Assembly (NCBI RefSeq): GCF_943193205.1 | Contig: NZ_CALPDD010000001.1 | Coordinates: forward strand, 62,001-126,000 | Direction: 5' to 3' | Source: Alistipes muris | GTDB taxonomy: Bacteria; Bacteroidota; Bacteroidia; Bacteroidales; Rikenellaceae | Length of the DNA stretch: 64,000 nucleotides | Part shown: positions 1 to 64,000 of the stretch, piece after piece | Layout: every line of letters begins with the position of its first letter | Numbering within the stretch: the first letter of the stretch is position 1 | Notes under the pieces: generated by a model | Databases searched by the model: none | What the model was told of the DNA's origin: nothing | Seen by the model: only the letters and a program-made list of their open reading frames with translations | Position numbers and translations under genes: made by a program

Positions 1-1
1 C

Positions 2-211
2 AAGTCGTTCATGATAGGCCGTTCCCGGCTGGTCGCTTCGCTCGTCGTGCGCAACCTGCCCGGAAGCCGCAATACGGTTTACAACGGCTATGAATCCATG
101 CGCGTGCGGCGCGTCACGGCGGGCGATGCCGTCAGCTGGTGGCCCCATGCCACGCGCTACACCCACTCCTATCCGCGCACGTTTTATCTGTCGGTCAGTT
201 ATAGTTTTTAG
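2..211 (+). CDS. C-terminal end of an outer-membrane beta-barrel protein (partial, TonB-dependent-receptor-like)
   Basis: Only the last 69 codons are present; the gene starts before the window and ends at a TAG at 209-211. The visible part is rich in Tyr, Arg and Ser with short alternating polar/aromatic runs, and it ends in the residues SVSYSF. A terminal Phe preceded by alternating aromatic residues is the usual C-terminal strand of proteins folded into the outer membrane by the BAM machinery. In Bacteroidales such an end most often belongs to a TonB-dependent receptor, and DUF5689 lipoproteins, which often accompany such receptors, lie 1-2.8 kb away on the other strand. The receptor assignment is an inference; the barrel end is what the sequence shows. 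Confidence 0.5.
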
Positions 212-267
212 GCGTCGCGGGCAGGGGCTCCCGGCGCATATACATAAGGTAAATGCAATTTATTTAT

Positions 268-275
268 TACCTTTG
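268..275 (+). promoter_or_regulatory. -7 box of the obg promoter
   Basis: TACCTTTG matches the Bacteroidetes -7 consensus TAnnTTTG and sits 21 bp before the obg start. No convincing -33 element is visible. Confidence 0.55.
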
Positions 276-296
276 CCACGAAAACACCCCAAAGTT

Positions 297-1313
297 ATGG
301 CAGGTTCCAATTTCGTAGACTACGTCAAGATATTCGCCCGCTCGGGCCACGGAGGTGCCGGCTCGGCCCATTTTCGCCGCGAGAAGTTCGTGGCGTTCGG
401 CGGTCCCGACGGCGGCGATGGCGGCAAAGGCGGCAGCATCGTTTTGCAGGGCGACAGGCAGTACTGGACGCTCATCCACCTCAAGTACCAGCGCCACCAG
501 TTCGCCGAGGACGGCCAGTGCGGTTCGGGGGCCCGGTCGTCGGGCAAGGATGCGCCCAACATCGTCATTCCTGTGCCGCTGGGTACGGTGGCTAAACGGC
601 TTGTGGAGCAGGAGGACGGCACGACTTCGGTCGAAACCGTGGGCGAGGTGACCGAGCACGGCGAGCAGCTGGTTCTGCTCAAAGGCGGCCGCGGCGGGTT
701 GGGCAACTGGCATTTCAAGAGTGCTACCAACCAGACCCCGCGCTATGCCCAACCCGGCGAGGAGGGCGACGAGGGGGCTTTCATCCTCGAACTGAAAGTG
801 CTGGCCGACGTGGGGCTGGTAGGCTTTCCCAATGCCGGGAAGTCGACTTTGCTGTCGGTCGTTTCGGCGGCCAAGCCCAAAATCGCCAACTACGCGTTCA
901 CCACGCTCGAACCCAATCTCGGAATCGTGGAGGTGCGCGACCACAAGTCGTTCGTCATGGCCGACATTCCGGGTATCATCGAGGGGGCGCACGAGGGGCG
1001 CGGGCTCGGCACGCGGTTCCTGCGGCATATCGAGCGCAATTCGGTGCTGCTGTTCATGATTCCGGCCGACAGCGACGACGTGCGGCGCGATTACGAAATT
1101 CTGCTGGGCGAGCTGACGCAGTACAATCCCGAGCTGCTCGACAAGCGGCGGCTGCTGGCCGTGACCAAGTGCGACATGCTCGACGACGAGCTGATCGGCC
1201 AGATGCGGCCCCACCTGCCCGAGGGCATTCCGGCGGTCTTCATTTCGTCGGTTTCGGGGCTCAATATCCAGCAGCTCAAGGATATGCTGTGGCAGGCGTT
1301 GCAGGAGGAGTGA
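297..1313 (+). CDS. obgE: GTPase Obg/CgtA
   Basis: Obg is a ribosome-associated GTPase needed for 50S subunit assembly and linked to stress and cell-cycle control. The 338-residue protein has the glycine-rich Obg fold at residues 1-160 (many GG pairs near 19-46 and 130-135) and a G domain after that: P-loop GFPNAGKS at 176-183, switch II DIPG at 223-226, base-recognition TKCD at 290-293 and SSVSG at 317-321. There is no long C-terminal extension, as in most Bacteroidetes Obg proteins. The open frame extends upstream to 90, but the ATG at 297 directly begins the conserved [10 protein letters not shown] start and follows a -7 box. The last 38 bp overlap the end of the convergent lipoprotein gene. 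Confidence 0.96.
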
Positions 1314-2076
1314 CGAACGACGTTTCGATTCCGGTGATGCGGAGCGAAAAGCTGCCGTTGAAATAGCCGATGATTCCGCATAGCGAACCGTTGCCTTCGG
1401 GCAGCGGTTCGCCTGCATAGAGACAGCCGCCCAGGGTCCGGACTGCCAGCGTGTTGCCGTCGGCATCCGCGAGGGTCCGTTCGGTGGTGACGTAGCGTCC
1501 CGTTTCGGGGTCGAAGTCGCACCACGCGGCGCGTTGGGCGAAGCGTACACCGTCGATGCGCACGTAGGTGTCGGCATCCGCCGGGGTCAGTTCGCCGATT
1601 CGGACGGGCCGGGCTGTTATCCGCGCCGCCGGTAGCCCGCTGAGCCTCAGGTGTTTGTCCGCTTCGTCGCGCGGGATGCAAAGATTCCCGTCCGCTGCCT
1701 TTCCCAATTCGATTTTGCCGCCGTAGTCGTAGAGTGTCAGTCCGTTGCAGTAGACGACCAGCTCTTCGCCCAGTGGGTAGGCGTTCTCCGACGCGTCGTA
1801 TTCGGCCGCAATCGCAAGGCCGCCGCTCGCATCTTCGATGACGAGTTGGTTGTAGAATTCGCCGTAGCGGTTGTTTCCCGTGACGATGCCGCGGATGACG
1901 GTCTGGTCGGTGACAGGGTAGGAGGCTCCCTCGCAGCGCGATTTCAGCCGGGCGATGGTGCAGGTCGGGCGGGGCTGTTCGGCCTCCCCGAATTCGAGGG
2001 TCGTGGCCCGGTCGCAGCCTGCGAGCAGCAGGGCCGTCAGCAGCCATGCCTTACAGCGGCGAGCAGTCGGTTTCAT
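1276..2076 (-). CDS. DUF5689 domain lipoprotein (first of a paralogous pair)
   Basis: A 266-residue predicted lipoprotein: hydrophobic signal at residues 10-20 and lipobox LLAG before Cys21. The body matches the DUF5689 pattern: a short region proposing a linker, then '[10 protein letters not shown]', '[11 protein letters not shown]' and '[14 protein letters not shown]', the OB-like core typical of Bacteroidetes surface or periplasmic lipoproteins. Molecular function is unknown; relatives often lie beside TonB-dependent receptors. It is the third gene of serB-lipoprotein-lipoprotein and its start overlaps the preceding paralog by 26 bp. Its 3' end overlaps obg (opposite strand) by 38 bp, so there is no room for a terminator between these convergent genes. 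Confidence 0.75.
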
Positions 2077-2803
2077 CGCGCAGTTTGAGCAGATAGCGGC
2101 CGCCGTCGTGTTGGAGAATCCCCGTCAGCGAGCAGGGCCCTGCCGGAACTTCGTTTCCGGCGAAATCGGCGTAGGGGCGGACATAGGTGTAGACGGCGGC
2201 GCCCTCCTGGTCTGTGAAGCGTTTGTTTCCGGCCCAGGTACCTTCCGCCAGCCCGTCGGGGGCATATCGCACGCGTTCGATGCGCACCAGCGTGCCGCAT
2301 AGGGCAGGCGTCAGTTCGCCGATGGTCCGAACGGTCGGTGCAGGGGGCTGCGGCGGGATGTCGTGGCGGATAATCGTGCGGGCGAGGGCCGGGCGCGAAG
2401 CGATGTAGTCGGTCGGGTAGCCGTCCGATGCCGAGGGCAGGCGGCCTGCCTGCAACACTCCGCGGCTTTCGCCCAGCGCCCAGCCTTGCAGCCGGACCGT
2501 GAGCAGGCAGCCCTCCGGATAGTCGTTGTGCAGGTGGTCGAGCCCCGCCATGATTTCGAGCCCCGCGCCGTCGGATTCGATGCAGAGCGTGCGGTAGAAA
2601 TTGGCGCTGCGGTCGCAGGTCGTCACCCGGCCGCAGACCGTCGTTTCGCTTTCGACGGCAACGGTGGTTCCCTCGAATCGTGTGCGCAGTTCGCCTATCG
2701 TTGTCGTGGCCGGCGGGGGCGTCGTCTCTCCGTGCCGTTCGCCGAACGACGAATCGTAACAGCCGCTCAGCAGCAGAGCCCCGATAGCCGCCCATGGTCG
2801 CAT
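2051..2803 (-). CDS. DUF5689 domain lipoprotein (second of a paralogous pair)
   Basis: A 250-residue predicted lipoprotein with a short signal peptide and lipobox LLSG before Cys15. It shares the DUF5689 layout with its downstream neighbour: 'TTVCGRVTTCD', 'NFYRTLCIES' and 'YPEGCLLTVRLQG' line up with the equivalent positions in the other copy, and both carry 'IGELTPA' followed by a second conserved block. The two genes are therefore paralogs that arose by tandem duplication and have diverged strongly. The start lies 3 bp after the serB stop, so it is probably co-transcribed with serB, although no functional link to serine synthesis is obvious. Function unknown. Confidence 0.75.
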   Translation of the reverse strand: MRPWAAIGALLLSGCYDSSFGERHGETTPPPATTTIGELRTRFEGTTVAVESETTVCGRVTTCDRSANFYRTLCIESDGAGLEIMAGLDHLHNDYPEGCLLTVRLQGWALGESRGVLQAGRLPSASDGYPTDYIASRPALARTIIRHDIPPQPPAPTVRTIGELTPALCGTLVRIERVRYAPDGLAEGTWAGNKRFTDQEGAAVYTYVRPYADFAGNEVPAGPCSLTGILQHDGGRYLLKLRDETDCSPL

Positions 2804-2806
2804 AGC

Positions 2807-4030
2807 CTATCCCTCGATGCGGGAATCTTTCAGTCCGAGGAAGTAGAGAATGCCGTCGAGCCCGATGGTCGAAATCGACTGCCGGGCCGTGGCCTTGACC
2901 TTGGGTTTGGCGTGGAACGCAATGCCCAGGCCCGCGAGGTTGAGCATCGGCAGGTCGTTGGCGCCGTCGCCCACGGCCACCGACTGGGCGATGTTGATCT
3001 CCTCGAACTGGCACAGCAGCCGCAGCAGCTCGGCCTTGCGGCGTCCGTCGACCACCTCGCCCGCATAGCGGCCCGTCAGTTTGCCGTCCTCGATTTCCAG
3101 CTCGTTGGCATAGACGTAGTCGAAGCCGTATTTCTGGCGCAGGTAGTTGCCGAAGTAGGTGAAGCCGCCCGAGAGGATGGCCGTCTTGTAGCCCACGCGC
3201 TTGAGGATGGTCATCATGCGTTCCAGCCCCTCGGTAATGGGGAGATTGCGGGCTATTTCGTCCATGACCGAGACGTCCAGCCCTTTCAGCAGGGCTACGC
3301 GCCGCGTGAAGCTCTCGCGGAAGTCGATTTCGCCGCGCATGGCGCTCGCCGTAATGGCCCGCACCTCGTCGCCCACGCCCGCCCGTTCGGCCAGTTCGTC
3401 GATCACCTCGGTTTCGATGAGCGTCGAATCCATGTCGAAACATATCAGACGGCGGCTGCGGCGGTAGATGTCGTCTTTCTGGAACGAGACGTCGAGCCCC
3501 AGTTCCGACAGGTTCATGAAGCGTTCCTGCATGGCGCTGCGACTCTCGTCCGTCAGCGAGCCGCGCACCGAAAGTTCGATGCAGGCCTTGGCCGCGCGGT
3601 CGTCCTCGTGCAGCGGCATGCGGCCCGTCAGACGCTTGATGGCGTCGATGTTGAGCCCGTGTTCGGCCACCACGGCCGTCACTTCGGCTATGTGGCGCGC
3701 CGAGACCGTACGGCCCAGCAGCGTGATGATGTAGCGGTTCTTGCCCTGGCGGCCCACCCAGGCTTCGTAGTCCTCCTCCGAAATCGGGGTGAAGCGTATC
3801 ATCACGCCCAGTTCCGACGCCTTGAACAGCAGTTCTTTCATGATGCCGCCCGACTTGTCGGGGGTGGTCATGATCAGGATGCCCAGGGTCAGCGACTGGT
3901 GGATGTTGGCCTGACCGATGTCGAGGATGCAGGCGTCGTAGCGCGCCAGGATGGCCGTCAGCGACGAAGTCATGCCCGGCTTGTCGGCGCCCGAAATGTT
4001 TATCTGTATGATTTCGATGTCGTTCTGCAT
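2807..4030 (-). CDS. serB: Phosphoserine phosphatase with N-terminal ACT domains
   Basis: Catalyses the last step of serine biosynthesis, hydrolysis of phosphoserine. Residues 1-180 form two ACT-like regulatory domains (first near 5-85, second near 100-175). The HAD-type phosphatase follows: nucleophile motif DMDST at 199-203, SGG of motif II at 287-289, and GDGAND of motif IV at 354-359. The length (407 residues) fits the long ACT-containing SerB type. An upstream start at 4060 is open, but it would lie inside the -7 box at 4058-4065, so the ATG at 4030 (MQNDIEI) is chosen. The pathway partners serC and serA are about 50 kb away in this window. Confidence 0.95.
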   Translation of the reverse strand: MQNDIEIIQINISGADKPGMTSSLTAILARYDACILDIGQANIHQSLTLGILIMTTPDKSGGIMKELLFKASELGVMIRFTPISEEDYEAWVGRQGKNRYIITLLGRTVSARHIAEVTAVVAEHGLNIDAIKRLTGRMPLHEDDRAAKACIELSVRGSLTDESRSAMQERFMNLSELGLDVSFQKDDIYRRSRRLICFDMDSTLIETEVIDELAERAGVGDEVRAITASAMRGEIDFRESFTRRVALLKGLDVSVMDEIARNLPITEGLERMMTILKRVGYKTAILSGGFTYFGNYLRQKYGFDYVYANELEIEDGKLTGRYAGEVVDGRRKAELLRLLCQFEEINIAQSVAVGDGANDLPMLNLAGLGIAFHAKPKVKATARQSISTIGLDGILYFLGLKDSRIEG

Positions 4031-4057
4031 GGTGTGTTGCGTCCGTACAATTTTATA

Positions 4058-4065
4058 CAAAGTTA
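4058..4065 (-). promoter_or_regulatory. -7 box of the serB promoter
   Basis: Read on the minus strand this is TAACTTTG, a full match to TAnnTTTG, about 28 bp upstream of the chosen serB start. It rules out the longer open frame starting at 4060. Confidence 0.55.
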
Positions 4066-4149
4066 GAAAAGTTCTTTTCTTCCCTGCAAATTATCCGCTG
4101 TTTTTTGCGGCGGGTCGGCCGATTATTTCCGTATTCGGCGGAATTTGTC

Positions 4150-4157
4150 TATTTTTG
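4150..4157 (+). promoter_or_regulatory. -7 box of the mscS promoter
   Basis: TATTTTTG matches TAnnTTTG and ends 25 bp before the mscS start codon. Confidence 0.5.
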
Positions 4158-4182
4158 CATGCAAACCTAAGCAGAGAGACGT

Positions 4183-5100
4183 ATGTGGAATTTTTTCTTG
4201 CAGGCGCTTCCCGCCGATGAGCCGCTGCTGGTACCCGACAGCGTGCAGAAAGCCAACCTTGCGCAGACCATCGACAAGGTGGTCAATATGGATTACCGCG
4301 AATTCTTCACGGGCATTCTCAACGATGCGGTGTGGATTCTGCTGAAACTGTTGCTGGCCGTAGCCATCTACATGATCGGACGCTGGATCGTCCGGCGCAT
4401 CGTCCAGCTGCTCGACGTGGCTTTCGAGCGGCGCAAGGTCGACATTTCGTTGCGCATGTTCGTGCGTAACGCCGTCAAGGTGGTCTTCACGCTGCTGCTG
4501 ATACTCATCGTCGTGCAGACGCTGGGCGTCAACGTCACTTCGGTCATCGCCCTCTTCTCCGCCGCTACGCTGGCCATCGGTATGGCGCTGAGCGGTACGG
4601 CCCAGAATTTCGCGGGCGGCGTGATGATTCTCGTCATGAAGCCCTACCGTGTCGGCGACTTCATTTCGGCGCAGGGGCAGTCGGGCACCGTGCGGGAAAT
4701 CAAGCTCTTTTCCACGGTCATCACCACGGGCGACAACCAGACTATCTACATCCCCAACAACGCCATCGCCACGGCCATCATCGACAACTATTCGACGGCC
4801 GACCTGCGGCGTGTCGACTGGACGATAGGCATTTCCTACGGCGACGACGTCGACGCGGCCCGCAAGGCGCTGCTCGAAATCCTCGCTTCCGATACCCGTA
4901 TTCTGGCACAGCCCGCCCCCGTGGTGTGGGTCGCCGAGCTGGCCGATTCGGCGGTGAATCTTACCGTGCGGGCCTGGACGCGCAACGCCGATTATTGGGA
5001 CGTCTTCTTCCAGAACAACGAGCGGTTCTACAAGCGTCTGCCCGAGCACGGCATCAACTTCCCGTTCCCGCAGGTGGACCTGCATCTGAAACAAGAATAA
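4183..5100 (+). CDS. mscS: MscS-family mechanosensitive channel
   Basis: A small-conductance mechanosensitive channel of the inner membrane, which releases solutes on hypo-osmotic shock. The 305-residue protein has three hydrophobic segments (about 45-67, 93-113 and 118-140). The third carries the Gly/Ala-rich pore helix pattern around 'LFSAATLAIGMALSG', followed by the MscS beta domain ('KPYRVGDFI', 'GTVREI', 'IPNNAI') and the alpha/beta C-terminal domain. Length is that of the basic MscS type, without extra N-terminal helices beyond an amphipathic start. DUF5606 follows after 27 bp, so the two are probably co-transcribed. Confidence 0.93.
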   Translation: MWNFFLQALPADEPLLVPDSVQKANLAQTIDKVVNMDYREFFTGILNDAVWILLKLLLAVAIYMIGRWIVRRIVQLLDVAFERRKVDISLRMFVRNAVKVVFTLLLILIVVQTLGVNVTSVIALFSAATLAIGMALSGTAQNFAGGVMILVMKPYRVGDFISAQGQSGTVREIKLFSTVITTGDNQTIYIPNNAIATAIIDNYSTADLRRVDWTIGISYGDDVDAARKALLEILASDTRILAQPAPVVWVAELADSAVNLTVRAWTRNADYWDVFFQNNERFYKRLPEHGINFPFPQVDLHLKQE

Positions 5101-5127
5101 CACTCTATTCATCAAGGTATATTCACT

Positions 5128-5535
5128 ATGGAATTACGAGAAATTCTGGCTATTTCGGGCCAGCCCGGTTTGTACAAGTATGTAGCGCAGTCGGCGCGCG
5201 GGATTATCGTCGAATCGTTGGCCGACGGACGGCGGTTCAACGCGCCCGCATCGTCGAGGGTCAGCTCGCTGACCGAGATTTCGGTTTACACCGAGGGCGA
5301 CGACATTCCGCTGGCCGAGGTCTTCACCCGAATCTACGCTCATACGGGCGGCAAGCAGGCCGTCAGCCCCAAGGAGACGCCCGAGAAGCTGAAGGCCGCT
5401 TTCGCCGAGGCGCTGCCCGAGTACGACCGCGAGCGTGTGCACGTTTCCGACATCAAGAAGTGCTTCGCGTGGTACAATACGCTCGTGGCCGCAGGCTTCA
5501 CCGAGTTCAAGCTCCCCGAGGAGCCGCAGGAGTAG
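5128..5535 (+). CDS. DUF5606 family protein
   Basis: A 135-residue soluble protein that looks like the Bacteroidetes DUF5606 family, starting with 'MELREILAISGQPGL' and an SH3-like N-terminal half ('ARGIIVESLADGRR', 'SSLTEISVYT'). The second half is helical and charged ('KLKAAFAEALPEYD', 'IKKCFAWYNTL'). No enzyme motif or membrane segment is visible; the function is unknown. It follows mscS by 27 bp and is closed by a strong Rho-independent terminator at 5560-5586, so mscS and this gene form a two-gene unit. Confidence 0.8.
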   Translation: MELREILAISGQPGLYKYVAQSARGIIVESLADGRRFNAPASSRVSSLTEISVYTEGDDIPLAEVFTRIYAHTGGKQAVSPKETPEKLKAAFAEALPEYDRERVHVSDIKKCFAWYNTLVAAGFTEFKLPEEPQE

Positions 5536-5559
5536 CCCTGCCGTGCCCATTCGGTTGCA

Positions 5560-5586
5560 GTCCCGGTTTTGGCCGGGACTTTTTTG
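5560..5586 (+). terminator. Rho-independent terminator of mscS-DUF5606
   Basis: A 7-bp perfect stem GTCCCGG/CCGGGAC with a 6-nt loop, followed by seven T residues. Confidence 0.85.
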
Positions 5587-5644
5587 TTCTGCGGACGCGA
5601 CGGATTATTTTGTAAATATTTTTAATAAATAGCGATTTTTGCAC

Positions 5645-5805
5645 TATCTTTGTCTGATGTCAGCGGTGCCTCGGCAAAAATCAAACAAGTTTGTTTTTGC
5701 TTTCGGCCCGCACTTTACCGAAGCTGCGCTCCGGTTTAGATAGGCGGCGCCTCAGCAGTCCTCAAATAAATTTGGTACTGCTTTCGGCTTGCACTATCTT
5801 TGTCC
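5645..5805 (+). repeat. Tandem hairpin repeat carrying a Bacteroidetes promoter, upstream of mgsA
   Basis: This fills most of the 333-bp gap before mgsA. Two diverged copies lie in direct orientation, at 5665-5719 and 5746-5800 (offset 81 bp, about 38 of 55 positions equal). Each contains a CCTCGGC/CCTCAGC start, an A-rich/T-rich inverted arm, then CTTTCGG and GCACT. In the second copy the arm gives TTTG at 5771-5774, then 20 bp, then TATCTTTG at 5795-5802, which is a complete promoter for mgsA. The first copy has the same TTTG but a ruined -7 (TTTACCGA). A further TATCTTTG at 5645-5652, also preceded by GCAC, looks like the tail of a third copy. The same kind of element occurs at 43369-43492. 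Confidence 0.7.
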
Positions 5806-5868
5806 CTCGAACATTATATTATAAGTTGAATTCGGAAACCGATACGCGGTTTCCACAGACGCAGAATT

Positions 5869-6342
5869 ATGAACAAAAAGAAAATGGTGGCCCTCGTGGC
5901 GCACGACAACATGAAGCGCGACCTGGCCGAATGGGTCGACTGGAACTGCAATGTGCTTGCGACCCATCCGCTGGTGTGTACCGGTACGACGGGCAAAATG
6001 GTCGAGAAAACGCTGACTGCGCGCACCGACGGCAGCTGCAACGTCGACGACCTCGATATTACCCTTCTCAAGTCGGGTCCGCTGGGCGGCGACCAGCAAC
6101 TGGGGTCGCTCATCGTCTCGGGCAAGGTCAGCGCCTTGATTTTCTTCTGCGACCCGATGGCCGCACAGCCCCACGACGTCGACGTCAAGGCTTTGCTGCG
6201 TCTCGCTTCGCTCTACAACGTGCCGACGGCCATCAACCGCGCTACGGCCGATTTTCTGATTTCGTCGCCCCTTTTCAAGGACGAGACTTACGAGCCCGTG
6301 GTCAAGGATTACCGCGATTACGTCGAGCGCGTGTTGAAATAG
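5869..6342 (+). CDS. mgsA: Methylglyoxal synthase
   Basis: Converts dihydroxyacetone phosphate to methylglyoxal and phosphate, a bypass that relieves sugar-phosphate accumulation. The 157-residue protein has the family signature: 'VALVAHDNMK' near the N-terminus, 'CTGTTG' phosphate loop at 37-42, 'GPLGGDQQLG' at 70-79 with the catalytic Asp at 75, and 'DPMAAQPHDVD' at 95-105 with the conserved His at 102. Length is normal. It stands alone, preceded by the promoter-bearing repeat and closed by a hairpin that it shares with the convergent S41 peptidase gene. Confidence 0.96.
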   Translation: MNKKKMVALVAHDNMKRDLAEWVDWNCNVLATHPLVCTGTTGKMVEKTLTARTDGSCNVDDLDITLLKSGPLGGDQQLGSLIVSGKVSALIFFCDPMAAQPHDVDVKALLRLASLYNVPTAINRATADFLISSPLFKDETYEPVVKDYRDYVERVLK

Positions 6343-6362
6343 ACGCCCGCGCCTTTCATGAT

Positions 6363-6389
6363 AAAGGAGCCTGTCAGCAGGCTCCTTTT
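6363..6389. terminator. Bidirectional terminator between mgsA and the S41 peptidase gene
   Basis: An 11-bp stem (AAAGGAGCCTG with its complement) and a 4-nt loop TCAG, with T residues after it on both strands. The stop codon of the minus-strand peptidase gene (6374-6376) lies within the loop, so one hairpin serves both convergent genes and overlaps coding DNA. Confidence 0.8.
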
Positions 6390-7807
6390 ATTGTTTCCAG
6401 CAGCTTTTCCAGCACGGCGTCGCGGCCTGTCAGGTATTCCGCCGCTACGTAAGGTATCGCGATGTCGGGCACTATGTAGCCGTCGTCGCGGCGTGTGCAT
6501 TCGTCTATTTCGACCATCGAAACGCAGCTCTCGGCCAGTTGCGACGGATGCAGCGTCCGCCCCTCCAGCACTTCGCCGTATTTCAGTGCGTTGTGCAGCA
6601 GCGGTTCGCCGACCAGCTGCGCCGCACCGTGGTATTGCAGCATGTTGACGAACGATGCGGCTATCGAGCCCGTGTCGCGGCTCACCAGCACGTAGCAGTT
6701 CATGCCGCCGACGTACATCTTCGGATTCGTCTCGAACGAGCGGACATATTCCGTTTCGGGCAGTTCCACCACTTGGCCGCTTTGTTCTTCGGTCAGAAAA
6801 TCATAATATCGCATCGCTTCTTTCGATACCTTGACCCGCTGCCCCGTGCAGTAGTCGACCACCGGTTTGTCGATGAATATCGAGAGCAGTTCGTCGAATG
6901 CGTGGCCGTTGCCGCCCGGATTGCGCCGCAGGTCGAGAATCACGTTTCGCAGCCCTTGTTTCTTGAAATCCGTGATTGCCTTGCGTATGATGCGGATCAG
7001 GCGGCTGTTGTTGGGGAAAAACGCAGGGATGGCTATGTAGCCCGCTCCGGCGTCGGCATAGGTGCGTATGTTGGCGTCGGTTTCCTCGGCCTTGTTCAGT
7101 GCGAAGATGGCTTGCCGGGCCGGTTGTCCCGCCGTCTCCACCGTCAGCTGTTGGCCGTCGCGTTCCAGGCCGATGCGGAACCGCTCGACGGCCTGGCTGT
7201 AATAGCAGCGGTTCATCAGCGCGGTCGGTATCGTGTGGCGGTCGCCGTAGCCGTATTTCAGATAGTCGGACGCCGCCACTCCGTTGATGGTTGCTACGCG
7301 GTCGCCGCGCCGGAACTGCGGGTCGAGCGAGCGGTCGACGATAAGCGTGTCGTTGATTTGCAGCAGCGAGAAAGCCGGCATCCGCAGTTCGCGGCTCAGC
7401 CTGCGTTGGTCGCTCTTTTTCGTGTAGACTTCGGTGTCGCCGTACGGTACCGGAGTAATCCGGTAGTGCGGGTCTTCGTGGTGCAGTCGGTCGAAATAGG
7501 GGCGCATGACCCAGAACAGGTCGGAGGTCAGCAGCGAATCCTTGCCCAGCGCATCGCAGCGGGCGTTTATCTCGGCCAGCACCTCGGCTTTTTCGGCGGG
7601 GGAGAGCAACGAATCGAGCCCCGGGTGGCGCGGCACTCGGTGGAGGTTTCTTTCCAAACCGACGCGCGTGCGGGGGAGTTTGTAGTCCAGCATGGCGAAG
7701 CAGCGGCCGGGGATGCGGACATTGCGTCCTTTGGGTGCATCGGGTTCTTCGGCCCGGGCGCTGAGGGTGCTTGCCGCAAGCAGCAGCGAAAGGAGGATGA
7801 TTTTCAT
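6374..7807 (-). CDS. S41-family (C-terminal-processing-like) secreted peptidase
   Basis: A 477-residue exported protein with a signal peptide (about 1-19, cut after a SARA-like site) and the S41/tail-specific protease fold. A PDZ-like region sits near 145-225 ('FRRGDRVATINGV' at 165-177). The TSPc domain has 'NVILDLRRNPGGN' at 288-300 and 'VLVSRDTGSIAAS' at 373-385, where Ser381 is the likely nucleophile. The usual downstream Lys of CtpA-type enzymes is not obvious, so this is closer to the Tri/IRBP-like S41 proteins common in Bacteroidetes. Substrate unknown; it probably works in the periplasm or at the surface. It is a monocistron ending inside a shared terminator. Confidence 0.85.
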   Translation of the reverse strand: MKIILLSLLLAASTLSARAEEPDAPKGRNVRIPGRCFAMLDYKLPRTRVGLERNLHRVPRHPGLDSLLSPAEKAEVLAEINARCDALGKDSLLTSDLFWVMRPYFDRLHHEDPHYRITPVPYGDTEVYTKKSDQRRLSRELRMPAFSLLQINDTLIVDRSLDPQFRRGDRVATINGVAASDYLKYGYGDRHTIPTALMNRCYYSQAVERFRIGLERDGQQLTVETAGQPARQAIFALNKAEETDANIRTYADAGAGYIAIPAFFPNNSRLIRIIRKAITDFKKQGLRNVILDLRRNPGGNGHAFDELLSIFIDKPVVDYCTGQRVKVSKEAMRYYDFLTEEQSGQVVELPETEYVRSFETNPKMYVGGMNCYVLVSRDTGSIAASFVNMLQYHGAAQLVGEPLLHNALKYGEVLEGRTLHPSQLAESCVSMVEIDECTRRDDGYIVPDIAIPYVAAEYLTGRDAVLEKLLETIKGAC

Positions 7808-7906
7808 GATGTTCCGGGATTCTGTTCGTCTTGTTAACGCGCTTTTCCCGGATTTATTGCAGACGGCACCCGATTTGTTTGCGGCAATCGTTCGGAATTT
7901 TTCGTG

Positions 7907-8929
7907 TCAGAGGTTGTGCGACAGCGGGGCAGGTACGGCGGTGCTGGCGTCGAAGTCGCCCCAGCGTTCGGCAATAAGGTCGAGCGTGGCGAAGAGTTCG
8001 TCGATGTCGAGCGAGGTCACCAGTTTCAGCCGCGTCTCCTTGAAGTTGGGCAGCCCTTTGAAATAGTTGGTCAGATGGCGCCGCATTTCCAGGATTCCTA
8101 CGTGGTCGCCTTTGATTTCGAGCGATTTGCGCAGATGTTCCTTGGCGATGGCCACCCGTTCCGTCACCGTCGGCTGCGGCAGTACTTCGCCCGTCGCAAG
8201 GTAGTGTTTCGCTTCGCGGAATATCCACGGGCGTCCGTAGGTCGCGCGGCCTATCATCACGCCGTCCACTCCGTAGCGGTCGAACATCTCCGCCGCCCGA
8301 GGGCCCGAATCCACATCGCCGTTGCCGATAATCGGGATGCGTATCTGCGGGTTGTTCTTCACCTTGCCGATAAGCGTCCAGTCCGCTTCGCCGCGGTACA
8401 TCTGTGCCCGCGTGCGGCCATGAATCGTTAGTGCCGCAATTCCCACGTCCTGCAGCCGCAGGGCGATTTCTTCGATGTTCTTGTGTTCGTCGTCCCAGCC
8501 CAGCCGGGTCTTCACGGTCACGGGTTTGCGCACCGCCTGCACAATGCGGCGCGTCATTTCGACCATCGTCGGCACGTCGCGCATCATCCCCGAACCTGCG
8601 CCGCGGCCCGCGATTTTCTTCACCGGGCAGCCGAAATTGATGTCTATCACATCCGGATTCGCCGCTTCGGCCATCCGGGCCGCTTCGACCATCGGTTCGA
8701 TCAGATGACCGTAGATCTGAATGCCTACGGGGCGTTCGCCCTCGTCGATTTCCAGTTTCTTCAGCGACTTGGCCGCATCGCGGATCAGTCCGTCCGACGA
8801 GATGAATTCCGTGTAGACCATGTCGGCCCCGAACCGCTTGCACATGTAGCGGAACGAGGGGTCGGTCACGTCTTCCATCGGGGCCAGCAGCAGCGGGCGG
8901 TCTCCGAGGTCTATGTCGGCTATCTTCAT
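7907..8929 (-). CDS. dusB: tRNA-dihydrouridine synthase
   Basis: FMN-dependent enzyme that reduces uridine to dihydrouridine in tRNA D-loops. The 340-residue protein carries 'LAPMEDVTDPSFR' at 15-27 (FMN site), 'GCPVKK' at 100-105 with catalytic Cys101, 'TVKTRLGWD' and 'LTIHGRTR', and ends in the helical tRNA-binding domain. The frame is open to a TTG at 8953, but that TTG lies inside the -7 box (8951-8958) of the gene's own promoter, so the ATG at 8929 is used. Divergent from argS with overlapping promoters. DusB versus other Dus subclasses is inferred from overall similarity. Confidence 0.93.
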   Translation of the reverse strand: MKIADIDLGDRPLLLAPMEDVTDPSFRYMCKRFGADMVYTEFISSDGLIRDAAKSLKKLEIDEGERPVGIQIYGHLIEPMVEAARMAEAANPDVIDINFGCPVKKIAGRGAGSGMMRDVPTMVEMTRRIVQAVRKPVTVKTRLGWDDEHKNIEEIALRLQDVGIAALTIHGRTRAQMYRGEADWTLIGKVKNNPQIRIPIIGNGDVDSGPRAAEMFDRYGVDGVMIGRATYGRPWIFREAKHYLATGEVLPQPTVTERVAIAKEHLRKSLEIKGDHVGILEMRRHLTNYFKGLPNFKETRLKLVTSLDIDELFATLDLIAERWGDFDASTAVPAPLSHNL

Positions 8930-8950
8930 GTCGGTGGGCGGATTCGGTTG

Positions 8951-8989
8951 CAAAGGTAGTTGTTATTTGGCAATAAAACGTTAAATTTG
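8951..8989. promoter_or_regulatory. Back-to-back promoters of dusB (-) and argS (+)
   Basis: On the minus strand 8951-8958 reads TACCTTTG (-7 of dusB). On the plus strand TTG at 8960-8962, 19 bp, then TAAATTTG at 8982-8989 forms the argS promoter. The argS -33 element starts two bases from the dusB -7 box, so the two polymerases must compete for the site. Confidence 0.65.
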
Positions 8990-9010
8990 CAGTCGAAATT
9001 CCATCCATCC

Positions 9011-10792
9011 ATGAATATCGAGACCTTTCTTTCGGAGGCGGTCCGCCGGGCGGCGGAAGCGCTCTACGGGCCGTCGGAGGGCGAGCCGCTGCAGATTCAG
9101 AAGACCCGCAGGGAGTTCGAGGGCGACTATACCCTCGTCGTGTTTCCCTTGCTGCGACGAAGCCGCAAGTCGCCCGAAGCCACGGCTGCCGAGATAGGCG
9201 AGTGGCTCACGGCTAACGTCCCCGAAATCGAGGCGTTCAACGTCATCAAGGGTTTTCTGAACCTTTCGTTCGGCGGTTCGTTCTGGGCGGCGCGTTTCGC
9301 CGAGGTCGCCGCCGACGAGCGCTTCGGCGAGGCCGCACCTACGGGCCGCACGGTCATGATCGAATATTCGTCGCCCAATACCAACAAGCCGCTCCACCTG
9401 GGTCATATCCGCAATAACCTCCTGGGATATTCCGTCGCGCAGATTCTCGCCGCCAACGGTCATAAGGTCATCAAGGCCAATCTGGTCAACGACCGCGGCA
9501 TCCATATCTGCAAGTCGATGCTGGCTTGGAAGCTCTACGGCAACGGCGAGACGCCCGCGTCGTCGGGCATGAAGGGCGACCACCTCGTGGGTAAATATTA
9601 CGTCGAGTTCGACAAGCACTACAAGGCCCAGATCAAGGAGCTTATGGCGCAGGGTTTGTCCGAAGACGAGGCCAAGAAGCAGGCGCCTGTCATGCTCGAA
9701 GCGCAGGAGATGCTGCGCAAGTGGGAGGCCAAGGACCCCGAAGTCTATTCGTTGTGGGAGACCATGAACGGTTGGGTCTACGAGGGTTTCGACGTCACTT
9801 ACAAGGCGCTGGGCGTCGATTTCGACAAGGTCTACTACGAGTCGCAGACTTATCTGTTGGGCAAGTCGCTCGTCGAGGAGGGACTCAAGAAAGGCGTCTT
9901 CTACCGTCGCGACGACAATTCGGTGTGGATCGACCTCACGGCCGACGGGCTCGACGAGAAATTGCTGCTGCGTGGCGACGGCACCTCCGTATATATGACG
10001 CAGGACCTCGGCACCGCGTTCCGCCGTTTCGAGGACAACAAGCTCGACGACATGATCTACGTCGTCGGCAACGAGCAGAACTACCACTTCCAGGTGCTCA
10101 AGCTCGTGCTCAAAAAGTTGGGTTATGCCGATTGGAGCGACCACATCACCCACCTTTCCTACGGCATGGTCGAGTTGCCCGAGGGCAAGATGAAGTCGCG
10201 CGAGGGCACGGTCGTCGACGCCGACGACCTGATTGCCGACATGGTGGCCACGGCCCGCGAAATGTCTGCCGAGTTGGGCAAGCTCGACGGCTGTTCCGAC
10301 GAGGAAGCCGATGCCGTTTCGACGATGGTCGGGCTCGGGGCCTTGAAGTATTTCATCCTCAAGGTCGACCCCAAGAAGACCATGCTTTTCGACCCGCGCG
10401 AATCCATCGACTTCAACGGCAATACGGGGCCTTTCATCCAATATACGCACGCGCGTATCCGTTCGGTGCTCCGCAAGGCCGCCGAAGCCGGTATCGACTT
10501 CCGGCAGCCTGCGCAGGCAGAGTTCCTGCCTGAGGAAATCGGGTTGGTCAAGATGCTCACCGACTATCCCGCTGCGGTCAAGGCCGCAGGCGATAACTTC
10601 GCCCCCTCGATTATCGGGGCTTACGTCTACGAGCTCGCCAAGCAGTTCAACGGCTATTACCACGACCATTCCATTCTCAAGGAGGAGAACGCCGCCGTGC
10701 GGTGCATGCGGTTGCAGTTGGCCGCGCAGGTCGCCCGCGTCATCCGTTCCGGCATGCGCCTGCTCGGCATCGACGTCCCCGAGCGGATGTAG
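9011..10792 (+). CDS. argS: Arginyl-tRNA synthetase
   Basis: Class I synthetase charging tRNA-Arg. The 593-residue protein has the Add-1 N-terminal domain (1-110), HIGH-type motif HLGH at 129-132 and a KMSKS-equivalent KMKSR at 393-397, then the anticodon-binding DALR domain at the C-terminus. The frame extends up to 8960, but the segment 8960-8989 is promoter sequence and the ATG at 9011 begins the normal MNIETFL start. It is a single-gene unit with a strong terminator after it. Confidence 0.97.
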   Translation: MNIETFLSEAVRRAAEALYGPSEGEPLQIQKTRREFEGDYTLVVFPLLRRSRKSPEATAAEIGEWLTANVPEIEAFNVIKGFLNLSFGGSFWAARFAEVAADERFGEAAPTGRTVMIEYSSPNTNKPLHLGHIRNNLLGYSVAQILAANGHKVIKANLVNDRGIHICKSMLAWKLYGNGETPASSGMKGDHLVGKYYVEFDKHYKAQIKELMAQGLSEDEAKKQAPVMLEAQEMLRKWEAKDPEVYSLWETMNGWVYEGFDVTYKALGVDFDKVYYESQTYLLGKSLVEEGLKKGVFYRRDDNSVWIDLTADGLDEKLLLRGDGTSVYMTQDLGTAFRRFEDNKLDDMIYVVGNEQNYHFQVLKLVLKKLGYADWSDHITHLSYGMVELPEGKMKSREGTVVDADDLIADMVATAREMSAELGKLDGCSDEEADAVSTMVGLGALKYFILKVDPKKTMLFDPRESIDFNGNTGPFIQYTHARIRSVLRKAAEAGIDFRQPAQAEFLPEEIGLVKMLTDYPAAVKAAGDNFAPSIIGAYVYELAKQFNGYYHDHSILKEENAAVRCMRLQLAAQVARVIRSGMRLLGIDVPERM

Positions 10793-10814
10793 TTTTGCAG
10801 CCAGCGTTTTTATT

Positions 10815-10842
10815 CGGGCCGGGGAATCCGGTCCGTTTTTTT
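10815..10842 (+). terminator. Rho-independent terminator of argS
   Basis: An 8-bp GC-rich stem (CGGGCCGG with CCGGTCCG, one G-T pair), a 5-nt loop and a run of seven T. Confidence 0.85.
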
Positions 10843-10916
10843 GTTTGCAGGGCGGTGCGAATAGTGGTACGAATCTTGCGAGCGGGGTAGGCAGCAATGA
10901 TTAACACTATATCAGC

Positions 10917-11951
10917 GTGAAAACAACCTTTACCACATTCGCCCTTTCCTTCGCGTTGTGCGCCGTTGCCGGAGCTTCGGCTCAGTCGCGGAGGGCCGTG
11001 TCGGCTTCTGCGGCCGATACGGTGATGCTGTCGGAGAGAGCCGACGGCGATTATATCGTGCGGCAGGCCCTTGTCGAGCGCAAGGCCGATTCCGATTATT
11101 CCGTGCGTTACCTGATCAACCTGGCGACGCTCGATGCCGCCCTCGACGGCAATTCGCGTCAGCTCAACGAGCTCAATTCGTTCGTCTCCGGGATGATGAG
11201 GGATTCGCTCGTCAGGGTCAATTCGGTCGTCATCACCGGTTACGCTTCGCCCGACGGTCCCGTGGCGCTCAACGAGCGGCTTGCCCGCAGCCGCGCCCGC
11301 GATTTCCGTAATTACGTCGATACGAAGTACGGTTTTTCCAAGAAGTTCAACGTCAAGACTTCTTCCGTCGCCGAGGATTGGGAGATGTGCCGTACCCTCG
11401 TCGAGAAGTCGGCCATGCCCGAGAAGCAGGCCGTGTTGCGCGTGATCGACGGTACGCAGTCGCCCGAGGCCAAGGAGGCCGCTCTCAAGCGGATGTCCGC
11501 TGCATGGGATTACATGGTCAAGCATATCTTGCCGCCCATTCGCCGCGTCGCCATGACTATTTATTACGACGAGGGCAGCCTTGTCGAGCAGCGGACCCGT
11601 ATCTGCAAGCCCAAGCCTGCTCCCGCGCCCGTTCCTCAGCCCGTGGCTGAGCCGTGCCCGCCCGCACAGCCGTGCCGTTGCTGGGAGATCGACGAGGTCG
11701 CCAACGGTATCATCGTCGAGATGCCCGATCCCGATGCCGGGATTTACCGCAACAGCGCACAGGGTGTGCGTAAGGCTGCCCGCCGCGACGTCCGCAACGG
11801 TCGTGAGGCCGCTGCCTACAATTCGCGCGAGGCCGAGCGTATCGCCGACGAGGAGGCCCGGGCCGCCAAGAAAATCGCTAAAAAGGAGGCCAAGGCTGCC
11901 AAGAAGGCCGAAAAAGCTTCCCGCAAAATCGCCCGTGAGTTGGGGAAATAG
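10917..11951 (+). CDS. OmpA-like exported protein with Pro linker and Lys/Ala-rich tail
   Basis: A 344-residue exported protein starting at GTG; the signal peptide begins at once (hydrophobic 5-20, cut near GASAQ). The middle has an OmpA-like segment around 'VVITGYASPDGP' and 'LNERLARSRARDFRNYV', the helix that binds peptidoglycan in this fold. A Pro/Cys-rich linker (about 222-248) follows. The last 60 residues are Lys/Ala/Arg-rich and helical ('IADEEARAAKKIAKKEAK'), probably a coiled coil or polyanion-binding tail. An eight-codon open frame from the ATG at 10897 ends on the TGA that overlaps the GTG, suggesting coupled initiation. Related proteins in Bacteroidales appear in envelope or fimbrial loci; the exact role is unknown. 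Confidence 0.65.
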   Translation: MKTTFTTFALSFALCAVAGASAQSRRAVSASAADTVMLSERADGDYIVRQALVERKADSDYSVRYLINLATLDAALDGNSRQLNELNSFVSGMMRDSLVRVNSVVITGYASPDGPVALNERLARSRARDFRNYVDTKYGFSKKFNVKTSSVAEDWEMCRTLVEKSAMPEKQAVLRVIDGTQSPEAKEAALKRMSAAWDYMVKHILPPIRRVAMTIYYDEGSLVEQRTRICKPKPAPAPVPQPVAEPCPPAQPCRCWEIDEVANGIIVEMPDPDAGIYRNSAQGVRKAARRDVRNGREAAAYNSREAERIADEEARAAKKIAKKEAKAAKKAEKASRKIARELGK

Positions 11952-11973
11952 GGTTCTCCCTCCGTTATCGCAG

Positions 11974-12004
11974 GCGGGGTCCGGTTCTTCCGGGCCCCGC
12001 TTGT
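11974..12004 (+). terminator. Terminator of the OmpA-like gene
   Basis: An 11-bp stem GCGGGGTCCGG with CCGGGCCCCGC (one wobble), 5-nt loop, followed by a short T-rich stretch. Confidence 0.65.
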
Positions 12005-12025
12005 TCGTCGGCGGGGACGGCCGTA

Positions 12026-12055
12026 TTGCATAATCCGAAAGTTTTACTACCTTTG
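12026..12055 (+). promoter_or_regulatory. Promoter of the 96-residue conserved protein
   Basis: TTG at 12026-12028, exactly 19 bp, then TACCTTTG at 12048-12055: a textbook Bacteroidetes promoter 26 bp before the start codon. Confidence 0.75.
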
Positions 12056-12081
12056 TCTCAGCAAAATCTAAAATTTCCGTT

Positions 12082-12372
12082 ATGGCTAATTTACGAAATC
12101 TGAAAAAGGAGATCGACTACCGTCTCGAAGAGGTCGTTTTCGACTGCGATATGGCTATGTGTTTCCAGCCCTCCAAGGAGCAGGAGATTTTCGCCGTCAT
12201 GCAGGAGGCTGTCGGCGTGCGCAACGCGTTGTTCGCCAAGGCTATGAATCCCGCCGAGCCGCACAACAGGTCGCTCGTCCGCAAGCACTACGCCGCTCTG
12301 CGTGCCGAGATGATCGCCGCGTTCAACGGGCTTTTCGAGAAGTTGAGCAAAATCAACGGCGAGCAGAAGTAG
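12082..12372 (+). CDS. Conserved hypothetical protein, 96 residues
   Basis: A small soluble protein without signal peptide or membrane segment. It is mostly helical with alternating charges ('LRNLKKEIDYRLEEVVFDCD', then 'HNRSLVRKHYAALRAEMIAAF'). It appears to be a conserved Bacteroidales protein, but I do not recognise a characterised domain. It has its own strong promoter and a bidirectional terminator, so it is expressed independently. The regular helical pattern would suit a small dimer or a helical bundle partner protein; no function can be assigned. Confidence 0.7.
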   Translation: MANLRNLKKEIDYRLEEVVFDCDMAMCFQPSKEQEIFAVMQEAVGVRNALFAKAMNPAEPHNRSLVRKHYAALRAEMIAAFNGLFEKLSKINGEQK

Positions 12373-12392
12373 GCCGTTCCTTTTTCCAATCG

Positions 12393-12422
12393 AAAATCCC
12401 CGCCCTTAAGGCGGGGATTTTT
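12393..12422. terminator. Bidirectional terminator between the 96-residue gene and znuC
   Basis: An 11-bp perfect stem AAATCCCCGCC with its complement, loop CTTAA, with A-rich and T-rich flanks on both strands. The znuC stop codon (12422-12424) abuts it. Confidence 0.85.
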
Positions 12423-13192
12423 CATTCATGTTCGCAGCAGCAGTCGCCCGGGTGGTGTTCCAGCACCGTGTGGGGGATGTGGCCGTGCGATACTACCTGT
12501 ATCGGGCAGTCGTAGTTGCGCAGTTGTTCTTCCGTCAGCCGGTTCGAGCGGTGGCGGTGGACCTGGCGGTTGACGCAGACTATTTCTTTCACTACGCTCG
12601 TTATCGTGCCGACGTCGTGCGAAACCATGACAATGGCCATCCGTTCGTTCAGTTCGCGCAGCAGGTTGTAGAGTTCGTTCTCGAATCTGTTGTCCACGAA
12701 GTTGGCCGGTTCGTCGAGTATCAGCAGGCGCGGTTCCGCAATGACCGCCCGGCATAGCAGCGCCCGTTGCATCTGACCGCCCGATACTTCGCCGATAGGG
12801 TGGCGGGCCGCTTCGGCAATTCCCGCTTTTTCAAGCAGTTCCGATGCTTTTTTGCGGTCTTCGCCCGTGTAGCGTTTGCCGAATCCGCGTCGTCCTTGCA
12901 GCCCCGACAGCACTACTTCTTCCACCGAAATGGGGAACGCCCGGTCGAAGTCGCTTTGTTGGGGCATGTAGCCGATCAGCCGTTCCTTGCCCCGGTAGAG
13001 TTCGGGGGCATAGTCGATTCGGCCCGTGTGGGCCACCGTTCCCAGAATCGCTTTCACAAGGGTCGTCTTGCCGCCGCCGTTCGGTCCGATGACGCCCAGA
13101 AAGTCGTCGGACGCAATTTCCAGGTCCGCATGGCGGAGCGCTTCGTAGCCGTCGTAGGCAACCCCTACGTCGTGCAGTTCTACCAGATTCAT
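12422..13192 (-). CDS. znuC: Zinc/metal ABC transporter ATP-binding protein
   Basis: ATPase subunit of a cluster-9 (Zn/Mn) ABC importer. The 256-residue protein has Walker A GPNGGGKT at 36-43, the ABC signature 'VSGGQMQRALL' and Walker B 'RLLILDEPANFVD', a very common pattern for ZnuC-type ATPases. It ends in a His/Cys-rich tail (HHPGDCCCEHE), which may bind metal. The ATG at 13192 overlaps the znuA stop by 4 nt (ATGA), so translation is coupled. The longer open frame to 14008 is an overlap artefact. The permease gene that normally completes the set is not next to it. Confidence 0.9.
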   Translation of the reverse strand: MNLVELHDVGVAYDGYEALRHADLEIASDDFLGVIGPNGGGKTTLVKAILGTVAHTGRIDYAPELYRGKERLIGYMPQQSDFDRAFPISVEEVVLSGLQGRRGFGKRYTGEDRKKASELLEKAGIAEAARHPIGEVSGGQMQRALLCRAVIAEPRLLILDEPANFVDNRFENELYNLLRELNERMAIVMVSHDVGTITSVVKEIVCVNRQVHRHRSNRLTEEQLRNYDCPIQVVSHGHIPHTVLEHHPGDCCCEHE

Positions 13193-14061
13193 CGGGAAGT
13201 CAGTTGTTCGGTTATCTCGTCGATGTTGGCCGTCACGTCCTCCCGCAGCGGGTCGATCCGCACGGCTTCCGCGCCGATGTCGCGGGCCACGGTCTCCACC
13301 GCCGAGGCCGGGAACTGGCTTTGGTACAATATCTTGCGTATCCCTTTGGCGCGGGCTTCGCGGATGATTCCGCTCAGATGCCGGGCCGAGGGTTCCTTGC
13401 CGTCGGTTTCGATGGCTTCCTGCCGCAGACCGTAGTCGCGGGCGTAGTAGGTGAGGGCGGGGTGGTAGATGATGAAGTATTCCGTTCCGCTCCGTTCGAT
13501 TCGCTCCGCCGTTCGTTCGTCGAGTTCTTGCAACCGCCGTTGCAGCGATTCGTAGTTCTTCGTGTATTTCGCCGAATCCGGATAGCGTGCGTGAATCGCT
13601 TCGTAGGCATTTGCCGCCATCCGTTGCAGCGCACGGGGCGAGGTCCATACATGCGGGTCTACGCCGTGCGCGTGATGCCCGCCATGGTCTCCGTGCGCGC
13701 AGCTCCCGGCTATCGGTTCGATTCCGCGGCTCAGATTCACGATTTTTTGCCGGTCGTCGATTTTCCGGAGCAGCGCCGTCTCGAAATCGAGCAGTCCCAC
13801 ATTGAAAATCAGTTGTGCGCGGTTCAGTCCGATGAATTGGCGGGGTGTCGGTTCGTAGGTCTCCGGGCTTGCTCCGGGCGGTACCAGCACCTCCGTCCGG
13901 AAGTCGTCGCCGACAATTCCGCCGACCACTTCTTTCAGCGGCGGAATGGAGACGTACAGCGTTGCTTCGTCCGGTTTTTGCTGTGCCGCGCACGATGCCG
14001 CAAGCCATAGCAGAGACAGTATCACCGTTCTTATTCGTCTGTTTTTCATCTGTTTGTCCAT
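13189..14061 (-). CDS. znuA: Zinc ABC transporter substrate-binding lipoprotein
   Basis: Periplasmic zinc-capturing protein of the cluster-9 family, anchored as a lipoprotein (hydrophobic 10-22, LAAS before Cys24 if the first Met is used). Metal ligands appear at the expected places: 'PPGASPETYEPTPRQ' with an acidic residue where many relatives have His, a His-rich loop 'CAHGDHGGHHAHGVDPHVW' near 119-137, and 'IIYHPALTYYARDYG' with the domain-2 His. A second in-frame ATG (14049) four codons later is equally possible. It is the first gene of znuA-znuC, with a 4-nt overlap to znuC. Confidence 0.92.
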   Translation of the reverse strand: MDKQMKNRRIRTVILSLLWLAASCAAQQKPDEATLYVSIPPLKEVVGGIVGDDFRTEVLVPPGASPETYEPTPRQFIGLNRAQLIFNVGLLDFETALLRKIDDRQKIVNLSRGIEPIAGSCAHGDHGGHHAHGVDPHVWTSPRALQRMAANAYEAIHARYPDSAKYTKNYESLQRRLQELDERTAERIERSGTEYFIIYHPALTYYARDYGLRQEAIETDGKEPSARHLSGIIREARAKGIRKILYQSQFPASAVETVARDIGAEAVRIDPLREDVTANIDEITEQLTSR

Positions 14062-14066
14062 AAAAG

Positions 14067-14109
14067 CGGGGGAGTGCTCCCCGCAGGTTCCGTATAAATT
14101 ACAAAGATA
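14067..14109 (-). promoter_or_regulatory. znuA leader: -7 box and GC-rich hairpin
   Basis: Minus strand 14102-14109 reads TATCTTTG, the znuA -7 box. Between it and the start codon lies an inverted repeat at 14067-14085 (GCGGGG...CCCCGC) that would fold in the mRNA just upstream of the ribosome-binding region. No clear Zur-type palindrome was found. Confidence 0.45.
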
Positions 14110-14209
14110 CTCTTTTTTGCAGAAACCGTGCGACGGAAACGGGCCATAAAATCTCGAATCGGCGCTGTTTTTTCTCGGGATTCGGGTATTAAAATGACAT
14201 AAAAAGTCT

Positions 14210-14217
14210 TAATTTTG
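14210..14217 (+). promoter_or_regulatory. -7 box of the fimbrillin/FISUMP gene
   Basis: TAATTTTG matches TAnnTTTG. It includes the GTG at 14217, which therefore cannot be the translation start. Confidence 0.5.
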
Positions 14218-14246
14218 TGTCAAAAGGTCGTAAATCGAATTTGTCT

Positions 14247-15581
14247 ATGAAGCCGAAGATGAAAGTAGCGGGGTATATGCTCGCGTTGTTTTGTGCAGCC
14301 GGATGTTCCGAATCCGGACCGATGAGTTGCTATGTCACTATCGCTCCGACGGTGCGGGCGCGGGTCACTGCGCTGGCTTTCGAGCCGGGCGACCGCATCG
14401 GTCTTTCCATCGTCCGGGCGTCGGAGCCCGGCGTCCGGAACCGGCCGATGACCTACGACGGAACGGTGTTCGCGGGCGGTCTGGAGTGGTATGCCGAGCA
14501 GACGGAGCCTTCGACGCTGGTAGCTTATTATCCTTATTCCGAGGGCGGGGTGCCTGCCCAATTTTCGGTCGCTGCCGACCAGCGCGACGGTTGCGAAGCG
14601 TCGGATTTGTTGGGTGCGGTGAGGACCGGCGTTGTGCCGGGCGCGGCACCCGTGAGCATGGTTTTCCAGCACCTGATGGCCCAGCTGACGGTACTGGTCG
14701 ACAACCGCACGGCAGGTTCGGTGCTGGAGGTTGTGTTGGAGGGTTTCGCGACGGCCGCTGCGGTCGATTTGGAAGCGCTCGAAGTCTCGGTCATGGCCGA
14801 TGCGGCTGCTTCCGAAGTGAAGGCTTGCGAGGTGCAGCCAGGACTTTCTTACCGGGCGGTGCTGGTTCCCCAGCAGGCCGATTTGACGGTTTCGGTGATT
14901 ACCTCCGACGGGGTTGTCCACCGCAAAACCATCGACGCCGTGGCATTGGAGAGCGGGCATTGCTATGACCTGACGGTCGAGGTGACCGGGAGCGGGTTGA
15001 AAATGCAGTTGAGCGGCGAGATTCGCGATTGGATCGACGGCGGGTCCATCGGTTCCGGAAAGGATGACCCGGGCCACGAGGAAGACCCCGGCGTATTGGT
15101 TTACGAGGGCGAAACGTATGCCACGGCCCTTGTCGGCGGACGGCTTTGGATGGCTGAGAATCTGCGTTACAAGCCCGCTTCGGCGGCATGGAAGGCCGGA
15201 ATCTGGTATCCCGAGGAGGGTGCTTCGGGCGTGGCGGCAAAAGGGTTGCTCTACGATTGGACGACCGCGTTTGGCGGCGAGACGTTCGACGGGCAGGCCG
15301 CATCTGTGCGGGGTGTCTGTCCTCCCGGTTGGCATATTCCCGTGCGCGAGGAGTTGGAAGCGTTGGTCGATAGCGGTTGCGACCCCGGATTTTTCGTTTT
15401 GTCGGGTTGTTGGATTCATACCACTTCTAAGTACGGTTCCGCCAGTTATTTGATGAGTGCTTCGCTCTCCGCGCAGAATACTAAAATGGCTTGTCTCAAG
15501 ATTTCCGCCGAGGGGGCCCATTCGTTCGTTTCCGTTCCCGTGCAGTACGGCGTCTCGCTCCGGTGCGTGAAAGACGAATAG
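14247..15581 (+). CDS. Fimbrillin-like lipoprotein with C-terminal FISUMP domain
   Basis: A 444-residue predicted lipoprotein: signal peptide with LFCAAG before Cys20. Residues about 30-270 follow the fimbrillin (Mfa-like) pattern, with 'FEPGDRIGLSIV', a 'LVAYYPYSEG' block, 'VSMVFQHLMAQLTVLV' and repeated Ig-like strands. After a Gly/Asp/Glu-rich linker the C-terminal 150 residues are a FISUMP domain: 'GGRLWMAENLRY', 'GLLYDWTTA', 'CPPGWHIPVREELEALV' and the terminal 'GVSLRCVKDE'. Probably a cell-surface pilus or adhesin component. The start at 14247 is used because the upstream GTG lies in the promoter; 14259 is another option. It is a single gene next to decayed DNA, so it could belong to a variable locus. 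Confidence 0.8.
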   Translation: MKPKMKVAGYMLALFCAAGCSESGPMSCYVTIAPTVRARVTALAFEPGDRIGLSIVRASEPGVRNRPMTYDGTVFAGGLEWYAEQTEPSTLVAYYPYSEGGVPAQFSVAADQRDGCEASDLLGAVRTGVVPGAAPVSMVFQHLMAQLTVLVDNRTAGSVLEVVLEGFATAAAVDLEALEVSVMADAAASEVKACEVQPGLSYRAVLVPQQADLTVSVITSDGVVHRKTIDAVALESGHCYDLTVEVTGSGLKMQLSGEIRDWIDGGSIGSGKDDPGHEEDPGVLVYEGETYATALVGGRLWMAENLRYKPASAAWKAGIWYPEEGASGVAAKGLLYDWTTAFGGETFDGQAASVRGVCPPGWHIPVREELEALVDSGCDPGFFVLSGCWIHTTSKYGSASYLMSASLSAQNTKMACLKISAEGAHSFVSVPVQYGVSLRCVKDE

Positions 15582-15690
15582 ATTATTATAATCCGGACGC
15601 TAATTTTGCCGCCCAGATTCGTTCTGCGCCAGAATACTTATTTTTTTCGAGTAGGTTGTTGGGCGTAAATTCGGGTTCGTCTTATGTCCA

Positions 15691-15775
15691 GCGGCGCGAG
15701 TAGATATGGGCCGTTTCTTGGCCAGCGCCAGTTCTTCATGCACTTTGCCGCACAGCGACGTCCAGCCCGGTTCGG
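15691..15775 (-). pseudogene. Remnant of a metzincin-type lipoprotein gene
   Basis: On the minus strand the segment reads 'EPGWTSLCGKVHEELALAKK', almost the same as 'GPGWTSLCGKVYEELALAKK' (residues 322-341) of the intact lipoprotein at 41248-43317. The nucleotide match over about 80 bp (against 42274-42352) is clearly above 80%. The catalytic HExxH region and the rest of the gene are missing and the frame is broken on both sides. It is therefore a leftover of a second family member, or of a recombination between two loci. Confidence 0.65.
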
Positions 15776-16028
15776 CTTGCGGGTAGTAAACCAATCATTG
15801 CGGCGTTCGTCACGGTTGCCGTTGTAAATTTCATAGTCTTCCCGCCGGGTGAGTTTACATGTCGTTTTTGGTGATTGTTCTCGTTTTCTCCGGAATTTGT
15901 CATCAGCCTGTGTTCGGGAGTAGGGGACCAACAAAAAGCGTAGGTTGAATGCCATAAAAGCCCACGTTGAAATACAGCTTTCGCTTCGACAGCCGATGAG
16001 CGTTTTTTGCCCGGCTTTTTTTCAATAT

Positions 16029-16055
16029 GTCATTCTGAACGAAGTGAAAAATCTC
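16029..16055 (+). repeat. Dispersed GTCATTCTGA-type repeat
   Basis: GTCATTCTGAACGAAGTGAA followed by AAATCT: one copy of the intergenic repeat also seen near 46827, 47710, 55160, 59518 and 61668. Confidence 0.55.
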
Positions 16056-16731
16056 TGCGTTATTATATTCTGTATTACAGCGCGATAGATTTGCAGTTGG
16101 TCTGTTCGGTTATTCGGAATATTATTTTGAGACAGCCTTTCCGATACAGGTTATCCACGGGCGTTAGGAATGTTTTTTTGTTCTGCGTCTTTCTTTTGTT
16201 AGCGCAGTTCTTTTTTGTATCTGGATTGTAGCATCATCGGCTATATCGTTGCAGGCCGTTCGGTTGGAATTGAATATTTTGCGCAAGAGTATATCCCGTT
16301 ACCCAAAGCATCTTTTTGATACTGAATATAACGCAGCGGCTGCGGGCGATTTTTCGGTGTGGTGCCGCCACCAGCAAGGGCATATCCCGTTGCTGTGCGA
16401 CAAGCGAATATTATCATGGGTGAAACAGAACCCGTTAATATCCCAATACCCCGTGTTTTTTATGGTGTTCAGCCTCCCCCCCCCAATAATTTAACATAAT
16501 AACAATATTATTCCATTCAATAAGTGGTTAGGGGAGCAGTCAGTGCAGTCAGTTTGATTGGGCAGCTTGATTAAAATGCACCGGAATAAAAACGTTCGTC
16601 CAAGTGCGAACAGAATTCCAAAGCCTTTTGTTGTAGTAACCCGAACAATCTCGTGTTTCTTTACAAAACACGTTCCTTAACGATTCGAGTTATAAAAAAG
16701 CATGTTCCAAAGACATCGGACAACACCGTCG

Positions 16732-16809
16732 TTCACCTACGGCATGACCAACATGTTTCGCATCGGCGATTTCGACTTTTCGTTCCTCATTCAGGGCGTG
16801 CAGGGCGGA
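16732..16809 (+). pseudogene. Remnant of a SusC/TonB-dependent receptor gene
   Basis: A stretch of 26 codons reads 'FTYGMTNMFRIGDFDFSFLI' followed by QGVQGG. This is the conserved beta-strand block of SusC-type receptors, where the pattern F.(Y/F)G(M/L)xNxFxxxxFDxSFLIQG precedes the last third of the barrel. Upstream and downstream sequence in all frames does not continue the receptor, so only this fragment survives. Confidence 0.6.
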
Positions 16810-17216
16810 TTTTCAATCACGACCTCTCTACTACACCGAGACAATCTACGGTACGGCATAGAGCAAACACCGGGTCATGTCTCTGCCATCCGGCGAATCT
16901 TTGCCCCGCGTCAGATTCGATATACCTTATATTATTATGTGGAATTTCGGCACCTAACCGTTTTTGCATTATACAGAATGGAGATTTATCCGGCGCAACC
17001 GATGAGCGGCTCGCCCTTTAGGCAAAGACAGCGTTTCCGAAATGGGGAACAGCTCGAAATATCCTGTAAGACAGCCTTTTGTCACCGCCACGATTTCGAG
17101 GTGCTCGCAATAAAAGCAAATCCGAACTTACCGAATTTAATTCGGCAGAGTTCGGATTGATTTTTTTAAGTGCCGGAGAATGGATTATTCCGGCCTATTT
17201 CCTCGTGTGGAATAAT

Positions 17217-17690
17217 TCAGCGCATTGTCGGGAAGTACGATTCAAAAGCACCGTCTTCGTAAAAGATGACAATACGCCTTACTTCGGCTGTCCGGTTTCC
17301 GGGTTTCGGAATTTCGGGTTTCGGTGGCTGCGGATTTTCGGGAGTTGCTATTGTCTTCGGACTGGCGGTCGAACCGGTTGTCCGGTCCGGAGCGAATAGT
17401 CCGCCGAGTTGGGCCGGACGATCCGCGGTTGCCTGCGAGGTCTCCGGTTTTTCGTAAGATGCCGGGGCCGATTCTTCCGCGTCGCGGTACATCGGGCCGC
17501 TGTCGAGCAGCAGCCAGTCCGGACTGATTCGGGGGAAGCGTCGGAGTATTTTCTGGAGCAAATCGAATCCGGGTTTGTTGCGTCCGGCCAAAATATGGGA
17601 GATTCCCGCCGGATTGATTCCGAGCATGTCGGCAAGCTGGCTTGACTTCAAACCTTCGCTTTTCATCAAATCGAGCAATTTTTCCCTCAT
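17217..17690 (-). CDS. XRE-family helix-turn-helix regulator with Pro-rich linker
   Basis: A 157-residue protein. Residues 1-55 are a Cro/CI-type helix-turn-helix: 'LKSSQLADMLGINPAGISHILAGRNKPGFDLLQKIL', with the recognition helix near 26-36, followed by 'FPRISPDWLLLDSGPMY', the usual end of this domain. A long linker rich in Pro, Thr and Ala (about 72-130) leads to a short C-terminal segment 'VRRIVIFYEDGAFESYFP' that may be a sensor or oligomerisation strand. It is transcribed away from a 650-bp AT-rich region with repeated TTTACA/TGTAAA palindromes, which are natural candidates for its operators. No target gene is obvious. Such short XRE proteins also occur as leftovers of mobile elements. 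Confidence 0.8.
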   Translation of the reverse strand: MREKLLDLMKSEGLKSSQLADMLGINPAGISHILAGRNKPGFDLLQKILRRFPRISPDWLLLDSGPMYRDAEESAPASYEKPETSQATADRPAQLGGLFAPDRTTGSTASPKTIATPENPQPPKPEIPKPGNRTAEVRRIVIFYEDGAFESYFPTMR

Positions 17691-18269
17691 CGGCGTAATT
17701 TTTTACAAATATAAATAGTTTTCTTTTGTAAAACAAATAAAATTTACATTTGCAAAATGTTAATAACGTGGAGCAATGTTTACAATTGTAAATAGCGAGT
17801 TATCGTTAACTTTAATCATGCTTATTCAGACGGATTTCATATTAGATAAATCGCATATAAATTTGGTTTTCAATGCAAATATTGAGTAATACATGCGTAT
17901 ACTATGATTGAGCCCATTATACCAGTGTTACCCACTTAATATGATAGAATGTTATTTAGATGATTTTTGTAAAATACTGGTATTCAGTATTTATATATTT
18001 CGTTGTTTAATGATTTAATTTGCTTCCTGTGCGCCTTAAAACGGGCTTTATGGCCACTTTGTGGATATTTGATATTTGTAACTATAAACACCGTGCCGCG
18101 ATATGATTTGTTTACAAATGTAATTACAAATGGAAAGTCAAGAGAATTTTATTATTTACAAATGTAATCAACATCCCCTATTCGGTGAATTTTTCAGCAA
18201 TTTTTCGGTATTGTCGCCTATCGGACATTGTTTTTTCTGCCGTTTTCTAATCACCTTTATATTATGTTA
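17691..18269. promoter_or_regulatory. AT-rich region with repeated TTTACA-TGTAAA palindromes
   Basis: No gene is seen here. A palindromic motif recurs: TTTACAAATATAAA (17702-17715), TTTACATTTGCAAA (17743-17756), the perfect TTTACAATTGTAAA (17779-17792), and two identical TTTACAAATGTAAT sites at 18111-18124 and 18155-18168, 44 bp apart. A partial ATTTGTAAA is at 18332-18340. They stand upstream of the XRE gene and are likely operators for it. Confidence 0.5.
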
Positions 18270-18306
18270 AATAAATAAAAAGTGTAGGGTGGAATTTTCC
18301 ACCCTA
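18270..18306 (-). terminator. Terminator of the HIT-protein gene
   Basis: Hairpin TAGGGTGG/CCACCCTA (18285-18292 with 18299-18306), read on the minus strand and followed by a T-rich tail (CTTTTTATTTATTT). Confidence 0.7.
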
Positions 18307-18347
18307 AACTCTGTATTACAGCGTAATATAAATTTGTAAACAGCCCT

Positions 18348-18734
18348 TTATCCGGCGATTTTGGCGGCTATTTCTTGGAACTCTTCCGGCGTCAAATGGA
18401 GCTTTTCGCGGTGGAAATCGACGTCGTTTTCGCTTTGGATGGGAATCAGATGGATGTGCGCATGGGGTACTTCCAGCCCTAAAACCACGATTGCTACCTT
18501 TTTGCACGCTATTTCACGCTGGATTTGTGCCGCTACCCGTTTGGCAAAAAGCATCATGCCCGAAAGCGTGCGGTCGTCGAGGTCGAAAATGTAGTCTACC
18601 TCTTGCTTGGGGACTACCAGCGTGTGCCCTTTCGTCAGCGGATTGATGTCAAGAAATGCGTAGTAGCTGTCGTCTTCGGCGACTTTGTACGAGGGAATTT
18701 CCCCTGCGATGATTCGTGAAAAGATGGATGCCAT
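18348..18734 (-). CDS. HIT-family protein (histidine triad nucleotide-binding)
   Basis: A 128-residue HinT-like protein, a purine nucleoside phosphoramidase or nucleotidyl-hydrolase fold. It has 'SIFSRIIAGEIPSYKV' at the N-terminus, 'DINPLTKGHTLVVPK' at 29-43, and the catalytic triad pattern HAHIHLIP at 91-98. Length and order are those of bacterial Hit/HinT. The open frame runs upstream to 19055, but only the part from the ATG at 18734 resembles the family. It is the last gene of the minus-strand series and has its own terminator. Confidence 0.93.
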   Translation of the reverse strand: MASIFSRIIAGEIPSYKVAEDDSYYAFLDINPLTKGHTLVVPKQEVDYIFDLDDRTLSGMMLFAKRVAAQIQREIACKKVAIVVLGLEVPHAHIHLIPIQSENDVDFHREKLHLTPEEFQEIAAKIAG

Positions 18735-18898
18735 ATTTTTGATTGGTTTGATGTGATTCTGCATTTTTGCGGCAAAGGGGTTTTCTGGCCTATTTAGAAC
18801 CGAATATGTTGTGGTTGCCAGGCTGGGAATAATCCGGCAAGCCGCGGCCGAATAAGCCCCTCCCCTTAAAAAACAAGATAATGGGCTCAAGAACTCTT

Positions 18899-19168
18899 TT
18901 AGAACTGCTTCTTGCTTGCGGTTATCCGTCTGTTGCGGAGGATTCCGAGTGCAAGATTCAGGTACCCGAAAATCAGTATGATGACGTTTACCCAGCTGAA
19001 CGACAGGTATTTCGTTGCGACCGAGATTATCCAGCCGAGCGTCAGGGCGCTCCACAGCCCCAGCAGACCGTATTGCCGCCGTAAATTGCGCTTCGCTTTT
19101 TCCGGGTCATGGGCGGAGCGCCGCCACCGGAGTTCTTCGGGCGTTGGTTTGCGGGGTGTCCGGGCCAT
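18899..19168 (-). CDS. Small conserved two-helix membrane protein
   Basis: An 89-residue protein with a strongly basic N-terminus (residues 1-30, many Arg/Lys) and two hydrophobic helices (about 34-52 and 57-76) joined by a short loop, then a basic tail. By the positive-inside rule both ends should be cytoplasmic. No known domain. Its ATG overlaps the stop of the upstream gene by 1 nt (TAATG), so it is translated together with it, at the end of the recA-rsh unit. Function unknown; the basic ends could contact nucleic acid or phospholipid. Confidence 0.65.
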   Translation of the reverse strand: MARTPRKPTPEELRWRRSAHDPEKAKRNLRRQYGLLGLWSALTLGWIISVATKYLSFSWVNVIILIFGYLNLALGILRNRRITASKKQF

Positions 19169-19572
19169 TATTCGTCGAATTTGGGCTTGAGAATTTCGGA
19201 CATGATTACAGCCTGCCGCAGGTCGAAATCTGTGTTACGGGCATTTTCGGGCTGTATTTCGGCTTGTTTCGGGGTTTCCGGGGCTGAACTTGCCTTGCGT
19301 TCCCGGCTTTCTTTCTGGGCCTTTTTCGCTATGAAATCCGCGTATTTTCCGGGCGAGGGCGCTTCGGCAAGGCGTTGCGGCTGAACTTTGGCTGTTTCTC
19401 CGAAAGGCTCGGGTTGCGGCGGAAAGGCCTGCCTCTGTGCCGGCCATGCTTCGCCCGGCGCCGTCTGGCGGCGTTTTTCGCCTTTTTGGGTGTTTTTGCG
19501 GACTTGTCGGACGCCGTTGTAGGCTATCACGGCAATGACTGCGATCCATTTCAGAAAGCCGAAATCCTCCAT
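19168..19572 (-). CDS. Small membrane-anchored hypothetical protein
   Basis: A 134-residue protein with one N-terminal helix (about 4-18, 'FGFLKWIAVIAVIAYN') and a cytoplasmic part rich in Pro, Gln, Lys and Glu with little predicted order ('PAQRQAFPPQPEP', 'KKAQKESRERK'). The C-terminus is more regular ('LRQAVIMSEILKPKFD'), perhaps a short interaction helix. The start lies 5 bp after the rsh stop. Position, reading frame and the 1-nt overlap with the next gene support it as real; the longer frame up to 20370 is a shadow of rsh. No function recognised. Confidence 0.55.
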   Translation of the reverse strand: MEDFGFLKWIAVIAVIAYNGVRQVRKNTQKGEKRRQTAPGEAWPAQRQAFPPQPEPFGETAKVQPQRLAEAPSPGKYADFIAKKAQKESRERKASSAPETPKQAEIQPENARNTDFDLRQAVIMSEILKPKFDE

Positions 19573-19577
19573 CGGGG

Positions 19578-21788
19578 TCAGTTTATCGTTCGTTTTACGC
19601 TCTCTATTCCTTTGATTTTCCGAAGTTTGTCCATTACGGCGGAGAGACTTTCGGCGTCCCTGACATACAGGCTGATGTCGCCCTCGAAAATCCCGTCGTG
19701 GCTGTGGATGTTCACTTCGCGGATGTTGATGTTGAAATCGTTGCTCACCACGTTGGCCAGGTCGAGCAGCAGCCCCATGCGGTCGATGCCGCGCAGCTGC
19801 GTCGTCACCAGGTAGGAATCGGCCTTGTGCTGCGACCACTTGATTTCTTCCTTGACGATGTTCTTGCCGTATTGCGATGCCAGGCGGTTCAGTTCGTCGC
19901 ACGTGGCTTTGTGTACGATGATGTCGCCCGTCGCCGGGTCGCGGTACCCTACCACCTTGTCGCCCGGAATCGGTTTGCAGCACTCCGCTATCTTGAACTG
20001 CGGTTCCGGCGCCGCCGGTTCCGGATTGGGTTCGTTCGGGTCGGTTTCGTCCCCCTCGTCTTCGGTTTTCGACGGGATGAACAGGGTCCAGAACTTGAGT
20101 TTCTTGCTTTTGGAGTTTATCTTGAGTACTTTTTCCAGGTCGTCGAGCGAGATGATTCCCGCGCCGATTTTGCTGTAAAGTTCTTCCTTGTTGTTGCAGC
20201 GGTAGATGGGGACTATCTTTTGCAGTACCCGGCCGCTGAGGTTGATATTCAGCGCTTTCATCTTCTCGCCGAGCAGCTGCATCCCTCGTTCGATGTTGTT
20301 CTGCCGTTCGCGTTTCAGAAAGCTCTTGATGGCTTGTTTGGCTTTGCCCGTCGTCACCGCTTCCAGCCATTCGGCTTTGGGGCGTGCATTGTCGGCCGTG
20401 ATGATTTCTATCTGGTCGCCGTTGTTTATCTGCGTGGTGATGGGTTCGAGCTTGTGGTTGATTTTGGCGCTGATGGCGCTGTTCCCTATCTTGGAGTGGA
20501 TGTCGTAGGCGAAGTCCAGCGCGGTCGCTCCGTATGGCATTTTCCGCGATTCTCCTTTCGGTGTAAATACTGCGATTTCAGATGTATATAGCGATAACTT
20601 GAAGTTGTCCAGGAAGTCGACCGCGCTTTCCGTCGGGCTGTTCAGCGCCGTCCGGATTTGTTTCAGCCACTTGTCGAATTCGTCTTCGTCCTGCGAAATC
20701 GTCGCGTGTTTGTATTTCCAGTGGGCCGCGAATCCGCGTTCGGCGATGTCTTCCATGCGTTGGGTGCGGATCTGTACTTCGACCCATACCCCGTCGGGTC
20801 CCATGACCGTCGAGTGGAGCGCTTCGTAGCCGTTGGCCTTGGGCATCGAAATCCAGTCGCGCAGGCGGTCGGGCTTGGGGGTGTAGATGTCCGTGATGGT
20901 CGAGTAGATTTGCCAGCACTGGGTCTTTTCCGACGGGAACGGCAGCGGTTTGAATACGACCCGGATGGCGAACAGGTCGTAGATTTCCTCGAACGGGATT
21001 TGTTTGCGCTGCATCTTGCTCCAGATGGAGTAGACGCTCTTCAGCCGGCCCGATATTTCGTAGTTGAAGTGGTCGCGGTCGAGCGCTTCGATAATCGGGG
21101 CGTTGAATTTGTCGATGAATTCCTTGCGCGAGGCTTCGCTCTCCTGGAGTTTCTGTGTGATTTCGGCGTATTGCTGCGGAAACCGGTATTTCATGCAGAG
21201 GTCTTCCAGTTCGCTCTTGATGGAGTAGAGCCCCAGCCGGTAGGCCAGCGGCGCAAACAGGTAAATCGTCTCTCCCGTAATCTTGATTTGCTTGTTCATC
21301 GGCATCGAGCCCAGCGTGCGCATGTTGTGCAGGCGGTCTGCGATTTTTATCAAGATTACACGGACGTCGTCCGAGAGGGTCAGCAGCACTTTGCGGAAGT
21401 ATTCCGCCTGTTCCGAGGTGTCGGCGTTGAATACGCCCGACATCTTCGTCAGTCCGTCGACCATCGAGGCGATTTTCGGCCCGAAGATGCGTTCCATGTC
21501 TTCCACGGTGTATTCCGTGTCTTCCACCACGTCGTGCAGCAAGGCTGCCACCACCGATTTGACGCCCAGGCCTATTTCGTCCGCCACAATCCGGGCCACT
21601 GCAATAGGATGCAGGAGATACGGTTCGCCGCTGCGGCGCCGTACCCCCTCGTGTGCTTCCTTGGCAAGGAAAAAGGCTCGTTTGATGAAATCCCAGTCTT
21701 CGTCGTTCTTGCAGATTTTCGTGCAGGAGAAGAGCAGGGCGTCCCATTTTTCCTTGATCAGGGCTTCATCCTCGGCAGTGTATCCCAT
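19578..21788 (-). CDS. rsh: Bifunctional (p)ppGpp synthetase/hydrolase (RelA/SpoT family)
   Basis: Controls the stringent-response alarmone. The 736-residue protein has all domains of a long RSH: an HD hydrolase with HDVVED at 85-90, a synthetase with 'GRLKSVYSIWSKMQRK' and 'EVQIRTQRMEDIAE', a TGS domain starting near 'IAVFTPKGESRKMP', a Cys-containing region ('AECCKPIPGDKVVGY') and a C-terminal ACT domain ('DRMGLLLDLANVVS'). HD and synthetase motifs look intact, so it is probably bifunctional. Its start lies 3 bp after the recA stop, so DNA repair and stringent response genes share a transcript. Confidence 0.96.
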   Translation of the reverse strand: MGYTAEDEALIKEKWDALLFSCTKICKNDEDWDFIKRAFFLAKEAHEGVRRRSGEPYLLHPIAVARIVADEIGLGVKSVVAALLHDVVEDTEYTVEDMERIFGPKIASMVDGLTKMSGVFNADTSEQAEYFRKVLLTLSDDVRVILIKIADRLHNMRTLGSMPMNKQIKITGETIYLFAPLAYRLGLYSIKSELEDLCMKYRFPQQYAEITQKLQESEASRKEFIDKFNAPIIEALDRDHFNYEISGRLKSVYSIWSKMQRKQIPFEEIYDLFAIRVVFKPLPFPSEKTQCWQIYSTITDIYTPKPDRLRDWISMPKANGYEALHSTVMGPDGVWVEVQIRTQRMEDIAERGFAAHWKYKHATISQDEDEFDKWLKQIRTALNSPTESAVDFLDNFKLSLYTSEIAVFTPKGESRKMPYGATALDFAYDIHSKIGNSAISAKINHKLEPITTQINNGDQIEIITADNARPKAEWLEAVTTGKAKQAIKSFLKRERQNNIERGMQLLGEKMKALNINLSGRVLQKIVPIYRCNNKEELYSKIGAGIISLDDLEKVLKINSKSKKLKFWTLFIPSKTEDEGDETDPNEPNPEPAAPEPQFKIAECCKPIPGDKVVGYRDPATGDIIVHKATCDELNRLASQYGKNIVKEEIKWSQHKADSYLVTTQLRGIDRMGLLLDLANVVSNDFNINIREVNIHSHDGIFEGDISLYVRDAESLSAVMDKLRKIKGIESVKRTIN

Positions 21789-21791
21789 ACT

Positions 21792-22805
21792 TTATTCCTT
21801 TGCGTTCTTCGTCGCGTCGCGGACCTTTTCTTCGATTTCTGCCGCCAGCGCTTCGTCGTTTCGCAGCAGTTCCTTGACCGCATCGCGGCCCTGGCCTATC
21901 TTCTTGTCGCCGTAGGAGAACCACGAGCCCGCTTTCTTGATTACGCCGTAGTCGACGCCCAGGTCGATGATTTCGCCGATTTTCGAGATTCCCTCGCCGA
22001 ACATGATGTCGAATTCCGCCCGTTTGAACGGGGGTGCCACCTTGTTCTTCACAATCTTCACCTTGGTGCGCGTGCCCAGTTGTTCTTCGCCGTCCTTGAT
22101 GACCGACATGCGGCGGATGTCGATGCGGACGCTCGCATAGAATTTCAGTGCGTTGCCGCCCGTCGTCGTCTCCGGATTGCCGTAGACGATGCCGATTTTG
22201 TCGCGCAGCTGGTTGATGAAGATGCAGACCGTCTTGGTCTTGGCGATGCTCGACGTCAGTTTGCGCAGGGCCTGCGACATCAGGCGGGCTTGCAGACCCA
22301 TCTTCGAGTCGCCCATTTCGCCTTCGATTTCGGCTTTCGGCGTCAGCGCCGCTACCGAGTCGATGACAATGATGTCGATGGCGCTCGAGCGAATCAGCGA
22401 ATCGGCGATTTCGAGCGCTTGTTCGCCGTTGTCCGGCTGCGAAATCAGCAGGTTGTCCACATCGACGCCCAGTTTCTGGGCATAGAAGCTGTCGAATGCG
22501 TGTTCCGCGTCGATGAACGCCGCTATGCCGCCCGCCTTTTGCGCTTCGGCAATCGCATGAATCGCCAGCGTCGTCTTGCCCGACGATTCGGGACCGTAGA
22601 TTTCGATGACGCGGCCTTTGGGGTATCCGCCCACGCCCAGGGCTATGTCCAGCGTGATCGAGCCCGTCGGGATGACCGGGATGTCGTTCACTTCCGTGCT
22701 GTTCATCCGCATGATCGACCCCTTGCCGAAGTCCTTCTCTATCTTTTCCATCACTGCGTTCAAGACCTTCAGCTTGTCCGCATTCGCTTGTACTTTCTCT
22801 GCCAT
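21792..22805 (-). CDS. recA: Recombinase RecA
   Basis: ATP-dependent strand-exchange protein for homologous recombination. The 337-residue protein has the P-loop GPESSGKT, 'FIDAEHAFD', Walker B '[10 protein letters not shown]', loop L1/L2 sequences ('[20 protein letters not shown]', '[21 protein letters not shown]'), and a short acidic end. All are standard for Bacteroidetes RecA. It lies 32 bp after bcp and 3 bp before rsh. No LexA-like box is seen upstream. Confidence 0.98.
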
Positions 22806-22837
22806 TATGGTTTTGGTTTTTAATTATTTGCTTGTGG

Positions 22838-23314
22838 TTATTTCTTGTTTTGCTGTAGGTGCCACTCCAAGATTTGTTCGTAGTGGTTCTTCGTGTCTAC
22901 CTTGTCGAATATCTTTTCGATGCGGCCTTCCGCGTCGATGACGAACGTCGTGCGCAGGATGCCCATGTACTTGCGCCCGTACATCGACTTCTCGGCCCAT
23001 ACGCCGTAGGCTTCGGCTGCCGAGTGGTCGGTGTCGGCCAGCAGCGTGAAGTTCAGTCCGTGTTTCGCGCAGAAGTTCTGGTGCGACTTTTCGCTGTCGG
23101 GGCTCACCCCTACGATGCGAAATCCCTGCCGCGCCAGTTCTTCCTTGCCGTCGCGCAGGCTCTGCGCTTCGAGCGTGCAGCCCGACGTGTTGTCTTTCGG
23201 GTAGAAGTAGAGGATCACGCGTTGGCCGCGCAGGTCCGCCAGCGTCAGCGGTTCCCCGTCCTGGGTCGTCGAGCGGAAGTCGGGCGCCGTTTGTCCCGGT
23301 TGCAGTCTGGTCAT
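22838..23314 (-). CDS. bcp: Thiol peroxidase of the Bcp/PrxQ family
   Basis: Thioredoxin-dependent peroxiredoxin that reduces hydroperoxides. The 158-residue protein has the Bcp pattern: 'LQPGQTAPDF', 'VILYFYPKDNTSGCTLEA' with the peroxidatic Cys near residue 46, no immediate second Cys five residues later (so an atypical or 1-Cys mechanism), 'GVSPDSEKSH' and 'RTTFVID'. The ATG at 23314 gives the normal N-terminus; the longer frame to 23380 covers a -7-like TATCTTTA (23335-23342). It precedes recA by 32 bp and is probably co-transcribed with it. Confidence 0.93.
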   Translation of the reverse strand: MTRLQPGQTAPDFRSTTQDGEPLTLADLRGQRVILYFYPKDNTSGCTLEAQSLRDGKEELARQGFRIVGVSPDSEKSHQNFCAKHGLNFTLLADTDHSAAEAYGVWAEKSMYGRKYMGILRTTFVIDAEGRIEKIFDKVDTKNHYEQILEWHLQQNKK

Positions 23315-23465
23315 CTTATAGAATACTTTTTTTGTAAAGATACGGACAGGCCGGACGCAATGCCGAATTCGTTCGTGCATTGCTGCGGCGGGAGTACCTT
23401 TGACAAAGTCAAAGATAGGAAAAATTTCGTTTCGTCCGCCGCCCTATGGGCCATTTTTTCGTGCC

Positions 23466-23678
23466 TCAGTCCCATTCGTAGGTCACTTCGACTTGTTCGT
23501 GGAATTCTTCCTGCGTGGCGTTCAGTTTCTTGTGGCAGGCCGGGCAGCGGATTGCTGTTTCGGTTTCCACGTATTCTCCGCATCCTACGCAGGGCGCCAG
23601 CAGGCCGTAGCCCGGTTGCAGGTAGTGGTCGAATCGCGCGCCGCAGTGGCGGCATCTGATTTTGTAGGCTGTTCCCAT
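23466..23678 (-). CDS. Small zinc-ribbon protein
   Basis: A 70-residue protein with three CxxC pairs (CRHC, CVGC and CPAC), a layout that should bind zinc as a ribbon or rubredoxin-like fold. It ends with an acidic stretch 'EEFHEQVEVTYEWD'. No signal peptide or membrane helix. The ATG at 23678 is preferred over 23708 because the sequence MGTAYKIRC fits a compact ribbon start. Function unknown; such proteins often help nucleic-acid or chaperone complexes. Confidence 0.7.
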   Translation of the reverse strand: MGTAYKIRCRHCGARFDHYLQPGYGLLAPCVGCGEYVETETAIRCPACHKKLNATQEEFHEQVEVTYEWD

Positions 23679-23823
23679 CGTTCTTCGTGTTTTGGTTTCA
23701 CGATACAAAGGAACGGCAGTTTTGTGTCAGGTTGTGACACTTATTTGAAAAGTGGAAAATAAATATGAAAATCGGCCCGTCTACGAAGCGACTGACTGGC
23801 CGAATACGTTGAAAGGTGTTGTT

Positions 23824-24717
23824 TCAGAGCATGTTGGTGCTAAGATACCGATGCAGGTAGTTCGTCAGTTCCGGCCCCTCGACAATCCGGATGTCGTCGA
23901 GCAGCCCCACTACAAAGCGGCCGACGCCTGCCATGCCTGCCACTTCGGTGTCCAGCAGCCAGCGGCCCTCCCCCAGCGGCCGGACGTCGCGTTCGGCCAG
24001 CGGATATTCCTCGCACAGCAGGTTGTAGGCCAGCATGCCCAGTTCGAGTTGTACGCGGCAGCGGCGTTCGCCATGCAGGCGGAATGCGTCGATGAAGCCC
24101 TCGCGGTGGGCTGCGGTGTGCTGCCATTCGTCGCCCAGCGTCACCGAGCCTATGCGCGAGGTCTTGAACAGTTTGTTCGCGCCGTCTTCCGGGTCGTAGC
24201 ACCACACCTGTACGTAGTTCGTCGTGAAAGCGAACGGTTCTACCCTGCGGTCGCGTACTTCGCCGCCGTGGGCCGATTGGTAGCCGTGCAGGGTCGCCTG
24301 CCGCCGTTCTTCGATGGCTTCTATCAGGTTGCGGATGTTCGGGGCGTTCTTGCCGCGTACCACCGTGTCGGCCAGCGTCTTGTTGTTGTAGACCGAGTAG
24401 AGCTTGCGTTTCAGATTCTGTTTCAGCAGGTTCGTGTCGTCGATATTTTCGATGGCGTTTTTCAGTATGACGGCTTCTTCTTCGGTGAAGTGGACCAGTT
24501 GCGAGATGTCGCGGAAATGGGGCGATTCCTTGTCCAGACGGATGCAGTCGCCCGTCTTCTTGATTACGAACCCCGCTTCGCGGAAGGTGTCGATGTAGCG
24601 GTAGACCGTGCGGCGCGACATCGAGAGCCTCTCGGCCAGTTGGTCGACGTTGTAGGTCGTGTTGGCCGTCAGCAGTTTCATCAGCCGCAGCAGGCGTTCG
24701 AGTTTGGGTTGGTCCAT
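23824..24717 (-). CDS. WYL-domain transcriptional regulator
   Basis: A 297-residue regulator. Residues 1-60 are a DeoR/HTH_11-type winged helix ('LMKLLTANTTYNVDQLAERL', then 'SMSRRTVYRYIDTFREAGF'). A WYL domain follows around 130-210; the usual WYL triad position reads 'YVQVWCYDPED', then 'KLFKTSRIGSV', the ligand-binding strand. The C-terminal segment matches the WYL extension. Such proteins sense nucleic acids or nucleotides. It lies downstream of dnaA but a terminator (24729-24762) separates them. A weak -7-like TACCTTAG ends only 4 bp before the ATG, which would give a very short leader. Confidence 0.85.
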   Translation of the reverse strand: MDQPKLERLLRLMKLLTANTTYNVDQLAERLSMSRRTVYRYIDTFREAGFVIKKTGDCIRLDKESPHFRDISQLVHFTEEEAVILKNAIENIDDTNLLKQNLKRKLYSVYNNKTLADTVVRGKNAPNIRNLIEAIEERRQATLHGYQSAHGGEVRDRRVEPFAFTTNYVQVWCYDPEDGANKLFKTSRIGSVTLGDEWQHTAAHREGFIDAFRLHGERRCRVQLELGMLAYNLLCEEYPLAERDVRPLGEGRWLLDTEVAGMAGVGRFVVGLLDDIRIVEGPELTNYLHRYLSTNML

Positions 24718-24728
24718 GACGCTAAGGT

Positions 24729-24762
24729 ACGAAAAAGCCGCGGCATAATTTGTCGCGGCTTT
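24729..24762 (-). terminator. Terminator of dnaA
   Basis: A perfect 9-bp stem AAAGCCGCG/CGCGGCTTT, followed on the minus strand by a T run (GGCTTTTTCG). It separates dnaA from the WYL gene. Confidence 0.75.
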
Positions 24763-24782
24763 ATGGATTTTCCTCCTGGCCG

Positions 24783-26192
24783 TTAGTGCGCCAATACTTT
24801 CTTTTCGATTTCCTCGACTTGGAGACGGAAATTCTTGTCGGTTTCCATCAGGTTCGCCACCGCCTTGCACGAATGGAGTACCGTGGCGTGGTTGCGGCCG
24901 CCGATGGCCGAGCCGATGGTCGTCAGCGGCGCCTTGGTGTGCTGTTTGGCCAAGTACATGGCAATCTGCCGGGCCTGTGCGATTTCGCGGGTGCGCTCCG
25001 AGGAGTTGAACCGGGCGAAGTCGAGGTTCTGGTGCTTGCACACCACGTCGATGATATGGTCGATGGTAATCTCTTTCTGATAGAGTTTCACATAGACCTT
25101 CAGTATTTCCTTGGCCAGCGTGGTCGTAATCTTGCGGCCGAGGAACGAGGCGTTGGCCACCAGCGACGACAGCGCGCCTTCGATTTCGCGGACGTTGGCC
25201 GAAATGTTGTCCGCCAGGTAGGCCGCCACTTCGTCCGAAATCTCCGCACCGAGGTGCCGGGCCTTGGCGTGAATGATCTTCAGTTTCGTTTCGTAGTCCG
25301 GCGTGGCGATCTGCGCCGACAGCCCCCATTTGAAGCGGGTCAGCAGGCGCTGTTCGATGTCCTTCAGCTCCACGGGCGGTTTGTCCGAGGTCAGCACGAG
25401 CTGCTTTCCGGCCAGTTGCAGGTGGTTGAAGATGTTGAAGAACGCGTTCTGCGTGCCCGTCTTGCCCGTCAGTTCCTGGATGTCGTCGATAATCAGCACG
25501 TCGATCATCTGGTAGAAATGGATGAAGTCGGGGATTTCGCCGTTTTTGTAGGCCGTCTGGAACTGCGCCTGGAACTTGTTCATCGACACGTAGAGCACTT
25601 GCAGTTCGGGGTGCCGCTGCCGTACTTCGTGGCCGATGGCTTGGGCCACGTGGGTTTTGCCCAGCCCCGAATCACCATATATATATAGGGGGTTGAACGG
25701 CGTGTTGCCCGGATTGACCGCCACCGACATGCCCGCCGAGCGCGCCAGCCGGTTGCATTCGCCCTCGATGAAGGAGCCGAACGTCAGACCCGGGTTGAGC
25801 TGCGGGTCGATGATGATCTTCTTGAGACCCGGAATTACAAAAGGATTTTTTATATTTGCCGTGTTGGTCTGCGTGTTGAAGCGCGCGATGTTCGTCGTGT
25901 CGGCGTCGGCCGCTACGCTCACAGGCGCCGTCGCACGCGGTACGGCATAGTGCAGCCGCGTTTGCTGACCGTAGAGCTGCGAGATGATGGGCTTCAGAAA
26001 CGGGATGTAGTTCTTTTCGATCTGATGCACGTAGCTCTCGTTGGGTACCCGCAGGCGCAGGGTCGTGCCGTCGAATTCGAGCGGTACGATGGGCTGGAAC
26101 CATTTCCGGAACTCTTCGGCCGTAGTCTGGGCCTTGATGCGGTCCAGGCAGTTCTGCCACATGTCGCTATATGTCTGCGGGTTGTTGAGCAT
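24783..26192 (-). CDS. dnaA: Chromosomal replication initiator DnaA
   Basis: AAA+ initiator that opens the replication origin. The 469-residue protein has domain I ('MWQNCLDRIKAQTTAEEFRK'), a variable linker, the AAA+ core with Walker A 'YGDSGLGKTH', Walker B 'DVLIIDDIQEL', sensor motifs, and domain IV with the DNA-binding signature 'IGGRNHATVLHSCKAV'. The 218-bp upstream gap holds one DnaA box (minus-strand TTATTCACA) over the promoter. It starts a single-gene unit with a terminator after it. Confidence 0.97.
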   Translation of the reverse strand: MLNNPQTYSDMWQNCLDRIKAQTTAEEFRKWFQPIVPLEFDGTTLRLRVPNESYVHQIEKNYIPFLKPIISQLYGQQTRLHYAVPRATAPVSVAADADTTNIARFNTQTNTANIKNPFVIPGLKKIIIDPQLNPGLTFGSFIEGECNRLARSAGMSVAVNPGNTPFNPLYIYGDSGLGKTHVAQAIGHEVRQRHPELQVLYVSMNKFQAQFQTAYKNGEIPDFIHFYQMIDVLIIDDIQELTGKTGTQNAFFNIFNHLQLAGKQLVLTSDKPPVELKDIEQRLLTRFKWGLSAQIATPDYETKLKIIHAKARHLGAEISDEVAAYLADNISANVREIEGALSSLVANASFLGRKITTTLAKEILKVYVKLYQKEITIDHIIDVVCKHQNLDFARFNSSERTREIAQARQIAMYLAKQHTKAPLTTIGSAIGGRNHATVLHSCKAVANLMETDKNFRLQVEEIEKKVLAH

Positions 26193-26220
26193 GACGGGGG
26201 TTGCACTGTTTTTGATGCGA

Positions 26221-26235
26221 CAAAGTTGTGAATAA
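26221..26235 (-). promoter_or_regulatory. DnaA box overlapping the dnaA promoter
   Basis: On the minus strand 26235-26221 reads TTATTCACAACTTTG. The first nine bases are a DnaA box (TTATnCACA) and the last eight (CAACTTTG) resemble the -7 element with C for T at the first position. This fits autorepression by DnaA. No cluster of boxes is seen, so there is no sign of oriC here. Confidence 0.5.
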
Positions 26236-26331
26236 ATTCGCAGAAAAATCTTCCGAAATCGGTTGCAAATAATCTTTTTTTATATATAGAAACGCAACGG
26301 TTTCCGGCCCCGAAATTTTAACTCGCTGATA

Positions 26332-26362
26332 TTGAATAATCGAATTTTATTCGTTATATTTG
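26332..26362 (+). promoter_or_regulatory. Promoter of the phosphoglucomutase gene
   Basis: TTG at 26332-26334, 20 bp, then TATATTTG at 26355-26362, about 50 bp before the start codon. Confidence 0.65.
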
Positions 26363-26410
26363 CATATAAATTTTTTGGTACGGTTCGATTTTTAATTATA
26401 AATAAAACTA

Positions 26411-28162
26411 ATGAATCTTATGGCAAACGATGTAGAACAATTGGTGCGGAGCAAGGCGCAGGCTTGGCTCGACGGGCATTACGACGAGGCGACCAAGAAG
26501 CAGGTCAAGTACTTGTTGGACAACGACATGAAGGAGCTCATCGAGAGTTTCTACAAGGACCTCGAGTTCGGTACGGGCGGTCTGCGCGGCATCATGGGCG
26601 TGGGTTCCAACCGCATGAACGTCTATACCGTCGGCGCCGCTACGCAGGGCCTGGCCAATTATCTCAAGAAGAATTTCGCGGGCGAGCGTATCCGCGTCGC
26701 CATCGGCCACGACAGCCGCAACAATTCGCGCATGTTCGCCGAGCGCGTCGCCGACATCTTCGCGTCCAACGGTTTCGATGTCTTCCTCTTCGACGCCTTG
26801 CGTCCCACGCCCGAGTTGAGTTTCGCCATCCGCGAGTTGAAGTGCCATTCGGGCGTCGTCGTCACCGCGTCGCACAATCCCAAGGAGTACAACGGTTACA
26901 AGGCTTATTGGACCGACGGTTCGCAGGTCACCGCGCCCCACGACAAGAACATCATCGCCGAGGTCGCCAAGATTACCGACGTCGATATGATTCTCACCGG
27001 TAAGAATCCCGGCAACATCACCATCCTCGACGAGAAGTTCGACGAGATCTATCTCAATAAGGTGCACGAGTTGTCCCTCTCGCCCGAGGCCGTCCGCAAG
27101 CACCACGACATGAAGATCGTCTACTCCCCCATGCACGGCGCCGGCGTGCGTCTCGTGCCCGCTTCTCTCAAGAAGTTCGGGTTCTCCAACGTCATCATGG
27201 TCAAGGAGCAGTCCGTCATCGACGGCAACTTCCCCACCGTCGAGTCGCCCAACCCCGAGGAGCGCAAAACCATGTCGATGGCCATCGACCTCGCCGCCCG
27301 CGAGGGTGCCGACCTCGTCTTGGCCACCGACCCCGATTCCGACCGTATCGGCGTCGCTCTGCGCAACAAGAAGGGTGAATACGTTCTCTTGAACGGCAAT
27401 CAGACCTTGGTGTTGTTGATGAGTTACCAGCTTACCCGTTGGGCCGAGTTGGGCAAGCTCGACGGCAACCAGTATGTCGTCAAGACTATCGTCACTTCGC
27501 TCATGGCTAACGCCGTCGCCGACCATTTCGGCGTCAAGTGCTACGATTGTCTCACCGGGTTCAAGTACATCGCCAAAATCATCCGCGAGAACGAGGGCAA
27601 GGCCAAGTATATCGGCGGCGGCGAGGAGTCGTTCGGCTACCTGGCCGGCGACTACGTGCGCGACAAGGACGCCGTGTCGGCTTGTTCGCTCGCGGCCGAG
27701 GCTGCCGCCTGGGCCATGGATACCATGGGCCTCACGCTCTACGAGTGGTTGCAGGAGCTCTACGTCAAGTACGGTTTCTATCGCGAGGGGCTTGTTTCGG
27801 TCGTTCGCAAGGGTAAGGAGGGTGCCGAGCTCATCCAGAAGATGATGGTCGATTTCCGCGCTACCCCGCCCCGTACGATTCTCGGTTCGCCCGTCGTTAA
27901 AATCAATGACTTCCTTTCTTTGGAGCAGACCGACGTCCGCACGGGTGCCAAGACCCCTATCGAGCAGGACAAGAGCAACGTTCTCCAGTGGTTCACCGAG
28001 GACGGTACCATCGTCTCCGTCCGTCCTTCCGGTACCGAGCCTAAAATCAAGTTTTACTTCGGCGTCAAGGCTCCCTTGGCTTCCGTCGCCGATTTCGATG
28101 CCACCTTGGAGCAGCTCGACGCTAAAATCGAGGGCATCAAAAAGGACCTCAAGTTGGAATAG
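26411..28162 (+). CDS. pgm: Phosphoglucomutase/phosphomannomutase family enzyme
   Basis: Alpha-D-phosphohexomutase that interconverts hexose 1- and 6-phosphates. The 583-residue protein has all four domains: 'FGTGGLRGIMG' near the N-terminus, the phosphoserine loop 'VVVTASHNPKEYNGYK', metal-binding 'DPDSDR', substrate loop 'GGEESFGYL' and the phosphate-binding 'SVRPSGTEPKIKFY'. Length fits the long Bacteroidetes group (PGM2-like, about 580 residues). A second Met three codons on (26420) is an alternative start. Closed by a terminator. Confidence 0.95.
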   Translation: MNLMANDVEQLVRSKAQAWLDGHYDEATKKQVKYLLDNDMKELIESFYKDLEFGTGGLRGIMGVGSNRMNVYTVGAATQGLANYLKKNFAGERIRVAIGHDSRNNSRMFAERVADIFASNGFDVFLFDALRPTPELSFAIRELKCHSGVVVTASHNPKEYNGYKAYWTDGSQVTAPHDKNIIAEVAKITDVDMILTGKNPGNITILDEKFDEIYLNKVHELSLSPEAVRKHHDMKIVYSPMHGAGVRLVPASLKKFGFSNVIMVKEQSVIDGNFPTVESPNPEERKTMSMAIDLAAREGADLVLATDPDSDRIGVALRNKKGEYVLLNGNQTLVLLMSYQLTRWAELGKLDGNQYVVKTIVTSLMANAVADHFGVKCYDCLTGFKYIAKIIRENEGKAKYIGGGEESFGYLAGDYVRDKDAVSACSLAAEAAAWAMDTMGLTLYEWLQELYVKYGFYREGLVSVVRKGKEGAELIQKMMVDFRATPPRTILGSPVVKINDFLSLEQTDVRTGAKTPIEQDKSNVLQWFTEDGTIVSVRPSGTEPKIKFYFGVKAPLASVADFDATLEQLDAKIEGIKKDLKLE

Positions 28163-28179
28163 TTTTCCAGCAGCTAAAG

Positions 28180-28212
28180 GAAAAAGGCATTCCGGATGGA
28201 GTGCCTTTTTCT
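28180..28212 (+). terminator. Rho-independent terminator of pgm
   Basis: Stem AAAAAGGCATTCC paired with GGAGTGCCTTTTT (one wobble), tetraloop GGAT, then T-rich DNA. Confidence 0.75.
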
Positions 28213-28364
28213 TTGTGTGGTGTCGTCATCCCGTTTTTGGGGTGCTTGCTGGATGCTGTTGCCTTGCCATTCGGCTGTAAATTGCACCGCAGACATTGCC
28301 CTCTCCTCCACAAAACGGCGTCGGAATGGTTTCCCGAGCCTAAAAATACTTTTTCCGTTAAATA

Positions 28365-28434
28365 AACTATAAAAATAGTTGTAAAATTAATATTTTAGTT
28401 TTATGTTTGCATTGTGTCAACTAAAAATATAGTT
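28365..28434 (+). promoter_or_regulatory. blaI-like promoter between two matched palindromic operators
   Basis: The promoter is TTG (28379-28381), 20 bp, TATGTTTG (28402-28409). Two related palindromes flank it: AACTATAAAAATAGTT at 28365-28380 (covers the -33) and AACTAAAAATATAGTT at 28419-28434 (ends at the start codon). Their centres are 54 bp apart. They are probable binding sites for the BlaI-type repressor encoded next. Confidence 0.6.
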
Positions 28435-28824
28435 ATGAAAATCCCGGAAAATACCAAATCCCGGCCGCAGGAGCTGACGCGGGCCGAATTGGAAATCATG
28501 CAGCTGTTCTGGGCCCAGGGGCCGTCGATGGTCAACGGCCTGCTGGATGCGATGCCCGAACCGAAGCCTGCCTACAACACGGTTTCGACTGTGGTCCGTA
28601 TCCTCGAAAAGAAAGGGTTCGTCGGCCACAAGGCCTACGGCAAGACCTACGAATATTATCCAGTCGTCTCGAAAGAGACTTATGCAAGCCGTTATATGGA
28701 TACCGTGCTCGATAATTTTTTCAGCGGGTCGTTGAGCAGGCTGGTCTCGTTTTTTTCCGAACACAAGTCCATCACGGTCGAGGAAACGGATGAAATTCTG
28801 AAAATGCTCCGGGAGCGCCGTTAA
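28435..28824 (+). CDS. BlaI/MecI-family transcriptional repressor
   Basis: A 129-residue winged-helix repressor of the penicillinase-repressor family. The N-terminal half has 'LTRAELEIMQLFWAQGPSMV' and the recognition region 'PAYNTVSTVVRILEKKGFVGH'; the C-terminal half forms the dimer helix ('FFSGSLSRLVSFFSEHK'), where the paired sensor protease usually cuts. The GTG at 28414 lies inside the regulatory region, so the ATG at 28435 is used. One nt separates it from the M56 peptidase gene. Such pairs regulate many genes other than beta-lactamase in Bacteroidetes, and no resistance gene is adjacent. Confidence 0.92.
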   Translation: MKIPENTKSRPQELTRAELEIMQLFWAQGPSMVNGLLDAMPEPKPAYNTVSTVVRILEKKGFVGHKAYGKTYEYYPVVSKETYASRYMDTVLDNFFSGSLSRLVSFFSEHKSITVEETDEILKMLRERR

Positions 28825-28825
28825 G

Positions 28826-30607
28826 ATGAAAACACCTTTATTATATGCTTTCGAAGTTTGCCTGTGCTGCGGCGTGCTGCTCGGTTTGTATCGGTGGCTG
28901 TTCGAGTGCCGCGTCCCGTTTCGGGCATGCCGGATTTATTTGCTTGCTGCCGTGGCGGTTTCGGCCTTGATTCCGGCGTTGCATATTCCGGTCTACCCTG
29001 CCGCTCCGGTTGTGTTCCCGTCCGTTGCCGGGCAGGCCGGACCTCAGTGGGAAGGGATTGCCGGCTTCTTTGAATCCGCTGCGACCGTTTCCGCTGCCGA
29101 ACCGATTCGGACGCCAGGCTGGCCGGATATGTTGTCCGATGCGTTACTGGTCGCCTATGCCGTTGCGGTTTTTGTGCTCGTCGTGTTGTTTGCCATGCGC
29201 TTGGCGGCTATCGCACGCTTGCGTCGGCAGGCCCGGCTGACGCGTTTTCGCGATTTCGTGCTGGCCGAGCATGCCGCCGTCCGCACTCCGTTTTCCTTTC
29301 TGCGGACGGTTTATCTCGGCGAGGGGTTCGACGGGTCCCGTCGGTCGATTGTCCTGCGGCACGAGACGAGCCACGTGTGTCACCGCCATTCGGTCGAGCG
29401 CGTCGCCATGGAAGCGATGCTTTGCGTGCTGTGGTTCAATCCGTTCGCTTGGGTTGCCGCACGTCGGCTGCGCGAGGTGCAGGAGTGGGAAGCGGACCGT
29501 GATGTGCTGGATGCCGGCTGCGATCTGACGGATTATCGGACGACCCTGTTCTCTCAGCTTTTCGGTTGTAATCCGGATATGACCTGCGGGCTGAGCCATT
29601 CATTCACTAAAAAACGGTTTCTTATGATGACACGTAACAAATGGGGGCGGTTCGCTGGATGGCGGCTCGCCGCCGCTCTCCCTTTCGTGGGCGGGTTGCT
29701 TTGCCTGTGCGGTTTTACGGCCCGCGAGACCGCGATTGCGGACGATATGCCTGCTGTCGTTCGTATTGCGGCGGACGGTTCGATGACATTCAACGGCCGT
29801 GAGGTGACCGAAAGTCAGCTGTTCGGTTTCGTTGCCGCCGAGCGGGAAAAACTCGCGGCGGCGGACCGAAATTCCGGGCCTGCGAAAGCGGTGAATCCGC
29901 AGATTTTCATCGGTGCGGACGGCGCTGTTTCGCTTAACGGTGATGCCGTGACGCTCGCTGAACTCGAAACGAACCTCAAGACATTCCGTGCCGGGCTGTC
30001 GGCCGCCGAGTTGGCCGATGTGTATGCCGAAGTTTCAGGCGCTTCCTCTGCGCCGATGGCGGTCGTGACCGATGTGCAAGAGGTTTTGCGCCGTGTTCCG
30101 CTTCTGAAATTGCATTATCGTTGCGGCGGAAGTTCCGCATCGCGGATATTGGCGCCTGCCCCGGGCGGCAGCGGAAAGGTCAGGGTTATCGAGCCCGTGC
30201 CCGATCAGCAAAACGATTTGGTGGTATGGATCAATGAAAAGGGGCGGGTGATGGTCGAGTTGTCCGGTTCTTCCGAAATCGTTCCGTTGGCGGAGTTGTC
30301 GGACCGGATTTCCGATTTCGTCGAGGGCCGAATCGGCCATGCCGAACGTAAAGTGAAATCGTTCGGGCTGCCCGACGGCCGGACCGTCGATTATCCTGTT
30401 AGCCGGGGCGTCGTGTGGGTGGTTCATTCGCGCTATACACCCTACGATAAATATGTATCCGTGCAGCAGGCCGTGACAGCCGGATTCGGGACTGCGCGCG
30501 ATGCGTTGGCCCGGGAGTGGTTCGGCAAGCATGCCGCGGCATTGACCGATGCCGAGCGGCAGTTGGTTTGGCAGGCTCTGCCGATAGCGGTTCTCGACCG
30601 CGATTGA
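28826..30607 (+). CDS. M56-family (BlaR1-like) membrane metallopeptidase with periplasmic TolR/ExbD-like domains
   Basis: Signal-transducing protease that inactivates the partner repressor. The 593-residue protein has N-terminal membrane helices (about 7-24, 36-52, 105-127), the zinc motif HETSH at 179-183 with the third ligand Glu at 222 in 'EWEADRDVLD', and another membrane helix near 280-298. The periplasmic part does not look like a penicillin-binding sensor. Instead it has two short blocks, 'VRIAADGSMTFNGREVTESQL' (about 312-332) and 'IFIGADGAVSLNGDAVTLAEL', which follow the ExbD/TolR pattern of strand, DG, NG, helix. This suggests that it senses energy-coupled or wall-related signals rather than beta-lactams (inference). 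Confidence 0.85.
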   Translation: MKTPLLYAFEVCLCCGVLLGLYRWLFECRVPFRACRIYLLAAVAVSALIPALHIPVYPAAPVVFPSVAGQAGPQWEGIAGFFESAATVSAAEPIRTPGWPDMLSDALLVAYAVAVFVLVVLFAMRLAAIARLRRQARLTRFRDFVLAEHAAVRTPFSFLRTVYLGEGFDGSRRSIVLRHETSHVCHRHSVERVAMEAMLCVLWFNPFAWVAARRLREVQEWEADRDVLDAGCDLTDYRTTLFSQLFGCNPDMTCGLSHSFTKKRFLMMTRNKWGRFAGWRLAAALPFVGGLLCLCGFTARETAIADDMPAVVRIAADGSMTFNGREVTESQLFGFVAAEREKLAAADRNSGPAKAVNPQIFIGADGAVSLNGDAVTLAELETNLKTFRAGLSAAELADVYAEVSGASSAPMAVVTDVQEVLRRVPLLKLHYRCGGSSASRILAPAPGGSGKVRVIEPVPDQQNDLVVWINEKGRVMVELSGSSEIVPLAELSDRISDFVEGRIGHAERKVKSFGLPDGRTVDYPVSRGVVWVVHSRYTPYDKYVSVQQAVTAGFGTARDALAREWFGKHAAALTDAERQLVWQALPIAVLDRD

Positions 30608-30627
30608 CGGTTACGAGACGTAAATGC

Positions 30628-30672
30628 AAGCCCCTGCATCGGAGCAACGACTTCGGTGCAGGGGCTTTCTTT
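30628..30672. terminator. Terminator between the M56 gene and mazG
   Basis: An 11-bp perfect stem AAGCCCCTGCA with its complement and a loop of 18 nt, T-rich on the plus strand after it. It could serve both convergent units. Confidence 0.7.
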
Positions 30673-30689
30673 CGCCGGGGACGCGGCGC

Positions 30690-31022
30690 TCAATCTTCGG
30701 TCCGCAGTTTCCCGTTCGCCTTGTGGCGGTCTTTGTCGCGGGCGGTTTTCTTGGCGAAGTTGGCTTCCAGGGCGGCCGTGAGGTCCACGCCCGTCTGATT
30801 GGCCAGACACACCAGCACCCACAGCACGTCGGCCATTTCGTCGGCCGGGTCGGTGTTTTCGCCCGCCTTGAACGATTGGTCGCCGTAGCGGCGGGCCATT
30901 ACGCGAGCCAGTTCCCCCACTTCTTCGGTCAGACACGCCATGTTGGTCAGTTCCGAGAAGTAGCGGACCCCGTATTCCTTGATCCATGCGTCTACCCTCT
31001 CTTGCAGTTCCTTGATTTCCAT
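30690..31022 (-). CDS. mazG: MazG-like nucleotide pyrophosphohydrolase
   Basis: A 110-residue all-helical NTP pyrophosphohydrolase (short MazG type). The metal motif appears as 'CLTEEVGELARVM' (EExxE) followed by 'DEMADVLWVLVCLAN' (ExxD). Such proteins remove aberrant or surplus NTPs and can lower ppGpp. It is the last gene of the minus-strand run from dapB; one nt separates it from the methyltransferase gene. Confidence 0.9.
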   Translation of the reverse strand: MEIKELQERVDAWIKEYGVRYFSELTNMACLTEEVGELARVMARRYGDQSFKAGENTDPADEMADVLWVLVCLANQTGVDLTAALEANFAKKTARDKDRHKANGKLRTED

Positions 31023-31023
31023 A

Positions 31024-31671
31024 TTATTTCACCCTTATCAAGTTCAGTCCGTCGCGTATCGGGACAATGACGTTTTCCACCCGCGGGTCTTCCACTATCA
31101 TGCGGTTGAATTCCACCAGCGCCTGCGTGTGGCGGTCGTTGTGCGCCACGGGTTCGGCCACTTTGCCCGACCACAGGATGTTGTCCGCTATCAGTATCGT
31201 GCCGCTGTGTACCAGCGCTTTGCCGCCACCGTCGCCCATCAGCATCCGGTAGTAGTCCGGGTATTCGCGTTTGTCGCCGTCGATGAACGCCAGGTCGAAC
31301 GGTCCGCCCAGCGTCGGTGCTATCTCCAGCGCCGAGCCGATGTGCAGGCGGATTTTCGCGCCGTGGGGCGAGCGGTCGAAATAGCTTTGGGCCATCTCTT
31401 CCAGTTCATCGTCCGCTTCCACCGTGTCGAGCCGCGCATCCGCTTCCAGCCCCGCCGCCATCGAGAGCGCCGAGTAGCCCGTGAAAGTGCCGATTTCCAG
31501 CACGCGCTGCGGCCGGACCATCCGTACAATCATCTCTAAGAGCCGTCCCTGCACGTGTCCCGACAGCATCCGCGGCGCAATCATCCGTTGGTGCGTTTCG
31601 CGGTCCAGTTCCCGCAGCAGTTCTTCTTCGGGTTCGGTGTGGTCGTGTATGTAGCGTTCCAGCGCGTCCAT
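31024..31671 (-). CDS. SAM-dependent O-methyltransferase (class I, COMT-like)
   Basis: A 215-residue methyltransferase of the caffeoyl-CoA/catechol O-methyltransferase family. SAM-binding motif I is 'VLEIGTFTGYSALSMA' near 57-72, followed by 'VEADDELEEMA' (motif II acidic residue) and metal-binding 'AFIDGDKREYPDYY'. 'ADNILWSGKV' completes the substrate site. The substrate in bacteria is generally unknown. It lies in a gene string with 1-nt gaps on both sides. Confidence 0.9.
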   Translation of the reverse strand: MDALERYIHDHTEPEEELLRELDRETHQRMIAPRMLSGHVQGRLLEMIVRMVRPQRVLEIGTFTGYSALSMAAGLEADARLDTVEADDELEEMAQSYFDRSPHGAKIRLHIGSALEIAPTLGGPFDLAFIDGDKREYPDYYRMLMGDGGGKALVHSGTILIADNILWSGKVAEPVAHNDRHTQALVEFNRMIVEDPRVENVIVPIRDGLNLIRVK

Positions 31672-31672
31672 C

Positions 31673-32266
31673 CTATGCTCTGTAAAAGCCTTGCTTGTGG
31701 AATTCGTACCATGCCGCGATGGCTTCCGGTTCGTCGGCGCCCAAGGCCAGCAGGTATTCGCGCGAGAATTCCAGGTAGCCCGTGCCGTTGGCCGTCACCA
31801 TGCCGCCGTCGCGCACGGCTTGCCGTTCTTCGTAGCGGGCCGCTCCCGTGTAGCGGTCGCCGCCCCATTTTTGCAGCATCTCCACCGTGTTGCCCGTGTG
31901 GCGCACTTCGTTCAGAAAGCCGTGGACCGCCAGGAACGAGACTGCATTGCAGATTGCTCCGACCGGCAGGCCGCGACGGCGCGCTTCCTCTACTATCCCT
32001 GCAATCTTTTCGGCTTCGGGCTTGTCCCAGTCCATGCCGCCCGCCAGCACCACTCCGGCGCACTGCGCAGGCAGTCGGTCCGCCGCATAGTCCGGCGTCA
32101 TGCGCAGTCCGCCCAGCGAGGTCGCCGGGCCGCCGTCGGGTGTCATGTATTTCACTTCGCAGTATCCCGGGTGTCCCGGCATCACGCCCCCGCGCAGCGC
32201 CGGGGCCAGGAACGCCGCTTCCCAGTCGGCGAACCGGTCGAGCAGTACGATAACGATTTCTTTCAT
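31673..32266 (-). CDS. DJ-1/PfpI-family protein
   Basis: A 197-residue class I glutamine-amidotransferase-like protein. The nucleophile elbow is 'VGAICNAVSF' with Cys near residue 105. An upstream acidic residue in 'RFADWEAAFLAP' fills the conserved Glu/Asp position. Similar to the YajL/PfpI group, which act as chaperones, glyoxalases or deglycases; the exact activity cannot be fixed from sequence. It sits between a methyltransferase and an M16 peptidase gene in one transcript. Confidence 0.85.
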   Translation of the reverse strand: MKEIVIVLLDRFADWEAAFLAPALRGGVMPGHPGYCEVKYMTPDGGPATSLGGLRMTPDYAADRLPAQCAGVVLAGGMDWDKPEAEKIAGIVEEARRRGLPVGAICNAVSFLAVHGFLNEVRHTGNTVEMLQKWGGDRYTGAARYEERQAVRDGGMVTANGTGYLEFSREYLLALGADEPEAIAAWYEFHKQGFYRA

Positions 32267-32267
32267 C

Positions 32268-33482
32268 TTATTTGTAGGTTAGTCTGGACATCTTCGTGAA
32301 GACTTCTTCGGCCGCTTCGGTCAGTTGCGCCGCGGTCAGGGCTCCGATTTTGGCGTAGACTTCTTCCATCGTGTCTATTTCGTCGTGCGTCAGCAGGCTC
32401 TTGCCCGCGCTCAGCATGTAGTTTTCGTTGCTCTCGCCCGAAATGGCCAGTTGGGCGATGAATTGTTTCTTGGCCATCGAGAGTTGGCGCCCCGTCAGCG
32501 GCGTGGTCCGCAGGCGTTGCAGCTGGCGTTCGACCAGTTCGGCGCACTGCGCTTCGTTGGTGTGTTCCGAGCTGAAGTAGATGGCCACCAGGCCGCTGTC
32601 GCCGTAGGGTATGTAGTTCGCTTCGATGTTGTACGACAGACCGTGTTTTTCGCGTACTTCCACGTTCAGCAGCGAGTTCGCCGACGGGCCGCCCAGCACA
32701 TTGACCAGCAGCGCCAGCGGCAGGCGTTTCGTCTCTTCGATGCCGCAGGCCCGGTTGCCGATGATGCAGTGGGTCTGGTGGGTGTGTTTGGTCACCGTCT
32801 TCTCGAACGGTTTTACCGCCGGGGGCGCCGCCCTCTCGAATCCGCGTGTCGTGGCCGCCTGTTCGCCGAAGTAGCGCAGGGCCGTCGCTTCGGCCGTCTT
32901 GGGCGAGAAGTTGCCTATCGACGAGAAGACCATCCGGTCGGTCGTGTGGGTCCGGGCCGTGAACGCGCGGATCGCAGCGCCGTCGTAGCGCATCAGCGCC
33001 GCCTTGCGGCCCAGTATGTTGTGGCCCAGTTCCGACCCCTCGAACAGCATATCCTCGAACGTGTCGTAGAGCATCTCCGCAGGCGAATCCTTGTAGGTGT
33101 TGATTTCGTCGGCGATGACTTCCTTTTCTCGTTCGATTTCGCGTTCCGGAAAGGTCGAGCGGAACGCGATGTCGGCAATCAGTTCGGCCGCTTTCGCAAA
33201 GTCGCCCCGTAGCGTCGTGGCGTGTATGGTCGTCTCTTCCTTGGTCGTGAAGGCGTTCAGTTCGCCGCCCAGGTTTTCCAGCCGGCAGTTGACCTGCCAG
33301 GCCCGACGGCGTTCGGTGCCCTTGAAAAAGGCGTGTTCGGTCAGATGGGCCAGTCCGTATTGGCCGGGGTGTTCGTCGCGGCTGCCCGCTCCGATGACCA
33401 GCGCGCAGTGGGCCACCGTGCTCCGTACCTGCCGGTGGATTCCGCGGATGCCGTTGGGCAGCGTGTAGGTGTAGAACTCCAT
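32268..33482 (-). CDS. M16-family zinc peptidase
   Basis: A 404-residue pitrilysin-like peptidase. The inverted zinc motif HLTEH is at about 46-50 with the distal Glu in 'REKEVIADEINTYKD'. The C-terminal half ('VREKHGLSYNIEANYIPYGDSG') is the inactive M16 partner domain, so the protein has the processing-peptidase layout and probably works as a dimer in the cytoplasm. No signal peptide. It lies 3 bp after the uvrA stop and belongs to the dapB-mazG gene string. Confidence 0.93.
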   Translation of the reverse strand: MEFYTYTLPNGIRGIHRQVRSTVAHCALVIGAGSRDEHPGQYGLAHLTEHAFFKGTERRRAWQVNCRLENLGGELNAFTTKEETTIHATTLRGDFAKAAELIADIAFRSTFPEREIEREKEVIADEINTYKDSPAEMLYDTFEDMLFEGSELGHNILGRKAALMRYDGAAIRAFTARTHTTDRMVFSSIGNFSPKTAEATALRYFGEQAATTRGFERAAPPAVKPFEKTVTKHTHQTHCIIGNRACGIEETKRLPLALLVNVLGGPSANSLLNVEVREKHGLSYNIEANYIPYGDSGLVAIYFSSEHTNEAQCAELVERQLQRLRTTPLTGRQLSMAKKQFIAQLAISGESNENYMLSAGKSLLTHDEIDTMEEVYAKIGALTAAQLTEAAEEVFTKMSRLTYK

Positions 33483-33485
33483 TTC

Positions 33486-36275
33486 TTACAGTTTGGTGCG
33501 CAGGCGCAGGTATTCGCCCGTGCGGCTCTCCGTGCAGCGTTCCAGGTCGCGGGGCGTGCCCTCGAATACCAGCCGTCCGCCCGCCGTTCCCGCTTCGGGT
33601 CCCAGGTCCACCACCCAGTCGGCGCATTTGATGACGTCCATGTTGTGTTCCACCACCACAATCGTGTGTCCTTTGGTTATCAGGGCGTTGAACGCCGCCA
33701 GCAGTTTCGAGATGTCGTGGAAGTGGAGCCCCGTGGTCGGTTCGTCGAAGATGAACATGATGTTTCCGCCGCTCTGTTCCTTGGTCAGGAACGACGCCAG
33801 TTTCACCCGTTGGCTCTCGCCGCCCGAGAGGGTCGACGACGACTGCCCCAGTTTGACGTAGCCCAGTCCTACGTCCTGCAAGGGTTGCAGGCGTTCCACT
33901 ATGCGGCGGCAGGTCGCGTTCTTGTCGTCTTCGCCAAAGAACGCAATCGCTTCGTCCACGGTCATTTCCAGCACGTCGCAGATCGCTTTGCCGCGGTATT
34001 TCACTTCCAGCACTTCGTCGCGGAAGCGGCGGCCGCCGCACGCTTCGCACAGCAGTTCCACGTCGGCCATGAATTGCATCGACACCTTGATGACCCCCTC
34101 GCCCTGGCATTCTTCGCAGCGGCCGCCCGCCGTGTTGAACGAGAAGTGGGCCGGGCTCAGCGAGTTGTGTTTCGAGTAGGGTTGGTCCGCATAGAGCTTG
34201 CGTATTTCGTCGTAGGCCTTGATGTAGGTCACCGGGTTCGAGCGCGACGAGCGGCCGATGGGGTTCTGGTCCACCATCTCCACCGTACGCAGCAGGCCCG
34301 TGTCGCCTTCCAGCCCGTCGAAGTCGCCCGGTTTGGCTCCCGTGTCGAACAGCAGGCGCCGCAGCGCCGGGTAGAGGATTCCTTTCGCCAGCGACGATTT
34401 GCCGCTGCCGCTCACTCCCGTGATGCAGGTCATCACGCCCAGCGGGATGCGGACGTCGATGTTTCGCAGGTTGTTTTCGCGGGCTCCCTTGACCGTTATC
34501 GAGCGGCTCCAGCCGCGGACTGCCGGCGGCGGGGCGATGGTCCGGCGGCCTGTCAGATAGTCGGCCGTCAGGCTCTTTTCGTCCTTGAGCAGTTGCGGCA
34601 GCGTGCCGCTGAAGACCACTTCGCCGCCGTTGTAGCCTGCCCGCGGGCCGATGTCCACAATCCAGTCGGCCGCACGGATGACTTCTTCTTCGTGTTCCAC
34701 CACGATGACCGTGTTGCCCAGGTCGCGCAACTGTTTCAGTACTTTGATAAGGCGGTTCGTGTCGCGCGGGTGCAGGCCTATCGAGGGTTCGTCCAGGATG
34801 TAGAGCGAGCCCGTCAGGTTGCTGCCCAGCGAGGTCGAGAGGTTGATGCGCTGGCTTTCGCCGCCCGAGAGGGTCGACGACAGGCGGTCCAGCGTCAGGT
34901 AGCCCAGCCCTACGTCGGCAAGGTATTGCAGGCGGTTGCGGATTTCCACAAGGATGCGCGCCGCCGTCTTTTCGTCGTGGCTGTCGAGTTCCAGCGCTCC
35001 GAAGAACGCTGTCAGTTCGTCCACAGGCATCTTCACCAGTTCCGCTATGTTGCGTCCTCCGACCCGTACATAGAGCGCTTCCTTGCGCAGGCGCGAGCCC
35101 CCGCATTCCGGACAGAGGGTCTTGCCCGTGTAGCGGGCTTTCATCACCCGGAACTGGATTTTCCGCCGTTCGGAATCTATGTAGTCGAAAAATTCGTCCA
35201 GTCCGTGGAAATGTTCGTTGCCGCGCCACAGCACGCGTTTCTGTTCCGGTGTCAGCGCATGGAACGGCGTGTGAATCGGGAATCCGAACTTCGCAGCGTT
35301 CTCCACCAGTTTCTCTTTCCAGCGGCGCATCGTCTCGCCGCGCCAGCAGGCGATGGCGTCTTCGTAGACGGTCTTGCTCTTGTCCGGAATGACCAGGTCT
35401 TCGTCGATGCCCACCACCTTGCCGTAGCCTTCGCAGCGGGGGCAGGCTCCCAGCGGGTTGTTGAAGCTGAACAGGTGTTCGGTCGGCGGCTCGAATTCGA
35501 TGCCGTCGGCCTCGAAGCGCGACGAGTAGCTTTCCTCGCCGTTTTCGCCCGCCACTATGCAGATGCCGTTGCCGTAGGAGAATGCGCGGGCCACCGAATC
35601 GCGGACCCGGGTCGCCGTGTCGTCGTCGGCCGTCAGCCGCAGGCGGTCTATGACGACCTCGAATGCTTCGGCTTTCGTGTCGGGTCCTATGGTGGGCAGT
35701 ACTTCTTCGATCAGTCGCGTTTCGCCCCCGGTCCGCACGCGCATCAGGCCGTCCGAGAGCAGCAGCGTCATCTTCTCGATGAGCCCCTGCCCCGCCGCCA
35801 GCCGGATGGGTGCCGCTATGATGATTCGGCTCCCCTCCTTTTCGGCAAGAATGCGGGCCGCCACGTCGTCCACGCTGTAGCAGCGCACTTCCTGCCCCGA
35901 TACGGGCGAGTAGGTGCGGCCGATGCGGGCGAACAGCAGTTTCAGATAGTCGTAGATTTCGGTCGTCGTCCCGACCGTCGAGCGGGGGTTGCGCGTGTTG
36001 ACTTTCTGTTCGATGGCAATGGCCGGGGCGATGCCCGTTATCAAGTCTACGTCGGGTTTGCCCACCTTGCCCAGGAATTGCCGCGCGTAGGCCGAAAGGC
36101 TCTCCACATAGCGGCGTTGTCCCTCGGCGAATATCGTGTCGAAAGCCAGCGTCGATTTTCCCGAGCCCGAAAGTCCCGTCACCACCACTAATTTGTCGTG
36201 CGGTATTTCGACGTCGATGTTCTTCAGGTTGTGGACCCGGGCTCCTTTTATATATATGCAGTTTTCGTGTCGCAT
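33486..36275 (-). CDS. uvrA: Excinuclease ABC subunit A
   Basis: DNA-damage recognition ATPase of nucleotide excision repair. The 929-residue protein has two ABC ATPase halves: Walker A GLSGSGKS at 34-41 and GVSGSGKS near 625, two signature motifs ('[11 protein letters not shown]', '[11 protein letters not shown]') and zinc sites (CPRC...CPEC in the first half; CEEC with CEAC in the second). 'TGLHFHDI' and 'IGLHPRDT' complete the D-loops. The start at 36275 (MRHENCI) is preferred over 36317. About 100 bp of A/T-rich spacer separate it from yigZ. Confidence 0.96.
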
Positions 36276-36353
36276 GGGGAATGACCGGAAAACAAATAAT
36301 CGTGAATTTTGAATCAAGCCCTTTTCATGGATTGTCAGGAAAAAGGCCGATTC

Positions 36354-36389
36354 TCAATTTTTAATTTTTAATTTTTAATTCTCAGCAAT
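36354..36389. repeat. Short A/T tandem spacer (TTTTTAA units)
   Basis: Three near-identical units of AATTTTT in a row in the gap between uvrA and yigZ, running into the yigZ stop. The same type of sequence forms an inverted pair at 51761-51855. Confidence 0.5.
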
Positions 36390-36974
36390 GCTTCCTCCCG
36401 CTTTCTTCAGCCGTTCTTCCAGTTCTTCGGCCCGGCTTTCGCGGATCGTCAGTTCCATCGTGCAGAGGTTGTCGAAGCGTTGGGCGCGGACGGTCGGTCG
36501 GCATTCCTTGATTGCGCGCATGACGTCGTTCATCGCCATGTAGGGGAAGTCCACCCGGATTTCGCGGTCTACCGTGCGTTCCACCACCGTCGCCGCTGCA
36601 AGCGCTTCGGCCGCCGCTTCACGGTAGGCGGCTATCAGTCCCGGCACCCCCAGTTTCGTGCCCCCGAAATAGCGCACCACTACTATCAGGCAGTCCGTCA
36701 CTTCGGCCGACAGCAGTTGTCCCAGTATCGGTTTTCCCGCCGTGCCCGAGGGTTCGCCGTCATCGTTGGTCCGGTAGCGTTCGCCCCGCGGTCCCAGCCG
36801 CCACGCATAGCAGTGGTGCGTCGCATCGAAATGGCGTTTGCGCAGGGCGTCCAGGTGTTCGCGGATTTCTTCTTCGGTCCGTACCGGGTATGCGTAGGCC
36901 AGGAATTTGCTGCTCCGTTCGCGCGACGCCGCTTCGGCCGCCGCTTCGAGGGTCAGATAGGTGTCTTCGGCCAC
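36375..36974 (-). CDS. yigZ: YigZ/IMPACT-family protein
   Basis: A 199-residue protein with the UPF0029 (IMPACT) N-terminal domain: 'SSKFLAYAYPVRTEEEI', 'DATHHCYAWRLG', 'DDGEPSGTAGKPIL' and 'VVRYFGGTKLGVPGLI', followed by an EF-G-like ferredoxin fold. Its role in bacteria is unclear; related proteins affect translation or act as proline dipeptidase-like enzymes in older reports. It starts 3 bp after the lepB stop. Confidence 0.93.
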   Translation of the reverse strand: MAEDTYLTLEAAAEAASRERSSKFLAYAYPVRTEEEIREHLDALRKRHFDATHHCYAWRLGPRGERYRTNDDGEPSGTAGKPILGQLLSAEVTDCLIVVVRYFGGTKLGVPGLIAAYREAAAEALAAATVVERTVDREIRVDFPYMAMNDVMRAIKECRPTVRAQRFDNLCTMELTIRESRAEELEERLKKAGGSIAEN

Positions 36975-36977
36975 TTC

Positions 36978-38330
36978 CTACCTCACTTTTCGGAAAAGCC
37001 GCCGCCAGCGGATGTTCGCCGGGAACGATTTGTTCGCTTCCAGCGACAGCCATACGAACGAGGCCTTGCCCACGATGTGGTCTTCGGGTACGAAGCCCCA
37101 GAAGCGCGAGTCGGCCGAGTTGTGGCGGTTGTCGCCCATCATCCAGTAGTAGTCCATTCCGAACGTGTATTCCGTCGCCGGGGCGCCGTCTATGCGTATC
37201 GTCTCTCCGTCCACTTCCAGCGTGTGGCCTTCGTAGACTTCGATGATGCGGCGATAGAGCGGCAGGTTCTTCGTCGTCAGCGCCACCGTCGTTCCTTTCT
37301 GCGGTATCCATATCGGGCCGTAGTTGTCCTGGCTCCAGCGCGGGGTTTCCCATTGCGGGAATACGTCGTTGTTGGGCGGACAGATGTAGCGGCGTACCAT
37401 CGTCACGTTGTCCATGTTGCGGAGTTTCTCGGCCGTCTCTTCGGTCAGGAACATGTCGTAGCCCACCCGGTTGCCCGAATATTCGCGGATGCCGAGACGT
37501 TCGATGGCATAGGGCGTCAGCGGCGAGGTCGTCTGTACGAGATATTGGTGTTGGGTGCCCGGCACCTTTTCCTGCGGTTCGCCGTTCACCCATACGTCGC
37601 CGTTGCGTACTGCCAGCGTGTCGCCCGGGATGGCCACGCAGCGTTTGATGTAGTTTTCGCGTTTGTCCACCGGGCGGCTGATGACCGTGTAGGCGTCGTT
37701 GAGTTTGCGTCGTCCCTCTTCCTTGCCGAACGACGCTTCGTAGCTGCGCAGTACGTCGTAGTAGGTTACCGCTTGGTTTTCAAGCAGTACCGTGTCGCCC
37801 GCCGGGAAGTTGAAGACTACTACGTCGTTGCGTTTTATCTTGCGCAGTCCCTTGAGCCGGTGATAGTCCCAGCGGATCGCTTCGGAAAACGATTTCTTGG
37901 TTTGCGAGAACGGCATCGTGTGGTGTACGAACGGGAACGACAGCGGCGTGTTGGGCATCTGCGGTCCGTAGGTCACCTTGCTCACGTAGAGGTAGTCGCC
38001 CACCAGCAGCGAGCGTTCCATCGACGAGGTGGGAATCACGTACATCTGGAATACGAACAGGTGGACCAGCGTCGCCACAATCGTGGCGAAAATCACGGCG
38101 TTCACCCATTCGTAGGCCGTCTTGTAGAGTTTGCTCCGTTCGCACAGCTTCGCGTTGCGGCTCCACACATGGCGGTAGAACAGCCGCGATATGTAGAAGT
38201 CGTAGATCAGCGGCAGCCCCAGCAGCAGCCAGAGGTTGCCCGTCCACACCACGAACCAAAGTACGTAGAGCGTGGCCGTGAGCCCGAAGCCCACCCATTT
38301 GTTGCGTAGTATCTCTCTGAGTTTTTCCAT
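36978..38330 (-). CDS. lepB: Signal peptidase I
   Basis: Membrane serine protease that removes signal peptides. The 450-residue protein has two N-terminal membrane helices (about 13-32 and 36-50) and a third near 77-95, with catalytic Ser103 in 'IPTSSMERSLLVGDY' and general-base Lys229 in 'YIKRCVAIPGD'. 'MGDNRHNSADSRFWGFVP' is the box E motif. The long insert between Ser and Lys is typical of the Bacteroidetes form. The start at 38330 is 26 bp downstream of the dapB stop. Confidence 0.95.
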   Translation of the reverse strand: MEKLREILRNKWVGFGLTATLYVLWFVVWTGNLWLLLGLPLIYDFYISRLFYRHVWSRNAKLCERSKLYKTAYEWVNAVIFATIVATLVHLFVFQMYVIPTSSMERSLLVGDYLYVSKVTYGPQMPNTPLSFPFVHHTMPFSQTKKSFSEAIRWDYHRLKGLRKIKRNDVVVFNFPAGDTVLLENQAVTYYDVLRSYEASFGKEEGRRKLNDAYTVISRPVDKRENYIKRCVAIPGDTLAVRNGDVWVNGEPQEKVPGTQHQYLVQTTSPLTPYAIERLGIREYSGNRVGYDMFLTEETAEKLRNMDNVTMVRRYICPPNNDVFPQWETPRWSQDNYGPIWIPQKGTTVALTTKNLPLYRRIIEVYEGHTLEVDGETIRIDGAPATEYTFGMDYYWMMGDNRHNSADSRFWGFVPEDHIVGKASFVWLSLEANKSFPANIRWRRLFRKVR

Positions 38331-38356
38331 ATCGTTCCAACGCGTTGCGCGCAGTT

Positions 38357-39115
38357 TTATTGCATCAGGTCCTCCATGCCGAAAACGCCTTTGCGGCCGC
38401 ACAGGAATTCGGCCGCCACAACGGCTCCGAGGGCCAGCGTGCGGCGGTTCTTGATGGTGTGGCGCAGTTCCAGTACGTCATCTTCCGATTCGTAGCTCAC
38501 CGTGTGCGTGCCCGGTTCCGTCCCTTCGCGTACCGAGCTGATGACAAGTTGTTCCGGTGCCGCCGCGGCCGGGTCTTCCGTGCGGTTGGCTGCACATTCG
38601 ATGCCGGGGGCGTAGTTCACCCACGTTCGTTTCGTCGTCAGATTTCCGATAACCCCTTCGGCCAGCGTGATGGCCGTGCCGCTCGGGGCGTCTTTCTTCT
38701 GCGTGTGGTGGATCTCTTCTATCCGCACCTCGTAGGTCGCGTGCAGTCGTTCGATCATCGCCGCCAGTTCGCGGTTCAGGCGGAACAGCAGGTTGACGCC
38801 CAGGCAGTAGTTCGAGGCGTAGAACATCGCGCCGCCCCGTTCGCGGCAGAGGGCTTGCAGTTCCGGCAGGCGGTCGGTCCAGCCCGTCGTGCCGCTCACC
38901 ACGGCCGTGCCCGCTTCCAGGCAGGTGCGGATGTTGTCGTAGGCCGTCTGCGGCGTGGTGAATTCTATCGCCACGTCTGTCTCCGCCAGATGCGCTGCAT
39001 CCAGTTCTGCCGCGTTGTCCGTGTCGATGATAAGGGCCGTTTCGTGACCGCGCTCCTTGAGTATCTGTTCGATTTCGCGGCCCATTTTGCCGTAGCCTAT
39101 GATTGCTGCTTTCAT
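38357..39115 (-). CDS. dapB: 4-hydroxy-tetrahydrodipicolinate reductase
   Basis: Lysine and diaminopimelate pathway enzyme that makes tetrahydrodipicolinate with NAD(P)H. The 252-residue protein has the Rossmann 'AIIGYGKMGREI' at 4-15, 'SGTTGW', and the substrate site 'EEIHHTQKKDAPSGTA'. Length fits Bacteroidetes DapB. It has its own -7 box and is the first gene of a minus-strand run that includes lepB, yigZ, uvrA, an M16 peptidase, a DJ-1-like protein, an O-methyltransferase and mazG. Confidence 0.95.
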   Translation of the reverse strand: MKAAIIGYGKMGREIEQILKERGHETALIIDTDNAAELDAAHLAETDVAIEFTTPQTAYDNIRTCLEAGTAVVSGTTGWTDRLPELQALCRERGGAMFYASNYCLGVNLLFRLNRELAAMIERLHATYEVRIEEIHHTQKKDAPSGTAITLAEGVIGNLTTKRTWVNYAPGIECAANRTEDPAAAAPEQLVISSVREGTEPGTHTVSYESEDDVLELRHTIKNRRTLALGAVVAAEFLCGRKGVFGMEDLMQ

Positions 39116-39136
39116 GCCTGCGCGTAATTATTCTGA

Positions 39137-39197
39137 CAAAATTACGAATTTTTCTCCGAATATCGGGTTTGCAAACCCGGTTTTATTCGTATCTTTA
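39137..39197. promoter_or_regulatory. dapB/truA divergent promoter region with a perfect 16-bp palindrome
   Basis: Minus strand 39137-39144 reads TAATTTTG (-7 of dapB). For truA, TTTG at 39168-39171, 18 bp and TATCTTTA at 39190-39197 form a promoter. The TTTG lies inside the perfect palindrome CGGGTTTGCAAACCCG (39164-39179), which could be an operator placed between the two genes. Confidence 0.5.
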
Positions 39198-39219
39198 CTT
39201 CGTTGTAGATACTTCGCCC

Positions 39220-39999
39220 ATGCGTTATTTCCTCGAACTCCGTTACAACGGCGGTGCTTACTTCGGTTGGCAGCGGCAGCCAGCCATGCCCACCGTCCAG
39301 CAGACCTTGGAGCAGGCGCTCGCTACCCTGCTGCGCGAGCCCGTCGAGGTGACCGGGGCCGGGCGCACCGACACGGGTGTCAACGCTTCTTATTATGTGG
39401 CGCACTTCGACGTTTCGCAGCCCGTCGCCGAGCCGCAGCAGTTGCTCCGCAAGCTCAATTTCATGTTGCCGGGCGACATTGCGGCCGATTCGCTCACGCC
39501 CGTCGCCGACGGCGCCCATGCCCGTTTCGACGCCCGCGAGCGGGAGTATCGTTATTTCATCGAGCCGCACAAGAATCCTTTCACGCGGCACCTCTCGTGG
39601 CAATATTACGTGCCGTTGGACGTCGGTCGCATGAACGAAGCGGCGGCCATGCTGGCGGAATTCGACGATTTCACTTCGTTCGCCAAGCTCAATTCCAACA
39701 ACAAGACCAACCGTTGCCGTATCATGCACGCCGCATGGACGGTCGACGACAGCGGCGTGTTGTGTTTTACGATTCGTGCCGACCGGTTCCTCCGCAACAT
39801 GGTCCGCGCCATCGTCGGGACGTTGGTCGACGTCGGCCGCGGGCGTTATTCGCCCCACGGGTTCCGGGCCATCGTCGAAAGCCGCGACCTCTCGCGGTCG
39901 AGTGCCGGGGCTCCCGCGCAGGGGTTGTTCCTCAGCGACGTCCGCTACCCTCCCGAGGTTTTTTCAAGGGTGTGCGCAGCGAAACATCCGCTCCGATAG
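39220..39999 (+). CDS. truA: tRNA pseudouridine(38-40) synthase
   Basis: Converts uridines 38-40 of the anticodon arm to pseudouridine. The 259-residue protein has 'GWQRQPAMPTVQQTLEQAL' and the catalytic loop 'GAGRTDTGVNA' at 46-56, with Asp51 as the nucleophile, plus 'REREYRYFIEP' and 'NMVRAIVGTLVDVGRG'. The start at 39220 gives the normal N-terminus MRYFLEL; the frame upstream to 39103 covers the promoter region and is not coding. Single gene, with a shared terminator after it. Confidence 0.96.
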   Translation: MRYFLELRYNGGAYFGWQRQPAMPTVQQTLEQALATLLREPVEVTGAGRTDTGVNASYYVAHFDVSQPVAEPQQLLRKLNFMLPGDIAADSLTPVADGAHARFDAREREYRYFIEPHKNPFTRHLSWQYYVPLDVGRMNEAAAMLAEFDDFTSFAKLNSNNKTNRCRIMHAAWTVDDSGVLCFTIRADRFLRNMVRAIVGTLVDVGRGRYSPHGFRAIVESRDLSRSSAGAPAQGLFLSDVRYPPEVFSRVCAAKHPLR

Positions 40000-40013
40000 C
40001 CTCCCAGCGGCCA

Positions 40014-40052
40014 TAAAAAAGGCAGAAGCTCGTGCTTCCGCCTTTCTCTTTG
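40014..40052. terminator. Bidirectional terminator of truA and the beta-propeller lipoprotein
   Basis: Imperfect stem AAAGGCAGAAGC with GCTTCCGCCTTT (one mismatch) and tetraloop TCGT. The minus strand reads into six T, the plus strand into a weaker T-rich tail. Confidence 0.7.
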
Positions 40053-40065
40053 TGTGCCCCGTGGG

Positions 40066-41232
40066 TTATTCTTCCTCCGGGTCGATGATTTCGTGGGTCC
40101 GCAGGTCGACATAGAATTCCGCGTTGTCTTCGCCACTGCGCGTCAGCGCCGTTCTGACTTTGACCACGTTTTTGTTGATGGGTTCGTATTCGCGGATTTC
40201 GCCTTTGAAAACTCCCATCCGCACCAGCTTGTTTTTGGTGATGTCCGAAATCCAGAACGTGCCGTTGCTGCCTTTGCAGATGCGTTCCGGGCGGCCGAAT
40301 GCGAATCCTTTGATGCTTTTGAGCGTCTTGACCCACTCTTTCTGTGCGTAGTCATAAACGTTGATGGCGTCGTTGCTGCCCGTGGCGTACATGCGTTCCG
40401 GGCTCGTCGCGAACGTTTTGGGTTTGAACGCCAGGGCCCAGGTCAGTTCGTTGACGTCGATATTGGTGCCGTTCGTGAAATCGTCGTTGATTAGCGAGGG
40501 GTCCAGCACCCGGATCGACTGCGCTTCGTAGGCCGTCAGCAGGATGTGTCCTTCTTCGTCGGCTTCCATGTAGTGGGCCGCGAAACCATTGTTCCCCGAG
40601 CTGCCCTCACCGGGTCCCGTTTGTTTGTAGCGGTTGATTTTCTGGTAGTTTTCCGGCGTGACGTCCGATTCCTTGTAGACGCTGACTTTGCCGTTCTTGT
40701 CGCGGGCGAAAATCAGTCCGTCTTTCACGGTCATCGCCTGCGCCTGGAACACCGGTCCGCTCCAGTTGCCGTTGCCGATGCAGGAGCAGTATTCCATGCC
40801 GGGCAGCGAGAATACATGGATAAGCGATTGTTGTTCGGCTACATAGACCCGTTCGTCCGTCACCGTTATCGCGTTGATTTTGCTCGTGAAGTTCTTTTCC
40901 GCGTCGTTGACCGTCCAGGTGCTGATGGTTCCGAGCGGCCGTTTGTCTTTCTTCGAGTAGAGAATCAGGCTGTTTCCGGCCGCTGCGCTGTTGGCTACGA
41001 ACAGCGTGTCGCCGCGTTCGGCTACCGTATAGGGGTTGAAGTCGGCGGTCGCCGCCAGTCCCATCGCTTCATGGCCGAGCGTCTCCACCGCTTCGTAGGT
41101 GTAGTACCAGTAGCTGGTGTAGGTCATCTCCTCCAGTTCGGAGCTCCATTCGGGAGCGGCCGTTTGTTCGGTGCACCGCACGGTCGTTGCGGCGCATGCA
41201 AGCAGCAGTATATATATAAGTATGCGTTTCAT
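40066..41232 (-). CDS. Beta-propeller-like lipoprotein, paralog of the C-terminal half of its neighbour
   Basis: A 388-residue predicted lipoprotein (LLAC, Cys13 as likely lipidated residue). The body consists of repeated strand blocks, each with a 'DTLFVANS', 'ERVYVAEQQSLIHVFSL' or 'DGLIFARDKNGKVSVY' pattern, typical of a 6-7 bladed NHL or PQQ-like propeller. The same blocks occur at 440-689 of the upstream metzincin lipoprotein ('DKMYVTND', 'DKIYLAGSHNTLFIFDA'), so it resembles that protein without the protease half. It lies 15 bp downstream of it and is probably co-transcribed. A binding or presentation role at the cell surface is inferred. Confidence 0.65.
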   Translation of the reverse strand: MKRILIYILLLACAATTVRCTEQTAAPEWSSELEEMTYTSYWYYTYEAVETLGHEAMGLAATADFNPYTVAERGDTLFVANSAAAGNSLILYSKKDKRPLGTISTWTVNDAEKNFTSKINAITVTDERVYVAEQQSLIHVFSLPGMEYCSCIGNGNWSGPVFQAQAMTVKDGLIFARDKNGKVSVYKESDVTPENYQKINRYKQTGPGEGSSGNNGFAAHYMEADEEGHILLTAYEAQSIRVLDPSLINDDFTNGTNIDVNELTWALAFKPKTFATSPERMYATGSNDAINVYDYAQKEWVKTLKSIKGFAFGRPERICKGSNGTFWISDITKNKLVRMGVFKGEIREYEPINKNVVKVRTALTRSGEDNAEFYVDLRTHEIIDPEEE

Positions 41233-41247
41233 GTTCTTTGCCGTTTT

Positions 41248-43317
41248 TTAGTTGTTGGTCTCTTCGCCGCCCAGTTGGCTCAGCGGGATGGCATAGAGGC
41301 ACAGCCCGCCCACACGGTCGATGATGAAAAGCGTGTTGCGGCGGATCAGACACTTGGCCGGGTTGTTCAGCGTGATGTCGCCGATGGTCGTGTAGTCCTT
41401 GATGACCTTTCCGGTTTCGGGGTCCACTTCGCAGAATTTCTGCTCCGTCTGCTTCCCGTCGAACGAGACGAACAGACGGCCGTCGGAGCTCCATGCCGCA
41501 CCCGTCGGGCTGTAGTCGAAGGCCAGTTCCTTGCCCGCGGTCAGTTTGCAGGCCATCATGTGTTCGGGGTTCATCCGAACCAGCCTTTTCGCATAGTAGT
41601 CGACTGCGTAGACGTTGCCTGCGTAGTCGGCGGTCATGGTGTTGCTGCTGTGCGCTCCCAGGTTGTCGCTCGACGCTATGGCGCCGTGGGCAAGGTCGTG
41701 TTCCGGGAAAGCCCGCACAATGCCCCGGTATGCGTAGAGCGTGCCGTTGGTTGCGGCCAGGCCTACGGCGTCGAATCCCAGCCCCAGCGTGGCGGTGCAT
41801 TCGTAGGTTTCGGCGTCGAATATGAAAAGCGTGTTGTGGCTTCCCGCCAGGTAAATTTTGTCGTGCGTGCGGATGATGTCGGCCGGCGTTCCGATGGTCT
41901 GTTCGTTGCCGTTCGGAAGCGTCCATTTGGTGAACTGCTTCTCGTGTACGGGTTTTCCCGTCGAGAGGTCGTAGACGTCCCACGTGAAGTTGGCGGCACG
42001 GATGTCGTTCGTCACGTACATCTTGTCGCCGTATACATAGACGCTGCGCGGCATGTAGTTCCGTTCTCCTACGCCTGCGTCGTTGTAGTCAAGTCTGAAC
42101 GAGAGTGCGGGTGCGTCCTCCGTCTCGCCCCAGTCCGTATCCAGGAAGTCGTTGCCGCGGGCCAGACCGCCGTCCATTTCGTCAAGTTCGGGGTCTTCGA
42201 TTACGTATTTCGACGGCCGGTAGTATCCGCCGCCGGGCAGATAGGCGGTCTTGGAGCGGCGGCTGTGCAGGAAGCGGCGCGAGTAGACGGGCAGTTTCTT
42301 GGCCAGCGCCAGTTCTTCGTACACCTTGCCGCACAGCGACGTCCAGCCCGGCCCCGTTTGTTCGTAGGTCATGTTGCCTTCATGGCCGTAGCCCAGGCAG
42401 TGGGCGTATTCGTGGAACATCGTCTCCGTGATGCTCGAATCGTCCGGATATTGCTCGAAATAGACCGATTCGTGCATGCCGAACGTCTCGCCGCCGCCAA
42501 GCCCCATCACTCCGGTGGTGTAGCCGAAGACCAGGCCCCGGTGGCCGATTGCTTGTTTGAGTACGGTCTCTTTGTTGACAAGGTTTTTGTCGTTGTTCGA
42601 GTGAAGCGGGCCCCAGGCGTTGAGTTCGGCGGCGAATTCAGGGCTGGAGTACATGTAGGTCATGTTCAGCGCCATCGCCACGCCTTCGCGGGCATGGCAC
42701 GCGTGCAGCGGATAGGCCCAGCTGGTCTGGTTGGGGTTGTAGCGGCCGAAGCGGATGTGCCAGTGGCAGTTGATTGCCTGAAGCGTCTTCCAGTAGGGGG
42801 CGTCGCATTCGATTTCCAGCGCGATGTTCTCTTTCGAGAGGTGCGGATTGGCCATGATTTGAATCAGTTTGCCGCTCCGCGTCGTCGCCGTTATGTCTTC
42901 CGTCGCAAAGGGCAGCTGCATCTGGAACAGGTGGAACGGCATGACTTTCTCGAATACGAACAGCTTGAACGCTTCGTCGTATCCTTCCATCGTGGCCCAA
43001 ATTGTCACGTTCGGCAGCGCCCGCGGGCTGTAAAATTTCAGTTGGAATTGCAGATCGTCGTCGACGGTCACTTGGAGCGGTTGGTCGGTGTAGAACCAGC
43101 GTTCGCTCGTGTTGAAGAATACTTCCGACGGTTCATCGTCGTTCAGCATGTAGTAGGTGTTCAGATTGTTGTAGTCGGCCGTCGACAGGCGGATCGGAAG
43201 TCCGTCGGGGAATTGTTCCGTCGGGTCGCTTCCGATGGTCTCAGTCGTACATCCGTACAGCAGTAACAGACTGACAATCAGCCCCCCCCCGAGGTTTAGG
43301 GCGAAAAATTTCTTCAT
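41248..43317 (-). CDS. Metzincin-type zinc protease lipoprotein with C-terminal beta-propeller
   Basis: A 689-residue predicted lipoprotein: signal peptide with lipobox LLYG before Cys23. Residues 300-312 read 'MFHEYAHCLGYGH', which is the full metzincin motif HExxHxxGxxH (His302, Glu303, His306, His312). A 'GNMTY' turn follows. Residues 1-290 hold an Ig-like or jelly-roll part, and about 420-689 form a propeller of repeated 'KMYVTND'/'TLFIFDA' blades. No peptidase family was assigned; a surface protease acting on host or dietary protein is plausible. The signal peptide is encoded by a G9 tract (C9 at 43282-43290), and a related remnant lies at 15691-15775. The ATG at 43317 follows the repeat-borne promoter. 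Confidence 0.75.
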   Translation of the reverse strand: MKKFFALNLGGGLIVSLLLLYGCTTETIGSDPTEQFPDGLPIRLSTADYNNLNTYYMLNDDEPSEVFFNTSERWFYTDQPLQVTVDDDLQFQLKFYSPRALPNVTIWATMEGYDEAFKLFVFEKVMPFHLFQMQLPFATEDITATTRSGKLIQIMANPHLSKENIALEIECDAPYWKTLQAINCHWHIRFGRYNPNQTSWAYPLHACHAREGVAMALNMTYMYSSPEFAAELNAWGPLHSNNDKNLVNKETVLKQAIGHRGLVFGYTTGVMGLGGGETFGMHESVYFEQYPDDSSITETMFHEYAHCLGYGHEGNMTYEQTGPGWTSLCGKVYEELALAKKLPVYSRRFLHSRRSKTAYLPGGGYYRPSKYVIEDPELDEMDGGLARGNDFLDTDWGETEDAPALSFRLDYNDAGVGERNYMPRSVYVYGDKMYVTNDIRAANFTWDVYDLSTGKPVHEKQFTKWTLPNGNEQTIGTPADIIRTHDKIYLAGSHNTLFIFDAETYECTATLGLGFDAVGLAATNGTLYAYRGIVRAFPEHDLAHGAIASSDNLGAHSSNTMTADYAGNVYAVDYYAKRLVRMNPEHMMACKLTAGKELAFDYSPTGAAWSSDGRLFVSFDGKQTEQKFCEVDPETGKVIKDYTTIGDITLNNPAKCLIRRNTLFIIDRVGGLCLYAIPLSQLGGEETNN
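43282..43290 (-). repeat. G9 homopolymer in the metzincin lipoprotein signal peptide
   Basis: Nine consecutive G (minus strand) encode Gly10-Gly11-Gly12 of the signal peptide. A change of one base would shift the frame, so the tract could act as an on/off switch. Confidence 0.7.
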
Positions 43318-43368
43318 CGTTCTTGTTGTTTTCGATTGTTCAAAAAACGGTTTTCGGTCAAAACGCCG

Positions 43369-43492
43369 CAAAGATACGAATAAGCGAGGGCAAAAGCAAG
43401 CTCGCTTGCTTTTTGCCGAGCGTGAGTATCTTCGGCACAGCCAAAATACGAATAAGCCGAACACAAAAGCAAGCGAGCTTGCTTTTGCCGAG
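43369..43492 (-). repeat. Tandem hairpin repeat with promoter, upstream of the metzincin lipoprotein
   Basis: Two copies in the same orientation, at 43369-43420 and 43441-43492 (offset 72 bp). On the minus strand each has CTCGGC or GCTCGGC, a near-perfect palindrome (AAAGCAAGCGAGCTTGCTTT or the equivalent with CTCG), then CTTATTCG and the -7 box. The downstream copy has TATCTTTG (43369-43376) with CTTG 20 bp before it, a good promoter for the lipoprotein gene. The upstream copy has a decayed TATTTTGG. The arrangement (intact proximal copy, degraded distal copy) repeats what is seen at 5665-5805. Confidence 0.7.
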
Positions 43493-43531
43493 CCCCCCGC
43501 TGGGTACCTCCTCCCGATAGCCTATACAATT

Positions 43532-43566
43532 CCGCCGGACTGCCTGCAAACAGGTCAGCCCGGCGG
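43532..43566. repeat. Long GC-rich hairpin downstream of lpdA
   Basis: CCGCCGG-CTG-CCTG pairs with CAGG-CAG-CCGGCGG around the loop CAAA with two single-base bulges or mismatches. There is no T run after it on the minus strand, so it is not a classical terminator; it could block exonucleases or attenuate lpdA transcripts. Confidence 0.5.
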
Positions 43567-43589
43567 TACAAGAGTATTGTTCTTTTTAT

Positions 43590-44963
43590 TTATAGGTGTA
43601 TCGCGTGGCCCAGCGCCGCTTCCGCCGCTTCGGCCACTCCTTCGTTCAGCGTCGGATGGGCGTGTACCGTGCGGACAATGGCTTCGGCCGTCGCGCCCAG
43701 GGTCCGGGCCAGCGTCGGTTCCGCCAGCATCTCCGTCACGTTCGCCCCTACCATGTGGGCGCCTACGAGTTTGTCGTCTGCGTCGAACAGCAGTTTCACA
43801 AAGCCGTCGCGGTCGCCCGCCGCCGTCGCCTTGCCCGAGGCCGTGAACGGGAAGCGGCCGATTTTCACCGCCATTCCCTTTTCCGCGGCTTCTTGTTCCG
43901 TCATCCCCACCGACGCCACTTCCGGCGTCGTGAATATGCACGACGGGATGTTCGCGTAGTCTACCGGCGCGGGGTTCAGTCCGCAGATGGCTTCCACGCA
44001 GCAGACCGCTTCGGCCGACGCCGCATGGGCCAGCGCCGGGCCTTTCACTATGTCGCCGATGGCATATACGCCTGCCACGTTGGTCCGGTAGTATTCGTCC
44101 ACCGCTACCTTGCCCCGTTCGACTGCTATTCCGAGTTCTTCGAGCCCGATGCCTTCGATGTTGGCTTGTACGCCCACGGCCGACAGCACTACGTCCGCCG
44201 TCAGCGTCTCCGGGCCTTTCTTGCCTTCGATTTCCACTTCGCAGCGGTCGCCCGCGATTTTCACTCCCTTGACCGTCGTCGAGGTCAGCACCGTCGCCCG
44301 CAGTTTGCGGAACGCGCGTTCCATCGTCTTCGACACTTCTTCGTCTTCGAGCGGCATCATCCGCGGCAGGTATTCGACGACGGTGACTTTCACCCCGAGC
44401 GTCGCATAGAAGCATGCGAATTCGCTGCCTATGGCGCCCGAGCCTACTACAATCATCGTCTCAGGCAGTTCGTTCAGCGTCAGCGCTTCGCGCGACGTGA
44501 TTATCCGTTTGCCGTCCACCGGCATGAACGGCATTTCGCGCGGCCGGGCTCCCGTCGCCAGGACGATATGGTCCGCTTCGTAGTCGGTGCCGTCCACATC
44601 TATGTGGCCCGGGGCCGTCAGGCGGCCGAATCCCGTTATCAGGTCTATGTTGTTCTTCTTCAGCAGGAACAGCACCCCTTTGTTCATCGTCTCCGCCACT
44701 CCGCGCGAGCGGGCCACCATCTTGTCCAGCGCCGGGCGTACTTCGCCCGCTATCTCTACGCCGTATTGTCCCGCCGCCTTGCAGTGGGCATATATCTGCG
44801 CGCTCTTGAGCAGCGCCTTGGTCGGTATGCAGCCCCAGTTCAGGCATACGCCGCCCGCTTCGGCCCGTTCCACGAGCCCTACCCTTTTGCCCAGCTGCGC
44901 CGCGCGTATCGCCGCCACATAGCCGCCCGGGCCGCTGCCCACCACCAGTATGTCGTACTTCAT
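43590..44963 (-). CDS. lpdA: Dihydrolipoyl dehydrogenase
   Basis: FAD enzyme that reoxidises dihydrolipoamide in 2-oxoacid dehydrogenase or glycine-cleavage complexes. The 457-residue protein has FAD loop 'GSGPGGYVAAIRAAQ' at 9-23, redox pair Cys40/Cys45 in 'GGVCLNWGCIPTKAL', a second Rossmann 'GSGAIGSEFACFYA', and the catalytic 'HAHPTLNEGVAEA' at the C-terminus. No lipoylated partner is adjacent. It follows the C69 dipeptidase gene by 7 bp. Confidence 0.96.
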   Translation of the reverse strand: MKYDILVVGSGPGGYVAAIRAAQLGKRVGLVERAEAGGVCLNWGCIPTKALLKSAQIYAHCKAAGQYGVEIAGEVRPALDKMVARSRGVAETMNKGVLFLLKKNNIDLITGFGRLTAPGHIDVDGTDYEADHIVLATGARPREMPFMPVDGKRIITSREALTLNELPETMIVVGSGAIGSEFACFYATLGVKVTVVEYLPRMMPLEDEEVSKTMERAFRKLRATVLTSTTVKGVKIAGDRCEVEIEGKKGPETLTADVVLSAVGVQANIEGIGLEELGIAVERGKVAVDEYYRTNVAGVYAIGDIVKGPALAHAASAEAVCCVEAICGLNPAPVDYANIPSCIFTTPEVASVGMTEQEAAEKGMAVKIGRFPFTASGKATAAGDRDGFVKLLFDADDKLVGAHMVGANVTEMLAEPTLARTLGATAEAIVRTVHAHPTLNEGVAEAAEAALGHAIHL

Positions 44964-44970
44964 CGTTTCG

Positions 44971-46665
44971 TCACTTGATTACTTTCAGCGTCTCGCCGTT
45001 GTCGGCCGCCACGGCGCGTTTCCACTTTTCGTTGTAGCCCGGGAACCGGATGTCGTCCGGGATTTCGCGGCCGTTGCCGTTGTCCACAAAGTGTGCCGCC
45101 GTGCCCGGGCCGTCCAGATATTCCAGTACGTCGGCGTGTTCGCTTTTCACGTTGCCGTCCATGTACTTTATCAGCAGGTATTTGTCCAGCTTCGACCAGC
45201 GGTCGAACAACTCCTGCGCCGTCTTCACTGAGTAGTCGGTCAGATAGCGCACGCGTTTCTTGGCCGGGAGTTTCGCCGCTTCCATGTCTGCGAGCGGTAT
45301 CTGCACTTCCGCCTTGTTGTTTTCCCACGCGTCCACCGCCTTGCGGATGTCGGCCGCTATCATGTCATAGCGCATGTACGCAAAGTTCGTCACCCGGTTG
45401 AACAGCCAGAACGCCGAGGTCGGCGAGTAGTCCAGCATCGAGCCGTTCTGTTCGTCGAAGCACTCCGGCACTTCCGTCGCCGAGCAGTATATCGGGGTCA
45501 GACACGAGGTCGCCGCATCGTCCACGCCGAACCACAGGATGCCCATGTCGCGCGGTACGTTCGGCCGGGCCTGCGCCACGAACCAAAATCCCGTCTGTTG
45601 CGTCGCCGTCGCGCGTTCGTTGCAGTATTCTACCCCGTCCACCTCGAAATACATCGGGCGCCAGCGGTAGGGACACCCGTGTCCTCCGGCTCCTAAGTCG
45701 GCCGTCATGTCCATCGGCGTGCCTTCGTAGTGGTCGCGCATGCAGTCGAAGATCGTTTTGGGCGTTACTTTCGCGCGGGGTTCCACCCACAGCGGCATCT
45801 TGTTCGCCGGGTTGTGACCCATCGCATAGTCCGTGTAGGCGTCCATCCCGTCGGCTACCGTCCGGAAAAAGGCCCATACGCGGGCTTCGCAGCCGCGCAG
45901 CGCTCCGAAGTCGGCCGGGGCGTAGGCATCCGAGAAGCTGAACGTCTCGTCCGGTCCCTCGTAGTAGCCCATTTCACGGGCGAACTCCACCACGTCCGGG
46001 GCATAGAGACAGTTTTCCGGGTCGTCTTTCGGAAAGGTCGTGATGCGGGCTTGGTTGGCGTGGGCCGATACATAGCCGTCCGGTATCCGGCGCGCCACCC
46101 ACACGATTCCTTTGCGGGCGTTGCCTCCTCGGCCGTCGTCCTCGAAGCCCTTGCCTATCAGTTCCATGATCCACGCTTCGTCCGGGTCGGCTATCGAGAA
46201 CGATTCGCCCGACGACGCGTAGCCGTAGGTGCCGGCCAGTTCGGCGATGACGCCTATCGCTTCGCGCGCCGTCTTGGCCCGTTGCAGCGTAATGTATATC
46301 AGCGAGCCGTAGTCCATGCGGCCCGTCGGGTCGGCCAGTTCCGGGCGTCCGCCGTAGGTCGTTTCGGCTATGACGAGCGAGTGTTCGTTCATGTTGCCTA
46401 TCGTCGACCACGTCTCTGCCGCCTGCGGTATGTCGGTCAGATAGCGGCCCGTGTCCCATTCGTAGACCGGAAGCAGCGCTCCCGCCTTGTGTTTTCCGCC
46501 CGGCGTGTGGTACAGGGCGCCATACAGGCCGTGCGAGTCGGCCGCATAGGACACCATCACCGAGCCGTCGCTCGACGCTCCTTTCGTCACAATAAAGTTG
46601 GTGCAGGCATCCGCCGTTCCGTGCACAAGCATGGCTGCCGCCAGCAGTACGATGAGTTTTTTCAT
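44971..46665 (-). CDS. C69-family dipeptidase (Ntn hydrolase)
   Basis: A 564-residue secreted peptidase of the C69 (PepD-like) family. After a signal peptide (1-20, cut at ADA) the mature protein should begin with Cys21, the N-terminal nucleophile ('CTNFIVTKGASSDGSV'). Conserved blocks include 'ADSHGLYGALYH', 'NEHSLVIAETTYGGR', 'GSLIYITLQRAKTAREAI' and 'GESFSIADPDEAWIMEL'. Such enzymes cleave dipeptides in the periplasm. The ATG at 46665 is used, as the frame upstream is outside the -7 box at 46769-46776 and gives no signal. Together with lpdA (7-bp gap) it forms an operon. Confidence 0.93.
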   Translation of the reverse strand: MKKLIVLLAAAMLVHGTADACTNFIVTKGASSDGSVMVSYAADSHGLYGALYHTPGGKHKAGALLPVYEWDTGRYLTDIPQAAETWSTIGNMNEHSLVIAETTYGGRPELADPTGRMDYGSLIYITLQRAKTAREAIGVIAELAGTYGYASSGESFSIADPDEAWIMELIGKGFEDDGRGGNARKGIVWVARRIPDGYVSAHANQARITTFPKDDPENCLYAPDVVEFAREMGYYEGPDETFSFSDAYAPADFGALRGCEARVWAFFRTVADGMDAYTDYAMGHNPANKMPLWVEPRAKVTPKTIFDCMRDHYEGTPMDMTADLGAGGHGCPYRWRPMYFEVDGVEYCNERATATQQTGFWFVAQARPNVPRDMGILWFGVDDAATSCLTPIYCSATEVPECFDEQNGSMLDYSPTSAFWLFNRVTNFAYMRYDMIAADIRKAVDAWENNKAEVQIPLADMEAAKLPAKKRVRYLTDYSVKTAQELFDRWSKLDKYLLIKYMDGNVKSEHADVLEYLDGPGTAAHFVDNGNGREIPDDIRFPGYNEKWKRAVAADNGETLKVIK

Positions 46666-46768
46666 GTTTCGCAGATTGATTTCCTGTAAAGACAGCGCAC
46701 AGCAAGTACAGACGCAGTTTTCTTTTTGCCCTCTCGTTGCTGTCGGTCTTCGCATTGTTTCATTAACG

Positions 46769-46776
46769 CAAATATA
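46769..46776 (-). promoter_or_regulatory. -7 box of the C69 dipeptidase operon
   Basis: Minus strand reads TATATTTG, about 104 bp before the start codon, so this transcript has a fairly long leader. Confidence 0.45.
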
Positions 46777-46826
46777 AAAAACAAATCGTGAAATACCGCA
46801 AAAATTTTGAGCGTTGCCGTGCGGTT

Positions 46827-46853
46827 GTCATCCTGAGCGTAGCGAAGGAGCTG
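46827..46853 (+). repeat. Dispersed GTCATCCTGAGCG-type repeat
   Basis: GTCATCCTGAGCGTAGCGAA followed by GGAGCTG, a copy of the intergenic repeat family. Confidence 0.5.
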
Positions 46854-46874
46854 CCTATCCGAGGTTTGTTTCAA

Positions 46875-46882
46875 TATTTTTG
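46875..46882 (+). promoter_or_regulatory. Candidate -7 box of the yggS promoter
   Basis: TATTTTTG matches TAnnTTTG, 63 bp before the start codon. A second weaker TAATTTTA lies at 46917-46924. Confidence 0.35.
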
Positions 46883-46945
46883 TGTAAAGTATATATCGAC
46901 TTGCCCGATTTTTGCCTAATTTTACACGGATAAATTCTGTTCGCC

Positions 46946-47617
46946 ATGTTGGAAATCGCCTGCAATCTTTCGCGTATCAGGGCGTCATTGCCCGAATCGG
47001 TGACGCTCGTCGCCGTCTCCAAGACCCACCCCGCCGAGGCCATTCGCCAGGCGTTCGACGCCGGGCACCGTATCTTCGGCGAGAGCCGTCCGCAGGAGTT
47101 GTGCGCCAAGTACGAGGTGCTGCCCAAGCAGATCGAGTGGCACATGATAGGTCATTTGCAGACCAACAAGGTCAAGTACATCGCGCCGTTCGTGCGTATG
47201 ATTCAGTCGGTCGACAGCGCCCGGCTCGCTGAGACCATCCAGCGCGAAGCCGCCAAGTGCGGCCGCATCATCGACATCCTGTTGGAAATCCACGTCGCGC
47301 AGGAGGAGACCAAAAGCGGTTGGGAGTTGGGCGAGTTGAAGCGTTACGTCGATTCGGCCGCTTTCGCGTCCATGCCCAACGTGCGGGTCCGCGGCATTAT
47401 GGGTATCGCCACCCATACCGACGACCGGTCGGTCATCCGGCGCGATTTCTCGGAGTTGAAGCGTTGTTTCGAGTTGTTGCAGCCTTATTTCGGCGCCCGT
47501 TTCGATACCCTTTCGATGGGTATGTCCCACGATTATCTCTTGGCCGTCGAGTGCGGTTCCACCATGGTCCGTGTCGGGTCGTCCATCTTCGGCGAGCGCG
47601 ATTATTCCGGGCAGTAA
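46946..47617 (+). CDS. yggS: YggS-family pyridoxal-phosphate homeostasis protein
   Basis: Monomeric PLP-binding protein of the alanine-racemase N-domain fold that balances PLP and amino-acid pools. The 223-residue protein has 'LVAVSKTHPAEAI' with the PLP Lys26, 'IEWHMIGHLQTNKVKY', 'VRGIMGIATHTDD' and 'LSMGMSHDYLLAVECGSTMVRVG'. Length is normal. It stands alone with a terminator downstream shared with the M23 gene. Confidence 0.95.
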   Translation: MLEIACNLSRIRASLPESVTLVAVSKTHPAEAIRQAFDAGHRIFGESRPQELCAKYEVLPKQIEWHMIGHLQTNKVKYIAPFVRMIQSVDSARLAETIQREAAKCGRIIDILLEIHVAQEETKSGWELGELKRYVDSAAFASMPNVRVRGIMGIATHTDDRSVIRRDFSELKRCFELLQPYFGARFDTLSMGMSHDYLLAVECGSTMVRVGSSIFGERDYSGQ

Positions 47618-47652
47618 GAATCTTTTCACTCGTCCAAAGCAGCCATTCGCGG

Positions 47653-47691
47653 GCCCGGCTGGGGCGGTCGCGCTGTAAGCGCGAGCCGGGC
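47653..47691. repeat. GC-rich nested inverted repeat
   Basis: GCCCGGC pairs with GCCGGGC as an outer stem and TCGCGCT with AGCGCGA as an inner stem around the triplet GTA. It lies in the yggS-M23 gap just before a GTCATTCTGA repeat (47710-47737). Confidence 0.5.
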
Positions 47692-47709
47692 TCCGCGCAG
47701 AATTGTTCT

Positions 47710-47737
47710 GTCATTCTGAACGTCAGCAAAGAATCTG
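47710..47737 (+). repeat. Dispersed GTCATTCTGA-type repeat
   Basis: GTCATTCTGAACGTCAGCAA then AGAATCTG; another member of the intergenic repeat family. Confidence 0.55.
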
Positions 47738-47749
47738 CCCTTATATATA

Positions 47750-47783
47750 ACAAGGACGGAACCATGTCCCGTCCTTGTCTTTT
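47750..47783. terminator. Bidirectional terminator of yggS and the M23 gene
   Basis: A 10-bp perfect stem ACAAGGACGG/CCGTCCTTGT with a 9-nt loop, followed by CTTTTATTT on the plus strand. It abuts the stop codon of the minus-strand gene. Confidence 0.7.
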
Positions 47784-48825
47784 ATTTCACCCGAATCGTC
47801 TTGCCCGAGCGGATGTTGCTCGGCGATTCGATGCCGTTCAGCCGGCATATCGTCTTCACGGTCGTTCCGTGGCGTGCCGCTATGGCGCTCAGCGTGTCGC
47901 CCGGACGGATTCGGTAGTATTGGGCTTCTTTCTTGTCCGGCACCGGCGTGCCCGTGTCTTCTTCGTCATCGAAGTCCTGCCCCGCGTTCGAGTGGATGTT
48001 GAAGAACGATTTCTTCAGCAGGAACGTTTCGCGGCACAGCATTCCGTTCTTGAAGTCTATCAGGCGTTCCGGGTCGAATGCCTGGCCGTAGTAGCGGGTC
48101 TCGAAATGCAGATGGGGTCCCGACGAGCGGCCCGTCGAGCCGCCCAGTCCGATGATCTGCCCCGCTTCGACCCATTGGTTCGCCTGTACCAAGCGTTCCG
48201 CCAAGTGGCCGTAGTAGGTTTCCAGGCCGTTGTCGTGGCGGATGATTACCAGATTGCCGTAGCCGCCGTTGTTGTAGGTCGACATGCGCACTCTCCCGCA
48301 GAACGTCGCATAAATCGGGTCGCCCGTCTTCAGCGGCAGGTCCACTCCTTGGTGTTGGCGTCTTCCCCGCGGGCCGTATCGGCCGTGCGGGTGTACTCCG
48401 CCTTTGTAGGGGCAGTGGTAGCTCTTGGTCGAGTCCACCAGGTCGATGACCACCGAGTTGGGCATCGCCGACATGTCTACGTCCGAGTAGGGAAACAGGT
48501 CGCGCACGTCCCAGAATTTCTCGAAGACGGTCTTGTCTTTCACCACTTCGCGGTTGCGGATGTATTTCCACGTGTTGTTGCTGTAAAGCACTACCAGCAG
48601 CGCGTCGTTTTCCGACGGAAGCGTGTCCACCACAATCAGTTCGTTCGTGTCGAACGTCGATTGTATTTGTTTGGGTTCCAGGCGCAGGCGCAGGGTCGCC
48701 AGCGAGTCGGCGGCCGCGGCTTCGGCCGGGGTCAGCGCCGCAAGCCGCGGCGGTTCTTCCTGCGCCGCGGTCGTCAGTACCGCCAGCGCGGCCGTCAGTG
48801 TAAGGCAGTATTTCTTCATGGTCAT
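47782..48825 (-). CDS. M23-family peptidoglycan endopeptidase with LysM domain
   Basis: A secreted cell-wall hydrolase or its regulator. The 347-residue protein has a signal peptide (about 5-21), a middle region, an M23 domain with zinc ligands His158 and Asp162 ('HQGVD') and His238/His240 ('HLH' in 'GPHLHFE'), and a C-terminal LysM (about 302-347, 'YRIRPGDTLSAIAARHG') that binds peptidoglycan. The ligand set is complete, so it should be active. The ATG at 48825 overlaps the DUF3109 stop by 4 nt (ATGA); a second Met at 48819 is possible. Last gene of the yicC-gmk-nadD-ddl chain. Confidence 0.92.
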   Translation of the reverse strand: MTMKKYCLTLTAALAVLTTAAQEEPPRLAALTPAEAAAADSLATLRLRLEPKQIQSTFDTNELIVVDTLPSENDALLVVLYSNNTWKYIRNREVVKDKTVFEKFWDVRDLFPYSDVDMSAMPNSVVIDLVDSTKSYHCPYKGGVHPHGRYGPRGRRQHQGVDLPLKTGDPIYATFCGRVRMSTYNNGGYGNLVIIRHDNGLETYYGHLAERLVQANQWVEAGQIIGLGGSTGRSSGPHLHFETRYYGQAFDPERLIDFKNGMLCRETFLLKKSFFNIHSNAGQDFDDEEDTGTPVPDKKEAQYYRIRPGDTLSAIAARHGTTVKTICRLNGIESPSNIRSGKTIRVK

Positions 48826-49394
48826 CGGTTTTTCAGCAGTTCCGCCGCCGCTTCGAGCGCTTCGTAGAATTCTTCGCCGAAGCGGCGTACAATCGGTTCG
48901 CGCAGCGCCTTGTAGACCGGCAGTCCCAGTTTTCGGCCGCATTCGCGCGCACCCGCACAGACCGACCAGCGGTGGTAGTTCAGCCCTACCGTGCCGTTTG
49001 AGAACCGCACCAGCCGGATCGGATAGAGGTGGCACGAGATGGGTTTGCGGTAGGCCGTGCGGCCTTCGGCCCACGCTTTTTCGATGGCGCAGAGCGTCAC
49101 ACCGTTTTCTTCGTAGGCGTAGGCGCATTCCGCATCGTCCACCAGCGGCGTCGTGTAGTCGCCGTCGCTGTCCACTACCATGAAGCCCTGCCGTTCCACC
49201 GCCGCTATCCCCGCCGCCGTCATGTAGGGTTTGTAGGCGGGGTATTCCCGTTCAAGAATGTCCGGTTCGTCGTCTTCCAGCGGCGCTCCCGCGTTGCCTT
49301 CCACACAGCAGAGGCCCTTGCATCGTTCCAGGTCGCAGGCAAAGCATTCGCGCAGCAGGTCGGCGCTCACGATCTTGTCTTCGATTTCGATCAT
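48822..49394 (-). CDS. DUF3109 family Cys-rich protein
   Basis: A 190-residue soluble protein of the DUF3109 (YkgJ-related) family. The N-terminus has a CxxC...CxxxCC arrangement ('CFACDLERCKGLCC'), and further Cys/His residues ('CAIEK', 'ISCHLYPIR', 'CAGARECGR') suggest a metal or iron-sulfur site. Function unknown. The start at 49394 overlaps the ddl stop by 4 nt (ATGA), and its own stop overlaps the next start the same way, so it is tightly coupled to ddl and the M23 hydrolase. Confidence 0.85.
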   Translation of the reverse strand: MIEIEDKIVSADLLRECFACDLERCKGLCCVEGNAGAPLEDDEPDILEREYPAYKPYMTAAGIAAVERQGFMVVDSDGDYTTPLVDDAECAYAYEENGVTLCAIEKAWAEGRTAYRKPISCHLYPIRLVRFSNGTVGLNYHRWSVCAGARECGRKLGLPVYKALREPIVRRFGEEFYEALEAAAELLKNR

Positions 49395-50383
49395 TTGCAG
49401 GTGCATGTGTCGGCTATCACTATGTCGTAGAGTTCGCCCAGGGTCATCCCCGCGGCCTTCGCTTGTTTCGGGACAATGCTTCCGCCGCTCATTCCCGGTA
49501 TCGAGTTCAGTTCGATGAAGTAGGGTTTCCCCTCCGGCGTCACAATGAAGTCTACGCGTACCACGCCCCGGCAGCGGCACGTGCGGTAGGCTTCCAGCGT
49601 CATGCGGTTCAGTTCGGCTTTCACTTCCGGGGCGATGTCGGCCGGGGTTATTTCGTCCGAGAATCCCGCCGTGTATTTGGCTTCGTAGTCGAAGAATTCC
49701 TTTTTCGATACGATTTCCGTAATCGGGAACAGGTATTCCCTGCCCCCCGCTATCATCACTCCGCAGCCCATTTCGCGGCCCGCAATACATTCTTCGATCA
49801 GTACTTCGTCGCTTTCCGAGAACGCTTTTTCGACGGCTGCGGGCAGTTCGTCGGCCGTGCGGACTTTCGTCACTCCGAACGACGAGCCGCTCGCGTTGGG
49901 TTTCACGAAAAGCGGCAGTCCCAGGTCGTCCGCTATCTCCGTCGCGTCCCACGTTTCGCCGCGGCGCAGGAAGCGTTCGCGCGCAAGGTTGATTCCCCGG
50001 CCCGCCAGCGTGCGTTTCGTCGTTACCTTGTCGAACGTCAGTACCGACGAGGTCATCCCGCACGACGAGTACGGAATCCCCATCATGTCTAAATAGCCTT
50101 GCAGACGTCCGTCTTCGCCCGGCGTGCCGTGTATCAGAATCAGGGCGTAGTCGAATTCCCTGCGTTCGCCCGCCACCGTCAGCGAGAAGTCGTTCTTGTC
50201 GACCTGCCATTCCCGGCCGTCCGGCGCCGTGTAGTGCCAGTCGCGGCCGTGCAGGTCTATCATCGTCACGTCGTATTTTTCCGGGTCGAGCGCCGCCGCA
50301 ATCTGGGCTGCGCTTTGCAGTGCGATTTCCCGTTCCGACGAATCGCCGCCCGCCAGGAGCGCTATGCTGAGTTTCTCGGTCAT
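49391..50383 (-). CDS. ddl: D-alanine--D-alanine ligase
   Basis: ATP-grasp enzyme making the D-Ala-D-Ala dipeptide for peptidoglycan. The 330-residue protein has 'ALLAGGDSSEREIALQSA', 'ILIHGTPGEDGRLQGYLD', 'FVKPNASGSSFGVTKV', 'EECIAGREMGCGVM' and the metal-binding 'VRVDFIVTPEGKPYFIELN' plus 'PGMSGGSIVPKQA'. Length is normal. The ATG at 50383 overlaps the nadD stop by 4 nt. The cluster joins wall synthesis (ddl) to wall turnover (M23 gene). Confidence 0.95.
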   Translation of the reverse strand: MTEKLSIALLAGGDSSEREIALQSAAQIAAALDPEKYDVTMIDLHGRDWHYTAPDGREWQVDKNDFSLTVAGERREFDYALILIHGTPGEDGRLQGYLDMMGIPYSSCGMTSSVLTFDKVTTKRTLAGRGINLARERFLRRGETWDATEIADDLGLPLFVKPNASGSSFGVTKVRTADELPAAVEKAFSESDEVLIEECIAGREMGCGVMIAGGREYLFPITEIVSKKEFFDYEAKYTAGFSDEITPADIAPEVKAELNRMTLEAYRTCRCRGVVRVDFIVTPEGKPYFIELNSIPGMSGGSIVPKQAKAAGMTLGELYDIVIADTCTCK

Positions 50384-51189
50384 GGGTTGTAGATGTCTTT
50401 GTATCTGAATGCCAGTATTTCCTCCACCATTTCGACGAATTGCCGGGCTTCTTCGTGCCCGGGGTTCAGTCGCAGTATCGCGTTGAAGTCGTTGAGGGCC
50501 GCGCCCCATTGGTTCATCCGGTAGTGCAGTTGGCCGCGTTCGAGCAGCAGCGCCGTGTTTTCCGGGTCGGCGTCGAGGGCCGTGTGCAGCGCCGTCATGC
50601 GGTTCGCGGGGCTCCACAGTCCTTTGCGGCGGATGTATTCCGTTACGCCCGGCGCCAGCATCCGCGACGTGTCGTCGCCCCGTTCGATGGCCGCCCGCAC
50701 TTCGGTCGACGAGTAGTCTTGCAGCGGCGCATCTTCCAGCAGCGTGACGCGGTCCAGGTGTTTCTCCGGCCGTTCGCCCCGCCGCGGGTAGACGTATATC
50801 GGGTATTCGAGGATTCTTTCGTATTCTTTCCAGCCGTCGAGCCCCGTTATCTGGTCGCTGCCCATCAGTATCGAGAAGCGCATTTCGTGGCCGCACGTCT
50901 CCTCCAGAAAGCGCAGCGTGTCGATCGTGTACGAGGGTCGCGGCAGCAGGAATTCGACTACCGAGGGGCGTATGCGTTTCGGATAGCGCGACGCCGCGCA
51001 GGCGATTTCCGCCATCTCCAGCCGGTCGGTTTCCGCCACCAGCGCCGCTTGTCGTTTGTAGGGGCTCTGCGGCGAGATGACCAGCGCCGTTTCGTCGGCC
51101 AGATCATGCTCCGCCACATATTCGGCCAGCGCGATGTGGCCGTTGTGTACCGGGTTGAACGACCCGAAGTAGAGCATCATCCGTTTCAT
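50380..51189 (-). CDS. nadD: Nicotinate-nucleotide adenylyltransferase with TPR tail
   Basis: NAD biosynthesis enzyme that adenylates nicotinate mononucleotide. The 269-residue protein has the nucleotidyltransferase motif 'GSFNPVHNGH' at 9-18 and 'QDYSSTEVRAAI' (the ISSTxIR motif). Residues about 200-265 carry two TPR-like helices ('ALHTALDADPENTALLLERG', 'AALNDFNAILRLNPGHEEA'), an extension absent from most NadD proteins but known in Bacteroidales. The stop overlaps the ddl start by 4 nt and the start is 2 bp after the gmk stop. The tail could help complex formation. Confidence 0.93.
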   Translation of the reverse strand: MKRMMLYFGSFNPVHNGHIALAEYVAEHDLADETALVISPQSPYKRQAALVAETDRLEMAEIACAASRYPKRIRPSVVEFLLPRPSYTIDTLRFLEETCGHEMRFSILMGSDQITGLDGWKEYERILEYPIYVYPRRGERPEKHLDRVTLLEDAPLQDYSSTEVRAAIERGDDTSRMLAPGVTEYIRRKGLWSPANRMTALHTALDADPENTALLLERGQLHYRMNQWGAALNDFNAILRLNPGHEEARQFVEMVEEILAFRYKDIYNP

Positions 51190-51191
51190 CG

Positions 51192-51755
51192 TCAGCAGTT
51201 TATGAATTCCTCCACCAGCGCGCAGACTTCCGCCACGGCTTCTTCCAGCCGGTCGTTCACCACCACATGGTCGAATTCCGGGGCTTTCGTCAGCTCGAAC
51301 TCCGCTTTCGCCACGCGGCGGTCTATCACTTCCGGAGCGTCGGTCCCGCGTCCTTCCAGCCTGCGGCGCAGTTCTTCGACCGAGGGCGGCATGACGAATA
51401 TCGCGCAGGCGTCGCCGCCGAACAGGCGTTTGAGGTTCAGCCCGCCGATTACATCTACGTCGAACGCTATCGTGTGGCCTTTTTGCCAGATGCGGTCCAT
51501 TTCGCTCCGCAGCGTGCCGTAGCACGTCCCGGCATATACTTCTTCCCATTCCACGAACTTGTCTTCGGCCACCGCCTGCATGAACGCTTCGTGCGTCAGA
51601 AAGTAGTAGTCTGCACCGTCGCGTTCCGTTCCCCGGGGTGCACGGCTCGTCGCCGACACCGAGAATTCCAGTTGCGGATAGCGTGCCAGCAGTTGCCGGA
51701 CGATGGTCGTCTTGCCCGAGCCGCTCGGGGCGGAGAATATGATGATCTTACCCAT
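51192..51755 (-). CDS. gmk: Guanylate kinase
   Basis: Phosphorylates GMP to GDP. The 187-residue protein has the P-loop 'SAPSGSGKTTIV' at 8-19, the GMP-binding 'SVSATSRAPRGTERDGADYYF' region, 'DVDVIGGLNLK' and a C-terminal lid. Length is normal. It lies after yicC, with a 124-bp gap containing A/T-rich inverted spacers, and before nadD. Confidence 0.96.
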   Translation of the reverse strand: MGKIIIFSAPSGSGKTTIVRQLLARYPQLEFSVSATSRAPRGTERDGADYYFLTHEAFMQAVAEDKFVEWEEVYAGTCYGTLRSEMDRIWQKGHTIAFDVDVIGGLNLKRLFGGDACAIFVMPPSVEELRRRLEGRGTDAPEVIDRRVAKAEFELTKAPEFDHVVVNDRLEEAVAEVCALVEEFINC

Positions 51756-51760
51756 TGGGG

Positions 51761-51855
51761 AATTAAAAATTAAGAATTAAAAATGAAAAATTATCGGTTC
51801 GGTGTTTCGGGGCGCCTGTGTTCGATTTTTAATTCTTCATTTTTCATTTTTAATT
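51761..51855. repeat. Inverted pair of A/T-rich spacers
   Basis: 51761-51792 (AATTAAAAATTAAG and similar) and 51825-51855 (ATTTTTAATTCTTC and similar) are roughly inverted copies with a 32-bp centre. They lie between yicC and gmk. Confidence 0.45.
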
Positions 51856-51856
51856 G

Positions 51857-51892
51857 CAATATCTTGTGATTTCGCACAATCACAAGATATTG
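51857..51892. repeat. Perfect 15-bp inverted repeat over the yicC stop codon
   Basis: CAATATCTTGTGATT at 51857-51871 pairs exactly with 51878-51892, with a 6-nt loop. The right arm contains the last codons and TGA of yicC (51880-51882). There is no T run in either direction. Confidence 0.75.
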
Positions 51893-52755
51893 AGTACCTG
51901 TTCCTTGATTTTCTCCAGCTCGTCTTTCATCTTGACCACCAGTATCTGGATGTTCGATTCGTTGGCTTTCGAGCCCAGCGTGTTGATTTCGCGGCCCATT
52001 TCCTGGGCGATGAATCCTAATTTGCGGCCTGCGGCTTCTTCGCCGCGCGCCACTTCGCGGAAGTAGTTGCAGTGGTTCGTCAGCCGGACTTTCTCTTCGG
52101 TGATGTCCAGTTTCTCCAGGTAGAAAATCATCTCTTGTTCCAGTCGGTTGCGGTCTACTTCGGCGTTGAGTTTCGCCAGGTTTTCCTCTATCCGGCTGCG
52201 GATGTTTTCCGTGCGGTTTTTTTCGTAGGGGATTACTTCTTCCTTGTATTGTTCGATCAGTTCTACCCGGCGCAGCAGGTCGGCAATCAGTATCGCCCCT
52301 TCCTGCGTGCGGAATTCGTCCAGTTGGGCCGCCGCCGCTTCCGTCGCCGCCATCAGCGCCGCGTGTTCTTCTTCCGATATGGCTTCCGTCTCCGTCGCCA
52401 CTACTTCCGGAAGCCGCAGTACCGCCGCCGCCAGCGCGTCGTAGTTCACGCCGATGCCCGCATATTCCACTGCTTCGGTCGCCTGCCGCATGTATTCGCG
52501 GTACAGTTCGCGGTCTATCCGGGCCGGGGTCTCGGTCTTCTGGTTTTCCACCGTCACGAATATGTCCACCTTGCCGCGTACCAGTCGGCGGGCCGCCAGC
52601 GTGCGGATTTCGTATTCCGATTGGCGGTAGAGCGACGGCAGCCGCAGGTTCAGGTCCAGCTGTTTGGAGTTCAGCGAGCGGATTTCCACCGTTATCTTCT
52701 TGTTCTTCAGCGTGGCTTCGCCTTTGCCGAAGCCCGTCATGGATTTGGTCATCAT
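51880..52755 (-). CDS. yicC: YicC/YloC-family endoribonuclease
   Basis: Members of this family are RNA endonucleases that act on small RNAs. The 291-residue protein begins 'MTKSMTGFGKGEA' after one extra Met, and has the YicC_N core ('RSLNSKQLDLNLRLP') and the DUF1732 end ('EKVRLTNHCNYFREVARGEE', 'GRKLGFIAQEMGREINTLGSKA'). Either of two adjacent ATGs (52755 or 52752) can be the start. A -7 box TACTTTTG lies at 52816-52823. A perfect hairpin covers its stop codon. Confidence 0.93.
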   Translation of the reverse strand: MMTKSMTGFGKGEATLKNKKITVEIRSLNSKQLDLNLRLPSLYRQSEYEIRTLAARRLVRGKVDIFVTVENQKTETPARIDRELYREYMRQATEAVEYAGIGVNYDALAAAVLRLPEVVATETEAISEEEHAALMAATEAAAAQLDEFRTQEGAILIADLLRRVELIEQYKEEVIPYEKNRTENIRSRIEENLAKLNAEVDRNRLEQEMIFYLEKLDITEEKVRLTNHCNYFREVARGEEAAGRKLGFIAQEMGREINTLGSKANESNIQILVVKMKDELEKIKEQVLNIL

Positions 52756-52815
52756 CTTCTTGCTTTTGGTCGCCGCAGGGGGCCGGAGGTGTTCCGCAGG
52801 GCCCTTTGGCCGACG

Positions 52816-52823
52816 CAAAAGTA
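52816..52823 (-). promoter_or_regulatory. -7 box of the yicC promoter
   Basis: Minus strand TACTTTTG, about 61 bp upstream of the yicC start. Confidence 0.5.
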
Positions 52824-52904
52824 ATAAAAACTATTCAAAAAGCCCTATTCCCCGCAGGTCGATTGAAAATTATTCGGGCGGTGGTTCGTTTTCCCGGAAA
52901 TTAA

Positions 52905-52935
52905 TTTGTTTTGTATTCTGCTTTTCGTATCTTTG
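52905..52935 (+). promoter_or_regulatory. Promoter of serC
   Basis: TTTG at 52905-52908, exactly 19 bp, then TATCTTTG at 52928-52935: full match to the Bacteroidetes consensus, 46 bp before the start codon. Confidence 0.75.
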
Positions 52936-52980
52936 TGTTAGCTTACTAACAGCCATGAATTCTCTCACACAAACCCATCT

Positions 52981-54054
52981 ATGAAAAAGCACAATTTCAA
53001 CGCGGGACCCTCCATTTTGCCGGAGGAGGTCATCGGGAACGCCGCCAGGGCCATCCTCGATTTCAACGGTTCGGGCCTTTCGGTGCTCTCGATTTCGCAC
53101 CGCACCAAGGATTTCGACGACGTCATGGCCGAGGCCGACAGGCTCTTCCGCGAGCTGCTTGCCATCCCCGACAACTACAAGATTTTCTACCTCGGCGGCG
53201 GTGCCAGCACCCTCTTCTACGAGGTCGCCGCCAACTTCCTCGGCCGCAAGGCCGGTTACGTCAATACCGGCGTCTGGGCCAAGAAGGCTATCAAGGAGGC
53301 CAAGCGTTACGGCGAGGTCGAGGTCGTCGCTTCGTCCGAGGACCGCAATTTCACTTACATTCCTAAGGGTTTCGCCATTCCCGCCGACCTCGATTATCTC
53401 CACATCACCACCAACAATACCATCTACGGCACCGAGTTCCACGAGGATATTTCGTCGCCCGTGCCCCTCATCGCCGACATGTCGTCCGACATCCTCTCGC
53501 GTCCGGTCGATGTCTCCAAGTACGCTATGATTTACGGCGGCGCGCAGAAGAACCTCGCTCCTGCGGGCGTTTCTTTCGTCATCATCCGTGAGGACATGCT
53601 CGACAAAATCGTCCGCGACCTGCCTACGATGGTTTCGTTCCGCACGCACGTCGAGAACAATTCTATGTTCAATACGCCGCCCGTCTTCCCCATCTACGTC
53701 TTGATGGAGACCCTGCGGTGGCTCAAGAAAATCGGCGGCGTCGAGGAGATTTACAGCCGCAACATCGCCAAGGCCAAGTTGCTTTACGACGAAGTCGACC
53801 GCAATTCCCTGTTCCGCGGTACCGTCGAGATGGAGGACCGTTCGCTCATGAACATCTGTTTCGTCATGGCCGAGGGTCACGAGGAGCTCGCTCCCGAGTT
53901 CATGGAGTTCGCCAAGGCGCGCGGCATGGTCGGTATCAAGGGCCACCGGCTCGTCGGCGGTTTCCGCGCTTCGTGTTACAACGCCTTGCCCATCGAGAGC
54001 GTGCAGGCGTTGGTCGGCTGCATGCAGGAGTTCGAGAAGCTCCATCTGAAGTAG
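52981..54054 (+). CDS. serC: Phosphoserine aminotransferase
   Basis: PLP enzyme that converts 3-phosphohydroxypyruvate to phosphoserine. The 357-residue protein has '[13 protein letters not shown]', '[18 protein letters not shown]' (residues about 70-86, cofactor phosphate), '[14 protein letters not shown]', and Lys190 in '[11 protein letters not shown]' as the PLP lysine. Length is standard. serA follows closely and DUF1015 after a repeat-rich gap, a gene order common in Bacteroidetes. Confidence 0.96.
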
Positions 54055-54163
54055 GCCGATGGCTTACCAGTTCAAGATTCCCACGGCCTACAGCGCCCTC
54101 ACGGGCGAGGTGACCGCGTGGGAACAAACCGAATTGCAAGAATCCACTACATTGATACACTCT

Positions 54164-55090
54164 ATGAAAGTATTGGTCGCCACCGAAAAGCCCTTCGCCA
54201 AAAAGGCCGTCGAGGGTATCCGTGAAATCGTCGAGGGCGCGGGTTACGAGTTCGCCCTGCTCGAAAAGTACGCCGACAGGTCCGCGTTGTTGGCCGCTGT
54301 GGCCGATGCCGACGCCTTGATTGTCCGCAGCGACAAGGTCACGGCCGAGGTCATCGCCGCCGCCCCCAACCTCAAAATCGTCGTTCGCGCAGGCGCCGGG
54401 TACGATAATGTCGATTTGGCCGCCGCATCGGCCCGCGGTATCGTCGTCATGAATACCCCCGGGCAGAATTCCAACGCCGTGGCCGAGTTGGCCGTCGCCA
54501 TGATGATTTTCATGGCCCGCAACCGTTTCACGCCCGGCACCGGGTCGGAGATTCAGGGCAAGACGCTCGGCATCCACGCCTACGGCAACGTCGGTCGGTT
54601 GGTCGGCCGCAAGGGCAAGGCGCTCGGCATGCGGGTTGTAGCTTACGATCCGTTCGTTTCCGACCCCCAGGTCTTCGCGGCCGACGGCGTGGAGCAGGTT
54701 TCTTCCGTCGAGGAGCTTTACCGGGTCTCCGATTATCTGTCGCTCCATATTCCCGCCACTCCGCAGACTACGGGTTCGATCGGTTACGAGTTGCTGACCT
54801 CTATGCCCAAGGGGGCTACGCTGGTCAATACCGCCCGCAAGGAGGTCATCGACGAGCAGGGTGTCATGCGTGCCTTGACCGAGCGCGAGGATTTGAAGTA
54901 CGTGACCGACATCGCCGCCGCCGTCCAGCCCGAGTTCGACGAGAAGTTCGGCAAGCGCGTTTTCGCTACCGCCAAGAAGATGGGTGCCGAGACCGCCGAG
55001 GCCAATCTCAACGCAGGCTTGGCCGCTGCCCGGCAGATCGTCGGGTTCTTCACCGACGGTTGCACCCGTTTCCAGGTGAACAAAGGGTAG
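54164..55090 (+). CDS. serA: D-3-phosphoglycerate dehydrogenase (short form, without ACT domain)
   Basis: First enzyme of the serine branch (NAD-dependent oxidation of 3-phosphoglycerate). The 308-residue protein has 'VRAGAGYDNVDLAAASARGI', Rossmann 'LGIHAYGNVGRLVGRKGKALG' (GxxGxxG region), 'PTTGSIGYE'-type sequence and the catalytic Arg/Glu/His set of the 2-hydroxyacid dehydrogenases, though the usual His is replaced near 'DIAAAVQPEFD'. There is no C-terminal ACT domain. The frame is open back to 54059 (5 bp after serC), which would add 35 residues; the ATG at 54164 is chosen because MKVLVATEKPFAKK is the normal start. Confidence 0.88.
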   Translation: MKVLVATEKPFAKKAVEGIREIVEGAGYEFALLEKYADRSALLAAVADADALIVRSDKVTAEVIAAAPNLKIVVRAGAGYDNVDLAAASARGIVVMNTPGQNSNAVAELAVAMMIFMARNRFTPGTGSEIQGKTLGIHAYGNVGRLVGRKGKALGMRVVAYDPFVSDPQVFAADGVEQVSSVEELYRVSDYLSLHIPATPQTTGSIGYELLTSMPKGATLVNTARKEVIDEQGVMRALTEREDLKYVTDIAAAVQPEFDEKFGKRVFATAKKMGAETAEANLNAGLAAARQIVGFFTDGCTRFQVNKG

Positions 55091-55100
55091 AAGCGTTCTT

Positions 55101-55259
55101 TGTCATGGCGGGTTGCTTGGTTGTCATTCCGGGCCCCCTCCCTGTCATTCCGGGCTTCCTCCTTGTCATTCTGAGGAGCGTAGCGACGAAGAATCTGTTA
55201 CGGCTTCGTCATTGCGGGCGAGTGTAACGAGCGTGGCAATCTGAATATTACGCCGTAAC
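55101..55259 (+). repeat. Composite dispersed repeat block between serA and DUF1015
   Basis: This 305-bp gap holds GTCATTCCGGGC-type units, then GTCATTCTGAGGAGCGTAGC leading to GACGAAGAATCT (55165-55196), then GTCATTGCGGGCGAGTGTAA leading to GCGTGGCAATCT (55208-55242). GTTACGGC (55197-55204) and GCCGTAAC (55252-55259) form a stem enclosing the second unit. A similar block is at 59494-59648. Confidence 0.65.
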
Positions 55260-55395
55260 TTTTCGGGCTTCTCCCCGGCGATGTTTTACGCTGTTCCTAA
55301 CACCCGCTCCGGGCTCTCGACGAACCAACCCCCGCCATTTCCACGAGTGCGGGATTTTATTAGTGATGAATTTTGTAGCTTAAATTTCTGAAAAT

Positions 55396-56640
55396 ATGGT
55401 TAGAATCAAGCCTTTCCGCGCCGTCCGCCCGCCCCGGGAGCATGCTGCCGAGGTCGCATCGCGGCCTTACGACGTTCTGAATTCCGCCGAGGCCAAGTCC
55501 GAGGCTACGGAGCGTTCGCTCCTGCACATCATCAAGCCCGAAATCGACTTCGAGCCCATCGCCGACGAGCATTCGCAGCAGGTCTACGACCGGGCCGTCG
55601 ACAATTTCCGCCGTTGGCGCAGCGAGGGGTGGCTGCAGCAGGACCCCGAGGAGTACTATTATATTTATGCGCAGACCATGGAGGGCCGGACGCAGTACGG
55701 GTTGGCCATGTGTTGCCACTTCGAGGATTACCTCTCCGGCGCCATCAAGAAGCACGAGCTCACACGGCCCGATAAGGAGGAGGACCGGATGATTCACGTC
55801 CGCAACCAGCAGGCCAATATCGAGCCCGTCTTCTTCGCTTATCCCGACAACGCCGAAATCGACGCCATCGTCGCCGGCGTGGTCAGCAGCAGTGCGCCCG
55901 AGTACGACTTCACCGCGGCCGACGGTTTCGGACATCGTCTGTGGGTCATCCGCGACCGCAAGACCAACGACCGCATCACCGAGATTTTCAAGGGCATCCC
56001 TGCGCTCTACGTCGCCGACGGCCACCATCGTACCGCCGCCGCCGCCCGCGTCGGTGCCGAGTGCAAGGCCAAGAATCCCGGCCATTGCGGCGAGGAGGAG
56101 TATTGTTATTTCCTGGCCGTCACCTTCCCCGCCGGACAGCTCCGCATCATCGACTACAACCGCGTCGTCAAGGATTTGAACGGTCTCACGCCCGCCCAGC
56201 TCGTCGATAAGCTCCGCGAGAATTTCATCGTCGAGGAGAAAGGCGCCGAGGAGTACCGTCCCGCCGCCTTGCACAATTTCTCCATGTATCTCGACGGCAG
56301 GTGGTACAGCCTCACCGCCAAGCCGGGCACTTACAACGACAGCGACCCCATCGGCGTGCTCGACGTCACGGTGCTTTCCGACCTCGTTCTCGACAAGATT
56401 CTCGGCATCGGTGATTTGCGCACTTCCAAGCGCATCGACTTCGTGGGCGGCATCCGCGGCTTGGGCGAGTTGAAGCGGCGCGTCGACAGCGGCGAGATGA
56501 AAGCCGCTTTCGCCCTCTATCCCGTTTCGATGCAGCAGCTCATCAACATCGCCGACACGGGCAACATCATGCCGCCCAAAACCACTTGGTTCGAGCCCAA
56601 GCTCCGTTCGGGCGTCGTCATCCACAGTTTCGGCGAATAG
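55396..56640 (+). CDS. DUF1015 family protein
   Basis: A 414-residue soluble protein of the DUF1015 (SerB-associated, kinase-like in other lineages) family. Conserved blocks: 'VRIKPFRAVRPP', 'ASRPYDVLNSAEA', 'IPALYVADGHHRTAAA' (with the HH pair) and 'MPPKTTWFEPKLRSGVVIH' at the end. Some relatives are serine kinases or novel phosphatase-related enzymes, and the frequent linkage to serC-serA supports a role around serine metabolism; this remains an inference. Its own terminator follows. Confidence 0.88.
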   Translation: MVRIKPFRAVRPPREHAAEVASRPYDVLNSAEAKSEATERSLLHIIKPEIDFEPIADEHSQQVYDRAVDNFRRWRSEGWLQQDPEEYYYIYAQTMEGRTQYGLAMCCHFEDYLSGAIKKHELTRPDKEEDRMIHVRNQQANIEPVFFAYPDNAEIDAIVAGVVSSSAPEYDFTAADGFGHRLWVIRDRKTNDRITEIFKGIPALYVADGHHRTAAAARVGAECKAKNPGHCGEEEYCYFLAVTFPAGQLRIIDYNRVVKDLNGLTPAQLVDKLRENFIVEEKGAEEYRPAALHNFSMYLDGRWYSLTAKPGTYNDSDPIGVLDVTVLSDLVLDKILGIGDLRTSKRIDFVGGIRGLGELKRRVDSGEMKAAFALYPVSMQQLINIADTGNIMPPKTTWFEPKLRSGVVIHSFGE

Positions 56641-56666
56641 TCCGTTCCGCGGATTGCCTGGTTTTC

Positions 56667-56697
56667 AGAGGTGCTTGTCGAAAAGCACCTCTTTTTT
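56667..56697 (+). terminator. Rho-independent terminator of the DUF1015 gene
   Basis: A 10-bp perfect stem AGAGGTGCTT/AAGCACCTCT with a 6-nt loop, followed by six T. Confidence 0.85.
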
Positions 56698-56720
56698 GGT
56701 TATGATTCGCTTTTTTTCGT

Positions 56721-56728
56721 TATATTTG
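56721..56728 (+). promoter_or_regulatory. -7 box of the 2-oxoacid oxidoreductase operon
   Basis: TATATTTG, 26 bp before the ferredoxin gene start; a TTTG lies 22 bp upstream, slightly too far for an ideal -33. Confidence 0.5.
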
Positions 56729-56754
56729 TTTCCGAATATTAATCAATCGGCATT

Positions 56755-56982
56755 ATGGCTAAAATCAAAGGTACTATCGTCGTCGACAAGGAGCGGTGCA
56801 AGGGGTGCGGGGTCTGCGTGGCTTCGTGTCCGTGCAGCGTGCTGGTCTTGTCGGCCGAGGTCAATAGCAAGGGTTATCCCGTCGCACGGATGGCCGACCC
56901 CGATGCCTGCACCGGGTGCGCTTCGTGTGCGGTGATCTGCCCCGACAGCGTCATTACGGTTTATCGTCAAAAATTCGAGTAG
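56755..56982 (+). CDS. 2x[4Fe-4S] ferredoxin-type delta subunit of 2-oxoacid:ferredoxin oxidoreductase
   Basis: A 75-residue ferredoxin subunit. Two cluster motifs CxxCxxCxxxCP are complete: 'CKGCGVCVASCP' (15-26) and 'CTGCASCAVICP' (51-62). It passes electrons from the TPP enzyme to free ferredoxin. It is the first of four genes (delta, alpha, beta, gamma) separated by 4-14 bp, matching the KorDABC/VorDABC order. Whether the complex uses 2-oxoglutarate or branched-chain 2-oxoacids cannot be told from sequence. Confidence 0.92.
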   Translation: MAKIKGTIVVDKERCKGCGVCVASCPCSVLVLSAEVNSKGYPVARMADPDACTGCASCAVICPDSVITVYRQKFE

Positions 56983-56986
56983 GACT

Positions 56987-58081
56987 ATGGCAGAGAAAGA
57001 GGTGAAGTTGATGAAGGGCAACGAGGTGATTGCCCATGCCGCCATCCGTTACGGCTGCGACGGTTATTTCGGTTACCCCATTACGCCGCAGTCCGAGGTG
57101 ATGGAGACTTTGATGGAGTTGAAGCCTTGGGAGACCACCGGCATGGTCGTCTTGCAGGCCGAGTCCGAGATTTCGTCCATCAATATGGTCTACGGCGGTG
57201 CTTCGACCGGTAAGCGCGTCATGACATCGTCGTCCAGCCCCGGTATTTCGTTGATGGCCGAGGGTATCAGTTATCTGGCAGGCGCCGAGTTGCCGTGCCT
57301 GATCATCAATTGCCAGCGCGGCGGGCCCGGTTTGGGTACCATTCAGCCGTCGCAGGGCGATTACTTCCAGGCCGTCAAGGGCGGCGGCCACGGCGATTAC
57401 AAGTTGATCGTCTTCGCGCCCAATTCCGTGCAGGAGATGCACGACCATGTCGCCGAGGCGTTCGACCTCGCGTTCAAGTACCGCAATCCCGCCATGATTC
57501 TCGCCGACGGCGCCATCGGGCAGATGATGGAGAAGGTCGTTCTCGCGCCGCAGCGTCCCCGCAAGACCGACGAAGAACTGAAAGCCGAGTGCGACGCCTG
57601 GGCCGCCATGGGCAAGCCGTCGGGCCGCGGGCGCAACGTCGTCACGTCGCTCGAATTGCAGTCCGAGAAGATGGAGATCATCAACCAGCGTTTGCAGGCC
57701 AAGTACAAGGCTTTGGAGGAGAACGAGGTGCGTTTCGAGGCCGTCGGGTGCGACGATGCCGATTACGTCATCGTCGCTTTCGGTTCGTCGGCCCGCATCT
57801 GTTCCGCCACCGTCGAAATGGCGCGTGCCGAGGGTTTGAAGGTCGGGCTTCTGCGCCCCATTACCCTCTACCCGTTTCCCTCGAAGCAGATCGCCGATTT
57901 GGCCGTGCGCGGGGTCAAAGGGTTCCTCTCCGCCGAGCTCAACGCCGGGCAGATGGTCGAGGACGTGCGGCTGGCCGTCAACGGCAAGGCTCCGGTCGAG
58001 CACTACGGCCGTCAGGGCGGTATGTTGTTCAACCCCGACGAGGTGCTCGCGGCGCTCAAGGATAAATTGATTAAAAAGTAA
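56987..58081 (+). CDS. 2-oxoacid:ferredoxin oxidoreductase alpha subunit (VorB/KorA-like)
   Basis: The large subunit of a CoA-dependent 2-oxoacid oxidoreductase, which couples decarboxylation to ferredoxin reduction. The 364-residue protein has the pyrimidine-binding domain ('YFGYPITPQSEVME', 'LQAESEISSINMVYGGASTG', 'TSSSSPGISLMAEGISYL') and the transketolase C-domain. It starts 4 bp after the ferredoxin stop. Related to annotated 3-methyl-2-oxobutanoate dehydrogenase VorB and KorA proteins. Confidence 0.94.
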   Translation: MAEKEVKLMKGNEVIAHAAIRYGCDGYFGYPITPQSEVMETLMELKPWETTGMVVLQAESEISSINMVYGGASTGKRVMTSSSSPGISLMAEGISYLAGAELPCLIINCQRGGPGLGTIQPSQGDYFQAVKGGGHGDYKLIVFAPNSVQEMHDHVAEAFDLAFKYRNPAMILADGAIGQMMEKVVLAPQRPRKTDEELKAECDAWAAMGKPSGRGRNVVTSLELQSEKMEIINQRLQAKYKALEENEVRFEAVGCDDADYVIVAFGSSARICSATVEMARAEGLKVGLLRPITLYPFPSKQIADLAVRGVKGFLSAELNAGQMVEDVRLAVNGKAPVEHYGRQGGMLFNPDEVLAALKDKLIKK

Positions 58082-58086
58082 AGACC

Positions 58087-58848
58087 ATGGCAGAGGTTGA
58101 AATCAAACAGGAGAATCTGGTTTACGCCAAGCCGGAGCTTATAACCGACAACGTCATGCACTATTGCCCCGGTTGCAGCCACGGCACCGTGCATAAGCTC
58201 GTCGCCGAGGTCATCGCCGAGTTAGGGTTGGCCGACAGGACCGTGGGCGTGTCGCCCGTGGGGTGTTCGGTGTTCGCTTACAATTATATCGACGTCGATT
58301 GGATCGAGGCGGCTCACGGCCGTGCGTTGGCCGTCGCTACGGCCGTCAAGCGGCTCAAGCCCGGGACGATGGTCTTCACCTACCAGGGCGACGGCGATCT
58401 TTCGGCCATCGGTACGGCCGAATCCATCCACGCCGCGGCCCGCGGCGAGAACGTCGTGGCTATCTATATCAACAACGCCATTTACGGCATGACGGGCGGG
58501 CAGATGGCTCCCACTACCCTCTTGGGTATGAAGACCGCCACTACGCCCTACGGTCGTGACCCGCGGCTCAACGGCTATCCCTACAAGATCGCCGAAATGA
58601 TGGCCCACCTCGACGGTGCCACTTACATCACCCGCCAGAGCGTCCATAAGCCCGCCAACGTCCGTAAGTGCAAGGCCGCCATCAAAAAGGCTTTCCAGCG
58701 TTCGATGGACGGCAAGGGTTTTTCGCTCGTCGAGGTCGTTTCGACCTGCAACAGCGGGTGGAAGCTCTCGCCCGTGGCGTCGAACGAGTGGTTGGAGCAG
58801 AACATGTTGCCGTTCTATCCGCTGGGCGACATCAAAGTGGTTGAATAA
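58087..58848 (+). CDS. 2-oxoacid:ferredoxin oxidoreductase beta subunit (TPP-binding)
   Basis: A 253-residue TPP-binding subunit. 'CPGCSHGTVHKLVAEVI' is the conserved Cys-containing start, and the TPP/Mg motif is 'GDGDLSAIGTAESIHAAARG' followed by 'IYINNAIYGMTGGQM'. It matches KorB/VorA-type subunits. It lies 5 bp after the alpha subunit gene and forms the active site with it. Confidence 0.95.
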   Translation: MAEVEIKQENLVYAKPELITDNVMHYCPGCSHGTVHKLVAEVIAELGLADRTVGVSPVGCSVFAYNYIDVDWIEAAHGRALAVATAVKRLKPGTMVFTYQGDGDLSAIGTAESIHAAARGENVVAIYINNAIYGMTGGQMAPTTLLGMKTATTPYGRDPRLNGYPYKIAEMMAHLDGATYITRQSVHKPANVRKCKAAIKKAFQRSMDGKGFSLVEVVSTCNSGWKLSPVASNEWLEQNMLPFYPLGDIKVVE

Positions 58849-58862
58849 GAGCGCAGACGATT

Positions 58863-59408
58863 ATGAAAGAGACATTGATTATAGCAGGCTTCGGAGGACA
58901 GGGCGTCCTTTCGATGGGTAAGATTCTCGCTTATTCGGGCGTGATGCAGGACTTCGAGGTGACATGGATGCCTTCCTACGGGCCCGAGATGCGCGGCGGT
59001 ACGGCCAACGTCACGGTCATCCTCTCCGACCGCAAGATTTCGTCGCCCATCGCCCACGAGTTCGACACGGCCATCATCCTCAATCAGCAGTCGATGGAGA
59101 AGTTCGAGCCGATGGTCAGGCCCGGCGGCGTGTTGATTTACGATACCAACGGCATTACGCGCCACCCCGTCCGCGACGACATTTCGGTCTTCGCCATCGA
59201 CGCCACGGCCGAGTGCGCACGGCTCGGGCAGGCCAAGTTGTTCAACACGATGATTTTGGGCGGTTACCTCAAGGTCCGGCCCGTCGTCGAGATGCAGAAC
59301 GTCATGATCGGGCTCAAGAAGTCGTTGCCCGAGCGCGCTTGGAAAATGTTGCCCGACAACGAAAAGGCCATCATCCACGGCGGCCAGATCATCCGCAAAA
59401 TCCGGTAG
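58863..59408 (+). CDS. 2-oxoacid:ferredoxin oxidoreductase gamma subunit
   Basis: A 181-residue gamma subunit of the pyruvate ferredoxin/flavodoxin family, with 'IAGFGGQGVLSMGKILAYSG' at 6-25, 'PSYGPEMRGGTANV' and 'ILNQQSMEKFEP'. It binds the other subunits and CoA region. It is the last gene of the operon, with a terminator 24 bp after its stop. Confidence 0.94.
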   Translation: MKETLIIAGFGGQGVLSMGKILAYSGVMQDFEVTWMPSYGPEMRGGTANVTVILSDRKISSPIAHEFDTAIILNQQSMEKFEPMVRPGGVLIYDTNGITRHPVRDDISVFAIDATAECARLGQAKLFNTMILGGYLKVRPVVEMQNVMIGLKKSLPERAWKMLPDNEKAIIHGGQIIRKIR

Positions 59409-59431
59409 TTCGGTCGGGCGTTTGCCATTCG

Positions 59432-59461
59432 GACCTCACCTTTCGGGTGGGGTCTTTTTTT
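59432..59461 (+). terminator. Terminator of the 2-oxoacid oxidoreductase operon
   Basis: A 9-bp stem GACCTCACC/GGTGGGGTC (one wobble), loop TTTCG, then seven T. Confidence 0.8.
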
Positions 59462-59493
59462 GCAGATTGCCTGCCGTTCCGGGTTTCCCTCCC

Positions 59494-59648
59494 TTGTCAT
59501 TCTGCCCCCAGTCTCTTTGTCATTCTGAGCGTCAGCAAACCCACGTCCTGTCATTCTGAGGAGGGCGTTGCCCGACGAAGAATCTAAATTTGTAGCAATG
59601 TCATTGCGAGCGAGAGCAACGAGCGTGGCAATCTCTCGGTAGGTCGTA
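59494..59648 (+). repeat. Composite dispersed repeat block
   Basis: Three GTCATTCTG units, the last running into GACGAAGAATCT (59549-59585), then GTCATTGCGAGCGAGAGCAA leading to GCGTGGCAATCT (59600-59634) and GTCGTAAC. Same order of units as the block at 55101-55259. Confidence 0.65.
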
Positions 59649-59721
59649 ACCTCCCGGGCTATATGACATGGTCCTTATTCACTATTCGTTGTTAATTATT
59701 CATCTTTTTTGCCTTTTCCTC

Positions 59722-59752
59722 TTGACAAACGCTTTTTCAGGTTGTATATTTG
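59722..59752 (+). promoter_or_regulatory. Orphan promoter-like sequence
   Basis: TTG (59722-59724), 20 bp, TATATTTG (59745-59752). No open frame follows within 250 bp on this strand, so it could drive a non-coding RNA or be chance. Confidence 0.35.
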
Positions 59753-60028
59753 TCTCGTCCCCGCGGTTTTGCGTATCGTCGTCAGCGCGCTTGATTCTTT
59801 GAATACGACGATAGCGGTGCACAGCAGCGCAATTTCCGTCCGGGTCGATTGTTTTTCCGCAATTTTTCCCAGTCGGCGCCGATTCTTTTTTCGCTTTCCC
59901 GTTTTTCCTTTCCGGTCGTGTCTTCCATTTTCCGACGTTTTCACCTCTTCAGGATGCGTTATGGATATATGGTCCGACAGATGCTCAATTGCCCGCCTTA
60001 TGAGGTGAGGCCGGCAGCCTCGGAATTA

Positions 60029-60059
60029 GTCTCCCGGTGTGCTTCGTGCACCGGGGGAC
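60029..60059 (+). terminator. Hairpin, possible terminator
   Basis: An 11-bp stem (GTCTCCCGGTG with CACCGGGGGAC, one wobble) and a loop containing TTCG. Only a weak T-rich tail follows. It could end a transcript from the orphan promoter. Confidence 0.4.
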
Positions 60060-60157
60060 TTCTTGCGTCCATACTTCGCTTTGCTCATAGAAGCCCTGCC
60101 GTATAAAAAAAGAGGGCCCTGCAAAGGTCCTCTTTTTCGTCGTCCGAAGCGGTTGCG

Positions 60158-60769
60158 TTATTCCACCGCTGCGCATTCGTTGACGAATTCTTCGGCGATT
60201 CGCGTGAGCAGTTCGTCGGTCTTCTTTTCGCCTGCCAGGATGGTTTCCAGCATCTTGCGGATTTTCTTCTCGGGCAGGTAGGCCGCCAGCGCACGCAGCG
60301 TGCCGTAGGTCGCGATTTCGTAGTGCTCCACTTTCTGGGCGGCAAGAATCAGCCCCGCGTCGCGCACGAAGCTGTTTTTCTGCGTGTCCGAAATCATGCC
60401 GTCGGCTTCTTCCAGCAGTCCTGCCATCGCTTCGCAGCGTTTGGTCTCGGGTTTCTCGCCCATCAGGCCGAAAATCGTCTCCAGTTCGGCGATTTGCTTG
60501 TCGCCTTCGTTGTAGTGTTTCTCGAACGCGTCGCGCAGCTTGGGGCTCGTCGCGGCCTTGCTCATCTTCTTCAGTCCTTTCTTCAGGTGTTTCTCGGCCC
60601 AGTAGATGTCCTTGAGCTGGTCGACGAAAAAGCAGTGGAATTCGGTCTGCGCCGGGCTCGTCCACTTGTCCGTCGTCTTGTTACCCGGCATGCGGTAGCC
60701 TTCTTCGGTCGTTTTGTTGCCGGTCGTCGTTTTCGTGTTCGGCATCGTCTTGGTGTTGTCCGTTTTCAT
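60158..60769 (-). CDS. DUF892/YciE-type ferritin-like protein
   Basis: A 203-residue protein. Residues about 1-38 are a polar, Thr/Lys-rich tail; the rest is the YciE-like four-helix bundle: 'FFVDQLKDIYWAEKHLKKGL', 'HYNEGDKQIAELETIF', 'EEADGMISDTQK' and 'KVEHYEIATYGTLRALAAYL'. Glu/His residues in these helices form the di-iron site of this family. Usually induced by stress; the divergent peroxiredoxin suggests an oxidative-stress role. The ATG at 60769 opens the frame; a start at residue 27 (MPGNKTT) would remove most of the tail. Confidence 0.88.
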   Translation of the reverse strand: MKTDNTKTMPNTKTTTGNKTTEEGYRMPGNKTTDKWTSPAQTEFHCFFVDQLKDIYWAEKHLKKGLKKMSKAATSPKLRDAFEKHYNEGDKQIAELETIFGLMGEKPETKRCEAMAGLLEEADGMISDTQKNSFVRDAGLILAAQKVEHYEIATYGTLRALAAYLPEKKIRKMLETILAGEKKTDELLTRIAEEFVNECAAVE

Positions 60770-60891
60770 GGTCTTGTTTTTTTAGGATTTGACCGTTTCG
60801 CGGCAAATTGCATACCACAAACGAGCCGATGCGGGTGCCGTTCGGACAGGCACCGTATTTGCAGAGCGGGAAACACCTAAATTTTCAGACT

Positions 60892-61599
60892 ATGGACAAT
60901 CAAACCTACATGATGCCTCTGATCGGCGACAAGGCCCCGTCGTTCGAGGCCGAGACCACGCAGGGCAAAATCCGTTTTCCGGAGGATTTCAAGGGCCAGT
61001 GGGTCATCCTGTTCAGCCATCCGTCGGATTTCACCCCCATCTGTACGTCGGAGTTCGTGATGTTCGGTGCCATGCAGGCGGAGTTCGAGGCGCTCAACTG
61101 CCGGTTGGTCGGGCTCTCGGTCGGCACCAACGCCAGCCACATCGCCTGGCTGCGTTCCATCCACGAGCGCATCGAGTTCAAGGGGCACAAGCGCGTCGAG
61201 CTCAATTTCCCGCTCGTCGCCGACATGTCGATGGAGGTGGCCCGCAAATACGGCATGATTCAGACCGGGGTCTCCACTACGGCGGCCGTGCGGGCGGTTT
61301 TCTTCATCGACCCGACGGCTACGATTCGCGCCGTCATTTATTATCCCATGCAGCTCGGGCGTAATTTCGACGAGCTCAAGCGCGTGCTCGTGGGGTTGCA
61401 GACCATCGACAAGTACCACGTGGCTCTGCCTGCCGATTGGCGGCCCGGCGACGACATCATCGTGCCCGCTCCCACCACCTACGACGGGACCGACAAGTCG
61501 GCCGAGGGGATGAAGTGTTACGATTGGTATTTCTGTACCAAGCCTCTGGCGATGGACAAGGCGGACAAAGAGAAGTCCAAGGCTTACGAAAAGGCGTAA
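60892..61599 (+). CDS. Peroxiredoxin (Prx6/AhpC-like)
   Basis: A 235-residue peroxiredoxin. The active-site block 'FSHPSDFTPICTSEF' puts the peroxidatic Cys at residue 51; 'NFPLVADMSMEVARKYGM', 'AVRAVFFIDP' and 'WRPGDDIIVPAP' match the archaeal/Prx6-type long form. Two further Cys near the end ('MKCYDWYFCTKPL') could act in resolution. The ATG at 60892 fits the family; the frame upstream to 60808 is not supported. Divergent from the DUF892 gene, sharing 120 bp of regulatory DNA. Confidence 0.93.
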   Translation: MDNQTYMMPLIGDKAPSFEAETTQGKIRFPEDFKGQWVILFSHPSDFTPICTSEFVMFGAMQAEFEALNCRLVGLSVGTNASHIAWLRSIHERIEFKGHKRVELNFPLVADMSMEVARKYGMIQTGVSTTAAVRAVFFIDPTATIRAVIYYPMQLGRNFDELKRVLVGLQTIDKYHVALPADWRPGDDIIVPAPTTYDGTDKSAEGMKCYDWYFCTKPLAMDKADKEKSKAYEKA

Positions 61600-61622
61600 A
61601 TAATGGGATGTTCGCCCTACCG

Positions 61623-61656
61623 AAAAGCCCGTTCCGGCAAAGGAACGGGCTTTTTT
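61623..61656 (+). terminator. Rho-independent terminator of the peroxiredoxin gene
   Basis: A 13-bp perfect stem AAAAGCCCGTTCC with its complement, a 6-nt loop, and a T run. Confidence 0.85.
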
Positions 61657-61667
61657 CGTTGTGAATT

Positions 61668-61693
61668 GTCATTCTGAGCGCAGCGAAGAATTT
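61668..61693 (+). repeat. Dispersed GTCATTCTGAGCG-type repeat
   Basis: GTCATTCTGAGCGCAGCGAA followed by GAATTT, just after the peroxiredoxin terminator and 10 bp before the fmt stop codon. Confidence 0.55.
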
Positions 61694-61702
61694 ATGTGCG
61701 GC

Positions 61703-62674
61703 TTATTCGCCGAAGCGGTATTGCAGTACGTCGCGCCAGCCTAAAAGCAGGTCGCGGACGGGCAGGCGTTTCTTGCCTGCTATCTGCAATTCTTCCAGCG
61801 CTATCCAGCCGTCGGCGCACGCTGCGCGCACAAAAGTGCGGCAGTCGCTCTCCACGGTTCCGGGGGTTGCGCCGTGGGCCGTTGGCTCGAACCGGGCCTT
61901 GAATATCTTGGCGGTAGTTTCCTCTCCGCCGTCTTCCCGCCGCAGCGTGGTCCACGCCGCCGGATAGGGCGACAGCCCGCGTATGAGGTTGACGATTGCG
62001 CTGCCCTGCTGCGTCCAGTCTATGCGGCAGTCCTCCTTGAATATCTTCGGGGCGGGCCGCAGCGTCGATTCGTCGATGTGCTGCTGTTCGATGGGTGCGA
62101 CGTCGCCCGCGGCGATGCGGTCCACCGTGTCGGTGACGAGCTTCGTCCCGGCGTGCATCAGTTTGTCGTAGAGCGTGCCCACGTTGTCGTCGGGCAGAAT
62201 CGGCATCCGTTCCTGCGCGAGGATGGCCCCCTTGTCGATTTCGTGGTTGAGCAGAAAGGTCGTCACGCCCGTCTCCGTTTCGCCGTTCATGATGGCCCGG
62301 TTGATGGGTGCCGCACCGCGGTATTGCGGCAGCAGCGACGCGTGGAGGTTGAACGTGCCCAGCCGGGGCAGCGCCCACACGCTTTCGGGCAGCATCCGGA
62401 ACGCGATGACGATTCCCAGCTCGGGTTGCCAGGCCTGGAGCGCTTCGAGGAATTCGGGCGCGCGCAGTTTTTCGGGTTGCAGAATCGGCAGCCCCAGTTC
62501 GCGGGCGGCGATCTTTACTTCGCTTTCGTGCAGTTTCTGTCCGCGTCCGGCGGGTTTGTCAGGCGTCGTCACCACCCCTACCACGTTGTAGCCTCCTTCG
62601 ACCAGCGCCCTCAGCGACGGTACGGCGAATTCGGGCGTGCCCATGAAAACGATTCGTATCTGCTTGGAATCCAT
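61703..62674 (-). CDS. fmt: Methionyl-tRNA formyltransferase
   Basis: Formylates initiator Met-tRNA. The 323-residue protein has the formyltransferase N-domain ('RIVFMGTPEFAVPSLRALVEG', 'NLHASLLPQYRGAAPINRAIMNGE' with catalytic Asn/His/Asp positions, 'LNHEIDKGAI') and the OB-like tRNA-binding C-domain ('RALSPYPAAW'-type 'RGLSPYPAAWTTL'). Length is normal. It lies 1 nt after ribBA, so translation is probably linked. Confidence 0.96.
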   Translation of the reverse strand: MDSKQIRIVFMGTPEFAVPSLRALVEGGYNVVGVVTTPDKPAGRGQKLHESEVKIAARELGLPILQPEKLRAPEFLEALQAWQPELGIVIAFRMLPESVWALPRLGTFNLHASLLPQYRGAAPINRAIMNGETETGVTTFLLNHEIDKGAILAQERMPILPDDNVGTLYDKLMHAGTKLVTDTVDRIAAGDVAPIEQQHIDESTLRPAPKIFKEDCRIDWTQQGSAIVNLIRGLSPYPAAWTTLRREDGGEETTAKIFKARFEPTAHGATPGTVESDCRTFVRAACADGWIALEELQIAGKKRLPVRDLLLGWRDVLQYRFGE

Positions 62675-62675
62675 G

Positions 62676-63899
62676 TTATTTCTTGTTGAGCCCCAGCGTG
62701 TGCTGCATGCGCTCCTGCTTGGTCTCCAGATAGTGTTCGTTGTACTTGTTGGGCGCGATGACGATGGGTACGATTTCGTCGATTTGGAGCCCGTAGCCCT
62801 CCAGCCCGGCCCGCTTGAGGGGGTTGTTGGTCATCAGCCGCATGCGCCGGATGCCCAGCTCGCGGATGATGCTCGCCCCCACGCCGTAGTCGCGCTCGTC
62901 GGCCTTGAAGCCCAGGCGCAGATTGGCGTCGACGGTGTCGAGCCCCTCGTCCTGGAGTTTGTAGGCGTGAATCTTGTTGCACAGGCCGATGCCGCGCCCC
63001 TCCTGGTTGAGATAGACGATGGCTCCCTTGCCCTCCTTGTCGATCATCTGCATGGCCCGGTGGAGCTGGTCGCCGCAGTCGCAGCGGTAGGAGCCGAAGA
63101 TGTCGCCCGTGGCGCACGACGAATGGACGCGGATAAGGACCGGTTCATCGTCGGCCCATTCGCCCTTGGTCAGCGCCACGTGCTCCACGCCGTTGGATTT
63201 CTGGCGGAACGGCGTAATCTTGAAGTCGCCCCACTCGGTGGGCAGCGGTACGGTGACCCCTTTTTCGATGAGCGATTCTTCGCGCAGACGGTAAGCGATA
63301 AGCGAAGCTATCGAGATGATTTTCAGCCCGAATTTCCGGGCGATTTCGCGCAGCTGCGGCATCCGTGCCATGGAGCCGTCCTCGTTCATGATTTCGATAA
63401 GCGCTCCGGCGGGTTGCAGGCCGGCCAGCCGTGCCAGGTCGACGGCCGCTTCGGTGTGGCCCGGACGGCGCAGCACCCCTTTCTCGCGGGCCCGCAGCGG
63501 ATTGATATGGCCCGGACGGCCCAGGTCGGCGGGACGCGTGGCGGGGTCGGCAAGCGCGCGGATGGTAGCGGCGCGGTCGTGGATCGACACGCCCGTGGTG
63601 CAGCCGCCGCCCAGGAGGTCGACCGTCACGGTGAACGGCGTGCCCAAGAGCGAGGTGTTGTTCTCCTCCATCATGTTGAGCCCCAACTGCTCGCACCGCT
63701 CCTCGCTCAACGGGGCGCACAGCACGCCGCGTCCCTCCTTGAGCATGAAGTTGACGATTTCGGGCGTGATTTTTTCGGCCGCCACGATGAAGTCGCCTTC
63801 GTTCTCGCGGTCCTCGTCGTCGACGACTATGACGACCTTGCCCGCGCGGAAGTCGTCGATGACCTCCTCTACGCTATTGAGCGTCGTTTGGTTTGCCAT
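62676..63899 (-). CDS. ribBA: Bifunctional 3,4-dihydroxy-2-butanone-4-phosphate synthase / GTP cyclohydrolase II
   Basis: Supplies both starting blocks for riboflavin. The 407-residue protein has the RibB part at 1-200 ('[17 protein letters not shown]' at 25-41, '[27 protein letters not shown]') and the RibA part at about 205-400 with the zinc Cys set in '[20 protein letters not shown]' and 'NQEGRGIGL'. Both active sites look complete, although the DHBP motif 'RPGHTEA' and the '[15 protein letters not shown]' region are the usual catalytic spots. No FMN riboswitch was seen. Overlaps the preceding gene by 26 bp. Confidence 0.96.
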
Positions 63900-64000
63900 G
63901 AAGTTTGAATTTTATCGCGTTCTTGAATTTCAGCAGCCGCGGCTCCGCCTTCTCGCGCAGCGCCTTGAACTTGCCCGCGTACCAGTCGGTGTCGAGCAAA
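63874..64000 (-). CDS. C-terminal end of an unidentified protein (partial)
   Basis: The last 41 codons of a gene entering from the right end of the window, stopping at TAG (63874-63876). The visible part reads like a basic, helical, cytoplasmic tail ('[18 protein letters not shown]'). It overlaps the first codons of ribBA by 26 bp, so it is almost surely the upstream operon partner. In Bacteroidetes that position is often an LptF/LptG-type permease; this identity is only a guess from gene order. Confidence 0.4.

Follow-up and report, generated by a model that had tools for sequence, protein, structure and literature searches.

Two tandem arrays of short hairpin units lie in the window, by which we mean the whole 64,000-nucleotide stretch of Alistipes muris DNA that was analysed. 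One array (5653-5802, plus strand) consists of two units upstream of a gene that an earlier note on this DNA called mgsA, and the other (~43496-43369, minus strand) of two units 5' of a gene that the same note took to encode a metzincin lipoprotein. The note had described a pair of copies at each locus and both pairs are present, three of the four copies being found by a covariance model that was built on units of other genomes, with none from the window. Its statement that the gene-proximal copies keep an intact -33 and -7 while the distal copies lack the box is borne out at both loci. The hairpins it outlined are also there, but the natural unit is larger, starting directly after one TATCTTTG and taking in all of the following one; and while its two copies at mgsA stand, it had overlooked an older box, a third one, that reads GCACTATCTTTG (5641-5652) and abuts the first copy on its 5' side. 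The features are these:

5600-5652, plus strand: putative ancestral mgsA promoter, the proposed insertion target; a near-identical bare promoter lies directly 5' of mgsA in five relatives
5645-5652, plus strand: ancestral -7 box TATCTTTG, now 150 bp further upstream
5653-5717, plus strand: distal mgsA unit, with palindrome CTCGGCAAAAATCAAACAAGTTTGTTTTTGCTTTCGG and a 3' box decayed to GCACTTTA
5718-5802, plus strand: proximal mgsA unit, with outer stem AGATAGGC..GCACTATCT, inner stem GCC/GGC, palindrome CAGTCCTCAAATAAATTTGGTACTG and the putative promoter at its end
5771-5774, plus strand: -33 element TTTG, in the right arm of the palindrome, with a 20-nt spacer to the -7 box
5795-5802, plus strand: delivered -7 box TATCTTTG, which fits the consensus TAnnTTTG (PMC7366714)
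5869-6342, plus strand: downstream gene (mgsA in the earlier note), an ORF of 157 aa with orthologs in relatives at up to 95% identity
43369-43445, minus strand: proximal unit of the second array, with hairpin GCCGAAGATAC, palindrome CGGCAAAAAGCAAGCGAGCTTGCTTTTG and a right arm of the TTATTCG type
43400-43369, minus strand: putative promoter of that unit, -33 CTTG (43400-43397), 20 nt, -7 box TATCTTTG (43376-43369)
43437-43496, minus strand: distal, decayed unit of the second array, with box GTATTTTGG and ssDNA fold z -3.3
41248-43318, minus strand: gene 3' of the second array (the metzincin lipoprotein of the earlier note), likely start ATG at 43318 within an open frame of 41248-43464

The covariance model matched the proximal mgsA unit at 5738-5802 on the plus strand (66.4 bits, E 2.9e-16; fold z -3.0), the distal mgsA unit at 5662-5717 on the same strand (26 bits, E 7e-5; ssDNA fold z -3.3) and the proximal unit of the second array at 43431-43369 on the minus strand (29 bits, E 1e-5), the last being a pattern match as well; the distal unit at 43437-43496 fell below the model's threshold and was recognised by eye and by its fold. 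The lost boxes of the distal copies read GCACTTTACCG at the mgsA locus and GTATTTTGG at the second locus. The outer stem, AGATAGG paired with CACTATCT, is part of the unit, and the -7 box forms one strand of that stem. No Rfam family was found in the window or at the units.

The unit as a whole is short (65-85 nt) and non-coding, occurs in many dispersed copies and forms one imperfect hairpin, AGATAGG..CTCGG, a variable palindrome, then CTCG.CTT..CACTATCTTTG. Read 5' to 3', TATCTTT(G) of the host or of the previous unit is followed by a short variable loop, AGATAGG(C/A)nGC(G/C/T)CTCGG, the variable palindrome HP1, CTCG(C/G/A)CTT(G/T)CACTATCTTTG and the gene. In an alignment of 79 distinct units from other genomes the invariant foot was AGA(T/C)AGG / CTATCTTTG, and the 14 outer pairs were 95.6% paired with 95 double-change cells, giving a covariation score of 0.222 against 0.054 for shuffled alignments (0/500) and at most 0.052 for controls with slid partners. 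Among these 79 units pair 8-80 was C-G in 46 and A-T in 30, pair 13-76 was G-C in 45, C-G in 26 and T-A in 4, and pair 19-69 was C-G in 40, A-T in 15, G-C in 10 and T-A in 2; since the variable pairs combine in many ways, they do not represent a single linked haplotype. The window's own genome (G000; we give genomes G numbers and loci L numbers) also holds a second type, the TTATTCGTATCTTTG type, in which GATAC pairs with GTATC. Single-stranded DNA folding beat that of shuffled sequences in seven of the eight units tried, the exception being L110. G.U pairs made up 2% of the HP1 stems, as against 14% in shuffled sequences, so that a DNA hairpin fits better than an RNA one, although a small number of founding subfamilies, rather than a constraint on DNA, could also be the reason. 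At the palindrome position of some units there is a second repeat, CCCGGCTAAGAGCCGGG(T/A)TTTATGAACCGA.., that recurs across loci and species (L002, at ~82.8 kb of contig C2 of G000, and L013, L217, L280 and L286), possibly as another insert sharing the same frame.

Searches with simple patterns gave 8 matches vs 0 and 31 vs 0 in the window's own genome against the reversed control, so the pattern is not due to chance. With the covariance model (E <= 0.001) we counted 55 copies in this 1.95-Mb genome. Some congeners are rich in copies by the same model (G452 with 74, G404 with 47, G462 with 44, G440 with 39 and G399 with 34) and others poor (G415 with 3, G422 with 2, G433 with 1 and G411 with 0). 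Other families of the Bacteroidales gave 86 (G272), 68 (G292), 53 (G237) and 49 (G021) copies, and none in G001 and G193. Under stricter filters, which still return 35 copies in G000, none of 117 genomes of Bacteroidota outside the Bacteroidales had a match. A scan of 85,000 species yielded at least 120 loci, and among the 80 matches listed nearly all were labelled as Bacteroidales or its families, one being labelled merely 'uncultured bacterium'. The spread is thus patchy and restricted to the order, and preferred variants differ from genome to genome, which suggests amplification within genomes. For the palindrome subtype CAAATAAATTTGGCATT, G000 and genomes of Muribaculaceae or Bacteroidaceae (L109, L117, L130, L175) have almost the same sequence, a likeness that suggests either transfer between families or strong constraint. 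The exact motif was absent from viral contigs; sequences resembling a unit were seen in MT838739.1 and six similar metagenomic fragments labelled Bacteriophage sp., and in the Phocaeicola plasmid OY726013.1, all of which may reflect either true transfer or chromosomal DNA under a wrong label. Among 120 loci, each covered over up to 8 kb, there was no longer, autonomous version bearing cargo, and the unpaired left arms in these loci belong to decayed or variant units.

The comparison of orthologous intergenic regions that the earlier note had proposed showed that copy number differs among relatives and that there are precise empty sites at four loci (mgsA, L031, L033 and L015). In general the relatives have ...TATCTTTG-gene where G000 has ...TATCTTTG, one or more units ending in TATCTTTG, and then the gene; in one example, bare gatatgttttcTATCTTTGtatt compares with gatatgttttcTATCTTTG, 73 bp ending in TATCTTTG, and tatt. 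At mgsA the bare state is found in G399 (L039; protein 95% identical), G401 (L044), G404, G452 and G462, where the promoter ...TTTT(G)CA(C/T)TATCTTTG or a near variant lies directly before the mgsA leader, while in G000 that box survives at 5641-5652 and a further 150 bp, ending in a second GCACTATCTTTG, come after it. At L031 G000 has gatatgttttcTATCTTTG, 73 bp ending in TATCTTTG, and tattaagtagga, as against gatatgttttcTATCTTTGtattcggtagga in G399; at L033 it has gaattgtttttccTATCTTTG, two units and tgcgctattaggct, as against gaattgtttttccTATCTTTGtacgctattaggct in G399, with the bare state also in G404 and G452. L015 is bare in G399, G543, G452 and G401. That several relatives have the bare state in common suggests gain in the G000 lineage, and we infer from these alignments that the direction was insertion and not deletion. 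The same box bears different palindrome types in different species (L003, L035), which points to repeated turnover. The 8-bp TATCTTTG on both sides of a unit may represent the duplication of an invariable target site instead of an element end. Upstream boxes reading TACCTTTG were considered as a case against such a duplication and rejected, as relatives at L015 show an ancestral TATCTTTG that mutated later.

Within the arrays of G000, 13 of the 17 neighbouring pairs were at most 75% identical, and most units had a closer match at another locus. Since neighbours belong mostly to different subfamilies, the arrays appear to derive mostly from separate insertions at a rebuilt box. Local duplication also contributes to some arrays, with near-identical neighbours in L005 and L022 and a pair in L011 that also looks locally duplicated. 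Internal boxes of arrays are often without the motif, with a near-random eighth base (G 37, A 38, others 18). At several of them (L114, L140, L170, L189 and others) TATCTTTG has repeatedly become TACTTTG or ACTTTG beside a short GC-rich hairpin, as if the putative internal promoters of arrays were regularly switched off.

The sigma-ABfr promoter of Bacteroidetes has TTTG at -33 and TAnnTTTG at -7 (PMC7366714), and the 3' end of the element matches this consensus with a spacer of ~20 nt; the difference is that here the predicted promoter sits within a mobile folded unit. Among 128 units of other Bacteroidales, TTTG was found 19-20 nt 5' of TATCTTTG in 85, the variability of the palindrome notwithstanding, and a T at -23 was conserved in 94%. 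A crude longest-frame rule put at least 88 of 103 downstream genes on the strand of the array, most of the remaining 15 being near ties with antisense frames, and the first in-frame ATG lay at a median of 25 nt 3' of the box; upstream neighbours had no orientation bias (60 vs 50). The box at 5795-5802 is probably the current mgsA promoter. A varied set of genes follows the units (adenylosuccinate synthetase, IMP dehydrogenase, GidA/MnmG, Tgt, PdxJ, EPSP synthase, GTPases and others), and a shared regulon was rejected, as the downstream genes are unrelated. At L020 and L030 of G000, units stand 5' of tRNA-Arg-like and tRNA-Leu-like sequences. At L108, from a Barnesiella relative, two units lie directly upstream of a gene for a XerC/D-type tyrosine recombinase (3069-3995, minus strand; PF02899 + PF00589).

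Taken together, we consider it very probable from these comparisons that the unit belongs to the non-autonomous miniature mobile elements, that it homes to sigma-ABfr promoters and that it rebuilds both a putative promoter and its target. The earlier note's suggestion of a family of small promoter-delivering elements is therefore supported, at ~55 genomic places and not just two. A unit of ~65-85 nt with a short variable left loop would enter directly 3' of a host -7 box, the junction falling 3' of TATCTTTG or among the final bases of that box, and the orientation always being that of the promoter. Because the element's own 3' end would be a -33/-7 promoter ending in TATCTTTG, the gene would again have a promoter as far from the start codon as before, and the displaced box would come to lie further upstream and then decay. 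Every insertion would rebuild the target, so that more units could enter and head-to-tail mosaic arrays would result. The moving form would most likely be folded single-stranded DNA worked on by a putative recombinase or nuclease, which would explain why the unit is conserved as one imperfect hairpin with the -7 box as part of it. With a regenerated promoter and target it would make sense that the orientation is fixed, that arrays grow in tandem, that displaced boxes decay and that units are tolerated before important genes; the promoter activity, the single-stranded intermediate and the enzyme are the parts of this explanation that we infer.

We weighed four other explanations. The unit might be an attC-like site, in which a tyrosine recombinase exchanges the hairpin, in its folded form, with a -7 box in duplex DNA, much as integron integrases act on attC and attI; the layout matches (an outer stem with a bulged base, internal loops, a variable terminal hairpin and head-to-tail arrays) and tyrosine recombinase domains occurred in 27 of 27 genomes tested, but copy-poor genomes have such recombinases too, the integron integrase model TIGR02249 scored above cut-off in none of the 27, the crossover sequence is not GTTRRRY and cassettes are absent, and we regard this origin as unlikely, though deserving of attention. 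It seems improbable that replication slippage, gene conversion or microhomology-mediated template switching between TATCTTTG boxes produced the arrays with no dedicated mobility. The flanking 8-bp identity and the near-identical neighbours in L005 and L022 would fit, but slippage could not produce the first unit at a bare promoter, the register is constant over dozens of insertions per genome with just 8 bp of homology, adjoining units are usually of different subfamilies and covariation over the whole hairpin needs a reason; as the sole origin, slippage is contradicted by the mosaic arrays. REP/REPIN-like repeats moved by RAYT or another Y1 (IS200/IS605) transposase would likewise give many intergenic, strand-oriented hairpins inserted 3' of a short target, AAGATA is a possible guide complementary to that target, and the 'atypical' flanking structures reported for RAYT subclass 2.6 of Bacteroidetes (PMC6006769) count in favour. 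However, Y1_Tnp (PF01797) was absent from 20 of 25 copy-rich genomes, G000 among them, no unit was found within ~1.5 kb on each side of ten Y1 loci, and the GTAG or CGTC tetranucleotide at the foot of REP hairpins (PMC3733652) is missing from the 79-unit alignment, which makes this route highly improbable. Finally, an immobile operator or structured leader conserved by regulatory selection at each gene, the latter being the earlier note's alternative of a leader fixed with the promoter, is scarcely credible: although the palindrome overlaps the -33 element and co-orientation with the gene is strict, the idea is contradicted by the precise empty sites, the copy number is patchy among congeners, the palindrome sequence varies, the downstream genes are unrelated housekeeping and tRNA genes, G.U pairs are few, and the promoter lies at the unit's 3' end, so that the hairpin would be absent from the transcript made from it.

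If the reading as a promoter-homing element is correct, a promoter core serves as the insertion site of a mobile element with self-repairing insertion, which would account for positions before purA, guaB, mnmG and tRNA genes. Many gene promoters in copy-rich species would then be of mobile origin, insertion could drive promoter turnover among related gut bacteria, and an undescribed recombination enzyme would work on folded DNA; the units would also give Bacteroidales genetics a natural set of promoters ready for use. More tentatively, and with doubts slightly outweighing our confidence, we propose that they represent a novel class of mobile DNA, one that attaches at the core promoter box of its host and forms that box anew at its own end, that would move as a folded single strand by means of an undescribed enzyme, and that would have spread through the Bacteroidales in the role of working promoter for essential genes. 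We found no earlier description of the element in the open-access literature; one may have been reported elsewhere.

Among known systems, BrickBuilt, a MITE of Porphyromonas gingivalis (PMC4596501), is likewise a Bacteroidales miniature element with repeats, and it has promoter activity, but the likeness goes no further than the concept of a small repeat that bears a promoter: BrickBuilt is a 23-bp minisatellite present at 19 copies in a single species, its promoters are bidirectional, its ends are inverted repeats, and targeting of the -7 box is not reported for it. REP/REPIN sequences with RAYT are similarly short palindromic intergenic repeats of many copies, patchy and often clustered, with a presumed ssDNA hairpin substrate, whereas the unit described here has no GTAG/CGTC foot, occurs in genomes mostly without Y1 transposase, targets the -7 promoter box, carries a putative promoter and is arranged head-to-tail only. 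Integron attC sites share the imperfect hairpin with a bulge, internal loops and a variable terminal stem, and the head-to-tail arrangement, but the unit has a different core sequence, comes without a detected integron integrase or cassette genes, and is dispersed over many promoters. While it fails the tested defining features of both systems, the element works like a REP/REPIN and folds like an attC site.
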